Shown here in pieces: positions 1 to 64,000 of a stretch of 64,000 bases of DNA (its first letter is position 1; each line of letters starts with the position of its first letter). The translations under genes and the position numbers were made by a program. The stretch is taken from positions 19,849 through 83,848 of the forward strand of contig CABZDW010000003.1 in NCBI GenBank assembly GCA_902524545.1. Reading direction: 5' to 3'. The notes under the pieces are model-generated. The model was not told the origin of the DNA. It saw nothing but the letters and a program-made list of their open reading frames with translations, and did not search any database. The stretch comes from an uncultured Pelagibacteraceae bacterium (GTDB taxonomy: Bacteria; Pseudomonadota; Alphaproteobacteria; Pelagibacterales; Pelagibacteraceae).

Positions 1-567
1 AGGATTACCAGTCGTTCCAGATGTATAAATTATACAAGCAAGATCTTTCCTTTGTAGATTTTGATTAAAACTTATTTTAGGGTCTAATTTCTTTTTTTTT
101 AAATATTCATCAAATATATTTTCTATATTCTCAACCCTTTCATTTATGCTTTCAATAGATAAAACTTTTATTTCATCTGAGATAAATTTTTCAATTTTTT
201 TTAATTGGATTTCATTAGAAACGATACAAATTTTTGGCTGACAATCATTAATAATATATTCATAGTCCCCCTCTGAATAAGTTGTAAATAATGGTACTGT
301 GACACCACCTGCATTCATAATTGATATGTCAGAGATAAGCCACTCAGGTCGATTTTCAGACAACAGGATACATCGGTCTCCTACGGTTACATTTTCTTTC
401 AAGTATTCAGATAAAATTTGAATTTTAGAAGCAACCTGTTCCCAAGTCAAAAAATCTTTTTTATTTTCTTTTAACCATTTTAAGAATGGCTTATCAACAA
501 CTGGATTTATTTCTCTGTACTTTGTAAAAAAAAGTTCAACTAAACTGTTTATTCTATTTAATTGCAT
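1..567 (-). CDS. AMP-binding acyl-CoA synthetase/ligase, partial (runs off window start)
   Basis: Reverse strand reads open from ATG at 567 to the window edge; the end contains an IYTSGTTGNP AMP-binding P-loop motif. Confidence 0.85.
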   Translation of the reverse strand, partial: MQLNRINSLVELFFTKYREINPVVDKPFLKWLKENKKDFLTWEQVASKIQILSEYLKENVTVGDRCILLSENRPEWLISDISIMNAGGVTVPLFTTYSEGDYEYIINDCQPKICIVSNEIQLKKIEKFISDEIKVLSIESINERVENIENIFDEYLKKKKLDPKISFNQNLQRKDLACIIYTSGTTGNP

Positions 568-571
568 AATT

Positions 572-656
572 TGGTGGGCGAAGAGAGAATCGAACTCTCA
601 CTTCTTGCAAAACACGATTTTGAGTCGTGCGCGTCTACCAGTTCCGCCATTCGCCC
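572..656 (-). tRNA. tRNA-Leu (anticodon CAA), CCA encoded
   Basis: GGGCGAATGGCGGAACTGGTAGACGCGC...CACGA-CTCAAAA-TCGTG...GTTCGATTC...CGCCCACCA; long variable arm; class II tRNA. Confidence 0.95.
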
Positions 657-714
657 TAATTGTTTAATAATTTATTAAATAGTATAAGAACTAAAATTAT
701 ATTAAAACCAAAAA

Positions 715-1320
715 ATGTTTAAAAATCTTTACAAAAAATGTTTAGATTTAGCAGGTCACAAAAATTCCAAATATTACTTGGCGATTGTGTCATTTGTTGA
801 AAGTTCTTTTTTTCCTATTCCTCCTGACGTTATGGTTATTCCGATGGTAATCTCCAAGAAAGCTAATTTTAAAAAAATTTTTCTTATAACAACAATATTT
901 TCAGTTTTAGGGGGTATGCTGGGTTATGTAATCGGGGCATTCTTTTTTGAATTTGGAGCGCACATCATTAATTTTTATAGTTATGAGGATAAACTATATA
1001 ACATTAAAGAAAGCTTGATTAGAAATGATGGTTTTTATGCATGGCTAGGAATACTTTTTTTAGCAGGTTTTACCCCCCTTCCTTATAAAGTTTTTACAAT
1101 TGCTAGTGGTCTTATAGGTTTTAACTTTTTAATTTTTATATTAATAAGCTTAGTTTCAAGAGGTTTAAGATTTTTTTTAGTGTCATATCTCTCTTATAGG
1201 TTTGGAGACTTATTTAATCAATTTATGGATAAACATGGGTCAAAATGGTTTACAATAATTGGAATATTAATTGTCTTAATTGGATTGATGGTCTATTTAA
1301 TTTTTAAATCTAATGTTTAA
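715..1320 (+). CDS. DedA/VTT-family (YqaA-like) membrane protein
   Basis: ORF track; FVESSFFPIPPDVMVIPM and FTPLPYKVFTIASG motifs typical of the family. Confidence 0.85.
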   Translation: MFKNLYKKCLDLAGHKNSKYYLAIVSFVESSFFPIPPDVMVIPMVISKKANFKKIFLITTIFSVLGGMLGYVIGAFFFEFGAHIINFYSYEDKLYNIKESLIRNDGFYAWLGILFLAGFTPLPYKVFTIASGLIGFNFLIFILISLVSRGLRFFLVSYLSYRFGDLFNQFMDKHGSKWFTIIGILIVLIGLMVYLIFKSNV

Positions 1321-1798
1321 TTTTAAACCTGAGTTATATTTAAAAATAATTTTTCTATTTAGCTTAATTGCTTTAATTTCCGCTTTTTTTATAGAATATG
1401 TTCTTGGACATCAGCCTTGTAATTTATGTTTAATAGAGAGGATCCCTTATGTAATAAGTATAATGATTATAATAGCAATCTTTTTTATTAAAAAAAATCA
1501 AAAATTCTTAGTTTTATTATTAATTCTTACTTTTATCTTCTCTTTTGCAATTTCATTTTATCATTATGGAATTGAACAGGATTTTTTTCAAGAGTCATCT
1601 GTTTGTGGGGCAAAGAGTTTGGATGAAAGTATTACCAAAGAAGATTTACTCAAACAATTAATTGAGAAACCAATAAGCTGTAGAGATGTGACATTTAGGA
1701 TTTTTGGATTTTCACTTACAAGTATTAATATTATGATCAGTTTATTGTTTATTATAACACTTTTAAAAATTTTAAATAAATATGAAAAAAACAAATAG
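1313..1798 (+). CDS. dsbB: disulfide bond formation protein DsbB family
   Basis: GHQPCNLCLIERIPY CxxC motif, four hydrophobic segments, second Cys pair region. Confidence 0.85.
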   Translation: MFNFKPELYLKIIFLFSLIALISAFFIEYVLGHQPCNLCLIERIPYVISIMIIIAIFFIKKNQKFLVLLLILTFIFSFAISFYHYGIEQDFFQESSVCGAKSLDESITKEDLLKQLIEKPISCRDVTFRIFGFSLTSINIMISLLFIITLLKILNKYEKNK

Positions 1799-2312
1799 AA
1801 GAGTTCAGGAATTCATTAGGGTTGACCATGCTGGTGAGAGAGGTGCTGTGAAAATCTATGAGGGTCAATTGTTAGCTTTAAGTACTGTTGTAAAAAATGA
1901 AAATTTAAAAAAAACAATTGAAAATATGAAAGAACATGAGATGGAGCATTGTCAATTTTTTGAAAAAGAAATAAAAAAAAGAAACATTGAACCAACAAAA
2001 TTTTTACCTTTATGGGATTTATTAGGAGTTGGTTTGGGATTTGGCTCTACTTTATTAGGAAAAAAAGCTGCTATGTTATGTACGGCATCTGTTGAAGAAG
2101 TTATTGATAAACATTATTTAGATCAAATTAATCAGCTAGGTCCTGACGAGGAAGAGCTAAAAAAAAAAATAACAAAATTTAGACAGGATGAATTAGATCA
2201 TAAGGACATCGCTTATGAGGAGGGTGCAACAAAAAAAGGTTTTTACGCTATAATGGATAGAATTATCAAAACTGGATCTAAAATAGCAATAAATATTTCT
2301 GAGAAAATCTAA
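1782..2312 (+). CDS. coq7: demethoxyubiquinone hydroxylase, Coq7 family
   Basis: RVDHAGERGAVKIYEGQ, EMEHCQFF and DELDHKDIAYEEGA diiron motifs. Confidence 0.93.
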   Translation: MKKTNRRVQEFIRVDHAGERGAVKIYEGQLLALSTVVKNENLKKTIENMKEHEMEHCQFFEKEIKKRNIEPTKFLPLWDLLGVGLGFGSTLLGKKAAMLCTASVEEVIDKHYLDQINQLGPDEEELKKKITKFRQDELDHKDIAYEEGATKKGFYAIMDRIIKTGSKIAINISEKI

Positions 2313-2314
2313 TT

Positions 2315-2884
2315 TTAAGCTTCTAGCTCAACATCCCAATATAAATAGTCCATCCAACTTTTATGTAAATAATTTGGGGGAAAATTCTTTCCATTCCTAT
2401 GTAAATCTTCAGTTGATGGTTGATAAGGATACTGATTGAGTTTCATTCCTGAGGATTTTAATAATTTTCCACCCTTTTTTACATTGCATGCTGAACATGC
2501 TGTTACAACATTATCCCAGTGTGTTTCTCCACCTTTTGATCTTGGCAACAAATGATCAAAAGTTAATTCCTCTCCACTTCCACAATATTGACAAGAAAAT
2601 TTATCCCTTAAAAAAACATTAAATCTTGTGAAACTTGGTTTTGATTGTGGAACTATGTAATCTTTAAGAGCTATAACGCTTGGAAGCTGCATTTTGAATG
2701 ATGGACTTCTTACAACTCTATCATAATTACTCACTATAATAACTCTATCTAAAAAAACTGACTTTACTGTATCTTGCCAAGACCACAACGATAAAGGGTA
2801 ATAACTTAAAGGTCTATAATCAGCATTCAAAACTAATGCAGGGCATTTTTCTAGTGACACATCTTGTTCAATAAAGTTATTCAT
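2315..2884 (-). CDS. HNH endonuclease family protein
   Basis: CQYCGS...LTFDHLLPRSKGGETHWDNVVTACSACNVKKGG HNH motif. Confidence 0.92.
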   Translation of the reverse strand: MNNFIEQDVSLEKCPALVLNADYRPLSYYPLSLWSWQDTVKSVFLDRVIIVSNYDRVVRSPSFKMQLPSVIALKDYIVPQSKPSFTRFNVFLRDKFSCQYCGSGEELTFDHLLPRSKGGETHWDNVVTACSACNVKKGGKLLKSSGMKLNQYPYQPSTEDLHRNGKNFPPNYLHKSWMDYLYWDVELEA

Positions 2885-2929
2885 AAATTAATTTTAACTT
2901 AAATAAAAAATGATTTCAATATTAAGGAC

Positions 2930-3583
2930 TCATTTTATTTTTTTTAAAATATAATTTAAAGCTATACTAGAAGCTTCTATAGGAATGTGATGATCACAAT
3001 TCTTAATTAAATGGGTCTCTATTTCAATGTCAGATCTGATAAAAAAATCTTTTGCCTCTAACATATAGTTAGGTGAGACAACTTGATCAGAGTCACCATG
3101 AATTAAAAGGATATTTGTTAAGACTCTTTTTCTTTTCTTGAGGTCTTCTTGATTAATAATCTTACCAGAAAAACCCACTATACAATTAAATTTGTTTTTA
3201 GATGTAAGTCCTATATTAATTGACATCATGCATCCTTGACTAAAACCAGACAAGCAAATCTTATCGTTTTTTAAATTATATTTAATCTTTATTTCATCTA
3301 TGAATTGATTGAGTTTTTTTTCAGCCTTAATTGATTCCTCTAAGATATAATTTGGATCATCTTTTGTGAGATCAAACCATTGATACCCAGATGGATTAAT
3401 TGGACAAGTTTCGTGACCGTTCGGGCAGAGAAAAATTGTATTTCTAAGGTGCCTTTTCCAATTTAATGAAAGCATGCTTATATCTTTACCATCACTTCCA
3501 TACCCATGTAGTAAAATGACTGCGTTTTCAATTTTCTCGTTTTTTTCTGGCTTTATAATGGTTGTATCAAGGCAAAATGTCAT
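2930..3583 (-). CDS. phospholipase/carboxylesterase family alpha/beta hydrolase
   Basis: LHGYGSDGKD, GFSQGCMMS nucleophile elbow, HGDSDQVV, DHHIP. Confidence 0.88.
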   Translation of the reverse strand: MTFCLDTTIIKPEKNEKIENAVILLHGYGSDGKDISMLSLNWKRHLRNTIFLCPNGHETCPINPSGYQWFDLTKDDPNYILEESIKAEKKLNQFIDEIKIKYNLKNDKICLSGFSQGCMMSINIGLTSKNKFNCIVGFSGKIINQEDLKKRKRVLTNILLIHGDSDQVVSPNYMLEAKDFFIRSDIEIETHLIKNCDHHIPIEASSIALNYILKKIK

Positions 3584-3632
3584 AGTAATTGATTTATGTT
3601 TTTTTATCTATAAAACAACTTACTATAATTTT

Positions 3633-3836
3633 ATGATTTCTGGAACATTAGTAAAAATTATATCCATTATCTTATTGATGACAGTTGGTTTAGTTCTTAT
3701 TCTTGGCATCGGAACTTTATTTAAAGGTGGTGAAACAAGTAAAAAATATTCTAATAAATTAATGCAATTAAGAGTCTTGCTACAATTTATAGCAATTATA
3801 GCTTTAGTAGCTTTTGCATATTTTTTTAAAAATTAA
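3633..3836 (+). CDS. HIG1-domain / twin-transmembrane small protein
   Basis: MISGTLVKIISIILLM...SNKLMQLRVLLQFIAIIALVAFAYFFKN; start chosen at ATG 3633, downstream of the track start at 3474. Confidence 0.75.
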   Translation: MISGTLVKIISIILLMTVGLVLILGIGTLFKGGETSKKYSNKLMQLRVLLQFIAIIALVAFAYFFKN

Positions 3837-4342
3837 TTAAAATTACTCAACCACTTAATAAATTTTTCATCAGCAAAGTCGATTGATCCAATTATTCTTG
3901 CAAACTCAAGTCCATCTTTATTAAAAAGTATAGTTGTAGGAAGACCTCTTAATTTAAATTTCTTTGCTAATGTATCGGGTGGATCAAAATAAATTTCTAA
4001 ATTTTTTATATTCAAATCCTTAAAGAAAGTTAAAGATTTTTGACTAGTATCCTTACCAATATTTATGGGAAATATCTTAAGATTATCCAAATTAGGATTT
4101 TTAGTTAGTAAATCCATAGATGGCATTTCATCTTTACATGGAGCACACCAGGTTGCCCAAAAATTCAATATTACTAGATTTCCCTTATAACTATTTAAGT
4201 TTAATTCTTTATTTTTAATGTCTAAAAACCTTATATCAACGTAACTTTTTAACTCTTTATTAATGACTAAATTTTTTATATCCGTAACTTCATTAGCAAA
4301 AGAATTTGATAGCATTAAAATAAATATTATTAATAATCTCAT
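3833..4342 (-). CDS. TlpA/ResA-like thiol:disulfide oxidoreductase
   Basis: signal peptide, NFWATWCAPCKDEMPSM, GLPTTILFNKDG. Confidence 0.88.
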   Translation of the reverse strand: MRLLIIFILMLSNSFANEVTDIKNLVINKELKSYVDIRFLDIKNKELNLNSYKGNLVILNFWATWCAPCKDEMPSMDLLTKNPNLDNLKIFPINIGKDTSQKSLTFFKDLNIKNLEIYFDPPDTLAKKFKLRGLPTTILFNKDGLEFARIIGSIDFADEKFIKWLSNFN

Positions 4343-4366
4343 GTTAAAAAGGTATAATTAATTATC

Positions 4367-5758
4367 ATGGTAAAAAATAAAAACAACCAGACAATATGGA
4401 GTACAAGAATTAAAAATAATTCGTCTAATCTCTCGCAAAAAATAGGTAGCTCTATTGATATAGATAAAAGACTTTATAAAGAGGATATAAATGGTTCTAT
4501 TGCTCATGTGGAAATGTTATTTAAACAAAAAATAATCTCTTTTAGAACAAAAAATAAAATTATTTATGGACTAAATAAGATTGAAAAAGAAATATCTAAT
4601 AAAAAATTTGAATTTAATAAAAAATATGAGGACATTCACATAAATATCGAAAAACGATTGTTTCAAATAATTGGTGAAGAAGCTGGGTATCTTCACACAG
4701 CAAGGTCTAGAAACGACCAAGTAATAACTGACTTTAAAATCTGGATTAAATCTGCAAATTATGAAATTAGTATAATGTTAAATAACGTAATTAACAATTC
4801 AATTAATTTAGCTGAAAAAAACGTAGATACTATTATGCCAGGTTTTACCCATTTAAAAAATGCACAAGCAGTCTCGTTTGCACACTATCTAATGGCATAC
4901 GTAGAAATGTTTAAAAGAGACAAAGACAGGTTTAAAAGTAATCTCAAAAGTTTAAATGAAAACCCATTAGGTGTTGCAGCATTAACTGGAACCTCATTTA
5001 ACATAGACAGGAATTATACAACAAAAAAACTTGGTTTTGAGAGACCTACTAATAATTCAATCGATACTATAGCTGATAGAGATTTTGTCTTAGATTTTCT
5101 TTACAGTGTTTCAGTTTGTTCATTACACCTGTCAAGAATTGCAGAGGAATTAATTATCTGGAATTCTGATGGTTTTAATTTAATAAATCTTTCAGACAAA
5201 ATAGTTGCTGGTTCCTCAATAATGCCACAAAAAAAAAATCCTGATCTTTTGGAATATTTAAGAGGCAAATCCGGAATTTCTTTCGGTAATTTGTTTTCAA
5301 TGTTTACTATATTAAAGGGATTGCCTCTATCTTACTTCAAAGATCTTCAAGACGATAAGGAAATAGTTTTCAGGTCCTATGATGTGCTTTTTGAAAGTTT
5401 AAAAATATTTAATGAAATTTTAAAAAACATAAGCCCTAATAAAAAAAGAATGCTTGAATTAGCATACTCTGGATACATTACTGCAACAGATTTAGCTGAT
5501 CATCTTGTTAAAAATAATTCAATGTCTTTTCGAAAGGCTTACCAAAAAACTGCTTCGCTGGTGAATTTAGCTGAAAAAAAAAAGAAAAAACTAAATGAAT
5601 TATCCTTGGAAGACTTAAAAAAGATAGAACCAACATTAACAATCGATGTACTAAAAGTGTTTGATTTAAAGAATTCTGTTAACTCTAAAAAATCTTACGG
5701 CGGAACATCTTTTGATAATATAAAAAAAATGATAAGGAAATATAAAAAATTAAGATGA
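4367..5758 (+). CDS. argH: argininosuccinate lyase
   Basis: HTARSRNDQV, GSSIMPQKKNPD signature. Confidence 0.97.
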   Translation: MVKNKNNQTIWSTRIKNNSSNLSQKIGSSIDIDKRLYKEDINGSIAHVEMLFKQKIISFRTKNKIIYGLNKIEKEISNKKFEFNKKYEDIHINIEKRLFQIIGEEAGYLHTARSRNDQVITDFKIWIKSANYEISIMLNNVINNSINLAEKNVDTIMPGFTHLKNAQAVSFAHYLMAYVEMFKRDKDRFKSNLKSLNENPLGVAALTGTSFNIDRNYTTKKLGFERPTNNSIDTIADRDFVLDFLYSVSVCSLHLSRIAEELIIWNSDGFNLINLSDKIVAGSSIMPQKKNPDLLEYLRGKSGISFGNLFSMFTILKGLPLSYFKDLQDDKEIVFRSYDVLFESLKIFNEILKNISPNKKRMLELAYSGYITATDLADHLVKNNSMSFRKAYQKTASLVNLAEKKKKKLNELSLEDLKKIEPTLTIDVLKVFDLKNSVNSKKSYGGTSFDNIKKMIRKYKKLR

Positions 5759-5889
5759 TAAAAAAAATTATATTTTTTGTTTTATTTTGTTGTGTTTTAG
5801 TTTCTTGTGGGAAAAAAGGTGATCCTGAATTCAAAGCTTTAAATAAAGAAATTAAAATACTACAAACTATAATAAACAAAACTTCATGA
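5755..5889 (+). CDS. small LptM/YifL-like lipoprotein (44 aa), not in the ORF track
   Basis: MIKKIIFFVLFCCVLVSCGKKGDPEFKALNKEIKILQTIINKTS; lipobox VSC followed by GKKGDP; overlaps argH stop and lysA start by a few nt. Confidence 0.78.
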   Translation: MIKKIIFFVLFCCVLVSCGKKGDPEFKALNKEIKILQTIINKTS

Positions 5890-7100
5890 AATACGTAAAC
5901 AAAAGATTAACAGTAGAGAAAGTCAGTTTCCAGAGAATAGCTAAAAAATTTGGAACACCTTTTTACTGTTATTCATATTCAAAATTAAAGGAAAATGTAA
6001 GTAAATTTAAAGAAAGTTTTAAATCTTTTTCACCTTTAATTTGTTTTGCAGTTAAATCTAACACTAATGTTAATTTAATTAGAGAAATTAAAAAGTTTGG
6101 TTTAGGAGCTGATGTAGTCTCTCTAGGTGAACTTATGATAGCCTTAAAAGCAGGAATAAAACCAAATAAGATAGTATTTTCTGGAGTTGGAAAAACTTCT
6201 AGTGAATTAAATTTTGCAATAAATAAAAAAATACTTCTCATTAACGCTGAGTCATTAAGTGAAATAACAGAAATAAATAGAATTGCAAAATTAAGAAAGA
6301 AAAAAGTGAAGGTTGGTGTTAGACTTAATCCAAATACAGATGCAAAAACACTTAATCAAATTTCTACTGGAAAAAAAGAGAATAAATTTGGAGTGAATAA
6401 AAATACATTTCATAAAATTGTAGATTTTTGTAATAGTTCAAAAAACATAGACTTAAAATGTTTGAGTGTTCATATAGGTAGTCAAATTTTAGATCATAAA
6501 CCCTATGGGAAAATGCTTAAAGCTATTGGTCATATCTTAGACAAAACTAATCATCAATTCGAATTTATTGATTTGGGTGGAGGTATGGGAATTAATTATT
6601 CTGATAAAGACAAAACACTTAATTATAAAAAGTATAACGCTGCAATTAATAATTTTTTAAAAAAATATAAAGTTAAAATTATTTTTGAACCTGGTAGATC
6701 TATAATTGGCAATACTAGTATGTTAATTAGTAAAGTCATTTACATAAAGGACAGTGGTAGAAAAAAATTTGTAATTTTAGACGCTGCTATGAATGATCTT
6801 ATGAGACCTGCACTATACGGAGCATTTCATAGAACATTGCCAGTGATAAAATCTAATAAAATATCAAATAAAATTTATGAATTTGTTGGTCCAATTTGTG
6901 AAAGCACTGATAAATTTGTAACGCTTAAAAAATTTCAAAAATTAGAAGAAAAAGATTTAATAGCTATATGCGATGTTGGCGCTTATGGTATGTCTTTAAG
7001 TTCTAATTATAATTTAAGACCTAAACCTATAGAATTATTAATTAAAGGTTCAAAAATTAATGTAATTAGAAAAAGACAAAAGCACACTGAAATAATCTAG
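5886..7100 (+). CDS. lysA: diaminopimelate decarboxylase
   Basis: FAVKSNTN PLP lysine, SVHIGSQI, GGGMGI, EPGRSI, PICESTD. Confidence 0.96.
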   Translation: MKYVNKRLTVEKVSFQRIAKKFGTPFYCYSYSKLKENVSKFKESFKSFSPLICFAVKSNTNVNLIREIKKFGLGADVVSLGELMIALKAGIKPNKIVFSGVGKTSSELNFAINKKILLINAESLSEITEINRIAKLRKKKVKVGVRLNPNTDAKTLNQISTGKKENKFGVNKNTFHKIVDFCNSSKNIDLKCLSVHIGSQILDHKPYGKMLKAIGHILDKTNHQFEFIDLGGGMGINYSDKDKTLNYKKYNAAINNFLKKYKVKIIFEPGRSIIGNTSMLISKVIYIKDSGRKKFVILDAAMNDLMRPALYGAFHRTLPVIKSNKISNKIYEFVGPICESTDKFVTLKKFQKLEEKDLIAICDVGAYGMSLSSNYNLRPKPIELLIKGSKINVIRKRQKHTEII

Positions 7101-7111
7101 CTTTTGACAAA

Positions 7112-7813
7112 ATGTTAAGAAACCTCATATTTTCATTATTTTTTTTTACTGGAATTATTATTATTTCAATAATTTTTTTACCCTCATTTTTCTTACCTAA
7201 ACAAGTAGTATTATTTGGTGGTAAGTTAATGGGTTACTGGACTGGCTTTTGCTTAAAATTTTTTCTCTCAACAAAAATAGTAATAAAAGGAACTGAAAAT
7301 ATTATTAGAGATGAAAAATTTTTTATAGCAGCATCTCATCAATCGATGTTTGAAACTTTTTTTCTTCAAACTTTATTTAAGTCACCAGTATTTATTCTCA
7401 AGAAAGAACTATTATTTATACCTATATTTGGCTGGTATCTGAAAAAAATTGGATCCATATCAATTAAAAGAGGTCAAATTACAAAAGATAATCTCGGTTT
7501 TTATAATGAAATTTCAAGCATAGTCGCAAATTCAGACAGACCTCTAATAATTTTTCCCCAAGGAACTAGAGTTTTGCCTAATGAAAGACCCGCTTTTAAA
7601 AAAGGAGCCTCTAGAATTTATGAGAAACTTAAAATTGCTTGTCAGCCAGTTGCTATTAATTCTGGATATGTCTGGCCTAAATCAGGAAGAAAAGTTAGCA
7701 ATAGAACTATTACTATATCTATAATGCAACGAATAAATAATAATTTAGAAAAAGGGATATTTCTTAAAACTTTAGAGGATAAAATTTATTCAGAATTAAA
7801 TCTAATAGATTAG
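7112..7813 (+). CDS. plsC: 1-acyl-sn-glycerol-3-phosphate acyltransferase
   Basis: SHQSMFET (HX4D-like region) and FPQGTR motifs. Confidence 0.88.
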   Translation: MLRNLIFSLFFFTGIIIISIIFLPSFFLPKQVVLFGGKLMGYWTGFCLKFFLSTKIVIKGTENIIRDEKFFIAASHQSMFETFFLQTLFKSPVFILKKELLFIPIFGWYLKKIGSISIKRGQITKDNLGFYNEISSIVANSDRPLIIFPQGTRVLPNERPAFKKGASRIYEKLKIACQPVAINSGYVWPKSGRKVSNRTITISIMQRINNNLEKGIFLKTLEDKIYSELNLID

Positions 7814-8922
7814 CCTTTCATAGGCATAACCACGTAGATACTATCAAAATCACCAGGATCTTTTATTAAAACTGGAGATCCTGTATCATTTAAAAATAAC
7901 TCTATTTTTTCCCCATCAAGCTGCGAAGCAACATCTATTAGATATCTTGAATTGAAACTGATTTCTAAATCATGATCAAATTGAACACCTAAAGTTTCAT
8001 TGCCGTCGCCGCTAGTGGTATTGTTAACAGAAAGATTCAATGTATCCTTAGATAATTTAAACTTTACTCCATCTTTTTTATCAAGCGATACTGAAGCAAC
8101 CCTATCAATAGATCCTAAAAATGATTTAATATTTGTTTCTAATTTTTTTTGATTATTTTTTGGAATTACTTGTACATAATTTGGAAATTTTCCATCAATT
8201 AATTTAGAAATTAAAATACTATTAGTTAATTCAAACTTAATTTTTGATTTTAAGTTAGATATTTTAAGATCACCATCATAGTTATCTAATAATGAACAAA
8301 GTTGAAAAATAGTTTTTTTTGGAAGAATAATTGGGTCAAAATTTATTTTTTCATTCAACCTTATTTTTGAAATAGACATTCTGTGACTATCCGTTGCTAC
8401 TGCTGTCAAATAAATCTTATCTTCAACCTCAGTTTGGTGCAAATATATTCCACTTAAGTAATGACGAGTTTCATCATTTGAAATTGAAAATTTACATTTA
8501 TTCAAGAGTTTTAAAAACTTTTTAGAGTCTATAGTAAACACGTTTTCATTGAAATTTTCGTCAGTAAGAGGAAACTCTGAGGAATTTATACAATTTAAAT
8601 TAAATAGAGACTTTTCAGACTCCAATTGAAGTTTATTTTCACTATTTGTAGATAAGTTCAATTTTTTATCTGAAGAAAATTTTCTAACAATATCGAACAT
8701 AATTGAAGAAGTTGTAGTTGTTTTTCCCTCCTCTAAAATTTCAACATTCTTTATTTGATGAATAAATATTAAATCAAGATCTGTCGCTGTTATAGTCAAT
8801 TTTGTATTGCTGGCGTCTAGTAAAACATTAGAAAGAATTTGTAATGTGCTCCTTTTTTCAATAACACCTTGACAGTAATTTAAGGCTTCCTGAAGTTCTT
8901 TTTGATTAATGTTAAATTTCAT
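7810..8922 (-). CDS. dnaN: DNA polymerase III beta subunit
   Basis: full-length beta clamp; C-terminus SPVLIKDPGDFDSIYVVMPMKG; directly downstream of dnaA. Confidence 0.96.
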   Translation of the reverse strand: MKFNINQKELQEALNYCQGVIEKRSTLQILSNVLLDASNTKLTITATDLDLIFIHQIKNVEILEEGKTTTTSSIMFDIVRKFSSDKKLNLSTNSENKLQLESEKSLFNLNCINSSEFPLTDENFNENVFTIDSKKFLKLLNKCKFSISNDETRHYLSGIYLHQTEVEDKIYLTAVATDSHRMSISKIRLNEKINFDPIILPKKTIFQLCSLLDNYDGDLKISNLKSKIKFELTNSILISKLIDGKFPNYVQVIPKNNQKKLETNIKSFLGSIDRVASVSLDKKDGVKFKLSKDTLNLSVNNTTSGDGNETLGVQFDHDLEISFNSRYLIDVASQLDGEKIELFLNDTGSPVLIKDPGDFDSIYVVMPMKG

Positions 8923-10319
8923 CCCTCTTTATTATATAAAATAATATTTTTTAATTTATTAATATTATCGTTCATGTCTGGATTTTTTTCTTTTAATTTT
9001 TCGATTGTTTTCACAGAATGAATTATGGTTGTATGATCTCGATTTGAAAATTCTCGCCCAATTTCTGGTAATGATTTAGTAGTTAAAATTTTAGTAAGAT
9101 AAACGGCCGTCTGTCTTGGTCTAACTAAATATCTCGATCTTCTTGAGGATAACATCTCATTTTTACTAATTTTGAAAAATTTACAAACAATTGTTTGTAT
9201 AGAGTCTATAGTAACATTATTCTCGGTTAAATTTAATAAATCTTTCAAAATAATTTTTGTCTCAGACAAGTTTGGTAACTTGTTATAAATCCTTGAAAAG
9301 GAAACTATACGATTTATTGCTCCTACTAATTCCCGCACATTAGTAGTAATTTTATTACTAATAAAATCTTGAATTTCATCTGAAATATTTAATTTATCAG
9401 TGTATAGCGTCGTTAATTCATTTATCTTGTGATTAATAATTTTTCTTCTTAAATCATACTCAGGTTTTTGAATATCTACAACTAGACCTCCAGAGAATCT
9501 TGATTTAATTCTTTCTTGAATTCTAGATAACTTATTAGGAGGTCTGTCAGCTGAAACTATTATTTGAGACTCTTTATCCAGAAGAGCATTAAAGGTATGA
9601 AAAAACTCTTCCTGCATAGCTTCTTTGCCATTCATAAATTGTATATCGTCAATTAATAAGACATCTGTATTTCTAAAATACTCTTTAAATTTAACCATAT
9701 CGTTAGATTTTATTGACTTAACAAATTGATACATAAAACGTTCAGCAGAAATGAACATTACTTTTCTACTTTTGTTCATTTCATGGCCTATCGAATTTAA
9801 AAGATGAGTTTTGCCTAGACCTACGCCACTATATATATAAAGCTGATTATAATGAGAAATATTCTCAGATACCTTTAAGGAAGCTTCAAAAGCTATTTTA
9901 TTACTTGATCCGATCAAAAAGTTTTCAAATCTTTTATTAGGATCTATTCGACTATACTGGAGATGAGTATCTTTTATAAATGAGACTTTTTGTGTCTCTT
10001 TTATTTGATTAAGATCATCAATTTTTTCATTTTTATTATCCTTTTTTTCTATAATCTTAAACTCTATCCTTATAATTTGTTTTTTATGTTTTCTGATAGT
10101 TTGTAAAATTTGATCTAAATATCTCGAAGTAATCCAGTCACGGATAAACCTGGTTGGGACAGTTAATAAGATATAATTATTAAACTCTTCATGTAATTCA
10201 ATTTTTTTTATCCAACTTTCATAAACTTCTATTCCCAATTTTAATTTTAATTCAGACTGAATCAGTTTCCAATCAAGGTTAATCTTATCAAAACTTTTAT
10301 TTATATGAGTATTGTTCAT
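8919..10319 (-). CDS. dnaA: chromosomal replication initiator DnaA
   Basis: GVGLGKTHLLNSIG Walker A, LLIDDIQF, SRRSRYLVRPRQTAVYL, NRDHTTIIHS. Confidence 0.98.
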   Translation of the reverse strand: MNNTHINKSFDKINLDWKLIQSELKLKLGIEVYESWIKKIELHEEFNNYILLTVPTRFIRDWITSRYLDQILQTIRKHKKQIIRIEFKIIEKKDNKNEKIDDLNQIKETQKVSFIKDTHLQYSRIDPNKRFENFLIGSSNKIAFEASLKVSENISHYNQLYIYSGVGLGKTHLLNSIGHEMNKSRKVMFISAERFMYQFVKSIKSNDMVKFKEYFRNTDVLLIDDIQFMNGKEAMQEEFFHTFNALLDKESQIIVSADRPPNKLSRIQERIKSRFSGGLVVDIQKPEYDLRRKIINHKINELTTLYTDKLNISDEIQDFISNKITTNVRELVGAINRIVSFSRIYNKLPNLSETKIILKDLLNLTENNVTIDSIQTIVCKFFKISKNEMLSSRRSRYLVRPRQTAVYLTKILTTKSLPEIGREFSNRDHTTIIHSVKTIEKLKEKNPDMNDNINKLKNIILYNKEG

Positions 10320-10589
10320 TTTTTTGGAAAGTCTCAGTTACATCAATAATAATGGTTATTGCAACTAATTATTTTACTAAACCAAAAATAAATAAAATCT
10401 GGGATTGTGTAAAAATTTTTTTACATAATTTCTTTGACAAATTTTTTTTTTATGTATTCAAAAAATAAATAAAATTTATGATTGAATTAAATATAATATT
10501 TTTTTACTAATTCTAAATATTGTAATTTAAGATTAACATATCATATATAAAGTGTATTCTTTAAGTTGAATCAACTTGAGGTATAGAAA

Positions 10590-10850
10590 TTATAAGGAAC
10601 TTATTTTTTTTGTAATTCTGGATACATTTCTAGATGCATTTTGTTTTTTTATAATTCCAGTTTTAGCAATCTTCATTAACTCAGAATTCAACTTAGGTAA
10701 GAACTTTAAAGCCTCTGACTTTTTTTTATTTTCAATCAGAACGTTCATCTTTTTTAATGCAATTTTGTATCTACTTTTTCTCGCCTTGTTAACCGCGGTT
10801 TGTTTAGATATTCGTCTAATTCTTTTAATTGCTGATTTTGTGTTGGCCAT
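10590..10850 (-). CDS. rpsT: 30S ribosomal protein S20
   Basis: MANTKSAIKRIRRISKQTAVNKARKS. Confidence 0.97.
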   Translation of the reverse strand: MANTKSAIKRIRRISKQTAVNKARKSRYKIALKKMNVLIENKKKSEALKFLPKLNSELMKIAKTGIIKKQNASRNVSRITKKISSL

Positions 10851-10861
10851 AATTTTGCAGG

Positions 10862-10890
10862 GGTATAACCGCTTAAATAGGCCCGGTCAA
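10862..10890 (-). promoter_or_regulatory. sigma70-like promoter for rpsT (TTGACC-N17-TATACC)
   Basis: -35 at 10885-10890, -10 at 10862-10867, 17-bp spacer, about 11 nt before the start codon. Confidence 0.55.
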
Positions 10891-10898
10891 TAATATAT

Positions 10899-11765
10899 TT
10901 ATTGTTTTTGACATATTTCACACAAAAATGTTGATCTATTTGATTGAGTTATTTTATTGATTGTTCCTGAACAACTAAATCTTTTACAGTTTTGTTTATC
11001 TCTGCCATAAACCTTAAATTCTTTTTGAAAATTACCTTGGGCGCCTTTAGTATTTTTAAAATCTCTTATAGTTGATCCCCCCTTCCTTATAGCATTTTGT
11101 AAAATTTTTCTTGAATTTATAACTATATTTTTGCATTGCTTTTTTTGCAAATACTTTGCTGATAGCAAAGGGTTTATTTTTGATAAATATAAAATTTCAC
11201 TTGCATAAATATTTCCAATTCCAGATACAAAATTTTGATCTAATAAAAAATTTTTTATATTCTTATCCTTTTTTTTAAAGTGATTGATCAAATATTTTGA
11301 ATTGAATTTTTTATTAAAAGGTTCTGGACCAAAATTTTTAAATTTTTTTTTTAGACTTATAAAATTTTCTAAAAATTGAAAATAGCCAAATCTTCTTGGA
11401 TCATTATAAATTAATCTCATATTCTTAAAAAAAAATTCAACATGATTATGATTTCTAGGCAAATTTGGTAAACTATAAAAACTAGTGTTAGTAGGTAGAT
11501 TATTTTTTTTATTTTTAATAATATGAATTGTTCCTGACATTCCCAAATGAACTATACAAAAACTTTTATTTTCCAGCTCAATAATCAAATATTTTGAGAA
11601 TCTTTTAATATTTGAAATAAATTTATTTTTTAGCTTCTTTTCAAAAGAAGTTTCTAATTTAAATCTTAGGTTTCTATTTCTGACCAAAACTTTATTGATT
11701 TTTTTACCTTTTATATTTTTTAATAAAGATTGTCGGACTATTTCTACTTCTGGTAATTCTGGCAT
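10899..11765 (-). CDS. mutM: formamidopyrimidine-DNA glycosylase
   Basis: MPELPEVEIVRQSL N-terminus, Cys4 zinc finger C-terminus. Confidence 0.97.
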   Translation of the reverse strand: MPELPEVEIVRQSLLKNIKGKKINKVLVRNRNLRFKLETSFEKKLKNKFISNIKRFSKYLIIELENKSFCIVHLGMSGTIHIIKNKKNNLPTNTSFYSLPNLPRNHNHVEFFFKNMRLIYNDPRRFGYFQFLENFISLKKKFKNFGPEPFNKKFNSKYLINHFKKKDKNIKNFLLDQNFVSGIGNIYASEILYLSKINPLLSAKYLQKKQCKNIVINSRKILQNAIRKGGSTIRDFKNTKGAQGNFQKEFKVYGRDKQNCKRFSCSGTINKITQSNRSTFLCEICQKQ

Positions 11766-11798
11766 TTGCTATTATATTAAATAAATAATTAATTAAAA

Positions 11799-12503
11799 AT
11801 GCAACAACATCTTCAAAATAAAAAAGGGCTAGTTCAGGGTGTATTTAATCAAGTTTTTGATAAATATGATTTGATGAATGATTTTATGTCATTTGGAATA
11901 CATAGGCTTTGGAAAAAAAATTTAATTAATATGATGGGTCCATCGATAAATAAAAACCTGGTTGATGTTGCTTGTGGTACTGGAGATATAGGAAAACTTT
12001 ATCTAGATAAAACTAATATCAATAATCATATTACTTGCATTGATCCAAATAAAGGAATGGTAACCAAAGGAAAAGAAAAGCTAAAAAATTATAAAAATAT
12101 AAAATGGATAATTTCTAGTGCAGAAAAACTCCCACTCAAAAGTAATTCATTTGATTTTTATACAATTAGTTTTGGCTTAAGAAATACAAAAAATTTAGAT
12201 AAATCCTTATCAGAGGCATATAGAGTTTTAAAAAAAGGTGGAAGATTTTTTTGTTTAGAGTTCTCCAAAATACAAAATAGGAACTTAGAAATTATCTATA
12301 AAAAATATTCAAAATTAATTCCTTTAGTTGGCAAATACGTTGTTGGAAAAAGAGAGCCCTATGATTATCTTATCGAAAGTATTGATAATTTTGTCAATCA
12401 AGAGGAACTTTTAGAACATATGAAAATGAATTCATTTCAAAAATGCAATTACAGAAACTTCTCTAATGGAATAGTATCTATACATAGTGGTTGGAAAGTT
12501 TAA
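11799..12503 (+). CDS. ubiE: ubiquinone/menaquinone C-methyltransferase
   Basis: YDLMNDFMSFGIHRLWK, VDVACGTGDIG, SFGLRN. Confidence 0.95.
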   Translation: MQQHLQNKKGLVQGVFNQVFDKYDLMNDFMSFGIHRLWKKNLINMMGPSINKNLVDVACGTGDIGKLYLDKTNINNHITCIDPNKGMVTKGKEKLKNYKNIKWIISSAEKLPLKSNSFDFYTISFGLRNTKNLDKSLSEAYRVLKKGGRFFCLEFSKIQNRNLEIIYKKYSKLIPLVGKYVVGKREPYDYLIESIDNFVNQEELLEHMKMNSFQKCNYRNFSNGIVSIHSGWKV

Positions 12504-14068
12504 TGATAAAAAAATTTATAACTTTATTTAAACTTGGACGAAAAATAGCTAGTTCAGATATATTAGAGATTGTCTCAAAATTTCAAAAACCTCCTTTAGC
12601 AATTACATTACTATTTAAATTTTTATCAATTTCTTTTTCATCAAAAAAAAAAGATTTAAGTAAAAGTGAGGGTGAACGTTTATCAGACTCTTTAGAGTCG
12701 ATGGGTACAACATTTATAAAACTTGGGCAATTTTTGGCAACTCGACCAGATATAATTGGAGAAAAACTTTCAAAACAACTTGAAAATCTTCAAGATAAAT
12801 TGCCACCATTTTCAATTTTACAAGCTAAAGAAATCATCAAAAAGGATTTGGGCGAGGAAACATACGACTCAATTATTAATTTAAGCGAACCAGTTGCCGC
12901 GGCCTCCATCGCTCAAGTTCATAAAGCTCAAATCGATGACGACGGAACCATTAAAGATGTTGCTATAAAGATTTTACGTCCAGACATAAAAAAAATTTTT
13001 AACGATGAGATTGATGCAATTATGCTTTTTGCTTTTTTAATTGAGTCTTTTATTAAAAAAACAAAAAGATTAAAGTTGGTTGAGGTAGTTTTTTTACTTA
13101 AAGAGATAACAAACCTAGAAATGGATTTAAGATTTGAGGCTGCTGCAGCTAATGAATACGCAGAAAATACTAAAAATGATGTTGGATTTAGAGTTCCTGA
13201 AATTTATTGGAATTTTACAAGTGAAAATGTGATGACACTAGACTGGGTTGATGGAATCTCTATTAGAGAAACCGAGGAATTAAAAAGAAGAAACCTAAAT
13301 ACCGAAAAAATCGCAGATGACATTATCCAAAATTTTCTAAGACATGCAGTGAGAGATGGTTTTTTTCATGCTGATATGCATCAAGGAAATATTTTTATAG
13401 ACTACAATGGTCATATAGTTCCGATTGATTTTGGAATAATGGGCAGGCTTGATAAAATGAGTAAAAGATTTTTGGCAGAAATATTATTTGGTTTTATTCA
13501 AAGGGATTATCGTAAAGTTGCAGAGGTGCATTTGGTTGCTGGGCTCGTTCCTAAGGAAGTTCCAATTGATGATCTTTCTCAAGCTTTAAGATCTATTGGG
13601 GAACCAATTTTTGGCCAAACAGTAAAAGATATTTCTGGTGGAAAATTATTAAAACAATTATTTGATGTTACAGAAAAATTTAATATGCAAACACAACCTC
13701 AGCTTCTTATGCTTCAAAAAACAATGGTTGTTGTAGAAGGGGTGGCCAGAAAATTAAATCCAAATACAAATATTTGGACTACTTCTAAACCTGTTCTAGA
13801 AAATTGGTTAAGAGAAACCAAAAACCCCATGACTACAATTAATGAGACAATTCAAAGCACTTCGGAAGTTATTAAAAGATTGCCAGAATTCCCTGTAATA
13901 ATGGATAAAGCTAATCAAGCTCTTACTTATTTAGCTAGTGGACAAATTCCACAAAATTCAAACTCTTATACTGCTTTAAATACAAAAAAATCAGAAATGA
14001 TAACTTTTAGAAATCAATCTATTATTGGGTTTTTAGTCCTTGTAATTTTTGGTCTATTGGTATTTTAA
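12503..14068 (+). CDS. ubiB: UbiB-family ubiquinone biosynthesis atypical kinase
   Basis: MGTTFIKLGQFLATRPD, AAASIAQVHKA, FFHADMHQGNIF; ATG at 12503 preferred over the track TTG at 12491. Confidence 0.93.
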   Translation: MIKKFITLFKLGRKIASSDILEIVSKFQKPPLAITLLFKFLSISFSSKKKDLSKSEGERLSDSLESMGTTFIKLGQFLATRPDIIGEKLSKQLENLQDKLPPFSILQAKEIIKKDLGEETYDSIINLSEPVAAASIAQVHKAQIDDDGTIKDVAIKILRPDIKKIFNDEIDAIMLFAFLIESFIKKTKRLKLVEVVFLLKEITNLEMDLRFEAAAANEYAENTKNDVGFRVPEIYWNFTSENVMTLDWVDGISIRETEELKRRNLNTEKIADDIIQNFLRHAVRDGFFHADMHQGNIFIDYNGHIVPIDFGIMGRLDKMSKRFLAEILFGFIQRDYRKVAEVHLVAGLVPKEVPIDDLSQALRSIGEPIFGQTVKDISGGKLLKQLFDVTEKFNMQTQPQLLMLQKTMVVVEGVARKLNPNTNIWTTSKPVLENWLRETKNPMTTINETIQSTSEVIKRLPEFPVIMDKANQALTYLASGQIPQNSNSYTALNTKKSEMITFRNQSIIGFLVLVIFGLLVF

Positions 14069-14076
14069 TTCAATCG

Positions 14077-15276
14077 ATGAATAACTTGAATAATAAAAAA
14101 ATATTATTAATAATTTGTGGGGGCATAGCTGCCTATAAAAGTCTGGAAGTAATAAGACTTTTAAAAAAAGATGGTGTAAATATAAAAACTATTCTTACCA
14201 AAAGTGGTGCTGAATTTGTAACACCTCTCTCAATTACCTCCTTATCTCAATCTAAAGTTTATCAGGATCTTTTTAGCATAGAAAATGAGGTAGAAATGGA
14301 TCATATTAGTCTTTCAAGATGGGCAGATCTTATTCTAATTGCACCTGCAACAGCTAATACAATATCGAAACTTGCCAATGGAAATTCAGATGATTTAGCA
14401 TCAACTGTTGCTCTTGCATCAAATAAAAAAATTTTTATTGCTCCTGCAATGAATGTAAGGATGTGGGAACATCAGTCTACCAAACAAAATATAGCTAAAC
14501 TTAAAACCTATAATTATGAATTAATTGGCCCTATTATCGGGGATATGGCATGTGGTGAATACGGTGAAGGAAAAATGTTAGAACCAAAAGAAATAGTAAA
14601 TAAGCTTAAAATTTATTTCAAAAATTTAAAAGTTAAAAATAAATTAAAAGCAATCGTAACTGCGGGACCAACTAAAGAGTACATTGATCCAGTAAGATAT
14701 ATATCTAATAAATCCAGTGGTAAACAAGGGTATGAAATTGCGAAATCATTATTTAAAAAAGGTTTTGAAACAACTTTAATTTCAGGACCAACAAATTTAG
14801 AAATTGATAATGATATTCATTTGATAAAGGTAGAAACTGCTGAAGAAATGTTTCAATCAACACTTAAATGTTTACCAGCTGATGTTGCAATATTTTCAGC
14901 AGCAGTGTGTGATTATAAAGCAAAAGAAACTTCAAAAATAAAAATAAAAAAACAAGACGAAATTAATTTAGAATTAGAAAAAAATGTAGATATTCTTGGT
15001 TATGTGTCCAATCATAACTCTCTAAGACCAAAGCTTGTGGTAGGCTTCGCAGCTGAAACCAATGATTTAGAAAACTATGCTAATAAAAAACTAAGTGCAA
15101 AAAACTGTGACTGGTTGGTAGCTAATGATGTATCTAATAAATCGATTGGTTTTGACTCAGATTTTAATGAAGTTTCAATTTTTTATAAAAATGACAAAAT
15201 AGATAAACTTAAATATAAATCTAAATCAGAGATTTCAGATGAATTAGTTGAAAAAATCGTTGATCATCTAAACTAA
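14077..15276 (+). CDS. coaBC: bifunctional phosphopantothenoylcysteine decarboxylase/ligase
   Basis: [44 protein letters not shown]. Confidence 0.96.
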
Positions 15277-15713
15277 TGATTAAAGTTTTAGTAAAAAAAT
15301 TAAGCCCTTCGGTAAAATTACCTACATATAAAACTAGTGGCGCTTCTGGCATGGATCTGATGGCATCTTTAGATAAATCAATCGTATTAAAACCAGGAGG
15401 GTCATGTCTAGTACCTACTGGATTATCAGTTGCATTCCCTAAGGAATATGAAATTCAAATTAGACCAAGATCAGGGTTAGCGGCAAAAAATAATATTAGC
15501 GTTTTAAATACACCTGGTACAATAGATAGTGATTACAGAGGAGAACTAAAAGTTATTTTATTTAATCATGGTAACAAAAACTTTAACATTAATAATAATG
15601 ATAGAATTGCTCAAATGATTTTAACTCCAGTTATAAAAATGGATTTAAAGGAAACAAGTGAACTTCCAGAGACAATAAGAGGAGCAGGAGGTTTTGGTTC
15701 AACTGGTAAATGA
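15276..15713 (+). CDS. dut: deoxyuridine 5'-triphosphate nucleotidohydrolase
   Basis: [36 protein letters not shown]. Confidence 0.97.
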
Positions 15714-16447
15714 GGGAAAATCTAAACAAATCTCAAATTGAAAGATTTTCAAGACAATTAGTTCTAAAAAATATAGGTGCAAAAGGTCAAAAAAAAATTT
15801 TATCCTCTAAAATTTTAATCGTTGGTGTTGGGGGCTTGGGCTGCCCTGCTGCAGAAAATCTAGTGAGGGCTGGTATTGGGACTATTGGTCTTATCGATAA
15901 TGATATCGTAAATCTTTCCAATATACATAGACAAAGCTTATTTACTTCTAAAGATATAAAAAAATCAAAGGTTAGTGTTGCTGAAAAAAAACTAAGAGAA
16001 ATAAATCCATCTACCAAAATTAAAACCTACAAATCACGACTAGACGCAAATAATATCGAAAAAGTAATTAAAGATTATGAAATTATAATTGATGGTTCAG
16101 ATAATTTTAAAACTAAATTTTTAATTAATGATTACTGTATAAAATTAAAAAAAAAATTAGTGACAGGAGCAATTAGTAAATTTGATGGTCATGTATTTAC
16201 ATTTGATTTTAAGGATAAAAAAACAGCTTCTTTAAAAAGTTTCTACCAAGAGAATGAGATTTTAGATGACAACATAAATTGTGAATTTGAGGGAGTTTTA
16301 GGTACAACTGCATCAATTGTAGGAACAACCCAAGCAAATGAAGCATTAAAAATGATTATGGAAATTGGTCAAAACTTAAAAAACCAAATATTAATTATAG
16401 ATCTTTTAAATCTTAATTTTAGAAAAGTTAAATTTAATAAGAAATAA
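15710..16447 (+). CDS. HesA/MoeB/ThiF family adenylyltransferase
   Basis: [39 protein letters not shown]. Confidence 0.92.
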
Positions 16448-16461
16448 GCCGTCGCTAAATA

Positions 16462-16902
16462 ATGAAAAAATTATATTTTTTAGTTTTAATCTGGATTTTT
16501 TTTCCATTTAAGGTTTTTGCAAATGAAACTTTCCTCTCATTAAAAAAAGATAAGGTAAATGTTAGATATGGTCCAGGATTCGAGTATCCTATTAAATATA
16601 TATATAAAAAAATTAATTTACCTATAAAGCAGATTGATGAAAAAGAAAATTTTAAACGAATTATTGATCTTAAAAATAATAGTGGATGGATACATGTCTC
16701 TCAACTTAAAAAAGTAAATTCCATTATCCCTAAAACAGACAAAGTCTTATTTAGTAGACCGACAAATTTTTCAAAACCTTTAGCAAAAATAGAGAAGGGT
16801 AGGGTTTTGTTGATTCAAAATTGTAGCAAAAATTGGTGCAAAATAAAGACTGATAATTTTAAAGGGTGGATTGAGTCAGAAAACACATGGGGTCGTAACT
16901 AA
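16462..16902 (+). CDS. SH3-domain secreted protein
   Basis: signal peptide; VNVRYGPGFEYPI...GWIHVSQL and CKIKTDNFKGWIE tandem bacterial SH3-like repeats. Confidence 0.85.
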   Translation: MKKLYFLVLIWIFFPFKVFANETFLSLKKDKVNVRYGPGFEYPIKYIYKKINLPIKQIDEKENFKRIIDLKNNSGWIHVSQLKKVNSIIPKTDKVLFSRPTNFSKPLAKIEKGRVLLIQNCSKNWCKIKTDNFKGWIESENTWGRN

Positions 16903-16935
16903 TCTTTATTACCCTCTGTTTTATTTTATCGTAAA

Positions 16936-17115
16936 CTATTTTTGTTGCACACAAACATCCTTGATTACTGGAACATTTGCACAATCTAAACATTTTGTTT
17001 TCTGAACAATGCAACCATCATCAAGAACTTCAACATCAACAATTTTATCACACTTAGAGCAAGCTGAAGAAATTGTAAGTCCACATTTTTTACAATTATA
17101 ATTTTCTATTTGCAT
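16936..17115 (-). CDS. 59-aa Cys-rich (three CxxC) zinc-ribbon-like microprotein, not in the ORF track
   Basis: Manual translation MQIENYNCKKCGLTISSACSKCDKIVDVEVLDDGCIVQKTKCLDCANVPVIKDVCVQQK. Confidence 0.6.
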   Translation of the reverse strand: MQIENYNCKKCGLTISSACSKCDKIVDVEVLDDGCIVQKTKCLDCANVPVIKDVCVQQK

Positions 17116-17232
17116 ACAGAAAAAATAATCATAAAAAAACTTATTTCAACAATTATTCGTGCGAATGATTATTGTTAGCGTAGTTTTTTTGAGAATAATT
17201 ATTATTCGCTTTTTTTTAGAAATTTGATTGAA

Positions 17233-17472
17233 TTATTTTGTGAATTTACTTGTCCACCATTTATCTAAAATGAAATACCAAATCGAGTTTGCAATTGGTT
17301 CAACAATAGCATCTGTTAGTGCAACACGAAAAGAAACATCTGCAACTAGCATTAAGACTGTAATCGCAATTGCAAAATGTCCAATTGTATAAACTATGGT
17401 TCTAATAATAGAGCCTTTATTATTTTTATAAATATTATGAGATGCTTGAAATATGCCTTTTGTAATTTCCAT
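17233..17472 (-). CDS. DUF2061-like small membrane protein
   Basis: RTIVYTIGHFAIAITVLMLVADVSFRVALTDAIVEPIANSIWYFILDKWW. Confidence 0.65.
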   Translation of the reverse strand: MEITKGIFQASHNIYKNNKGSIIRTIVYTIGHFAIAITVLMLVADVSFRVALTDAIVEPIANSIWYFILDKWWTSKFTK

Positions 17473-18068
17473 TAGTTTTTAAAAGGACTGTCAAGAACAC
17501 AAGCCACAAGGTGTATTCTAGCCTGTTCACCTCCATTGAAAAAATTATGATATTTTGTATTGTTTGTAATCCAAACTTTTCCGTCTGCTGGTAAGTGTTT
17601 AGCAACGTTTTCTATAACCATCGAACAACCTTTGTTAGTAATAATTGGAACATGAAGTCTACATTCTGGATCTTTGTGCCAACTTAGAGTTGATCTAGGC
17701 TCTTTTAGCAAAAGCCTAACTCTTCCTAATTTAAATCTCTTTCCTAACGCCTCATAAACCTCTTTGAAATATGTCTTCTCAAATTCAGGTACTAATTTTG
17801 TGTATTTAGACTCATCTATATCAACATCTCTCGAAACCTCTTTTCCAGTATCGTCTGCTATTGTCCAATATTTTCCTCTAACATTATTACCATTAATAGA
17901 ATTTTCATCATTTGGGATTTGATTAATTGATATTGCCCCAAAATGAGTTACACCTGGAGACTTAAATCTTTTAATTTTTAAAATCTTATCTAGATCTGTT
18001 CTTAATCTATCGATGTCAAAGTTCAAATCTGGAACTTCGTAAAAATCATCAAAACTAACGATAGCCAT
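17472..18068 (-). CDS. aspartyl/asparaginyl beta-hydroxylase-like Fe(II)/2OG oxygenase
   Basis: WHKDPECRLHVPI (HxD), KYHNFFNGGEQARIHLV (distal His plus Arg). Confidence 0.78.
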   Translation of the reverse strand: MAIVSFDDFYEVPDLNFDIDRLRTDLDKILKIKRFKSPGVTHFGAISINQIPNDENSINGNNVRGKYWTIADDTGKEVSRDVDIDESKYTKLVPEFEKTYFKEVYEALGKRFKLGRVRLLLKEPRSTLSWHKDPECRLHVPIITNKGCSMVIENVAKHLPADGKVWITNNTKYHNFFNGGEQARIHLVACVLDSPFKN

Positions 18069-18095
18069 ATAATTGTTATCTTTTATTTTTTTCGC

Positions 18096-20333
18096 TTAAT
18101 TTAATTTAAGATCAAATCTATCTGCATTCATTACTTTTACCCATGCAGCTATAAAATCATTAACAAATTTTTTACCCGAGTCTTCACAAGCATAAACTTC
18201 TGCAAGTGCTCTTAATTGGGAATTTGAACCAAAAATTAAATCAACTCTTGTTGCTCTCCATTTATTTTTTTGAGTTTTTCTATCTTTACCTAAAAAAGTT
18301 TGTTCAGATTTGTCTTCTTCTTTCCAAGTAGTATTCATATCTAATAAATTTATAAAAAAATCATTGGTAAGTGTCCCAGGCTTGTTAGTGAAAACACCAT
18401 GTTCTGAACCATCGTAGTTTGTGTCTAAAACTCTCATTCCGCCTATAAGCGCAGTCATTTCAGGTGCGGTCAGACCCATTAACTGAGCCTTATCAACTAA
18501 TTTTTCTTCAGCTGAAACATTTGAAGCTCCTCCATTAAGATAATTTCTAAAACCATCTGCTTGAGGTTCAAGAAGACCAAAAGAATTAACATCAGTCTGA
18601 TCTTGTCTTGCATCTCCTCTGCCAGATGAAAAGGGCACATTAACTTTATAACCAGCTTTTTTTGCAGCCATTTCGATACCAACGCCACCAGCTAATACAA
18701 TTAAATCAGCCATCGTCACATCTTTAGTTTTGCTATCAAATTTACTTTTAACTTTATTTAAAGCCTTAATAACTATCGATAATTTTTTCGGGTTATTAAC
18801 TTTCCAGTTTTTTTGAGGTTCTAGCATTATTCTTGCACCATTAGCTCCACCTCTCTTATCTGAGCCTCTAAAAGTAGATGCTGAAGCCCATGCAGTAGAA
18901 ACTAAATCTTGGATAGATATTTTTGATTTAGAAATTTTAGTTTTCAATTCTTTAATATCTTTTGATTTAAGTTTATATCTTGGTTTATCAATCGGATCTT
19001 GCCAAATTAATTGTTCTTTAGGAACATCACTGCCAAGATAACAAATTTTAGGGCCCATATCTCTATGAGTTAATTTAAACCAAGCCCTAGCAAATGCATC
19101 ATGAAACTCTTTAGGGTTTTGATGAAAATGCTTAGTTATAGGTCCATAACTTGGATCAACTTTCATTGATATATCTGTAGTTTGCATCATTGGTGGATGA
19201 AACACGCCTTTTTGGTGTGCGTCTGGGACCATTTTAATCTTTTGACCATTTTTCTTCGGTGTCCATTGATGAGCGCCCGCAGGACTTTTCGTAAGTTCCC
19301 AATCATGATCATATAAACAATCTAAGTATCCCATATCCCACTTGATAGGATTTTGTGTCCAAGCGCCCTCTATACCGCTACTTATTGTATCAACTCCTTT
19401 TCCAGATTTATATCCACTATTCCATCCTGTAGATTGATCTTGAAGTCTTGAAGCTTCTGGGTCCAGTCCTTTGTATGACTCAGATGCTGCGCCATGAGAT
19501 TTTCCAAATGTGTGTCCTCCAGCCACTAGTGCTGCTGTTTCATAATCATTCATAGCCATTCTTCCAAATGTTTCTCTAATATCATGTGCTGCAAGTTTTG
19601 GATCTGGATTTGCATCTGGGCCTTGAGGGTTTACATATATCAAGCCCATATGTGATGCTCCTAACGGCTGTTCTAAATCTCTTGTACCGCTATATCGTTC
19701 TACACCCAACATTTCTTTTTCTGAGCCCCAGTAAATATCATCCTCTGGCTCCCAGATATCAGTTCTACCAGCCCCAAAGCCAAAAGTTTTGAACCCCATT
19801 GAGTCTAAAGCTACGTTCCCAACTAATATAAAAAGATCGGCCCATGAAATTTTGTTTCCATATTTTTTCTTAATAGGCCATAAAAGCAATCTTGCTTTGT
19901 CTAAATTTACGTTATCTGGCCAAGAATTTAGTGGAGCAAATCTTTGATTTCCTGTTCCAGCACCACCTCTACCATCGCCTGTTCTGTAAGTTCCTGCAGC
20001 GTGCCAAGCTAGTCGGATAAACAAGGGACCGTAATGACCATAATCAGCTGGCCACCAATCTTGTGAGTCTGTCATTAATTTTTTTAAATCTTTTTTTAAA
20101 GCCTTGTAATTAAGTTTTTTAAACTCTTTTGCGTAATTAAATTTCTTATCCATAGGATTAGAGAGGTTAGAATGCTGACTAAGAATTTTAAGATTTAAAC
20201 TATTTGGCCAGAAGTCTCTAACTGTTTGGCCTCTTCCTGCAGAAAATTTAGCAGGTGTTCCAGCTCCTGTGAAAGGACATTTGCTTAATTCATTAGCCTT
20301 AAAAGATTTGTTTTTAAAATTTTCTGTACTCAT
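18096..20333 (-). CDS. katG: bifunctional catalase-peroxidase
   Basis: [48 protein letters not shown], two-domain 745 aa. Confidence 0.98.
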
Positions 20334-20364
20334 TTTTTTCCTATAAATTTGATTGATTTTTGCT

Positions 20365-20393
20365 AGTTTATAACGGTTCTAAATAGGTGTCAA
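20365..20393 (-). promoter_or_regulatory. katG promoter, TTGACA-N17-TAAACT, with inverted repeat in the spacer
   Basis: -35 TTGACA at 20388-20393, -10 at 20365-20370; 7-1-7 inverted repeat TTATAAC-G-GTTCTAA at 20368-20382 (plus strand). Confidence 0.5.
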
Positions 20394-20425
20394 TTGGTTA
20401 ATAATGACGCTAAATTGATTAAAAA

Positions 20426-20824
20426 TCAGTCTTCGAGTTTAACTAGAACCTCAACAGATTTGATTCTCTTTCCGTTAATTTTTTTTTTAATATTTATAGG
20501 TCCTACATCAGAATTTTCTAGGTCAATTAGTCTTTGATCATTTAGATCATAAAAATGATGATGATCCGTAACATTTGTATCAAAGTAAGTCTGGTTTGAA
20601 TTTATAGGTATCTGTTTTAAATAGCCTTTTTTTTCAAAAGCATGGACTGTGTTATAGACTGTTGCTAAGGAAATCTTATTATCTATCTTCTCTTTAATTT
20701 TATGCTCTAACTCGTTTATCGTGAAGTGGAATGTTTTTTCAGTATCAAAAAGTACTTTACATATTTGAAGTCTTTGTTTCGTGGGTCTTAATCCAGAATT
20801 TCTTAATTTATCTATATATTTCAC
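20426..20824 (-). CDS. Fur-superfamily regulator, Irr-like (HHH motif)
   Basis: LRPTKQRLQICKVLF, SLATVYNTVHAFEKKGYLKQ, TYFDTNVTDHHHFYDL resembles alphaproteobacterial Irr. Confidence 0.82.
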   Translation of the reverse strand: MKYIDKLRNSGLRPTKQRLQICKVLFDTEKTFHFTINELEHKIKEKIDNKISLATVYNTVHAFEKKGYLKQIPINSNQTYFDTNVTDHHHFYDLNDQRLIDLENSDVGPINIKKKINGKRIKSVEVLVKLED

Positions 20825-20843
20825 AATTTAAGCGTATTGTTAG

Positions 20844-20858
20844 TTATAATTATTATAA
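20844..20858. promoter_or_regulatory. perfect palindrome TTATAATTATTATAA, candidate Fur/PerR/Irr-family operator
   Basis: 7-1-7 palindrome in the intergenic region between the regulator and fabA. Confidence 0.5.
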
Positions 20859-20917
20859 ACTAATTTATAATTATATTATATGATAGCAAAATCAAGTAAA
20901 TAAGAGTACTCAATTTT

Positions 20918-21418
20918 ATGAAAAAAAACTCTTACTCATATGATGAGCTAATAAATTGTGGTGAGGGCAATCTATTTGGTCCAGGTAATGCTAAATTACC
21001 TCTTCCACCTATGCTTATGTTTGATAGAATTACAGAGATTAATGATAATAAAGGAGCTTTTAATAAAGGTTCAATAAAAGCGGAATTAGATATTAAAAAT
21101 GACCTCTGGTTTTTTGATTGTCATTTTAAAAAAGACCCTGTTATGCCAGGATGTCTAGGTTTAGATGCAATGTGGCAGTTAGTAGGTTTTTTTCTGGGCT
21201 GGCAAGGGAATCCAGGTAAAGGAAGGGCTTTGGGAGTTAGCACTGTTAAATTTACAGGAGAAGTTTTACAGACTGTAAAAAATGTAAGATATGAAATAGA
21301 TATGAAGAAAATCATGTCGCCTGGTGGGACAACTGTCGGTCTAGCAAATGGAGTGCTGCTTGCTGATGAAAAAAAAATATACTCAGCAGACAATTTAAAG
21401 GTAGGATTATTTAAATAA
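20918..21418 (+). CDS. fabA: 3-hydroxydecanoyl-ACP dehydratase/isomerase
   Basis: [29 protein letters not shown]. Confidence 0.95.
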
Positions 21419-22635
21419 TGAGAAGAGTTGTGATTACTGGTTTAGGTGTAGTTTCTTGTTTGGGTAATAATCAAGAGGAGGTATATCAATCTTTGTTAAA
21501 ATCTAAACCAGGAATCTCTTTTGCTGAGGAATATAAGGAACACAATCTAAAAAGCCATGTTCACGGCAAGCCAAAAATAAAACTAGGAGATTATATAGAC
21601 AGAAAAACAATTAGATTTATGGGGTCTGGATCAGCTTATAATTATATAGCTATGAAAGAGGCAATTAATGACTCTGGGTTAGAGGAAAAGGATATAAGTA
21701 ATTTTAAAACAGGAATTGTAATGGGATCAGGTGGGCCATCAATTGAAAACGTTATCTTAGCAGCAGATAAAACAAGAGCTAAAACTCCAAAATTAATGGG
21801 CCCTTTTATTGTTCCAAGAACAATGGCTAGCACAGCTTCAGCTACACTTGCTGTTCCTTTTAAAATCAAAGGAACTAATTATACTATGAGTTCTGCATGT
21901 GCAACGAGTGGTCATTGTATTGGAAATTCTATGGAATTAATTCAGATGGGTAAACAGGATATTATTTTTGCTGGTGGAAGTGAAGAAATTCATTGGGCGA
22001 TGACTGCAATGTTCGATGCTATGACAGCGTTGTCGTCAAAATATAATGATACTCCCGAAACTGCCTCAAGAGCTTACGATAAAACGAGAGATGGTTTTGT
22101 AATTGCTGGCGGTGGTGGAGTATTAGTGCTTGAAGAATATGAGCATGCTAAAGCACGAGGGGCTAAAATTTACGCAGAATTAACGGGTTATGGAGCAACA
22201 TCCGATGGATACGATATGGTGGCTCCGTCAGGTGAAGGAGCAGTGCGTTGTATGAAGATGGCTATGGCAACATCCAAAAATAAAATTGATTATATAAATA
22301 CCCATGGAACTTCAACCCCAGTTGGTGATATTACGGAATTAAATGCTGTTAAAGAAGCTTTTGGGAATGAAATTCCAAAAATTAGTTCTACAAAATCATT
22401 ATCAGGCCATCCGTTGGGAGCTGCGTCTGTTCATGAAGCGATCTATTGCTTAATTATGATGAAAAATAATTTCATAGCAGGATCTGCTAATATAAATGAA
22501 ATGGATGAAGAAGCAAAAAAATTTCCGATAGTTGCTCAAACAGAGACAGGGGTAAATTTAAATACTGTAATGTCCAATAGTTTTGGTTTTGGTGGAACCA
22601 ATGCTGCTTTAATTTTTGAGAAAGTAAAATCATGA
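21418..22635 (+). CDS. fabB: beta-ketoacyl-ACP synthase I
   Basis: [49 protein letters not shown]. Confidence 0.95.
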
Positions 22636-23417
22636 GCTTAATGAAAGGTAAAAAAGGGGTGATAATGGGCGTTGCCAATGAAAGATCTATTGCGTGGGGT
22701 ATTTCACAAAAACTTGCAGAAGCTGGAGCAGAATTAGCATTTACTTATTTAGGTGACGCACTTAAGAAAAGAGTAATTCCTTTAGCAGAAAAATTAAATT
22801 CAAAAATCACATTTAGTTGTGATGTTGAAAAAAAAAATGATGTAACAAAATTATTTGAAGATGTTAAATCTCATTGGGGTAAAATTGACTTTGTGGTTCA
22901 TGCCATTGCATTTTCAGATAAATCGGAATTGTCTGGAGAGTATTTAAATACAACTAGAGAAAATTTCTTAAAAAGTATGTTAATTTCATGTTTTTCATTT
23001 ACTGAAGTTGCGAAAGAGGCCTCTAAAGTAATGAAGAGGGGTGGAAGTTTAATTACTTTAAGCTATGAAGCAAATAAAGCTATTCCAAATTACAATGTAA
23101 TGGGTGTATGTAAAGCAGCATTAGAGTCTAGTGTTAAATACTTAGCTAGAGATTTGGGCATAAAAGGTATGAGAGTTAATGCTATAAGCGCTGGGCCAAT
23201 TAAAACATTAGCTGCTTCTGCTATAGGAGATGCAAAATTCCTTTATAAATGGAATGAAGATCATTCATTACTTAAAAGAAATGTGGACATTCAAGATGTT
23301 GGGAATTCCGCATTGTACCTTCTTAGTGATCTCGCCAATGGTGTTACCGGCGAAATTCACTACGTTGATGCTGGATATAACAAAGTTGGTATGCCAGATC
23401 CCAAAAATATTACATAA
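22632..23417 (+). CDS. fabI: enoyl-ACP reductase (NADH)
   Basis: [36 protein letters not shown]. Confidence 0.95.
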
Positions 23418-23419
23418 TA

Positions 23420-23539
23420 TTAAAATCCACCCCGCCAATTGTTTTTATCACTGAACTGATCTTTCTCTTTTTTAGAGGTGGGTCTAAATAAGTAATAAAT
23501 CACAAATACTACACAAATTATAAGTATAAATATCTCCAT
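23420..23539 (-). CDS. 39-aa single-TM microprotein candidate
   Basis: Manual translation MEIFILIICVVFVIYYLFRPTSKKEKDQFSDKNNWRGGF; fills an otherwise empty gap. Confidence 0.45.
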   Translation of the reverse strand: MEIFILIICVVFVIYYLFRPTSKKEKDQFSDKNNWRGGF

Positions 23540-23550
23540 AACTTTCAAAT

Positions 23551-25623
23551 TTATTCAGCAACTTGTTTCATAGAAAGTTTAACTTTACCTCTATCGAAAC
23601 CGATAACTTTGACTTTTACTTCATCGCCCTCTTTGACGATATCGGTTACTTTAGCCACTCTTTTAGGTGCTAGTTCTGATATATGGACAAGTCCATCTTG
23701 CTTTCCTAGGAAATTTACAAATGCACCAAATTCCATAATTTTCATAACTTTACCTGAATAAATTTTATTCAGTTCAGCTTTTGCAGTGATATCTTTGATC
23801 ATTTGCATGGCGGTATTTCTTGACTCTTCGTCTGGAGCAGCTACTGTAACAACTCCTTCGTCATTAACATCCACTTTTGCACCTGATTTTTCAACAATTT
23901 CTCTGATAGTTGCTCCACCTTTTCCAATTACAGCAGCAATGTCTTTTTTATCAACAGTTACTTGTTCCATTTTTGGAGTATGCTTTCCAACATCAGATCT
24001 AGACTCACTTAAGGCTTTATTCATTTCACCCAAGATATGAATTCTTCCATCTTTGGCTTGTTTTAAAGCCTGCTCCATTATTTCAAAAGTTATGCCTGTG
24101 ATTTTAATATCCATTTGAAGTGAAGTAATCCCGTCCTTAGTTCCAGCAACTTTAAAATCCATATCCCCTAAGTGATCCTCATCACCAAGAATATCTGATA
24201 AAACACTAAAATCATCACCCTCTTTAATTAAGCCCATAGCAATACCTGCAACTGGTTCTTTTATTGGAACACCAGCGTCCATCAATGCTAGAGATGCTCC
24301 ACAAACAGTTGCCATTGAAGAAGATCCATTTGATTCTGTTATCTCTGAAACAATTCTAAATGTATATGGAAATGTCTCTTTTGAAGGTAGTGAAGAATTA
24401 ATTGCTCTCCAAGCTAGTTTACCATGACCAATTTCACGTCTACCAGTTCCAATTCTTCCAGTTTCACCAACTGAAAAAGGAGGGAAGTTATAGTGTAGCA
24501 TAAATCTTTCTCTGTGCTGTCCATCCAAGCTTTCTAACCTTTGTTCATCATCAGAAGTTCCTAATGTAGTAATAACTATTGCTTGAGTTTCACCTCTAGT
24601 AAATAATGCAGAGCCATGGGTTCTTGGTAGGACACCAACTTCACATGAAATAGCCCTTACATCCGATAAACCTCTACCATCAATTCTATTTTTATTTTTA
24701 AGAATATCAGTTCTAACAATTGATTTTTCTAAATTTTTTAGTTGGCTGTTTACATCAAGATCAGTATAGTTTTCGTCCTCTTCATAAAGTTTTTTTGCTT
24801 TATCTGTAATTTGCGAAATTTGGTTTGATCTATCTTGTTTATTTTTAGTTGCAAAAGCTTTTTTTAGTTCATCGGTAAATGTCGACTCTAGTTTTTTCTT
24901 AACTTCAGATAGATCTTTTTTCTCAACTTCCCATTCTGGTTTTCTACATTCTTTTGCTAGTTCTTCTATCATTTGAATTACTGGAACAAATCCCTCGTGT
25001 CCAAACTTAACAGCATTTAACATTTCTTCCTCTGATAAACCATTAGCTTCTGACTCAACCATCAAAACAGCATCTTTAGTGCCCGCTACAACTAAATCTA
25101 AACTTGAGTTCTCTAATTCTGTTTTAGATGGGTTAAGAATATACTTGCCATCAACGAAACCTACTCTTGAGGCTCCCACTGGGCCCATAAATGGCATTCC
25201 AGAAATAGCTAATGCTGCTGATGAAGCGGTGATAGCTAAAATATCAGGTTGGTTTTCTTTATCATAAGAAATTACTGTTGGTAATAATTGCACTTCATTT
25301 TTAAATTCGTCTGGAAACAAAGGCCTTATAGGTCTATCAATTAATCTAGAGATTAGTGTTTCACTCTCAGTTGGTCTTGCTTCTCTTTTAAAATATCCTC
25401 CAGGAATTTTTCCACCTGCATAATATTTTTCTTGGTAATTTACTGACAATGGGAAATAATCCATTTCAGGATTTACTTTCTTTGCTCCTACTACTGTTGC
25501 TAAAATAACTGTTTCACCGGATGTTGCTATGATTGCTCCATCTGCTTGTCTTGCTACTTTGCCTGTCTCTAAACTTATTTTTTTACCTGCTACTTCAATT
25601 TCCTTCTTATATACTTTAAACAT
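23551..25623 (-). CDS. pnp: polyribonucleotide nucleotidyltransferase
   Basis: two RNase PH domains, [13 protein letters not shown]1 domain. Confidence 0.97.
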
Positions 25624-25676
25624 TTCATTTCCATTTCTTTTCGTTTCGTTCCATTTCGTTCTATCTATCTTGACTT

Positions 25677-25925
25677 CTACTTTCTCAAATTCAATTTCGA
25701 CAGTACATTTTTGTAAGAATCCATCTTGTTTTTCTTAAGATATTCTAACAATCTTTTTCTTCTATTTACCGCTCTCAATAATCCAACAGAAGAATGTTTG
25801 TCTTTCTTAAATTGTTTTATATGCTTAGAGAGAGTTTCAATTTTCTCTGTTAACAAAGCAATTTGGACTTCTGAGGATCCAGTATCTTTATCGTGCATTG
25901 CTAGTTCTTGTATCTTTTTACTCAT
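25677..25925 (-). CDS. rpsO: 30S ribosomal protein S15
   Basis: [38 protein letters not shown]. Confidence 0.96.
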
Positions 25926-25939
25926 TTTTTTTATTTTTC

Positions 25940-26308
25940 CTATTTATTTGTTTGTTTTATTAAGTTTTCTATTTTTTCCGCATACTCAAAAGACTCATCT
26001 TTTCGAAAAAGTAATTTTGGTAAAAATTTCATATCCACTTTTTGTGACAAGATTTTTCTTATTAAAAATGAGTATTCTTTTAAAACATCAACTTTTTTCT
26101 CTGCATCTTTCCCTCCCAATGGAAGAACGTATGCTTTAGCAATTTTTAAATCCGGACTCATTCTTACCTCGGTAACCGTTATAGTATTTGTTTCTAAATT
26201 GGGCACCTTAGCCTCATTTCTCATAAAAATCATACTTAAAGACTGTTTGATCATTTCTCCAACTCTAAGTTGTCTTTGAGATACCGGTTTTCCTATTCGA
26301 TCTGCCAT
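25940..26308 (-). CDS. rbfA: 30S ribosome-binding factor A
   Basis: RQLRVGEMIKQSLS, ITVTEVRMSPDLKIAKAYV. Confidence 0.92.
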   Translation of the reverse strand: MADRIGKPVSQRQLRVGEMIKQSLSMIFMRNEAKVPNLETNTITVTEVRMSPDLKIAKAYVLPLGGKDAEKKVDVLKEYSFLIRKILSQKVDMKFLPKLLFRKDESFEYAEKIENLIKQTNK

Positions 26309-28479
26309 TAAATTGACCTTTCTGTAGATGTAACACTAAAAGCTTCTATTGTGTCGTTTTTTTGGAAATCTATGTAATCTTTCACTGTAATACCACATTC
26401 TTGACCACCGCTAACCTGTTTAACTTGGTTTTTTTCTCTGAATAATGAGGAAACTTTTCCCGTATAAATGATGGCGCCATCTCTAATAATTCTAACATCT
26501 GATGTACTATTAATTTCTCCTTCAGTCACTTTTGATCCTGCAACTTTGCCAGCACCTGAAACTTTAAAAATTTCCAAAATTTGCGCTGTACCAGTAATTT
26601 TTTCCTGTAGATCTGGTGATAATAATCCTGACATCTTCTTTTTAATATAATCTAAGACTTCATAAATTATGTTATAAGAAGAAATCTTAATTTTTTCATT
26701 TTCTGCAAGCTTTTTTGCTTCCTTGCTTGGCTTAACATTAAATGCAATAAGAACAGCATTTGATGCTTTTGCTAGAGTGACATCTGTTTCTGTTACCATG
26801 CCTATTTCAGCTAAAATTATTTTTGGTTTAACTTCATCATGTGTGATTTGGCTTATAGCATTTTTGATTGCTTCTGAGGATCCGTGTACATCTGATTTGA
26901 TTATTAAATTAAGTTCTTTTGACAAATTGTTAGAGAATGCAGATTCTTGGGTTGCAAAAGATAAAGGGTTTTTTCCAACTTTTTTTTCTTGAGCTCTATT
27001 TTCACTTAATGTTTTAGCATCTTTCTCTGTCTCTAAAACAATAAAATCGTCACCAGCTTTAGATGCACCATTAATTCCTAAAATTTCTACTGGGGTCGAA
27101 GGTGAGGCTACATCAATATTTTGACCCTTGTCATTTATAATTGCTCTTACCTTACCCCATTTTAAACCACTTACAAAAAAATCACCTTTTTTAAGCATTC
27201 CTGTTGTTACAATTATATTTGCAACTGGACCTCTGCCAATATCTATTTTAGATTCTAAAACAACACCAGTTGCTTTAGACTTGAAATCAGTTTTAAGATC
27301 TAATATCTCAGCTTGAAGAATTATCGACTCAACTAATTTGTCTAGATTTTTTTTCGTCTTAGTTGATACTTCTACCATAAGGGTATCTCCGGATAAGTCT
27401 TCCGCAATTAAATCGTGTTCCAATAATTGATTTTTTATCTTTTGTGGATCAGATTCTGGCAAATCACACTTATTTATTGCAACTACTATTGGAACATTGG
27501 CAGCTTTAGCGTGTTTAATTGACTCTACAGTTTGAGGTTTCACACCATCATCTGCGGCAACAACCAAAACAACTAAGTCAGTTAATTTTGATCCTCTTGC
27601 CCTCATTTCTGTAAAAGCTGCATGTCCTGGTGTATCTATAAAAGTTAGTTTGCTCCCTTGACTCTCTATCTGGTATGCTCCTATATGTTGTGTAATTCCA
27701 CCAAACTCACCTGAAACAACATTAGCACTTCTCAAAACATCTAACACAGAGGTCTTTCCATGATCTACATGACCCATTACAGTCACAATTGGAGGTCTAT
27801 TTTTTAAATTTTCTGTTCTTGATGCTTTAATTTTTGAAATTATTTCCTCTGCTTTTTCCTCTCTTATTGGTGTATGCCCGAATTCTTTCACCAAATATTC
27901 TGCAGTGTCAGCAGCAAGTGTTTGATTAATTGTAACTGTAACACCCATTCCAAATAAGTGCTTGATTACATTGCTTGATTGTTCTGCCATTCTATTCGCT
28001 AGCTCTCTAACTGTTATAGCTTCAGGTATATTAATTTCTCTTTTTATAGGTTTGAGGTTCTCTTTACTTTGGTCTTTGTTTAGAATTTTATTTTCTTTTT
28101 CTCTTGCTCGCTTAACTGAAGCTAAACTTCGTTCTCTTGCCTCTATCTCATCACTTAAAGCCCTGGAGACCGTTAGTTTTGCCTCCCTTTTTTTGGAACC
28201 TGATTTAATCTTTTTATCTTTTTTACCTGAATCATCTTTAAGCCTTTTTGTGGCTCTTTGCTCTGCAAGTTTTCTTTTTTCAAAATCATTTGAGTTAACT
28301 TGAATTTTTGTTGAAAACTTTGCTTTATTAGGCCTAAATGAGCTTCCTTTTTTTGCAAATTTACTATGAGATTTATCGATTACGACAGAATTTTTTCCTT
28401 GTGATTTTGAGTTGTCGAAGTTCTTAAAAGATTTTTTCGGCTTTCCAGAAATTGTTAATTTTAATTTTTTGTTTTCCAT
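26308..28479 (-). CDS. infB: translation initiation factor IF-2
   Basis: [33 protein letters not shown]. Confidence 0.97.
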
Positions 28480-28489
28480 ATATCATCAC

Positions 28490-30043
28490 CTAATCTTTAT
28501 AAACTATTTCTCTTGCAGACATTATCAAACTATCTGCTTCTTCCTTTGATAACGCAAAATCCTCAAGATAACCCTCTATTCTTACTTTTGAGCCTCTGAT
28601 AACGTCGTATCCGCCTGTTAATTCATCAGAGGCCAAATCAGCAAAATTTTCTAGTGTCAATATTTTTTTTTCACCTAATGTCACCAACATTCCTGGAGTT
28701 AAACCCTTTAAGTTTATCAAAGACTCTTCAAGGCCAAGTTCTTTAATTCTTTTTGAAATATCTTCTTGATCTCTCTCATAAAATTCTTTTGCTCTTTCAA
28801 TCAATGCTTTTGCGGTATCCTTTTCAATACCTTCTATCTTTAATAAGTTTTCTTCTGAACTATCTTTAATATCATCAATTGTTGAAAAACCCTCAGCTAC
28901 GAGTAATTGACCAAGAGTTTCATCTAATTCAAGATTTTTGACAAAATTTTCAGTCTTTTCCTTAAACTCAATCTGTCTTTTCTCTGAGTCCTCCTGATCA
29001 GTCATTATGTTAATCTCATAATTCAGAAGTTTCGTTGCTAATCGAACATTTTGTCCTCTTCTTCCGATGGCTTTACTTAAATTTTCTTCAGTCAAAATAA
29101 CGTCTAGTTTTTTTCTTTCTGTGTCAACATTAACTCTGAGCACATCAGCTGGAGATAGTGCATTTGAGACTAAAATTGCTGGATCTTCTGACCAATTTAC
29201 TATGTCTATTTTTTCACCTTGAAGTTCATTCACCACAGCTTGAACTCTTGAGCCTCTCATACCTACACATGCTCCAACAGGATCTAATGAAGTATCAACT
29301 GCTTTCACACAGATTTTTGCTCTACTGCCTGGATCTCTTGAGGAAGATTTAATTTCTATAAGACCATCATAAATTTCAGGAACTTCTTGTATAAATAATT
29401 TTTCCATAAACCTTGGATGGGCTCTAGATAAAAATATTTGCTGCCCACGCTGTTCTCTTCTTACATCAAAACAATATGCTTTTATTCGATCTCCAGCTTT
29501 AATAATCTCTCTGGGTATAAGTTCATTCTTTTGAATAATAGCTTCAGTTTTTCCAAGATCGACTATAACATTACCAAATTCTAATCTTTTTACTATTCCA
29601 CTTAATATGCTATCTTTTTTATCGATAAATTCATTAAACTGTCTGTCACGCTCAGCGTCTCTTACATTTGAGCTAATCACTTGTTTCGCTATTTGGGCTG
29701 CGATTCGACCAAAGTCAAATGAAGGTAAGGGTTGTAATATTTCATCACCAACTATTTTACCCTTGTTACTTATATTAAGGTTTATCGCATCCTCAAGTTT
29801 AATTTCTGTATTGGAATTCTCTGGATTTGCCGAGACAATTAATTTTCTAAAAATTTCTATGTTGCCATTATCTCTATTTATCAAAACTTTTATTTCGTTT
29901 TCTTGACCGAATTTAGATTTTGCAGCTTTAGCAATTCCTATCTCCATTGAACTAATAATGAGTTCTTTATCAATAGACTTTTCTAACGCTACAGCTTCTG
30001 CGATTCTTAATAATTCAAGCTTATCAGCTCTTTTGTTTAACAT
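28490..30043 (-). CDS. nusA: transcription termination/antitermination factor NusA
   Basis: MLNKRADKLELLRIAEAVALEKSIDKELII; S1/KH domains; start at 30043 preferred over the track 30082, whose extra residues come from a terminator hairpin. Confidence 0.95.
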   Translation of the reverse strand: MLNKRADKLELLRIAEAVALEKSIDKELIISSMEIGIAKAAKSKFGQENEIKVLINRDNGNIEIFRKLIVSANPENSNTEIKLEDAINLNISNKGKIVGDEILQPLPSFDFGRIAAQIAKQVISSNVRDAERDRQFNEFIDKKDSILSGIVKRLEFGNVIVDLGKTEAIIQKNELIPREIIKAGDRIKAYCFDVRREQRGQQIFLSRAHPRFMEKLFIQEVPEIYDGLIEIKSSSRDPGSRAKICVKAVDTSLDPVGACVGMRGSRVQAVVNELQGEKIDIVNWSEDPAILVSNALSPADVLRVNVDTERKKLDVILTEENLSKAIGRRGQNVRLATKLLNYEINIMTDQEDSEKRQIEFKEKTENFVKNLELDETLGQLLVAEGFSTIDDIKDSSEENLLKIEGIEKDTAKALIERAKEFYERDQEDISKRIKELGLEESLINLKGLTPGMLVTLGEKKILTLENFADLASDELTGGYDVIRGSKVRIEGYLEDFALSKEEADSLIMSAREIVYKD

Positions 30044-30056
30044 ATGTTTGTTTGCT

Positions 30057-30084
30057 CCAAAAAAAAATGGGCAAAAGCCCATTT
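30057..30084 (-). terminator. rho-independent terminator after metK
   Basis: minus strand AAATGGGC-TTTT-GCCCATTT followed by a T run. Confidence 0.85.
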
Positions 30085-30142
30085 AGTAAAAATCAATAAT
30101 GTAACTGAAATATAGTAAAGTTTTTTTTTATTTCAACAGAAA

Positions 30143-31312
30143 CTATTTGGAAAATATACTTTTTTTGTCAGTTTTTTCCCATGAAAATGAACCATTAGTT
30201 TCTGCTGTTCTGCCAAAATGACCATAAGCAGCAGTTTTTTCATATATAGGTTTATTTAGCTGCAACATCTCTCTAATTCCCCTCGGACTTAAATTAAAAT
30301 TTTCTTTAATTTTATTAACGACAAATATATTTTTATCTTGATCATCATCAAACAAATCCACATAAATAGATAAAGGTTTCGACACTCCAATTGCATAAGC
30401 TAATTGTATTAAACATTTTTCTGCAATTTTTGACCCAACAACATTTTTGGCTATATATCTTGCTGCGTAAGCTGCTGATCTATCAACTTTTGTTGGATCT
30501 TTTCCAGAAAAAGCGCCACCACCATGGGGTGCTGCTCCCCCATATGTATCAACAATAATTTTTCTTCCTGTTAAACCGCAATCACCATCGGGACCGCCGA
30601 TAACAAAGTTACCAGTTGGATTAACATAAAACTCATCTTCATTAAAATCTTTAAGAAAATTTTCTGGTATAGATTTCAATAAATAAGGTCTTAACAAATC
30701 TTTGACTTGGGATTGATTTATATCAGTTGAATGTTGAGAAGAAATAACAACTGATTTTACTTTTGAAGGTTTGCCTTCTACATACTCAAATGTTACTTGG
30801 CTTTTAGAATCTGGCTCAATATTCTTCAGTTTTCCTGATTTTCTATCTTCAGCCATTAATCTTAAAATTTTGTGTGAATAATGGATCGGCGCTGGCATCA
30901 ATTCTTCTGTTTCACTACATGCATAACCAAACATAATACCTTGATCCCCAGCACCCTCATCTTTATTTCCACTCGAGTCCACACCCATAGCAATGTCAAT
31001 AGATTGGGAATGCAAATGACTTTCGATTTTAGTTGCTTCTCTCCAAGTAAAGCCCTCTTGATCGTAGCCGATATCTTTTATACAGCCTCTAACTTTTTCA
31101 ATTAATTCATCTTTTTTAATTTCAGGACCTCTTACCTCGCCAGCTAAAACAACCTTATTAGTCGTGGTTAGTGTTTCACAAGCTACTCTGGAATACGGAT
31201 CTCGAGAAATATAAGTATCTACAACCATATCTGAAATCCTATCAGAAACTTTATCTGGGTGTCCTTCAGAAACAGACTCGCTTGTAAAAAGATAATTCTT
31301 TAAATTACTCAT
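30143..31312 (-). CDS. metK: S-adenosylmethionine synthase
   Basis: [45 protein letters not shown]. Confidence 0.98.
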
Positions 31313-32849
31313 TTCTAATTCTATTAAATGAAAATATAAAAGAAATATACAATAAAATTATTAATACGAATATTTTATTTCCATATTTTGAAAATATTGT
31401 TGACTCTACTTTTTTAGTTTCAAATAAATCAACGAAACCAGATTGATTTAAATCAACTTGTTTTTCAATAACTCCCATAGGATTAACTATTGCAGTTATT
31501 CCATTATTAGCAGATCTTAAAACATATTTACCACTTTCAATAGCTCTATAAATACTATGCACAAAATGTTGATGGGGACCTAAAGACTCACCAAACCAAC
31601 CATCCTCAGAAATATTTACAATAAAATCAAAATCTCTATTTTTGGAAATGTTACCTGTATAAATTATTTCGTAACAAATAAGAGGTAACAGTCTCACTGA
31701 AAAGTTAAGTTTATTCACTTCTATAATCTTTCTATTTTTTCCTCTTGAATAAGATTGATAATTATTAGTTATTGTCTTTAATCCTATGAGACTTAGTATT
31801 TTTTCAAAGGGCAAGAATTCCCCAAATGGGACTAAATTAACTTTGTTGTATGTGTCCAATATTTTAAGTTTATGGTCATAAATTGTAAATGAATTGAAAT
31901 ATTTTAAAATTTGACCCTCTTTTTTTACATCATTGATACCAATTGATATTATATGATTTTCATTGAATTCATTCTCAAATAAAAATTTGTATTCTTTTAG
32001 TTGATCTTTTGATATGTCTGGTAAAATACCTTCAGGCCAAATAAAAATTGTTTTTTCATTAATTTGAGGTGAACTAATTTTAATTAAATCATCAATTACT
32101 TGGGTAGGGTCAGAGTCTTTATAGAATCTATTTATGCTAATATTTGAACTTATAACTCGTATTTTATAGTTAAGCTTATTTGACTCGGTATTGCTAAACT
32201 TTTCTAATCTTTGTGAGCCAAAAACATAAAAGGAAAATGTTGTTATAAGAAAAAAAATACAAACAATGATTTCTTTATTGCTGTCCCTTAAAATAAAAAA
32301 TGATGGGCTAGCAAAAAGGGAGATGCAAAAAAGATTGAAGCCGTAAGTGCCAATAATTGATGTAATATGTAAAATTTTAATATGTTCAGAAAAACTATAA
32401 GCAATCAAATTCCATGGAAACCCAGTTAAAATTGTTCCCCTTATGAATTCAATTAATCCAAATATCAAAGAAAAAAGTAAAAAAGAGCTTAAATTTTTCT
32501 TTGGCTTCAAGGTTATAAATAAAAATGATGCTAAACCATAAAATAAAGCTAAAAAAGCTGGAACTAAAACAACAGTCAGTGGTATCAAAAATTTAAAACT
32601 TTCATCAAAAGTTAATGATATTGAAATCCAATAAAGATTACTTGTAAAATATCCAAGTCCAAATAACCACCCGTAAAGAAAAAATAATTTTTTGTTTTTA
32701 CTGGCTTTAAAAATTTTTATCAAAAAAATATAAAAAAAACTAAAAGTAAAAAAATTGATAAAGATATAATTAAAAGGAGGTAAGCTTAATGATGTAAAGG
32801 AACCTAATAAAAATAGTATAGTTGAGTCAATATAAATTTTTTTTTTCAA
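31305..32849 (-). CDS. lnt: apolipoprotein N-acyltransferase
   Basis: [47 protein letters not shown]. Confidence 0.93.
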
Positions 32850-32850
32850 A

Positions 32851-33312
32851 TTAATTTACTTTAGATTTTACATGTTTATATAAAAGATTTTCTTCTTTTA
32901 ACATTTTGAAATAATCTTTATTTTTTATATGATTAAAACCTAACAGATGAAGAAAACCATGAATGAATATTTTGATAATTTTTTCCTTAAATAACTTTAA
33001 ATCTTGAGACTTAGGCTTATCTAAATAGTTATAACTAATTATTATATCTCCCAAATATACATTTTTTGAAATTTTAATTTTCCTACTAAACGGAAAAGAT
33101 AAAATATCAGTAGATTTGTTTTTATTTCTAAAATTTTTATTTAACTTTTTAATATTTCTATTATTGGAAAGTAATAAACTTAATGTAACTTTTTTATTTA
33201 GAAATTGGTATCTTTTTGGAAAAGCCTTACATATTTTTTCAAAAAAAAGATTTGTATTTTTAAGTCTTTTTGACCAAGCCTTCTCCTCGGAGAAGACATT
33301 AACTTTGATCAT
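32851..33312 (-). CDS. ybeY: endoribonuclease YbeY
   Basis: NKSTDILSFPF, HGFLHLLGFNH. Confidence 0.93.
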   Translation of the reverse strand: MIKVNVFSEEKAWSKRLKNTNLFFEKICKAFPKRYQFLNKKVTLSLLLSNNRNIKKLNKNFRNKNKSTDILSFPFSRKIKISKNVYLGDIIISYNYLDKPKSQDLKLFKEKIIKIFIHGFLHLLGFNHIKNKDYFKMLKEENLLYKHVKSKVN

Positions 33313-34300
33313 TGTTTGAGTATGCTTTTACTATTTTTGATACAAGTGGATGCCTGACAACATCTGAATGATCAAAATCAACTATTGATATCTCTTTTAA
33401 ATGACCAAGCAATTCTTTTGACCGAACTAATCCAGACATACTTTTGTTAGGTAAATCAATTTGAGTTGGGTCTCCATTAACTACGATTTTTGAATTTTCA
33501 CCAATACGGGTAAGAAACATTTTGATCTGAGTATCTGTAGCATTTTGTGCTTCATCTAAAATTGCAAAAGAATTTTTCAAAGTTCGACCTCTCATAAAAG
33601 CCAATGGTGCAATTTCTATATCTCCAATTTCAATCATTCTTTGGATTTTTTCAAAGTCAAAAAGATCATATAAAGAGTCGTATAACGGTCTTAGATAAGG
33701 GTCTACTTTCTCTTTCATGTCACCAGGCAAGAATCCTAAACGTTCTCCAGCCTCAACTGCGGGTCTTGACAAAATTATTCTTTCAATTTTTTTCTCCAAA
33801 AGCATAGTAAGGCCGACAGCAACAGCCAAAAAAGTCTTACCTGTTCCTGCTGGTCCGGCGGAAATTACAATATTACTTTGTCTTAAAGCTCTAACATAAT
33901 TTTTTTGTTTCTCAGATCTTGGAATTATAGACCTTTTAGGAGTTTTAATTATATCAGTTACGTTATTGTTTTTTATTTTTTCATTAATCATAAATTTGTC
34001 TACAGAGGAAAGTATATCTTTATTTTCGACATTTCCATTATTAATAAATTGATTAACTAAAAATTGGATCGCATTCTTTACTTTTTCATTTGTTTCTGGA
34101 TCTGATTTTATAAGAATAGAATTTCCCCTTGAATATAAACTACATTTTGTAATTTTTTCAAGTTCCTGTAAATTTTTATTAAATTCACCAACAACACCCA
34201 TTAACAAATTGTTATCATGAAATATTACACTTAAAGAGTTATTATCTGAGTAAACAAACTTTAATGCTTGATCAATATTTTTTCTTGTTATTTCACTCAA
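33299..34300 (-). CDS. PhoH-like ATPase (YbeZ)
   Basis: GPAGTGKTFLAVAVG, RPAVEAGERLGFLPGD, ILDEAQNAT. Confidence 0.95.
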   Translation of the reverse strand: MSEITRKNIDQALKFVYSDNNSLSVIFHDNNLLMGVVGEFNKNLQELEKITKCSLYSRGNSILIKSDPETNEKVKNAIQFLVNQFINNGNVENKDILSSVDKFMINEKIKNNNVTDIIKTPKRSIIPRSEKQKNYVRALRQSNIVISAGPAGTGKTFLAVAVGLTMLLEKKIERIILSRPAVEAGERLGFLPGDMKEKVDPYLRPLYDSLYDLFDFEKIQRMIEIGDIEIAPLAFMRGRTLKNSFAILDEAQNATDTQIKMFLTRIGENSKIVVNGDPTQIDLPNKSMSGLVRSKELLGHLKEISIVDFDHSDVVRHPLVSKIVKAYSNNDQS

Positions 34301-34302
34301 AT

Positions 34303-35631
34303 TTATGCAACTTTCTGATTTGAATTATCTATAGTTTCACCAAATAAAGTGCTTCTATTACTTTTATGAATTTTTACTTGAACAATTTTTCCAATATCAC
34401 TTCTTTTACCGTCAAAGATTACTGATGTCATGTGCTTGGATCTTCCGAATGTTTTGGTTTTATCGTCTGTAAAATTTTCAACTAATACTTCTACAATACT
34501 ATTTTCTAAAGATTTATTCTTTTGAATCTGATTTCTGAACAACTCATTTTGAATTCTTTCTAATCTTTCAAATGAAGTTTTTTTGTCAATTAAATTTGAA
34601 TTTTCAGAGACGGTTCCAGGTCTAGGGCTAAAAATATATGAATAAGAATTTATAAATTTTACTTTTTTAATTAAATTTAAAGTATCTTCAAAATCATGAT
34701 TTTCTTCTCCAGGATAGGCTATTATAAAATCACTTGAAAACTCTATTTTTGAATTAATTTCTTTTAGCTTATTAAATGTTTCAAGGTAATTCTCAATAGA
34801 ATGATTTCTATTCATTAATTTTAATATTTTATTCGATCCGCTCTGTACTGGTAAATGTATCAGAGGCATAAGTTTATTTGAACTCTTATAAATCTCAATC
34901 AAATCATCAGTCATATCTTTAGGATGAGATGTTGTATATCTTACCCTTTTAATTCCATTTAATTTTTCAATATTTACTATTAAATCTGATAAACGAAAAC
35001 CATTACTTTCATAAGCATTAACATTTTGACCTAACAAAGTTATTTCTTTTACGCCGTTGTCGATTAAATATTTTGCTTCATCTAAAATTTGGCTAGGTGG
35101 TCTTGAGTACTCTGGTCCTCTAGTATAAGGAACTACACAAAAATGACAAAACTTATCACAGCCTTCTTGGATTGTTAAAAAAGATGAAACCTTTCCTTTT
35201 TTATTTTTTATTTTACTCAAATATTCAAATTTTGTAACTGCATCAAACTCGGTTACTTCAAGTTTACTTTTTTTTTCAATATAATTCAAAATCGTATCAT
35301 TAATTTTGTGGTAAGCTTGAGGACCTATTACCAAATCAATGAAAGGCTCTCTTTTCAGCATCTCTTGATTTTCTGCTTGAGCAACACAGCCTGCAATAAT
35401 AACTAATGGTTTTTTTTTATATCTAAAGATTTTTTTTACTCTACCTATTTCAGAATAAACTTTTTCTTTAGCTTTATCCCTTATATGACATGTGTTTAAT
35501 AAATAACAATTAGCATCTTCGTATTTTTCTGTCTTTTCATAACCAATTTTTTTTACAGTATCTAATATTCTATTAGAGTCATACTCATTCATTTGACACC
35601 CAAAAGTTTTAATAAAAATTTTTTGATTCAT
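34303..35631 (-). CDS. miaB: tRNA-2-methylthio-N6-dimethylallyladenosine synthase
   Basis: TFGCQMNEYDS, EGCDKFCHFCVVPYTRG radical SAM CxxxCxxC. Confidence 0.96.
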   Translation of the reverse strand: MNQKIFIKTFGCQMNEYDSNRILDTVKKIGYEKTEKYEDANCYLLNTCHIRDKAKEKVYSEIGRVKKIFRYKKKPLVIIAGCVAQAENQEMLKREPFIDLVIGPQAYHKINDTILNYIEKKSKLEVTEFDAVTKFEYLSKIKNKKGKVSSFLTIQEGCDKFCHFCVVPYTRGPEYSRPPSQILDEAKYLIDNGVKEITLLGQNVNAYESNGFRLSDLIVNIEKLNGIKRVRYTTSHPKDMTDDLIEIYKSSNKLMPLIHLPVQSGSNKILKLMNRNHSIENYLETFNKLKEINSKIEFSSDFIIAYPGEENHDFEDTLNLIKKVKFINSYSYIFSPRPGTVSENSNLIDKKTSFERLERIQNELFRNQIQKNKSLENSIVEVLVENFTDDKTKTFGRSKHMTSVIFDGKRSDIGKIVQVKIHKSNRSTLFGETIDNSNQKVA

Positions 35632-36072
35632 TTATTGAGGCTTTTTTTTAACCCCATACAATTCTAATTTATGATCTACTAATTTATAACCGTATTTTTC
35701 TGCAACTTTTTTTTGAAGTTTTTCTATTTCATCATCCACAAATTCTATGATCTCACCTGTTTTAATGTCTATCAAATGGTCATGATGGCTTTCGATCATT
35801 GCTTCGTATCTTGCTTTTCCACCCTTAAAATCGTGTTTTGTCAATATACCAGCCTCTTCAAATAATTTCACTGTCCTGTAAACTGTAGCTATACTAATTT
35901 TTGAGTCAATTTTCGAAACACGGTTATAAAGCTCATCTACATCTGGGTGATCTGACTCTCCATATTCAGACTTTGACTCCGAAATTATTTTTGCAATAAT
36001 TTTTCTTTGCTCAGTAAGTTTAACGCCTTTGGCTAAACACTTTTGCTCAATTGTATCTGTTGAATCTGACAT
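35632..36072 (-). CDS. fur: Fur family transcriptional regulator (Fur/Mur type)
   Basis: KLTEQRKIIAKII, SIATVYRTVKLFEEAGI, ESHHDHLIDIKTGEIIEF. Confidence 0.92.
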   Translation of the reverse strand: MSDSTDTIEQKCLAKGVKLTEQRKIIAKIISESKSEYGESDHPDVDELYNRVSKIDSKISIATVYRTVKLFEEAGILTKHDFKGGKARYEAMIESHHDHLIDIKTGEIIEFVDDEIEKLQKKVAEKYGYKLVDHKLELYGVKKKPQ

Positions 36073-36080
36073 ATCTAATT

Positions 36081-36467
36081 TTAACTTATATAATAAGGTT
36101 TAATCAAATTTTTTTTAAGGTTAAATTTACTGCAAAGATGCGGTATATTCTCATAATTAATATTAATTTCATTCTTAAAGTCCTTAAAACTAAAGCAATA
36201 ATAATCGATTTTTTTTATCATATGAATTGCTTTTATTGTTGATAAAGAATTTCTAATACCTGCAAAACTGCCAGGACCTCTATTTATATAAATTGATTCA
36301 ATATCACCTACCTCTAAATTATTAATTTTTAAAAAATCCATAAGTAAAACAATAAGTTTTTCATAATTATTTTTACTATTTTCATGAGTAACACTATAAG
36401 TATTATGATTATCAATGATCATAAAAAAAATATTATCTTTTACAGCATCTATAATTAATTTATTCAT
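36081..36467 (-). CDS. tsaB: short TsaB-like tRNA t6A biosynthesis protein (128 aa)
   Basis: MNKLIIDAVKDN..., YINRGPGSFAGIRNSLSTIKAI; start at 36467 rather than the track 36650. Confidence 0.78.
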   Translation of the reverse strand: MNKLIIDAVKDNIFFMIIDNHNTYSVTHENSKNNYEKLIVLLMDFLKINNLEVGDIESIYINRGPGSFAGIRNSLSTIKAIHMIKKIDYYCFSFKDFKNEININYENIPHLCSKFNLKKNLIKPYYIS

Positions 36468-37470
36468 TTTTTTAATTATATTTACTTTTAATGCAAACTC
36501 ACAAGAAAATAATGTTAAGTATTTTTCTAACGATGAGGGTGTACTATCTATTATGTACCATAGATTTAATGAATTTAAATATCCATCAACAAATATATCA
36601 ATCAATATTTTCAAGGAACATATTGATCTTATTTTGGGTGCTAATTTCACCTTTTATCATCCAAAAGATTTTGAAGATGAGTTTAATGTTCCAAAAAAGA
36701 AAAAAAAGATTCTTCTTACTGTTGATGATGCATTTCAATCCTTTTATGATCATGCCTGGCCTTACTTAAAAAAAAATAAAATTCCATTTGTATTATTTGT
36801 CTCCACTGAACCTGTTGGAAATAATGGATACATGAACTGGGATCAAATTAAAGAAATTGATCATAGCGAATTTGGAGTTATTGGACATCACTCACACTCT
36901 CATGATTATTTAATTGATAAATCAGAGGAAATTTTTCTAAATGACATCAAAACATCAAATTTAATCTTTAAAGAAAAATTAGGATACGTGCCAACTTTAT
37001 TCTCTTACCCATTTGGAGAATATTCGGGATTTATGAGAAATTATATATCTCAAAATTTCAAAATTGCATTTGGACAACATTCTGGGATTATTGATGTAAA
37101 TAAAAATAAATTTGAGCTTCCAAGATTTCCGATTAATGAAAAATATGGGGAAATTAAAAGATTTAAATCAATAATAAACTATTATCCTCTTGAATATAAA
37201 AACTTAGAGCCTGAAGAAAAAAAACTATCAAAAGAAAATAATCCACCAAAGTTTAAAGTAAGATTTTTTGATAATCAAAAAAATATTGAAAATATTAATT
37301 GCTATTCTAATGAGGGAGATAAATGGATGAAGTCAAATATTAAACTTGTTGAAAAAGAACTTACTATAGAATTCAGAGAACCATTTTTACCAAGAAGGGG
37401 GCGAATAAATTGTTCCTTAAATGATAATGGTAAATGGAGATGGTTTGGAACACAATTTATTATTAGATAA
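36415..37470 (+). CDS. polysaccharide deacetylase family protein
   Basis: signal peptide; SIMYHRF, LTVDDAFQSFYDHAWPYLKK, IGHHSHSH, FSYPFGEY NodB motifs. Confidence 0.88.
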   Translation: MIIKKILSFTASIINLFIFLIIFTFNANSQENNVKYFSNDEGVLSIMYHRFNEFKYPSTNISINIFKEHIDLILGANFTFYHPKDFEDEFNVPKKKKKILLTVDDAFQSFYDHAWPYLKKNKIPFVLFVSTEPVGNNGYMNWDQIKEIDHSEFGVIGHHSHSHDYLIDKSEEIFLNDIKTSNLIFKEKLGYVPTLFSYPFGEYSGFMRNYISQNFKIAFGQHSGIIDVNKNKFELPRFPINEKYGEIKRFKSIINYYPLEYKNLEPEEKKLSKENNPPKFKVRFFDNQKNIENINCYSNEGDKWMKSNIKLVEKELTIEFREPFLPRRGRINCSLNDNGKWRWFGTQFIIR

Positions 37471-37476
37471 TAACTT

Positions 37477-38559
37477 TTAAATTAAACTTTCTAACTCAAT
37501 ACTTGATGGTAACAGTTTTGCATCATCAAAATCTTTTAAATTATTTTGTTGAATAATTTTTTGTAAAACTTTCACATACTCATTTCCTGTTTCAGCATAT
37601 TTATCTAAATACTCTGATAAGATCATGCTGTCTAATGGTTCACCCAAATCTCTTAATTTTGCTCTGGCTGATCTAAAATCTTCATAACTTGAATGTGTAT
37701 TTATATTTCTTTGGTAAGCTCTTACAGATGCTTGCAGAACATTAAACTTCATAACTTTATGACCTTCATTTTTCTCGGAGTCTTTTGGTTTTAATCCCTC
37801 TCCTGACCACGTCCATTGTCCGAACAAAGCATTTCCTTGTTGTGCAAATCTTGACGTTCCCCAGCCTGTTTCTTTAGCAGCTTGAGCAAGTGCTAATGAG
37901 ACTGGAACTATATCCATTCTTCTTTTTAAAATTGATAAATCTCTTGAGGGTATGCCGTATTGTTTGTATTTTTTTTCTAACCATAGTTTCTCAGATTTTG
38001 AGTTATTGCTCTTATTAATTATGCCAAATAATCTTTTTCTATCTAGTTTGATGTTTTTGTTTTCCTCTAGTATTAATGGCAAAACTATTTGTATAAAAAA
38101 TTCTTTTCTCTTTTTTACACTTTCTATCATTTTTATTTCTGCGGGAAGTAAAGTTAAAGCTATAGGCTTAACTAGTTTTTTTTTTCTTACATCATCGAGC
38201 TTGTAATTTGTGTCTTCAAAAAGTTGTTTAATCGTTGCAGCATCTAATCTTACTGTATCCGTTTCTTGATCATTTAAACTATAAATGTCGATTAACAAAT
38301 CATCTTCATTTAATATTTGGGAATTTGATGAATTGAGGGATTTTTTATTAAGAGTGTATGCAAGTATTGCTTTTGAATTATTTTGAATTCCAGCCGAGCT
38401 TTCAATCTTATTGCTGGTAAAATTAATAACAATTGGTAAAGAATAAAAAAACAAAATAACAAGCACGCTACTCAAGATAACTCTTGGAAATGAACTTAAG
38501 CCATTTTCATCAAAATATTTAAATGGTTTTATTCTGTTTTTTCTTAAGATTTTTCTCAT
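37477..38559 (-). CDS. Bax-like glucosaminidase-domain protein
   Basis: N-terminal TM; LAQAAKETGWGTSRFAQQGNALFGQWTW. Confidence 0.87.
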   Translation of the reverse strand: MRKILRKNRIKPFKYFDENGLSSFPRVILSSVLVILFFYSLPIVINFTSNKIESSAGIQNNSKAILAYTLNKKSLNSSNSQILNEDDLLIDIYSLNDQETDTVRLDAATIKQLFEDTNYKLDDVRKKKLVKPIALTLLPAEIKMIESVKKRKEFFIQIVLPLILEENKNIKLDRKRLFGIINKSNNSKSEKLWLEKKYKQYGIPSRDLSILKRRMDIVPVSLALAQAAKETGWGTSRFAQQGNALFGQWTWSGEGLKPKDSEKNEGHKVMKFNVLQASVRAYQRNINTHSSYEDFRSARAKLRDLGEPLDSMILSEYLDKYAETGNEYVKVLQKIIQQNNLKDFDDAKLLPSSIELESLI

Positions 38560-38562
38560 ATA

Positions 38563-39102
38563 TTAAACAGCCTCTACTTTTTTTACCTCTGGTAAGTAGT
38601 GACATAAAAGATTTTGAACACCTTGTTTTAATGTCATTGTAGAACTAGGACAGCCAGAACAGCTCCCTTGTAGTTGAACTTTAACAACTCCATCTTTAAA
38701 TTCTTTAAATTTAATATCTCCCCCATCTCTTGCTATTGCTGGACGAATTTTCTCTTCAAGTAATTGCACTATTCGTTTCTCAATTTCATCAAGGCTTTCA
38801 TTTTGCTCATTTAGATCTTTATTAATTACAAATTCTTTTCCTGATGCATAAAATTCATTAATATGAGAAATCACAATATGCTTAATATCATCCCAGGAAT
38901 TTTCATCATATTTATTTACTGAAATGAAATCTTTACTTAAAAAAATTCCCTCAACACCATTTACTGAAAGAATATTTTTAATTAATTCATTATTTATATT
39001 ATCGTTCTTAGTTACTTCAAATGATCCTGCACTAGAGACAACCTTGCCTGGTATAAATTTTAAAGAGTTAGGATTTGGTGTTATTTCAGTTTGAATGAAC
39101 AT
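38563..39102 (-). CDS. NifU-family Fe-S scaffold/carrier protein
   Basis: MFIQTEITPNPNSLKF N-domain, GSCSGCPSSTMTLKQGVQ. Confidence 0.94.
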   Translation of the reverse strand: MFIQTEITPNPNSLKFIPGKVVSSAGSFEVTKNDNINNELIKNILSVNGVEGIFLSKDFISVNKYDENSWDDIKHIVISHINEFYASGKEFVINKDLNEQNESLDEIEKRIVQLLEEKIRPAIARDGGDIKFKEFKDGVVKVQLQGSCSGCPSSTMTLKQGVQNLLCHYLPEVKKVEAV

Positions 39103-39155
39103 AAATTATATATAAGCAATATTTAAAAAAATGGTACTGCTTTATGAAAATATAT

Positions 39156-40157
39156 TCAAAAACCTACAATTTCATGAATTTTTTTAATTTTTTTTGAGGC
39201 AATTTCATTAGCTTTCTCATATCCTTCTTTAAGTATTTTTTCCAAAAAAACTTTGTCATCTAACAGCTTTTTAATTTCTGATGAAATTGGATTTATTTCA
39301 TTAACAACTATATCCGATAATTTTTCCTTAAATTCTGAAAAATTTTTTCCAGCAAATTCATCAATCGATTCTTGAAGTGTATTATTCATCAAACTTGAAT
39401 AAATACCAATTAAATTTTTAGCCTCAGGTCTTTTTTCTAATTCCTCAATTGCGGAGGGCAAAGGTAGAGTGTCCGTTTTTGCTTTTTTAATTTTATTTAT
39501 TATTTGATCTTTATCATCAGTTAAATTTACTCTACTCAGGTCGGATACCTCTGATTTACTCATCTTTTTGAGACCATCCTTAAGACTCATAATTCTAGAA
39601 AATTCTTTTTTAATCAAAGGTTCAGGGGCTATAAAAAAATTTTCAATTTTATAATCATTGTTAAATTTTTGTGCTATATTGCGACATAACTCTAAATGTT
39701 GTTTTTGGTCATCTCCAACCGGTACATGAGTTGAGTCATATAATAGAATGTCAGCTGCCATCAAAACAGGATATGAATAAAGACCAATGCTTGCTTTTTC
39801 TTTATCTTTCCCAGCCTTTTCCTTAAATTGGGTCATCCTATTTAACCATCCCATTCTAGCAACACAGCTCAAAATCCACGCCGTCTCTGAGTGAGCACTC
39901 ACCTGGGACTGCTTAAAAATTATACTTTTTTTAGGATCGATCCCACTGGCAATAAATGTAGCTACTGTCTCATGTGTATTTGATTTTAAATCTTTTGGAT
40001 TTTGGCTTACAGTTATTGCATGAAGGTCAACTACACAAAAAATACACTTATTTTGGGCGTCATTATTTAGATCAACAAAATTTTTTATTGCCCCTAAATA
40101 ATTTCCTAGATGAAGATTCCCGGTAGGTTGAACTCCAGAAAAAATTTTTTTTTTCAT
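39156..40157 (-). CDS. trpS: tryptophanyl-tRNA synthetase
   Basis: GVQPTGNLHLGNYLGA, KMSKS. Confidence 0.97.
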   Translation of the reverse strand: MKKKIFSGVQPTGNLHLGNYLGAIKNFVDLNNDAQNKCIFCVVDLHAITVSQNPKDLKSNTHETVATFIASGIDPKKSIIFKQSQVSAHSETAWILSCVARMGWLNRMTQFKEKAGKDKEKASIGLYSYPVLMAADILLYDSTHVPVGDDQKQHLELCRNIAQKFNNDYKIENFFIAPEPLIKKEFSRIMSLKDGLKKMSKSEVSDLSRVNLTDDKDQIINKIKKAKTDTLPLPSAIEELEKRPEAKNLIGIYSSLMNNTLQESIDEFAGKNFSEFKEKLSDIVVNEINPISSEIKKLLDDKVFLEKILKEGYEKANEIASKKIKKIHEIVGF

Positions 40158-40160
40158 ATT

Positions 40161-41689
40161 CTAATACTTTAATTTAATATCTTGATAATTAAAAGCTTTG
40201 ATAAAATATGACAGTCCAAAATAAAAAATTATTGTGAATAAAACACATAATAATAAATAAGCAGACTTGAAAAAATAGGCATAACTTAATTGATTTTCAA
40301 ATAATAAAATCAGGTATTGAAAGAAAACACCCATCATGATTGATGCAAAAATTATCTTAACAAATTGTTTAAAAAAGTTTTTTCAAACTCAAACAAATTA
40401 TCATTTTTTAAATAGATAAATAATGTTAAGGAATTAAACCAGGAGGATATTGTTGTTGCTATTGGAATAATTATAAAACCGATATCTTTAAAAAAGTAAA
40501 TACTTATCAAAATATTTAGTAAAACAGATACTAAAGAAATATAAAATGGAGTTTTGGTGTCATGATTTGCAAAAAAAAATGTAGAAAAAACCTTTATTAA
40601 TGCAAATGCTGGGAGTCCTAAACTAAAATAGTAAAGAGCATTTGAGGAATTTAAAACTGAGTTTTCTACAAAAGAACCATATCCAAATAAAGCTGAAATA
40701 ATTTGCTCAGATCCTATAACTAATGCTACTGATGCAGGTATACTTAAAAACATACTTAGCTCTAAAGCTTTATTTTGAATTAGTGATATTTTCTTCTTTT
40801 TTTTTTGATGAACATGCTTTGAAAGCTGAGGCAGGACAACAACACCAATAGCTATTCCAGCTATTGCCAAATTAATTTGGTATATTCTATCAGCATAATA
40901 TAAGTATGATACAGCACTCGCTTGGAACGAAGCTATAATTGTCCCGACTAAAATATTTATTTGTGTAACGCCAGAGGAAAAAATACTTGGCAATAATTTC
41001 TTAAAAAAAAACTTTACTTTATTAGTTATTTTAAATTTAAAACTGAAATTTAAAACATAATATTTTTTTACAAATTTATATAAAAAAATTAATTGTAATA
41101 ACCCTGAGATAGATATTCCGTATGAGAGATAGTAAATTAATTCATCTCCTAAATATCTTCCAAAAAATAAAATGGAAATTAAAACTATATTTAAAATAAT
41201 AGGCGCTGCTGATGCGGCCGCAAATTTATTATGCGAGTTTAAAATGGCACCAAAAAAAGAAGATAAACTTACAAACATTAAAAAGGGGAAAGTAATTCTG
41301 GTTAAAGTAGTTGCCAATTCAAATTTTTTAGTGTCTTCGACAAAGCCGGGGGCTATTAATCCTACAAAAATTGGCATAAAAATTTCAGTTATTAGAACTA
41401 AAAAGAATAAAATTAAGAATAATAAATTAAAAACATTATTGGCAAATATATTTGAACTAGATTTATTTTTAACTAATTCAGAAGTGTAGGTAGGAACAAA
41501 GGCTGAATTGAAGGTTCCCTCAGCGAAAAGTCTCCTAAAAGTATTCGGTATCCTAAACGCAACAAAAAAAACGTCAGCCAAAAAACTTGTTCCAAGAAAA
41601 ATTGCTATTAAAACATCTCTCAAATATCCAAGTAATCTGCTGATAATAGTATAGAAACCAAAAGTCCCTGTTGACTTAACTAAATTCAT
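40161..41689 (-). CDS. murJ: lipid II flippase MurJ, split by a -1 frame change at about 40367-40373
   Basis: N-terminal 445 aa (40352-41689) is MurJ; the -1 frame after TTTAAAC continues QFVKIIFASIMMGVFFQYLILLFENQ...KAFNYQDIKLKY to stop 40161. Confidence 0.8.
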
Positions 41690-41739
41690 AAATCATATTA
41701 GTCTTAAATTTACCTCATTTGTACACCTAATTAAGCTAA

Positions 41740-44025
41740 ATGAAAAAAACAAAAATTGATCACTATACAGATAAAGAAGCTTTAGATTACCACCGTCATA
41801 ATAAACCAGGCAAGATTGAAATCTCATCCTCAAAAAATATGACCACAAAAAGAGATCTCGCTTTAGCTTACTCGCCAGGAGTAGCAGCACCAGTTAAAGC
41901 CATTAGTGAAAATCCAGAAACTGCATTTGACTACACAAGTAAAGGAAACCTTGTTGCGGTAATAAGTAATGGTACTGCAATTTTAGGCATGGGTAATTTA
42001 GGTGCTTTAGCATCAAAACCTGTTATGGAAGGAAAAGCAGTATTATTTAAAAGGTTTGCTGATATTGACTCTATTGATCTAGAAATTGATTCTGAGGATC
42101 ACAATGAGATAATTAATAGTATTAAAAATTTTGCTCCAAGTTTTGGAGGTATTAATTTGGAGGACATTGCTGCTCCAGACTGTTTTATTATTGAGGAAAA
42201 ACTAAAAGAAATTTTAGATATCCCGGTCTTTCATGATGACCAACATGGTACGGCAATCATAACCACGGCAGCATTAATCAACGCGCTTGATATTACCAAA
42301 AAAAAAATTGAGCAGGTAAAAATAGTTGTAAACGGTGCAGGTGCATCAGCGATGGCTTGTGCTAATTTATTTAAAAAAAGTGGTGTTCCACAAAAAAATA
42401 TTACAATGGTTGACAGAACAGGAGTGATCTATAGTGGACGGGAAAATTTAAACCAGTGGAAATTAGCTCACGCTATTGATACTAAACATCGAACTTTATC
42501 AGATGTGATCAAAAATGCTGACGTGTTTTTAGGTTTATCAGCAAAAGGGGCTTTGACGAAAGATATGGTTAAAAAAATGGGTAAAAATCCAATTATATTT
42601 GCGTGCGCAAATCCTGATCCAGAAATTAAACCTGAAGAAGTTGCAGAGGTAAGAAGTGATGCAATTATGGCCACTGGAAGATCAGACTATCCAAATCAAG
42701 TAAATAATCTAATTGGTTTTCCATACATATTTAGAGGCGCATTAGATGTAAGATCTAAAACTATAAACGAGGACATGAAAATTGCTGCCGCTCATGCAAT
42801 TGCAAATTTAGCTAAAGAGGAAGTTCCTGATGAAGTTGTTGCTGCGATGGGAGGCGAGAGACCGCATTACGGCAAAGATTATATAATTCCTTCAACATTT
42901 GATCCGAGACTTATAAGCGTAATTCCTGCTGCAGTAGCTAAAGCGGCTATAGACTCTGGTGTCGCTAGAATAAATATAAAGGATTTTGATAATTACAAAG
43001 ATCAGTTAAGACAAAGATTGGATCCAACAGTTACAATTATGCAGGGAATAAATAATTACATAAAGAAAAAACCCAAAAAAGTAATTTTTGCAGATGGTGA
43101 AGATGAAAATATGCTTAAAGCAGCTATAGCGTTTAAAAACTCTAATTTGGGAATACCGATCTTAGTTGGAAAAGAGGATTTAATTAAAAATCAACTAAAA
43201 AAAATAGGTTACAGTGAGAATTTCGACATAGAAATCGTCAATTCAAAAGATGCTAAAAAAAGAGAAAAGTATGTAAAATATCTTTTTGGAAAACTTCAAA
43301 GAAATAAAGGCATGCTGGAGTGGGATTGTGATCGTTTAGTAAGAAATGATAGGGTTGTTTGGGCATCCTGTATGGTAGCATGTAAGGATGCTGATGCGAT
43401 GGTAACTGGAAATACTAGAAGATATTCTTCATCGCTGGAGAAGATAACTCAAGTTGTAGATCCTAGAGTAGGAGAAATAATGTTTGGCCTAAACTTAATA
43501 GTTAATAGAGGAAAAACAATTTTTATATGTGATACATCTGTCATTGAATATCCTGATGCAAATCAGCTAGCAGAAATGGCGAAATCAGCTGCTAGAGTAG
43601 TTAGATTGTTTGGATTTGATCCTAAAGTCGCTTTCTTATCTCATTCTACTTTTGGAGAACCAGCCACTGACAGAACTAAAAGATTAAGTGATGCGGTTGA
43701 AATTCTCAAAAAAGATAAAGTTGATTTTAAATTTGACGGGGAAATGCAGCCAGATGTTGCTCTAGAAGAGTTATATAAAGAACTATACCCTTTTTCAGAA
43801 ATTGTTGGAAATTCCAATGTCTTGATAATGCCTAGCCAGCATAGTGCAGCTATTTCATACAAAATGATAAAATCAATGAGTAGAGCAAAGGTTATTGGAC
43901 CATTGTTAATTGGCTTGGGTCTTCCAATAGAGATTGCTCCTCTAAGAACTTCTACCTCGGAAATTATTAATTTAGCATCAATTGCAGCGTATTCTTCAGA
44001 TGTAATTGATTATAAAAAAAATTAA
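41740..44025 (+). CDS. maeB: NADP-dependent malic enzyme with C-terminal phosphotransacetylase-like domain
   Basis: [18 protein letters not shown]; second half PTA-like [13 protein letters not shown]. Confidence 0.96.
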
Positions 44026-44615
44026 TTTTTTTGAATTCTTAAATCATCAACAATCAAAATACTTGCGATGACATTCTCAACATCTAATATTTCTTTAGCC
44101 TCTTTTATTACTGACATTTTTTCATCTGATGTTAAAGCTATACCGTATACATAAATTTTCTTTTTATAAGTATCTATCTGGTAGTTAGTTGCCTTTATTT
44201 CCTTATTTAAAATTAAAGCTGTCCTTAATTGTGAAGTGATTAAAATATCTTTTGCAGATTGTTGAAAGTTAAATTTTTCTTTAATTTTGATATCATTTCT
44301 CACAGATCTTGCTCCCTCCGTTTCCCAAGCCAATTTTGTTATTTTTAGTTTTTCTTCTGGATTATTAACTTTACCAGTTAAGAAAATTCTCCCATCCAGG
44401 ACTTTTGATTTAATTGATAAAAAATATTTTTTATCCATTATTAATAATCTTGCTGACAAGTTTTTTTGCATTATAGAGTCATCAATCTGTGTTCCCAAAG
44501 ATCTTGGATCTAAAGCAACAGACACTCCTGTCCCGAAAATGCCCTTAGAGGAAACACCAACACATCCTGATAAAAATAATGTTACACATATTAATATAAA
44601 AATTTTAAACTTCAT
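44022..44615 (-). CDS. BON-domain lipoprotein
   Basis: lipobox LSGC; two BON repeats (SIKSKVLDGRIFLTGKV..., YQIDTYKKKIYVYGIA). Confidence 0.87.
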   Translation of the reverse strand: MKFKIFILICVTLFLSGCVGVSSKGIFGTGVSVALDPRSLGTQIDDSIMQKNLSARLLIMDKKYFLSIKSKVLDGRIFLTGKVNNPEEKLKITKLAWETEGARSVRNDIKIKEKFNFQQSAKDILITSQLRTALILNKEIKATNYQIDTYKKKIYVYGIALTSDEKMSVIKEAKEILDVENVIASILIVDDLRIQKN

Positions 44616-45468
44616 TTTTTATCTGTAAGCAAAAGTCGTAAATTTTTTTTTTAGGTATATTATTATTTTGAGAAATTAAATTTACGATTTCTCTAATGCT
44701 TAATTTTTTAATCATTTTTCTTATATTATTCTTATCTGATTCACTTAATAAAAGAGAACTTTTTTTTACTCTTTTTTTTTCAGATATCACTAAAGTTAAT
44801 TCACCTTTTAAGTTTTCATCAAAAAGTTTCAAGTCATCAACTTTGTATCTTAAATATTCCTCATAAAATTTTGTCATTTCTCTACATATCAAAATATCTC
44901 TTTCAGAAAAATTATTTTTAATAAAGGGAATAGCTTTATTTATTTTTTTTGGAGAGATAAAAAAAACAATAGATGAATTTAGTTGGGTCAGAAATTTTAA
45001 ATCATTTTTAATATCTTTTAGTTTTGTTGGAAAGAATCCATAAAAAAAATATTTTTCAGAAAAACCACTAATAGATACAGCAGTGCTTACTGCAGAGGGT
45101 CCCGGTAATGGAAAGATATTTATTTTTTCTTCAACACACTCTTTTATCAAAATAGCTCCAGGGTCTGATATTCCTGGCGTGCCAGCATCTGATATTAAAG
45201 ATATAATTTTATCATTTATCAAATAATTTATAATTGTAGATAAATTTTTCTTCTCATTAAATTTGTGATTGGGTAATAATTTTGATTTGACATCAAATTT
45301 TTTCAATAATTTTCTCGAAATTCGCGTGTCTTCACATAAAATGAAATCTGATTTTTTTAAAATTTCTGTTGCTCGATAAGTAATATCCCCTAAATTTCCA
45401 ATGGGAGTGGGTATTATATATAAACCTTTTTTAATTTCTTTATTTTGAAATTTAGGGTTTACAGTCAT
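44605..45468 (-). CDS. rsmI: 16S rRNA (cytidine(1402)-2'-O)-methyltransferase
   Basis: LYIIPTPIGNLGDITYRA, CEDTR, SDAGTPGISDPG, PGPSA. Confidence 0.96.
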   Translation of the reverse strand: MTVNPKFQNKEIKKGLYIIPTPIGNLGDITYRATEILKKSDFILCEDTRISRKLLKKFDVKSKLLPNHKFNEKKNLSTIINYLINDKIISLISDAGTPGISDPGAILIKECVEEKINIFPLPGPSAVSTAVSISGFSEKYFFYGFFPTKLKDIKNDLKFLTQLNSSIVFFISPKKINKAIPFIKNNFSERDILICREMTKFYEEYLRYKVDDLKLFDENLKGELTLVISEKKRVKKSSLLLSESDKNNIRKMIKKLSIREIVNLISQNNNIPKKKIYDFCLQIKNEV

Positions 45469-45502
45469 AATTATACAATACTAAAATTATATAAATCATT
45501 AA

Positions 45503-46657
45503 ATGAATAAATTTTTTAAAATTCTTTTTTCTATATTTTTGGTTTTATTATTAGGAACATCTATTTCGTATTCCGAAGAAACAAAAATTAAAATTGGGGT
45601 GTTGGTGCCACTATCAGGAGAAAACGCGTCCTTAGGAAAACAAATACTTAATTCAATAAGAATGGCCTTAATTGATATAAAAAATAATGACATAGAGATA
45701 TATCCTAAAGATACTAGATCCAATCCTGATGTAACATTACGTTCGGCTTTAGAGTTTGAGAAGATGGGAATATCATTAGTTATAGGTCCAGTTTTTCATA
45801 AAAATTTATTTTTTTTGGATAAAGTAAAAAGTATAACTTTTTTATCTCTTACAAACAGAACTTTAGATCTTCATAAAAATATTATTAGCAGTGGTATCAA
45901 CTCCTCTTCACAATTAAATACAATTAAAAAATTTTTGGAAAAAAGTGGGATAAAAAAAACAATTTTTTTAATTCCAAATTTAAATTATGACCAAGAAATT
46001 AAAAAGGGAATTAAAGAGTCAAAGATAAAATTTTTTAAACAATACAAATATGATATTGATCCTACTAAATTAACAAAACAAATAGAAAAAATCACAAATT
46101 ATGGAATTAGAAAACAAAATCTATTAGATGAAATATCACGAGTTAAAAATTCTGATGATCCAAATAAAGAAAGAGTTATAGAGAATCTTGAAAAAAAATA
46201 TACGCTTGGAAATGTAAAATTTGACTCTGTTATAATTACAGATTTTGATGAAAGTTTAAAAAGTGTCGTTACCTCATTACTGTATACTGATGTATCACCA
46301 AAAAATAAATATATAATTACTTTAAACCAATGGTTTGATCAAAGTTTATTAAAGGAAAAGAATTTACAGCCAATTTATTATCCTTCAATTAATAAACAAA
46401 ATTTGGATGAGTTTACTGATAAATTTTTTAAAAAATTTAATTATAAACCAAGTTACTTGTCATTACTGTGTTATGATTTAGTAGGATTAATATATTACCT
46501 ATCTCTTAAAAATGAAGGTTTAGAAATAGGTAAATCATTTAAAACCCAAAATACATTTAAAGGTAAAATAGGAGTTTTTGAAATTAAAGATAATAAAATT
46601 AATCATCAATTAAATTTTTATGAAATTAATAACGGAAAACTCATAGAAATTTTTTAA
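45503..46657 (+). CDS. LpoA/LppC-like periplasmic binding fold protein
   Basis: signal peptide; KIGVLVPLSGENASLGKQILNSIRMAL. Confidence 0.85.
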   Translation: MNKFFKILFSIFLVLLLGTSISYSEETKIKIGVLVPLSGENASLGKQILNSIRMALIDIKNNDIEIYPKDTRSNPDVTLRSALEFEKMGISLVIGPVFHKNLFFLDKVKSITFLSLTNRTLDLHKNIISSGINSSSQLNTIKKFLEKSGIKKTIFLIPNLNYDQEIKKGIKESKIKFFKQYKYDIDPTKLTKQIEKITNYGIRKQNLLDEISRVKNSDDPNKERVIENLEKKYTLGNVKFDSVIITDFDESLKSVVTSLLYTDVSPKNKYIITLNQWFDQSLLKEKNLQPIYYPSINKQNLDEFTDKFFKKFNYKPSYLSLLCYDLVGLIYYLSLKNEGLEIGKSFKTQNTFKGKIGVFEIKDNKINHQLNFYEINNGKLIEIF

Positions 46658-47243
46658 TCTTTTTAAATGCAATTGATCTATGGTCGATTTTACATTTACT
46701 AGAAAACTTCATTTCACCAAATGTTTGTCTTTTTTTTTGTGGGATAAAAATTGGATCATATCCAAAACCATTTTTTCCTCTAATTTTAGTTGATATAGAA
46801 CCTTCGATTTTTCCAACAACACTTGCAATTATTTTATCTAAATAACAGATTGACAGTGCACATACAAATCTTGCTTTGATATTTTTAATTTTCCAATTTT
46901 TATCTTTTTTATTTAACTCTCTATATACTCTATTAATTGCTTTCCTAAAATCTCCCTTAGGTCCCGCCCATCTAGCTGAAAAAATTCCAGGTTTTTTATT
47001 CAAACAATCTATTTCAAGACCAGAGTCATCAGCAATACAAACTAAATTTGATTTTTTTGAAAAATACTTTGATTTAATTAATGAATTTTCCTTAAATGTT
47101 CGACCATTCTCTACAGGGCTTTTAAGATTAAAATCTGATGTAGAGAAAATTTTAATTGATTTTGGTAATAAACCCTTAATTTCCCTAAGTTTTCCCTTAT
47201 TATTTGTACCAATTAATATTTTTGATATTTTTTTTTTTAACAT
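46641..47243 (-). CDS. rdgB: non-canonical purine NTP pyrophosphatase (RdgB/HAM1)
   Basis: IGTNNKGKLREI, ADDSGLEIDCL, FGYDPIFIP. Confidence 0.94.
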   Translation of the reverse strand: MLKKKISKILIGTNNKGKLREIKGLLPKSIKIFSTSDFNLKSPVENGRTFKENSLIKSKYFSKKSNLVCIADDSGLEIDCLNKKPGIFSARWAGPKGDFRKAINRVYRELNKKDKNWKIKNIKARFVCALSICYLDKIIASVVGKIEGSISTKIRGKNGFGYDPIFIPQKKRQTFGEMKFSSKCKIDHRSIAFKKIKKFL

Positions 47244-47271
47244 CTAGAAATTCCTGGATTTCTTACCATAT
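47244..47271 (+). promoter_or_regulatory. candidate sigma32 (RpoH) promoter for grpE: CTAGAAA-N13-TACCATAT
   Basis: 6/7 to CTTGAAA and about 6/8 to CCCCATNT with 13-bp spacing. Confidence 0.45.
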
Positions 47272-47279
47272 AAGCTTTT

Positions 47280-47921
47280 ATGGAAAAAGAAGAAAAAGAA
47301 AATATCCAAAATGAAAATTTAGCTTCGGAAGAAAATAACCAATCTATTCATCATGGAAATCAAATAAATGATGATGCAGATAAAAAAAAAGAAAAAAATA
47401 AAAAAGAATTAACGCCAGAAGAAAAAATTTTAGAGTTAGAAGATAAACTTGCTAGAACATTTGCTGAAATGGAAAACCAGAGACGAAGATTTGAAAAAGA
47501 AAAAGAAGATGCTTTTGAATACGGTGGTTTTTCTTTCGCTAAAGAAGCACTAACCCTAATAGATAACTTTGAAAGATCCAAGATTATTCTAGAAAGTGAT
47601 GACAAGCTAAAAGATACTAACGCACTTAAAAAAACTTTAGAGCATTTTGATATAATTCACAAAGATCTAATATCTATATTTAAAAAAAATGACATCAAAC
47701 AAATTGATAGTCTTAATAAAAAACTAGATCCAAACCTTCATCAAGCAATGATGGAAATTGAGGATGATACAAAGGAGCCAGGGACAATTGTTCAAGAAAT
47801 TCAAAAAGGTTTCACAATTAAAAATCGGTTATTAAGGCCCTCTTTAGTTGGCGTAGCTAAGAAAACTCAAGAAAAAACAACTAAAAATGACGAAAGTAAA
47901 GAAAATCCAGAGATTAAATAA
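47280..47921 (+). CDS. grpE: nucleotide exchange factor GrpE
   Basis: LARTFAEMENQRRRFEKEKEDA, DPNLHQAMMEI; upstream of dnaK. Confidence 0.94.
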   Translation: MEKEEKENIQNENLASEENNQSIHHGNQINDDADKKKEKNKKELTPEEKILELEDKLARTFAEMENQRRRFEKEKEDAFEYGGFSFAKEALTLIDNFERSKIILESDDKLKDTNALKKTLEHFDIIHKDLISIFKKNDIKQIDSLNKKLDPNLHQAMMEIEDDTKEPGTIVQEIQKGFTIKNRLLRPSLVGVAKKTQEKTTKNDESKENPEIK

Positions 47922-47981
47922 TGCTTAAGACAACTTGTAGAATTAAAAATAACACATATATGACGATAAGAATTAAATATT

Positions 47982-49907
47982 ATGAGTAAAATTATTGGAA
48001 TAGATTTAGGTACAACCAACTCATGCGTGGCTATTATGGAAGGTAGCCAGGCAAAAGTTTTAGAAAATGCTGAAGGTGCTAGAACAACACCATCAGTTGT
48101 TGCATTTACTGATGGAGAAGAAAAATTAATTGGACAACCAGCTAAAAGACAAGCGGTAACCAACCCAGAAAATACAATTTTTGCAGTTAAAAGACTTATT
48201 GGAAGAAACTTTGACGATCCATCTGTTAAAAAAGACATAGATGCTGCTCCATTTAAAATTGTTAATTCAGAAAAAGGTGATGCTTGGATAGAATCTAAAG
48301 GAGAAAAATATTCTCCCTCACAAATCTCAGCTTTTATTTTACAAAAAATGAAAGAAACAGCAGAAAAATATTTAGGCCAAGCAGTTACAAAAGCTGTAAT
48401 TACTGTTCCAGCTTACTTTAATGATGCTCAAAGACAAGCAACAAAAGATGCTGGAAAAATTGCAGGTCTAGAAGTTCTAAGAATTATAAATGAGCCCACT
48501 GCTGCATCATTAGCTTATGGTTTAGATAAAAAACAAAATAAAAAAATTGCGGTTTATGATTTAGGCGGTGGCACATTTGATGTTTCAATACTTGAACTTG
48601 GTGACGGAGTTTTTGAGGTTAAATCAACTAACGGTGATACATTTTTAGGTGGTGAGGATTTTGATAACAATATAGTTGAATATTTAATTGCAGAATTTAA
48701 AAAAGATAATGGAATAGATTTAAAATCAGATAAACTTGCTCTTCAAAGATTAAAAGAAGCTGCAGAAAAAGCTAAAATTGAATTATCTTCAGCAGAACAG
48801 ACTGATATTAATTTACCATTTATCACAGCTGACAAAACTGGACCAAAACATATTAATCTAAAACTTACAAGGGCCAAACTTGAGGCACTAGTCGAAGATC
48901 TTATAGCTAAAACAATGCCGCCTTGTAAAACAGCATTAAAAGATGCGGGTATCACAGCCAATGAAATTGACGAAGTTGTGATGGTTGGTGGTATGACTAG
49001 AATGCCAAAGGTAATTGAGGAAGTTAAGAATTTTTTTGGAAAAGAACCTAATAAAAGTGTTAACCCTGATGAAGTTGTAGCAATGGGTGCTGCAATTCAA
49101 GCAGGTGTTCTTCAAGGTGATGTTAAAGATGTATTATTGTTAGATGTAACACCTCTCTCTTTAGGTATTGAAACTTTAGGTGGAGTATCTACAAAATTAA
49201 TCGAAAAGAATACAACAATACCCACTAAAAAAAGCCAAGTATTTTCAACTGCTGAGGATAACCAACCTGCTGTTTCTATTAGAGTGCTGCAAGGTGAGAG
49301 GGAGATGGCGACTGATAATAAAATTTTAGGAAACTTTGAACTTGTTGGAATTGCACCTGCTCCTAGAGGTGTTCCGCAAATTGAAGTAACATTTGATATT
49401 GATGCAAACGGTATTGTTAATGTCTCAGCAAAAGATAAGGGTACTGGTAAAGAGCAAAAAATCCAAATTCAAGCTTCGGGTGGTTTAAGTGATGAAGAAA
49501 TTGAAAAAATGGTTAAGGATGCTGAAGCTAACAAAGATGCTGACAAAAAGAAAAGGGAGTCTGTAGATGTAAGAAATCAAGCAGACACTTTAATTCATTC
49601 TACAGATAAAAATCTTAAAGAGCACGGCTCTAAGGTATCTGATGCTGACAAAAAGACTATTGAGGATGCTTCAAGTCAATTAAAAGAAGCTCTTAAAGGT
49701 GAAAACACTGATGATATTAAGAAAAAAACTGAAACACTAGTTCAAGCTTCAATGAAACTTGGAGAAGCAATATATAAATCACAACAAAACACAAAACCAG
49801 ATTCTAACAAGGATGATGGCAAAGATGATAAGGGGAAAAAAGAGGATAATGTTGTTGATGCTGATTTTGAGGAAGTAAAAGACGAGAATAAAGAGAAGAG
49901 CGCTTAA
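47982..49907 (+). CDS. dnaK: molecular chaperone DnaK
   Basis: [34 protein letters not shown]. Confidence 0.99.
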
Positions 49908-49934
49908 CATACATTTATCTTCCGAGGTATATAA

Positions 49935-51071
49935 ATGGCAAAAAGAGATTATTATGAGGTCCTCGGTGTAGATAAAAGCGCATCCCCTGAAGAACTAAAA
50001 TCTGCATATAGAAAATTAGCTGTAAAATATCATCCAGATAAAAATCCTGACGATAGGGGAGCTGAAGAAAAATTTAAGGAAGCTAGTGAGGCTTACGGTA
50101 TTCTTTCCGATAAATCAAAAAAAGAGAATTATGATAACTTTGGTCATGCCGCCTTTGAAAATGGTGGTAGTGGCCAAGGTGGATTTGGGGGTTTTGGAGG
50201 ATTCAGTGGTGCAGATTTTTCAGACATATTTGAAGATTTTTTTGGCGACTTTGGAGGTGGAAGAAGAAGCTCTGGGAGAAGAAATTCAAACAATAGAGGA
50301 TCAGATCTAAGATATGATTTATCAATTACATTAGAAGAAGCTTTCGCAGGGAAGAAACAAAATATCCAATTTTCGACATCTGAAAAATGTACCACATGTA
50401 AAGGAAATGGATCTAGGCCAGGATCTAGTCCTGATAGATGTACTTATTGCGGAGGGAATGGAAGAGTAAGATCTAATCAAGGTTTTTTTACAGTTCAACA
50501 AACATGTCCTCAATGTGCGGGTAGTGGAGAAGAAATAACTAATCCTTGCTCAATCTGTAATGGACAAGGAAATACTCAAATCTCAAAAAAAATATCTGTA
50601 ACAATACCAAAAGGTGTTGATGATGGAACGAGAATTAGACTTGCTGGTAAAGGTGAGGCTGGAACAAGGGGAGGTACCAGTGGTGATTTATATTTATTTA
50701 TAAATGTTAAATCTCATGAATTATTTAAAAGATCTGATGTAAACTTATTTTTTGAATTTCCAATTTCCATAGCAGATGCAGCACTTGGTACAACAATAGA
50801 AATCCCAACAATAGATGGTAAAAAAGCAAAAATTAAGATACCCGATGGAACTCAAGATGGTAAACAATTTAGGTTAAAAGGTAAAGGCATGCCTTTTATG
50901 CGTAGAGGAGATTTTGGAGATTTATATGTTCAAATTAAAACGGAAGTTCCAGTTTATTTAAATAAAGAGCAGAAAAGTCTTTTAGAAAAATTTAGGGAAA
51001 TAGAGAATGAAAAATCTAACCCAAGTATCAAAAAATTTTTTAAAAAAGCAAAAGATTTTTGGAAAAATTAA
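49935..51071 (+). CDS. dnaJ: molecular chaperone DnaJ
   Basis: J domain HPD, four CxxCxGxG zinc repeats. Confidence 0.98.
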
Positions 51072-51140
51072 ATTATTCAAATTTAGTTAATCATAAGATA
51101 TTTAAGTTGAAATAATTAATACCTAGTTTAATAAATAAAT

Positions 51141-51983
51141 ATGATTATCTGGATTGCTTCATACCCAAAAAGCGGAAATACTTGGATAAGGTCTTTTCTG
51201 ACTGCATATTATTTTTGCGATAACGGAATTTTTGACATTGGTAAACTAAATTTAATACAAGATTATCCAAATAAACAATTTTTTAATGAAAAAGTTAAAG
51301 AAGGTGAAATACACAAACATTGGGAAACTTCACAAAAAGATATTTGTGATCAGAAGAAAGTAAAGTTTTTAAAAACCCACAACTCATTAATAACAGCTTT
51401 TGGAAATGAATTTACAAAACCCGAATATTCTTTAGGGGTTATTTATATCATTCGAGATCCTAGAAATATAATTACTTCGGTTAAAAATCATAATGATTTC
51501 GATACTTATGATGAAGCATTGAAATATATGCAGAATGAGAACTTAGTACTAAAAGACTACCCACATTTAAAAAATTATGCGAAAACAAATATTGTTAACT
51601 CTTGGAGAATTAATTACCAATCTTGGTTAAGCAATAAATCATTCCGCAGACTAACAATAAGGTACGAGGATATGGTTGAAAATCCAACTCAAACTTTTGA
51701 AAAACTAGTGAATTTTGTTAATATTTTAATGGGGTTTAATAATAAAATTGATAGAGAAAAGCTTAACAATTCTATTAACACTACTAATTTTAAAAGTCTT
51801 CAGAATATAGAAAATGCAGGCAACTTTGGAGAAAACGTATATTCTTTAAAAGACAATAGAAAAATAAAATTCTTTTATCAAGGACCAGAAAATGATTGGA
51901 AAAAAAATCTTGATGAAAGCATGATAAAGAAAATGAATGAATATTATAAAAATGATTTAAAGTTTTTTCAATATGACAACTAA
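51141..51983 (+). CDS. sulfotransferase-domain protein
   Basis: IASYPKSGNTWIRSFL (PAPS-binding), IYIIRDPRNIITSV, RYEDMVENP. Confidence 0.88.
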   Translation: MIIWIASYPKSGNTWIRSFLTAYYFCDNGIFDIGKLNLIQDYPNKQFFNEKVKEGEIHKHWETSQKDICDQKKVKFLKTHNSLITAFGNEFTKPEYSLGVIYIIRDPRNIITSVKNHNDFDTYDEALKYMQNENLVLKDYPHLKNYAKTNIVNSWRINYQSWLSNKSFRRLTIRYEDMVENPTQTFEKLVNFVNILMGFNNKIDREKLNNSINTTNFKSLQNIENAGNFGENVYSLKDNRKIKFFYQGPENDWKKNLDESMIKKMNEYYKNDLKFFQYDN

Positions 51984-52755
51984 AAAAATAAATATATCAA
52001 TTACAGGATGCTTAGGTAGAATGGGACAACAACTAATCAAATCTGCTAGTAGAGACAGTAGATTTAGAATAAGTAGTCTCACAGAAAATAAGACACAAAG
52101 AAAAAAAATCTTAGGTATTTTACCAAAATTAAATAGTTCAGAAGCTTTTAAAAAAAGTAACGTTATAATAGATTTTACAATTCCAAAATGCACACTTGAA
52201 GTTCTTAAGATTGCTGAGAGACAAAAAAAAAGAATGGTAATTGGGACTACGGGCTTCACATTAAAAGAGGAAAATTTAATAAAAAAAATTTCAAAAAAAA
52301 TTCCGATACTCAAAGCTGGAAATATGAGTCTCGGAATTAATCTTTTGATGTATTTAACCGAAATTGCATCAAAATCTCTTGGTAAAAATTTTCTAAGTAA
52401 AGTTTATGAAGCTCATCATAAATTTAAAAAAGATCACCCTTCTGGTACAGCACTTATGTTAGGTGAGGGCATTGCAATAGGGAAAAACAAAAATTTCTTT
52501 GGAATTATAGGTAAGAAATACTTAAATAAAAAAAAATTTCCTTACGGAAAAAGAATAAACTTTAATTCAGTTAGAAAAGGTAAAATTATTGGTGAACATG
52601 AGGTTCTATTTTCAAGTGGTAAAGAAATAATAAGACTTAATCATGAAGCTTTTGATAGAGCGCTATACTCAGAAGGTGCTCTTGCGGCCGCTAATTGGTT
52701 AATGAAGAAAAAACCTGGTTTATATTCTATGCGAGACTTAATGAATTTTAAATAA
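51973..52755 (+). CDS. dapB: 4-hydroxy-tetrahydrodipicolinate reductase
   Basis: TGCLGRMGQQL, EAHHKFKKDHPSGTA. Confidence 0.95.
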   Translation: MTTKKINISITGCLGRMGQQLIKSASRDSRFRISSLTENKTQRKKILGILPKLNSSEAFKKSNVIIDFTIPKCTLEVLKIAERQKKRMVIGTTGFTLKEENLIKKISKKIPILKAGNMSLGINLLMYLTEIASKSLGKNFLSKVYEAHHKFKKDHPSGTALMLGEGIAIGKNKNFFGIIGKKYLNKKKFPYGKRINFNSVRKGKIIGEHEVLFSSGKEIIRLNHEAFDRALYSEGALAAANWLMKKKPGLYSMRDLMNFK

Positions 52756-53408
52756 TGAATGAAATTCAAAGAGCAAAAATAATATTAAAGATACTAAATA
52801 AAACATATCCAACTATTAAAGTCCCCCTTAAAAGTAGAAATGTATTTACTCTATTAATATCTGTTCTTCTTTCTGCTCAGTGTACAGATGTAAATGTAAA
52901 TAATGTAACTAAAAATATTTATCCAAAATATCACAAACCAGAACATTTTGTAAAATTAGGAAGAAAAAAAATAGAGACTTTAATTAAAAAAATCGGTATT
53001 TTTAGGATTAAAGCAAAGAGCATTTACAACTTGTCAAGAATACTAGTCAAGAGTTATAACGGCAAAGTGCCTAAAACTTTTGAAGAGCTTGAAAAATTAC
53101 CAGGTGTAGGACATAAAACTGCTAGTGTAGTAATGTCTCAAGGTTTTGGTCATCCAGCTTTTCCTATTGATACTCACATCCATAGATTGGCCCAAAGATG
53201 GGGGTTAACGAATGGAAAAAATGTTGTTCAAACAGAAAATGATTTAAAAAGATTGTTTCCTAAAAAATGTTGGAACAAATTACATTTACAAATAATCTAC
53301 TATGGTAGGGAATATTGTAAAGCAAGAGATTGTTATGGATTGAGTTGTAAAATTTGTACCTCTTGCTATCCTAATAGAAAAAAACAATTTATTGCAAAAA
53401 AACCTTAA
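52755..53408 (+). CDS. nth: endonuclease III
   Basis: LLSAQCTDVNVN, LEKLPGVGHKTASVV, C-x6-C-x2-C-x5-C Fe-S loop. Confidence 0.96.
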   Translation: MNEIQRAKIILKILNKTYPTIKVPLKSRNVFTLLISVLLSAQCTDVNVNNVTKNIYPKYHKPEHFVKLGRKKIETLIKKIGIFRIKAKSIYNLSRILVKSYNGKVPKTFEELEKLPGVGHKTASVVMSQGFGHPAFPIDTHIHRLAQRWGLTNGKNVVQTENDLKRLFPKKCWNKLHLQIIYYGREYCKARDCYGLSCKICTSCYPNRKKQFIAKKP

Positions 53409-54334
53409 TGAAAATATTAGGTATTGGAAATGCTATTGTTGATGTGCTCTGTAAAGTATCAGATGAATTTTTAACAAAACATTCATTAACAAAGAGTACT
53501 ATGAAATTAATAGATGAAGTAGAATTTAAAAAATTGATAACATCTCTAAAAATTGAAGAAACCATTTCAGGTGGATCAGTTGCTAATTCTATAGTTGGTT
53601 TATCTCAATTAGGAAACCAAGTGGGTTTTATTGGAAAAGTTAGCGATGACGAACTTGGTCAGAAATATGAGGATGGTTTAAAAAAAGAAAAAGTAAAATA
53701 CTTATACAAAAAAAAACAAGAGGAAATGCCTACTGGATCTTGTTTAATTTTAATAACACCTGACTCTGAAAGGACAATGTGCACATTTCTTGGCACTGCT
53801 GGAAGGATTAATGATACTGATATTAAAAAAGAAGATATAAAAAGTGCAGAGATGGTTTTTTTAGAGGGCTATCTGTGGGATGAAGGTGATCCAAAAAAAG
53901 CTTTTGATAAAGCTATTGCTCACTCAAAAAAAGTTGTTATGTCACTATCAGATCTATTTTGTGTAGAAAGACATAAGCCACATTTTATGGAATTAGTTAA
54001 GAATAAATTAGATGTTGTTTTTGCGAATGAAAAAGAAATGTTATCCTTAATTGATTCAAAAACATTTGAGGAAGCCATCTCATTTTCAAAAGAAATTAAA
54101 AAAAGTGTGATAATTACTAGGGGTGAAAAAGGTGCAGTTTCAATAAACGGAAACCAGGTTGTAGAGGTCAATGCCCAATCTAATTTTGAAATAAAAGATT
54201 TGACTGGAGCAGGGGATTTATTCGCTGCCGGATATCTTCATGGTATTATTAACCAATTAAATGTTAAAGAGTGTTTAATTAAAGGAACGGAATTATCTTC
54301 AAAGATTATTCAAAAAATAGGTGCGAGAATTTAA
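53408..54334 (+). CDS. PfkB-family sugar/nucleoside kinase
   Basis: GIGNAIVDVLCKV, GGSVANSI, DLTGAGDLFAAGYL. Confidence 0.92.
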   Translation: MKILGIGNAIVDVLCKVSDEFLTKHSLTKSTMKLIDEVEFKKLITSLKIEETISGGSVANSIVGLSQLGNQVGFIGKVSDDELGQKYEDGLKKEKVKYLYKKKQEEMPTGSCLILITPDSERTMCTFLGTAGRINDTDIKKEDIKSAEMVFLEGYLWDEGDPKKAFDKAIAHSKKVVMSLSDLFCVERHKPHFMELVKNKLDVVFANEKEMLSLIDSKTFEEAISFSKEIKKSVIITRGEKGAVSINGNQVVEVNAQSNFEIKDLTGAGDLFAAGYLHGIINQLNVKECLIKGTELSSKIIQKIGARI

Positions 54335-54337
54335 TCA

Positions 54338-54898
54338 CTAATCTATTGAATAACCATTGCTAGTGTTTAATATAAAACTTTCATTTCCAAAAGTTTCTTT
54401 CATTTTTTTTCTTAATCTATAAATATGCGTTTCAACAGTATGTGTATCCAAATCTGGTGAATAATCCCAGACCGTTTTTTGCAATTCTTTAACCGACACA
54501 TGCTTTTTATCTTTAATAAAGATTATTAAATTTGTTTCTCTTTCAGTTAAATTTAAAATTTTATTCCCATGTGAAATTTTTCTAGAATTCAAATCTAAAT
54601 TATAATCTCCTATCTTTATGTGTGATTGATCTAAAAATTTATTTTTTAAAAACTTAATATTGATTATTTCAACAAACTTTTCAAATTTAATTGGTATATT
54701 TTCTAAGATTAAATTATTTTTAATTCCTTCAATTTTTTTTTTTGAAATAATTAAATAGTTTTTGTTGGGATCATGCTTTAATTCTTTAAAATCGTTGTTG
54801 TTGGTTTGAATAATCTCAAAATTTAAATTTTCACTAATTTCATTTAATATTTGGTATAAAATTTGATATTCGTATATTATTAAAATTCGGGAATTCAT
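54338..54898 (-). CDS. OmpR/PhoB-type winged-helix regulator with degenerate receiver
   Basis: C-terminal LTERETNLIIFIKDKKHVSVKELQKTVWDYSPDLDTHTVETHIYRLRKK; N-terminus lacks an evident phospho-acceptor motif. Confidence 0.82.
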   Translation of the reverse strand: MNSRILIIYEYQILYQILNEISENLNFEIIQTNNNDFKELKHDPNKNYLIISKKKIEGIKNNLILENIPIKFEKFVEIINIKFLKNKFLDQSHIKIGDYNLDLNSRKISHGNKILNLTERETNLIIFIKDKKHVSVKELQKTVWDYSPDLDTHTVETHIYRLRKKMKETFGNESFILNTSNGYSID

Positions 54899-54909
54899 TT
54901 TTTTAAGAT

Positions 54910-55407
54910 ATGATAATTATTGTCAAAAATAAAGATACACTTTTAATTGATGATTTTAGATTTAAGTGTTCTATTGGAGAAAAGGGATTTTCCAAAAAAA
55001 AAGTTGAGGGTGATTTAACAACTCCTAAAGGGGTATTCAATTTAGGCAATATTTATTACAGATCAGATAGAGTACAAAAACCTTTTTCAAAACTTAAATC
55101 AATATCTATTAAAAAAAACATGGGATGGTGCGATGATCCAAACAGCAAATTTTATAATAAATTAATAAAAATAAAAAAAAATCTTAAAATAAGTTATGAA
55201 AAATTATACCGTAAAGATTTTAAGTACGATTTTTTTATTTTAATAAAATATAATTATAAAAATCCTATTAAATTCAAAGGAAGTGCAATTTTTTTACATT
55301 TAACAACAAATTATTTACCAACAAAAGGGTGTGTTGCATTAAGTGAAAAAGATTTTTTAATTTTAGCAAAATTAATCAATAAAAAAACTAAAATTAAAAT
55401 TAATTAG
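54910..55407 (+). CDS. L,D-transpeptidase (YkuD)-like protein
   Basis: TTPKGVF, GSAIFLHLTTNYLPTKGCVALS. Confidence 0.85.
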   Translation: MIIIVKNKDTLLIDDFRFKCSIGEKGFSKKKVEGDLTTPKGVFNLGNIYYRSDRVQKPFSKLKSISIKKNMGWCDDPNSKFYNKLIKIKKNLKISYEKLYRKDFKYDFFILIKYNYKNPIKFKGSAIFLHLTTNYLPTKGCVALSEKDFLILAKLINKKTKIKIN

Positions 55408-56065
55408 TTCTTCGACCAAATATACCTGTACCAATCCTTAAATATGTTGATCTAAATTCTAGTGCTTCCAAGTAATCATTAGTCATACCCATACTAATCT
55501 CAGAAAGTTTGATCTTATTGTTTAAAATAAGTAGATCTTTAAAAAATAATTTTGGATTTTGGTTATCTGGAGGAATACACATTGTTCCTATAATGTCTAA
55601 TTTTAATGATAAACAATTTTTGTAAAATGTTTCTAAATCATTAGGCTCTATTCCAGATTTTTGTTTTTCTCCACCCAAATTGATTTGAATAAATATCTTT
55701 ACTTTTTTATTTTTTTTATGAATTTCGTTTGCTAACTTATTAGCAAGTTTAAGATTATCTAGAGAATGGATATAATCAAATATATCAACAGCAAACTTCA
55801 CTTTATTTGTTTGCAGCTTTCCTAACATATGTAATTTTACGTTTTTATATTTTTCCTTAAGATTTGGCCACTTTAATAAAGCCTCTTGAACTTTATTTTC
55901 ACCAAAGTCACAATGACCGTAATTTAATAAGGGTAATATATCTTGTTCTTTAAAAGTTTTTGATACAGCAATTATTTTTGGATGATATAGATTCTGAGAT
56001 AATAAATTGATTTTATTCTTAATTTTGCTCTTAATTTCAATTAAATTACTTTCAGTATGATGCAT
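55400..56065 (-). CDS. YggS-family PLP homeostasis protein
   Basis: IIAVSKTF, FGENKVQEAL, HMLGKLQTNK, SMGMTNDYLEAL. Confidence 0.95.
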   Translation of the reverse strand: MHHTESNLIEIKSKIKNKINLLSQNLYHPKIIAVSKTFKEQDILPLLNYGHCDFGENKVQEALLKWPNLKEKYKNVKLHMLGKLQTNKVKFAVDIFDYIHSLDNLKLANKLANEIHKKNKKVKIFIQINLGGEKQKSGIEPNDLETFYKNCLSLKLDIIGTMCIPPDNQNPKLFFKDLLILNNKIKLSEISMGMTNDYLEALEFRSTYLRIGTGIFGRRTN

Positions 56066-56608
56066 ATTAATAATTTAAATAAATACTATTTTATAGATGA
56101 GTTTAATAAAAATCACTTAATTAATTTTGACAAAAGTATATCTTTTATATGGAGAAATAAAGATAAAGAAACTTCATTATCAATTATAATCAAATTACGT
56201 GATTTCTGCAAAAAAAATCAAAGACGTTTTTATATCAGTAATGACATCAAATTAGCTAAAAAAATAAATGCTGATGGAGTCTACATCCCCTCTACAAATA
56301 AAAATTTAAACCTCAAATTTAATAATTTTAAAAGAGAATTTAAAATTATAGGTTCAGCACATAATCTTAAAGAAATAAAAATGAAAGAACTTCAAAATAT
56401 TGAAGAAATCTTTTTATCTCCTTTATTTAAAAAGAAAACAAATCCTCAATTAAATATTTATAGGTATCTTAAACTTAGAGAGATAACAAAAATGAGAGAT
56501 GTTTCATTAGGTGGTATTAATGAAAAAAATTTAAGAAAACTTAATATGATTAAACCTTTTGGTTTTGCTGGTATTTCTTACTTTAAAAAAAAGGCCCCTA
56601 AAAATTAG
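56057..56608 (+). CDS. ThiE-like thiamine phosphate synthase family protein
   Basis: INADGVYIPS, IGSAHNLKEI, FLSPLFKKKT, LGGINEKNLRKL. Confidence 0.75.
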   Translation: MMHINNLNKYYFIDEFNKNHLINFDKSISFIWRNKDKETSLSIIIKLRDFCKKNQRRFYISNDIKLAKKINADGVYIPSTNKNLNLKFNNFKREFKIIGSAHNLKEIKMKELQNIEEIFLSPLFKKKTNPQLNIYRYLKLREITKMRDVSLGGINEKNLRKLNMIKPFGFAGISYFKKKAPKN

Positions 56609-56615
56609 GGGCCTT
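56583..56615 (-). terminator. rho-independent terminator of the porin gene, overlapping the 3' end of the ThiE-like gene
   Basis: 11-bp stem AAGGCCCCTAA/TTAGGGGCCTT at 56591-56615 followed on the minus strand by a T tract. Confidence 0.85.
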
Positions 56616-56638
56616 AATAAAATTAACTAATCAAATGA

Positions 56639-57586
56639 TTAGAATGCAAACGAGATAGCGAAGATAGAAGCTTCAACGTCTTTTGCTGCTGTTGATCCAC
56701 CTTTGTTCTCAAGTTTGTTGAAACCACCACTCATTGAGATTGATCCCATTGTGTATGAAGCACCAACACCTGAGTTCTTCTCATCTTCTGCTGCACCGTC
56801 AAACTCGATATCTTGTTGACCAGCTGATACTGAAAAGTTCTCATTAATTGCAATAGAAACACCATAATGCTTCGCATCTTGGTCTTTAGTTCCAGTTGCA
56901 GTGTAATCTACTTTAGTCATTTGGTAAGCTGCAGTTAATGACCCCATAGTGTATTTAACACCCATAGTGTCGTTTTCTGCTTCATCACCATCATCAAAGT
57001 AAGCAGCACTTAACTCTAAACCATCCATTAAACCACTGTAAATTACTGCATAACCAGTTTCAGCAGTTTTTGAACCTCCTGGCGCACCGTTGTAAGATGC
57101 TGAAAGAGCTACATCACCTACAGTAATGTCATAACCCCACTGACCAGTTTGTGCGTTACCTGAAGCATCAATCAAACCACTGTCAGTACTATCAGTTGTT
57201 TCATAAACTGGAGTGTTAGCATTTGGAACGATGTCTTTTAACTTATCAACACCACTTCCTGAGCTTGAGTCACCTGAGAAAGATAAAGTTCCCATATCAC
57301 CCATACCAAGTTTTAGATTGTAGTCATCAAAGTTTTTGTGACCACTTGGAGGAGCTGCACCATCTAACTCGTAGTAAACTGATACAGTCATACCATTGTC
57401 TAGGTCTCCACCACCACTGAATTTAATGCTGTCACCCATAGCCCACGGGTTAGCATCTGATGCGGTGCTAAGACCTGTGTAAGATAGAGCTGCACCACCA
57501 CTTATACTCATTTCACCAGCAACTGAAGCTGATGTTACAAGAGTAGTAGCTAAAGCAGTTAATCCTACTTTTTTTAAATTGTTCAT
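56639..57586 (-). CDS. outer membrane porin
   Basis: signal peptide MNNLKKVGLTALATTLVTSASVAG, beta-strand pattern, C-terminal aromatic FAISFAF; strong SD AAGGAG. Confidence 0.88.
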   Translation of the reverse strand: MNNLKKVGLTALATTLVTSASVAGEMSISGGAALSYTGLSTASDANPWAMGDSIKFSGGGDLDNGMTVSVYYELDGAAPPSGHKNFDDYNLKLGMGDMGTLSFSGDSSSGSGVDKLKDIVPNANTPVYETTDSTDSGLIDASGNAQTGQWGYDITVGDVALSASYNGAPGGSKTAETGYAVIYSGLMDGLELSAAYFDDGDEAENDTMGVKYTMGSLTAAYQMTKVDYTATGTKDQDAKHYGVSIAINENFSVSAGQQDIEFDGAAEDEKNSGVGASYTMGSISMSGGFNKLENKGGSTAAKDVEASIFAISFAF

Positions 57587-57773
57587 AAATTTACTCCTTT
57601 TTATAATTAATTATAAACAGGGTACTTTTAGCAAAAAACAGTGATTTCATTATAAAATTTTATTAAATTAAGTAATAATTTCAATTAGTGTTGTATTTTT
57701 GCATCACTTTTAGCGAGTGTTTTAGGGCTTTTAGGATGGTATAATCATTATCTAATTTTAAACAATAGAATTT

Positions 57774-58385
57774 ATGCTAATAAGGTTTATGCCTAAAATG
57801 ATAGTTTTTAAGAAAAATATACTAGTTCTATTTTCAATATTTATACTTCTAACTCAAACAGGATGTGAGGCCTTAAAACCTAAAAAAGTAAGTGCTAAGG
57901 ATTTTCCGCCTGATCCAAGAAAAAGGGTAGAGAGAAATCTAAATGAAGGAAAAGGTTTTAGATTAATGGGTGGTGCTAATAAAGGAACAAACTATGAGTT
58001 TGCTAGTGCAAATCCTTTGTGGCGCGCTACACTTGATACCTTAGACTTTATGCCTTTAGCTTCTGCAAATTATAGCGGCGGTATAGTAATTACTGATTGG
58101 TATAGTGAAAATAATTCAGCTAATGAGTCCGTGAAAATTTCTGTAAGATTTTTAACAAATGAAATTAGATCAGATGCTTTAGATATAAATGTTTATTTAA
58201 AAAAGTGTTCCGACAGTTTAACTAATTGTTCAATTAGTAAAAATAATAATGATTTGGTTGCGGATCTTAATTTAAGCATATTAAAAAAGGCTACAAAATA
58301 TCAAAAAGAAATAATTGACAAAAATATAAAAGAAAATCCATATATAATTGGAGATCCTAAGCAAGGTGATAGTAGAAAAAAATAG
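57774..58385 (+). CDS. DUF3576-like lipoprotein
   Basis: lipobox LTQTGC; NPLWRATLDTLDFMPLASANYSGGIVITDWY. Confidence 0.82.
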   Translation: MLIRFMPKMIVFKKNILVLFSIFILLTQTGCEALKPKKVSAKDFPPDPRKRVERNLNEGKGFRLMGGANKGTNYEFASANPLWRATLDTLDFMPLASANYSGGIVITDWYSENNSANESVKISVRFLTNEIRSDALDINVYLKKCSDSLTNCSISKNNNDLVADLNLSILKKATKYQKEIIDKNIKENPYIIGDPKQGDSRKK

Positions 58386-58418
58386 AAATAAAAAATAAAT
58401 TTAAATTAATCAATTACT

Positions 58419-60959
58419 GTGGAAAGATATAATTTTAAGCTAGTCGAAAATAAATGGCAAAAATATTGGGATAAAAATAAATCTTTCAAATCAGAAATAG
58501 ATAAGAATAAAAAAAAATTTTATTGTCTGGAAATGTTTCCATATCCTTCTGGAAAAATTCATATGGGACACGTTAGGAACTATACAATTGGAGATGTTCT
58601 TTCGAGATACAAAACTTTAAAGGGATTTAATGTTCTCCATCCTATGGGGTGGGATTCATTTGGAATGCCAGCAGAAAACGCAGCAAAACAGAACAATCTA
58701 AACCCTAAAACTTGGACAGAAACAAATATTGAGGTAATGAAAACCCAATTAAAAATGTTGGGTCTATCTATTGATTGGGATAGAGAAATCTCAACATGCT
58801 CACCAGATTATTTTAAACACCAGCAAAAAATATTTTTGGATCTGTACGACAAAGGCCTCGTTTATCGAAAAGAAAGTTATGTAAATTGGGATCCGATAGA
58901 TAAGACCGTTCTAGCAAATGAGCAAGTTATAGATGGAAAAGGCTGGAGATCTGGAGCTATTGTTGAAAGAAAAAAACTTAATCAATGGTTTTTTAAAATT
59001 TCCCATTTTTCTGAAGAACTTTTAAATAGTCTAGAAACTTTAAATAATTGGCCAGACAAAGTTAAAACAATGCAGAAAAATTGGATTGGTAAATCATTTG
59101 GGTGTGAGATTGATTTTAAGATTGAAGGCTCAGAAAAAATAAAATCAATCAAATGCTATACAACTAGACCAGATACTTTGTTTGGATTTTCTTTTTTAGC
59201 ACTATCAGTTGATCATCCTCTCTCTAAATATTATGAGGATAATAAAGATTTCCAGAAATTTAAAAAAGAATGTTCAAAAACAGGCACAACAGAAGAATCT
59301 ATTGCTCAAGCAATAAAAATAGGATTTAAAACTGAACTAACTGCTATTAATCCACTTGAAAATGAATCGAAAGTCCCTGTTTTCTTTGCTAATTTTGTTT
59401 TGATGGACTATGGATTTGGTGCAGTATTTGGATGTCCAGCTCACGACCAAAGAGACTTTGATTTTGCAAAAAAATATGATCTTGAAATAAAAACTGTTGT
59501 TAGACCTATTGATAAAGATGACACCTATAAAGTCGAGGATGAGGCTTATACTGGTCCTGGCATAATTATAAACTCTAAATTTTTAAATAATTTAAATGTT
59601 CCAGATCAATCAATAAATGAAACAATAAGAATTCTAGAAGACAAAAATTTAGGTAAAAAAAAAACTAATTTTAGATTAAAAGACTGGGGAATATCAAGAC
59701 AAAGGTATTGGGGATGTCCTATTCCAATAGCTTACGATGAAAAAAATAATGTAGTAAAAATACCAGAAGAAGTCCTACCGGTTAAACTCCCAGAAAATAT
59801 AGATCTTAATACTAATGGCAATCCGCTTGATGCTCAGGAAAAATGGAAGGAAGTTGAGATAAACGGGATTAAATGCAAACGTGAAACAGATACTTTAGAT
59901 ACTTTTGTGGACTCTTCTTGGTATTACTTAAGATTTTGCTCTGCACAAAATATTAAAGAACCGTTTGATAAAAACGAATTAGATTATTGGATGCCTGTTG
60001 ATCAATATATTGGTGGTGTTGAACACGCAATATTACATCTTCTTTACTCACGTTTTTTTATGAGGGCTATCAATTTAAATAACAAAAATATAAATTTAAG
60101 AGAACCATTTGAAGGTTTATTTACCCAAGGAATGGTTTGTCACGAAACTTATAAAGATAAAAATAATAACTGGATTTATCCAGATGATGTTTTCAGTAAA
60201 GATGGTAAAAATTTTTTCTTAAACAATAACCCAAGTGAAAAAGTTAAAGTTGGTCCATCAGAGTCGATGTCAAAATCTAAAAAGAATACCATCGATCCAG
60301 AAAAAATTATTAAGATGTACGGAGCTGATGCAGTAAGATTATTTATTTTGTCTGATAGTCCACCAGAAAAAGACATACAATGGTCTGATACTGGCATAAA
60401 TGCGTCTTTCAAATTTCTTCAAAAGTTGTGGACATTAAATGAAAAAATTCAAAGTAACAAAAAAAAATTTATCAACTTTGATAATGAATTAGAAAAATTT
60501 ACAAACCAGATAATTAAAAAACTTAGTGATGACTTAGATAGATTTGGTTTTAATGTAACCATTGCCTCAATTCATAAAATTTACTCTTTTTTAAATCAAC
60601 ATACAAATAAAGAAGATTGGGGATGCAACTTTCAACAAAATTATATAAATATTTTAAAAATAATAAATCCAATAGTACCTCATTTTTCAAATGAATGTCT
60701 TGAAAAATTAAAAATATCAACAGAAAATTTGGAGTGGCCTAAAATTAATAAAAAATATCTAGAGCAGGAAATGTTCAATATTGTGACTCAAATAAATGGT
60801 AAAAAAAGAAAAGTTTTTCTAATTAGTAAATCAGTTGATAAAAAAACATTAATTGAAAACATCAAAAAGGATGAACAAATTAAAAAATACCTTGATAATA
60901 AAGAAATTATAAAAACAATATATATAGAAAATAAATTAATTAACTTTATTATCAGTTAA
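58419..60959 (+). CDS. leuS: leucyl-tRNA synthetase (GTG start)
   Basis: [33 protein letters not shown]. Confidence 0.98.
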
Positions 60960-60961
60960 TC

Positions 60962-61429
60962 ATGAAAAATTTTAAATACTTTTTTATTTTTTTATTCTTA
61001 TTAAGTTGTGGCTACTCTCCCGTGTATCAAATTAAGAAGGACAAAAATATTAAAATAAATACTATAAATTTTTCAGGCGACAAAAATATGGGTAGAGAGA
61101 TAATAAGAGGTTTGGAAAATTTACAGAAAAATGATGCAAAAAATATTTTTGATTTAAATCTTAATTCTTTTAAACAAGAAAACGTTGTCACAAAAGACAA
61201 AAAAGGTAATGCAACAAGCTATAAATTAGTTTTAACAGTTGAGGCATATTTAACTGATAAAATCAATAATAAAAAATACGAAAAAAAATTTACCAAACAA
61301 ATGTCATATAATTCCAAAAAAAACCAATTTGAACTTGATCAATACAAAATCAATCTTGAAAAAAATATGATTTCACAAATTTTGCAAGATATAAATACCT
61401 TTTTAAGCAATATTGAAAATGATCTCTAA
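60962..61429 (+). CDS. lptE: LPS assembly lipoprotein LptE
   Basis: LLSCGYSPVYQ lipobox; position between leuS and holA. Confidence 0.83.
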   Translation: MKNFKYFFIFLFLLSCGYSPVYQIKKDKNIKINTINFSGDKNMGREIIRGLENLQKNDAKNIFDLNLNSFKQENVVTKDKKGNATSYKLVLTVEAYLTDKINNKKYEKKFTKQMSYNSKKNQFELDQYKINLEKNMISQILQDINTFLSNIENDL

Positions 61430-62417
61430 ATATTATGAAGTAGAAAAATTTAAAGATAAAACTAATTATTTTTTATTTTATGGTGAAAATGACGGTCAAA
61501 AACAAGATGTTATTCAAGCTAATTTTGCTCAATTTACAAAAGAAAACACCTTCAAATATACTGAAAAAGATATAATTGAAAATAAACAAATATTTTTAGA
61601 AAATATTTATTCCAAGTCTTTTTTTGAAAATGAGAAATTAATTTTAATATCTGATGTCTCTGACAAAATATTAAATTTAATAGAAGAAATAATTGAATCA
61701 AATATAAATGACGTTTTTATAATTTTGCTTGCAAAAAGATTGGATAAAAAATCAAAACTTAGGAATTATTTTGAAAGAGAAAAGCTTGTACTAATTGTTC
61801 CTTTTTACGAAGATACTCCACAAGCTCTTTTATCGATCGCAAAGAGAATTTTGTTTGAAAATAAGATTGATTTATCTTCTGAAAACATAAATTTAATTAT
61901 TGATAGATCACAAGGAGATAGAATTAACTTAAAAAATGAATTACAAAAAATTATTAATCTAAGTCAAAATAACAAAAAATTAGAATTAGAAGATATTTTA
62001 AGAATAACAAATCTAAGCGAAAATTACAGTGCTGGAGAATTAGTAGATAACTGTCTGAACAAAAATAAAAAAAAAACTCTCAATATTCTTAACGAAAATA
62101 TACCATCCAGCGATGATAATATTTTAATTTTAAGAACTTTTTTAATTAAGTTAAAAAGGCTAAGAAAGTTAAGATTAAATTTAAGAGAAAATAATAATAT
62201 TGATCAAGTAATTAACTCATTTAAGCCTCCAATATTCTGGAAGGATAAAAATATAATTAAGCAACAAATCAAAATATGGGAATTGAATGATATCGAGAGT
62301 TTTATTGTAGATCTAAACAATACTGAAAGTTTAATTAAAAAAAATCCTCAGATTTCTAATCAAATCATAAACAACATGATTTTAGAAAAAGTTAAAAATA
62401 CTAATATCCAGATTTAA
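61419..62417 (+). CDS. holA: DNA polymerase III delta subunit
   Basis: NYFLFYGENDGQKQDVI; HolA-like organisation downstream of leuS-lptE; ATG at 61419 preferred over TTG 61413. Confidence 0.87.
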   Translation: MISKYYEVEKFKDKTNYFLFYGENDGQKQDVIQANFAQFTKENTFKYTEKDIIENKQIFLENIYSKSFFENEKLILISDVSDKILNLIEEIIESNINDVFIILLAKRLDKKSKLRNYFEREKLVLIVPFYEDTPQALLSIAKRILFENKIDLSSENINLIIDRSQGDRINLKNELQKIINLSQNNKKLELEDILRITNLSENYSAGELVDNCLNKNKKKTLNILNENIPSSDDNILILRTFLIKLKRLRKLRLNLRENNNIDQVINSFKPPIFWKDKNIIKQQIKIWELNDIESFIVDLNNTESLIKKNPQISNQIINNMILEKVKNTNIQI

Positions 62418-63243
62418 TTATATCAATTATCTTGTTTAATTGATCAAGCTCTTTGTAGTAAAATGATATTGTACCTTTATTGTTTTTATTATTTTTAATA
62501 GAAACACTAAGTCCAATTTTTTCAGATATAGAGCTTTCTAAATCTCGGATATTTGAATCAACTTTGCTGGAGGTATTTCTTTTAGTTTTTCTAAATATTT
62601 TAACTAAATTTTCTGCTTGTCTTACAGATAATTTTTTTTCAATAAATTTATTTGCTAGAAAAATAGCGTTATCCAGCCCTACTAATATCTTTGCATGACC
62701 AGCGGTGATTTTCTTTTGCTCTACGAAATCAAGAACCTCTTTTGGTAAATTAAGTAACCTTAATGAGTTAGAAATATAGCTTCTACTTTTTCCGATAAAT
62801 TTGGATACCTTATCCTGATCATACGCAAATTCATCTATTAATCTTTTATAACCCTGTGCCTCTTCTAAAGGATTTAAATCATGTCTTTGTACGTTTTCTA
62901 CAATTGCAAATTCTAAAGATTTAAGATCGTCTGCATCTGTAACAACGACCGGAATATCATGTAGTCCTGCTTTCTGAGCTGCTAACCATCTTCTTTCTCC
63001 AGCTATAATCTCATATTTGGAATTGTTCGTATTAGATTTTCTAACTATAATTGGCTGAATGACGCCCCTTTCTTTTATTGAATTGACTAAATCATTTAAG
63101 TTTTCTTCATCAAAATTTTTTCTTGGTTGATATTTATTTGGAACTATCTCGGCTAAACTTAGATTATTTGTTTTATTCTCAACCTTAGTTTCACCGATTA
63201 AGGAAGATAATCCTCTACCAAGTCCTTTTTTTATTTTATTCAT
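62401..63243 (-). CDS. parB: chromosome partitioning protein ParB
   Basis: GLGRGLSSLIGE, NKYQPRKNF, IAGERRWLAAQKAG, NVQRHDLNPLEEA. Confidence 0.97.
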   Translation of the reverse strand: MNKIKKGLGRGLSSLIGETKVENKTNNLSLAEIVPNKYQPRKNFDEENLNDLVNSIKERGVIQPIIVRKSNTNNSKYEIIAGERRWLAAQKAGLHDIPVVVTDADDLKSLEFAIVENVQRHDLNPLEEAQGYKRLIDEFAYDQDKVSKFIGKSRSYISNSLRLLNLPKEVLDFVEQKKITAGHAKILVGLDNAIFLANKFIEKKLSVRQAENLVKIFRKTKRNTSSKVDSNIRDLESSISEKIGLSVSIKNNKNNKGTISFYYKELDQLNKIIDIIKSGY

Positions 63244-64000
63244 TATGCAGCACTCCCAACTTTATTTTCTTGTGCCATGAACTCGTCTGTAAAACTATAA
63301 TATGACTTACTTCCTGGGCAATTCTTGTCATATATTAATACTGGGATTCCATGCGATGGCGCCTCTGATAATCTTACATTTCGAGGTATTACAGTTTGGT
63401 AAACTTTGTCTTTAAAATAATCTCTCGCTTCTTGTTCAACCTGTGATGAAAGTTTATTTCTTCGATCATACATAGTTAAAAGTATGCCTTGGATCTCCAA
63501 TTGAGGATTCAAGTTAGTTTTAATTCTCTCAATAGTCTTCATAAGCTGTGTAAGTCCCTCTAAGGCAAAAAATTCTGTTTGTAATGGCACAAGCAGTGAG
63601 TTAGATGATACCAAAGCCATTACTGTTAGAAGACTCAAAGAAGGAGGACAATCTATGAGGATATAATCATATAATCCTCTAGAATCATTTAAATACGCGG
63701 TTAATTTAGCCTTAAGTATAAAGGCTCTATCACTATCACCAGCAGTCTCAACCTCCAATCCGGACAGATCTACATTCGATGATATTAAATCAAGATTTTG
63801 AAAGTTTGTTTTTTTAATAACGTTCGAAATCGACATTGTGCCATTGAGAATTCCATAAATTGTTTGATCAGATTGAGAGGTATTTGATAATCCTAATCCT
63901 GTAGTAGCATTCCCTTGAGGGTCTAAATCAATTACTAAAATTTTTTTACCAAGTTGAGATAACGCTGATGCTAAATTGATGACAGTTGTTGTTTTTCCAA
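63243..64000 (-). CDS. parA: chromosome partitioning ATPase ParA, partial (runs off window end)
   Basis: GKTTTVINLASALSQLGKKILVIDLDPQGNATTGLG continues upstream of the track start; DYILIDCPPSL. Confidence 0.96.
   Translation of the reverse strand, partial: GKTTTVINLASALSQLGKKILVIDLDPQGNATTGLGLSNTSQSDQTIYGILNGTMSISNVIKKTNFQNLDLISSNVDLSGLEVETAGDSDRAFILKAKLTAYLNDSRGLYDYILIDCPPSLSLLTVMALVSSNSLLVPLQTEFFALEGLTQLMKTIERIKTNLNPQLEIQGILLTMYDRRNKLSSQVEQEARDYFKDKVYQTVIPRNVRLSEAPSHGIPVLIYDKNCPGSKSYYSFTDEFMAQENKVGSAA

What the first reader, a model, noticed from the sequence alone, without database searches (positions are those of the whole stretch)
40161..40390. murJ interrupted exactly at an in-phase TTTAAAC slippery heptamer; missing C-terminus intact in the -1 frame
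The annotated MurJ ORF stops early (445 aa, ending EKTFLNNLLR*). On the minus strand the sequence reads GAG TTT GAA AAA ACT TTT TTA AAC AAT. T TTA AAC matches the X XXY YYZ frameshift heptamer in the correct zero-frame phase. A -1 shift there gives QFVKIIFASIMMGVFFQYLILLFENQLSYAYFFKSAYLLLCVLFTIIFYFGLSYFIKAFNYQDIKLKY*, which looks like the missing MurJ transmembrane helices. That frame ends at 40161, only 3 nt before trpS, removing an otherwise anomalous ~195-bp gap. Explanations are programmed -1 frameshifting, transcriptional slippage on the adjacent A6/T6 runs, a true indel (e.g. T7 to T6), or a sequencing/assembly error.
Basis: partly seen in the sequence, partly recalled or inferred. Interest (0 to 1): 0.7.

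Follow-up and report, generated by a model that had tools for sequence, protein, structure and literature searches.

The report
One-base deletion breaks SAR11 murJ
A single missing T or A in a homopolymer run splits the murJ (lipid II flippase) gene in this one SAR11 genome assembly; nearly every relative examined has the gene whole, so this is an ordinary private mutation or an assembly error, not programmed frameshifting.

Summary
murJ (40352-41689, minus strand) stops at codon 446 of what should be 510. The missing C-terminus lies intact in the -1 frame and ends 3 nt before trpS. Recoding is not supported.

106 distinct complete relatives from the same genus encode an uninterrupted 509-aa MurJ. 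The nearest ones (about 90% nucleotide identity) mostly carry ACTTTTTTTAAACAA (T7A3) or ACTTTTTTAAAACAA (T6A4). The window has ACTTTTTTAAACAA (T6A3), one base fewer. The 'in-phase' slippery heptamer T TTA AAC is simply the conserved codons TTT AAA CAA (Phe-Lys-Gln) read one base out, so its coincidence with the break follows from the deletion.

There is no notable downstream RNA structure (z = -0.22). In-phase TTTAAAC occurs 89 times in 810 ORFs of this genome. Comparing 834 kb of this assembly with a single-contig relative found 4 frame-split genes among 697, all small length changes in or beside homopolymers, including a folC-like ligase and a highly conserved amino-acid permease. A published single-cell MDA indel rate (1-2 per 100 kb) covers this.

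Most likely an assembly or amplification error, next most likely a recent private mutation. Raw reads would decide.

The parts
40352..41689 (-). murJ, first 445 codons up to the premature stop (lipid II flippase, Pfam PF03023 positions 1-415 of 451)
40368..40376 (-). T6A3 tract, 9 nt; intact close relatives have 10 nt (T7A3 or T6A4): site of the one-base deletion (which base of the tract was lost cannot be told)
40367..40373 (-). TTTAAAC heptamer, in phase T TTA AAC only because of the one-base loss; in relatives the same letters are codons TTT AAA C..
40352..40354 (-). premature TAA stop created by the frameshift
40161..40367 (-). displaced MurJ C-terminus (68 codons plus stop) in the -1 frame, i.e. 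the ancestral frame

Best explanation
This is an ordinary SAR11 (Pelagibacteraceae) murJ gene that has lost one base in a T/A homopolymer tract (10 nt in intact close relatives, 9 nt here) in this assembly only. The loss shifts translation into a frame that stops within a few codons, and the original reading frame continues in -1. The lost base is either an error of single-cell amplification, sequencing or assembly (about 60%) or a very recent private mutation of the sampled cell (about 35%). The one-base difference from relatives is shown; which of the two caused it is inferred.
For: Relatives: 166 of 201 genus genomes have a murJ match, and nearly all those listed at full length have one open frame of 508-511 codons. 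Of the loci read, 106 distinct complete CDSs all encode exactly 509 aa. Twelve have ACTTTTTTTAAACAA and three ACTTTTTTAAAACAA where the window has ACTTTTTTAAACAA, and the pairwise alignment with G298 shows a single gap there. Error load: 4 of 697 testable genes are frame-split in 834 kb of this assembly relative to G298. All four are small length changes in or beside homopolymers (murJ T7 to T6, folC-like A6 to A7, livM-like T5 to T6, carboxyltransferase A-run longer). PMC4577099 reports 1.1-2.3 indels per 100 kbp for single-cell MDA assemblies. The window tail shows 7 synonymous and 3 non-synonymous differences from its relatives' consensus, with no decay, as expected for a very recent event or an error.
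Against: A second genus genome, G065, is also frame-broken in the same few codons in the same direction (T8 tract, TTT TTT TAA). One could read this as a recurrent, tolerated site. Its tract and sequence context differ, so it looks like a separate homopolymer event. That the window comes from a single amplified cell is inferred from its relatives' records (AG-... isolates) and its fragmentation (27 contigs), not stated by any record.
Confidence: 0.95

Rival explanations
1. Programmed -1 ribosomal frameshifting at T TTA AAC makes full-length MurJ in this species.
For: The heptamer fits X XXY YYZ in phase, the tail is intact and the -1 frame ends next to trpS.
Against: No intact relative uses it: the site is read straight through. 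The heptamer is an automatic by-product of losing a base before TTT AAA C. The folding energy of the site and downstream 110 nt is no better than shuffles (z = -0.22, 78 of 200 fold as well). In-phase TTTAAAC occurs 89 times in 810 ORFs, against a codon-shuffled mean of 70 (range 56-94), so it is neither rare nor avoided.
Confidence: 0.015
2. Transcriptional slippage on the T6A3 or neighbouring A6 run restores the frame in part of the mRNA, so the lesion is real but partly tolerated.
For: The genome is very AT-rich, with 6292 A/T runs of 6 or more in 834 kb; slippage at homopolymers is known from AT-rich genomes (own knowledge).
Against: No evidence specific to this site. murJ contains longer runs (T8, T9, A10) that stay in frame. 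It needs the deletion to be real and kept, which no close relative shows.
Confidence: 0.02
3. A real split gene: truncated MurJ (445 aa) plus a separately initiated C-terminal fragment from ATG at 40337 (58 aa).
For: ATG ATG lies shortly after the stop, in the tail's frame.
Against: This stretch is the conserved MurJ sequence of the relatives (IIMG / IMMG), not a new start. No relative has a split gene apart from the differently broken G065.
Confidence: 0.015

Closest known systems
MurJ lipid II flippase (Pfam PF03023)
   Same: The sequence is murJ; the 445-aa part covers positions 1-415 of 451 of the family model, and the intact relative covers 1-447.
   Different: One base is missing, so the last 64 or so residues are out of frame.
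Homopolymer indels in single-cell (MDA) genome assemblies
   Same: Small length changes at A/T runs, scattered over unrelated conserved genes of the same assembly, at a rate within that reported for such data.
   Different: Raw reads were not available here, so error and real mutation cannot be told apart.
Programmed -1 frameshifting (dnaX, IS3-type)
   Same: An X XXY YYZ heptamer in phase and an open -1 frame.
   Different: No conservation of the arrangement, no stimulatory structure found, and a one-base difference from uninterrupted relatives.

Membership tests
Programmed -1 ribosomal frameshifting | Slippery X XXY YYZ heptamer in zero-frame phase | tested here: met
   T TTA AAC at 40373-40367, but it follows automatically from the deletion
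Programmed -1 ribosomal frameshifting | Arrangement (interrupted frame plus slippery site) conserved in relatives | tested here: not met
   106 distinct intact CDSs, all one 509-aa frame; nearly all full-length matches in 201 genus genomes are one open frame
Programmed -1 ribosomal frameshifting | Stimulatory structure 5-9 nt downstream | tested here: not met
   z = -0.22 for the site plus about 110 nt downstream; pseudoknots were not tested
Programmed -1 ribosomal frameshifting | Joined protein product seen | not testable with these tools
   no proteomics available
One-base homopolymer deletion (error or private mutation) | Close relatives have exactly one more base in the tract and one open frame | tested here: met
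   T7A3 or T6A4 in relatives against T6A3
One-base homopolymer deletion (error or private mutation) | Other homopolymer indels of the same sort in the same assembly | tested here: met
   three more among 697 genes
One-base homopolymer deletion (error or private mutation) | Raw reads: mixed tract length (error) or uniform 9 nt (mutation) | not testable with these tools
   reads not held
MurJ (PF03023) | Score above the family's gathering cut-off | tested here: met
   376.8 bits against a cut-off of 27.4

The most novel reading that the evidence does not exclude
The deletion is real and fixed in this SAR11 species, and slippage on the T/A tract (translational or transcriptional) restores enough full-length MurJ for the cell to live, making murJ in this lineage dependent on recoding.
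Probability: 0.03. Interest if true: 0.5.

Novelty: not a real feature. Interest (0 to 1): 0.05.

Why it matters
It matters mainly as a caution. In AT-rich genomes a one-base loss just before a TTT AAA C codon pair always produces a perfect in-phase 'slippery' heptamer with an intact -1 frame. Such candidates should be checked against relatives before recoding is proposed.

Tried and rejected
Programmed -1 frameshifting: rejected on relatives, the by-product heptamer and lack of structure. Second murJ copy in the genome: none. Decay of the tail by relaxed selection: none visible (7 synonymous to 3 non-synonymous differences in the tail against 93 to 24 in the rest), though numbers are small. 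G065 as a second case of the same arrangement: it is broken in the same codons but in a different tract (T8, stop TAA directly in the run), so it looks like a separate homopolymer event rather than a shared programmed site. Apparent short murJ frames in G006, G105, G111, G169 and G200 run to contig ends, and G136, G144 and G164 are cut by contig ends with the C-terminus in one frame. Literature: no paper in the library holds both MurJ and 'programmed frameshift'. Same-species strains are not held (one genome per species).

Full report
OBSERVATION. On the minus strand the window reads GAG TTT GAA AAA ACT TTT TTA AAC AAT TTG TTA AGA TAA. The murJ ORF is 40352-41689, 445 aa, the only murJ in the genome. 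The -1 frame from the heptamer runs to a stop at 40161, 3 nt before trpS (40157). Its 68 residues match the C-termini of intact MurJ proteins of the genus at up to 94% identity.

RELATIVES. The window lies in a SAR11 genome (27 contigs, 1.06 Mb, 89% complete). The closest named loci are single-cell 'uncultured Pelagibacteraceae' assemblies. In 201 genus genomes, 166 have a murJ match, and those listed at full length have one open frame of about 510 codons, apart from the window and G065; the other short frames checked end at contig ends, or, in G163, lack the N-terminus. Of the loci read in full, 106 distinct complete CDSs all encode 509 aa. At the site twelve of them read ACT TTT TTT AAA CAA and three ACT TTT TTA AAA CAA, both 10 nt of T/A after AC. 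The window reads ACTTTTTTAAACAA, 9 nt. Alignment with G298 (one contig of 1.2 Mb) has exactly one gap in this stretch. The window's murJ is therefore an intact gene minus one base. Which base of the run was lost cannot be told.

WHY THE HEPTAMER SITS AT THE BREAK. In the relatives TTT AAA C.. is in frame (Phe-Lys-Gln). Losing one base before it makes the ribosome read ..T TTA AAC, which is the X XXY YYZ pattern in phase, and the -1 frame is then the original frame. The match, its phase and the intact -1 tail are one fact, not three. In-phase TTTAAAC is common in this AT-rich genome: 89 in 810 ORFs, codon-shuffled mean 70, range 56-94. The site and downstream sequence fold no better than shuffles (z = -0.22).

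BACKGROUND OF SUCH BREAKS. ORFs of G298 were compared by tblastn with 834 kb of this assembly. Of 697 testable genes, 690 are covered to more than 90% by a single match and 4 are frame-split: murJ (T7 to T6), a Mur-ligase family protein resembling FolC (A6 to A7), a branched-chain amino-acid permease 99-100% identical on both sides of the break (T5 to T6), and a carboxyltransferase (longer A run). The reverse comparison gave 5 apparent splits in G298, some at N-terminal ends and one that merely reflects this assembly's own break in the permease; the one inspected is an extra base in a G run. A published benchmark gives 1.1-2.3 indels per 100 kbp for single-cell MDA assemblies (PMC4577099). About 0.5 coding indels per 100 kb here needs no special mechanism. 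Such breaks of conserved genes in several unrelated places argue for an assembly-wide cause rather than a device of murJ.

G065. One other genus genome is broken in the same codons, also leaving the tail in -1. There the run is T8 and the stop TAA lies in it; the flanks differ. It looks like a second, separate homopolymer event. G163 lacks the murJ N-terminus at an apparent junction with the preceding gene.

VERDICT. One-base homopolymer deletion, as error (about 60%) or recent private mutation (about 35%); recoding, slippage or a true split gene together about 5%. Shown: the one-base difference, intact relatives, the by-product nature of the heptamer and other such breaks. Inferred: the cause of the loss. 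Interest 0.05.

Noticed in passing
L142 (G065:C4:38850-38870): A second SAR11 genome has murJ frame-broken in the same codons as the window, in a T8 run of different sequence; probably an independent homopolymer indel.
   Followed up: partly
G000 C14:89-1352, C6:11613-12981, C6:17051-17993 (outside the window; L192, L184): Three further genes of this assembly (a folC-like ligase, a livM-like permease, a biotin-dependent carboxyltransferase) are split by small homopolymer length changes relative to G298.
   Followed up: yes
L147 (G163:C2:41141-41471): In this relative murJ lacks its N-terminal 110 or so residues, the preceding gene running into it; a deletion or misassembly.
   Followed up: partly
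G298:C1 about 140200 (counterpart of window 1-567): The relative G298 has an extra base in a G run that splits a gene intact in the window's genome.
   Followed up: partly
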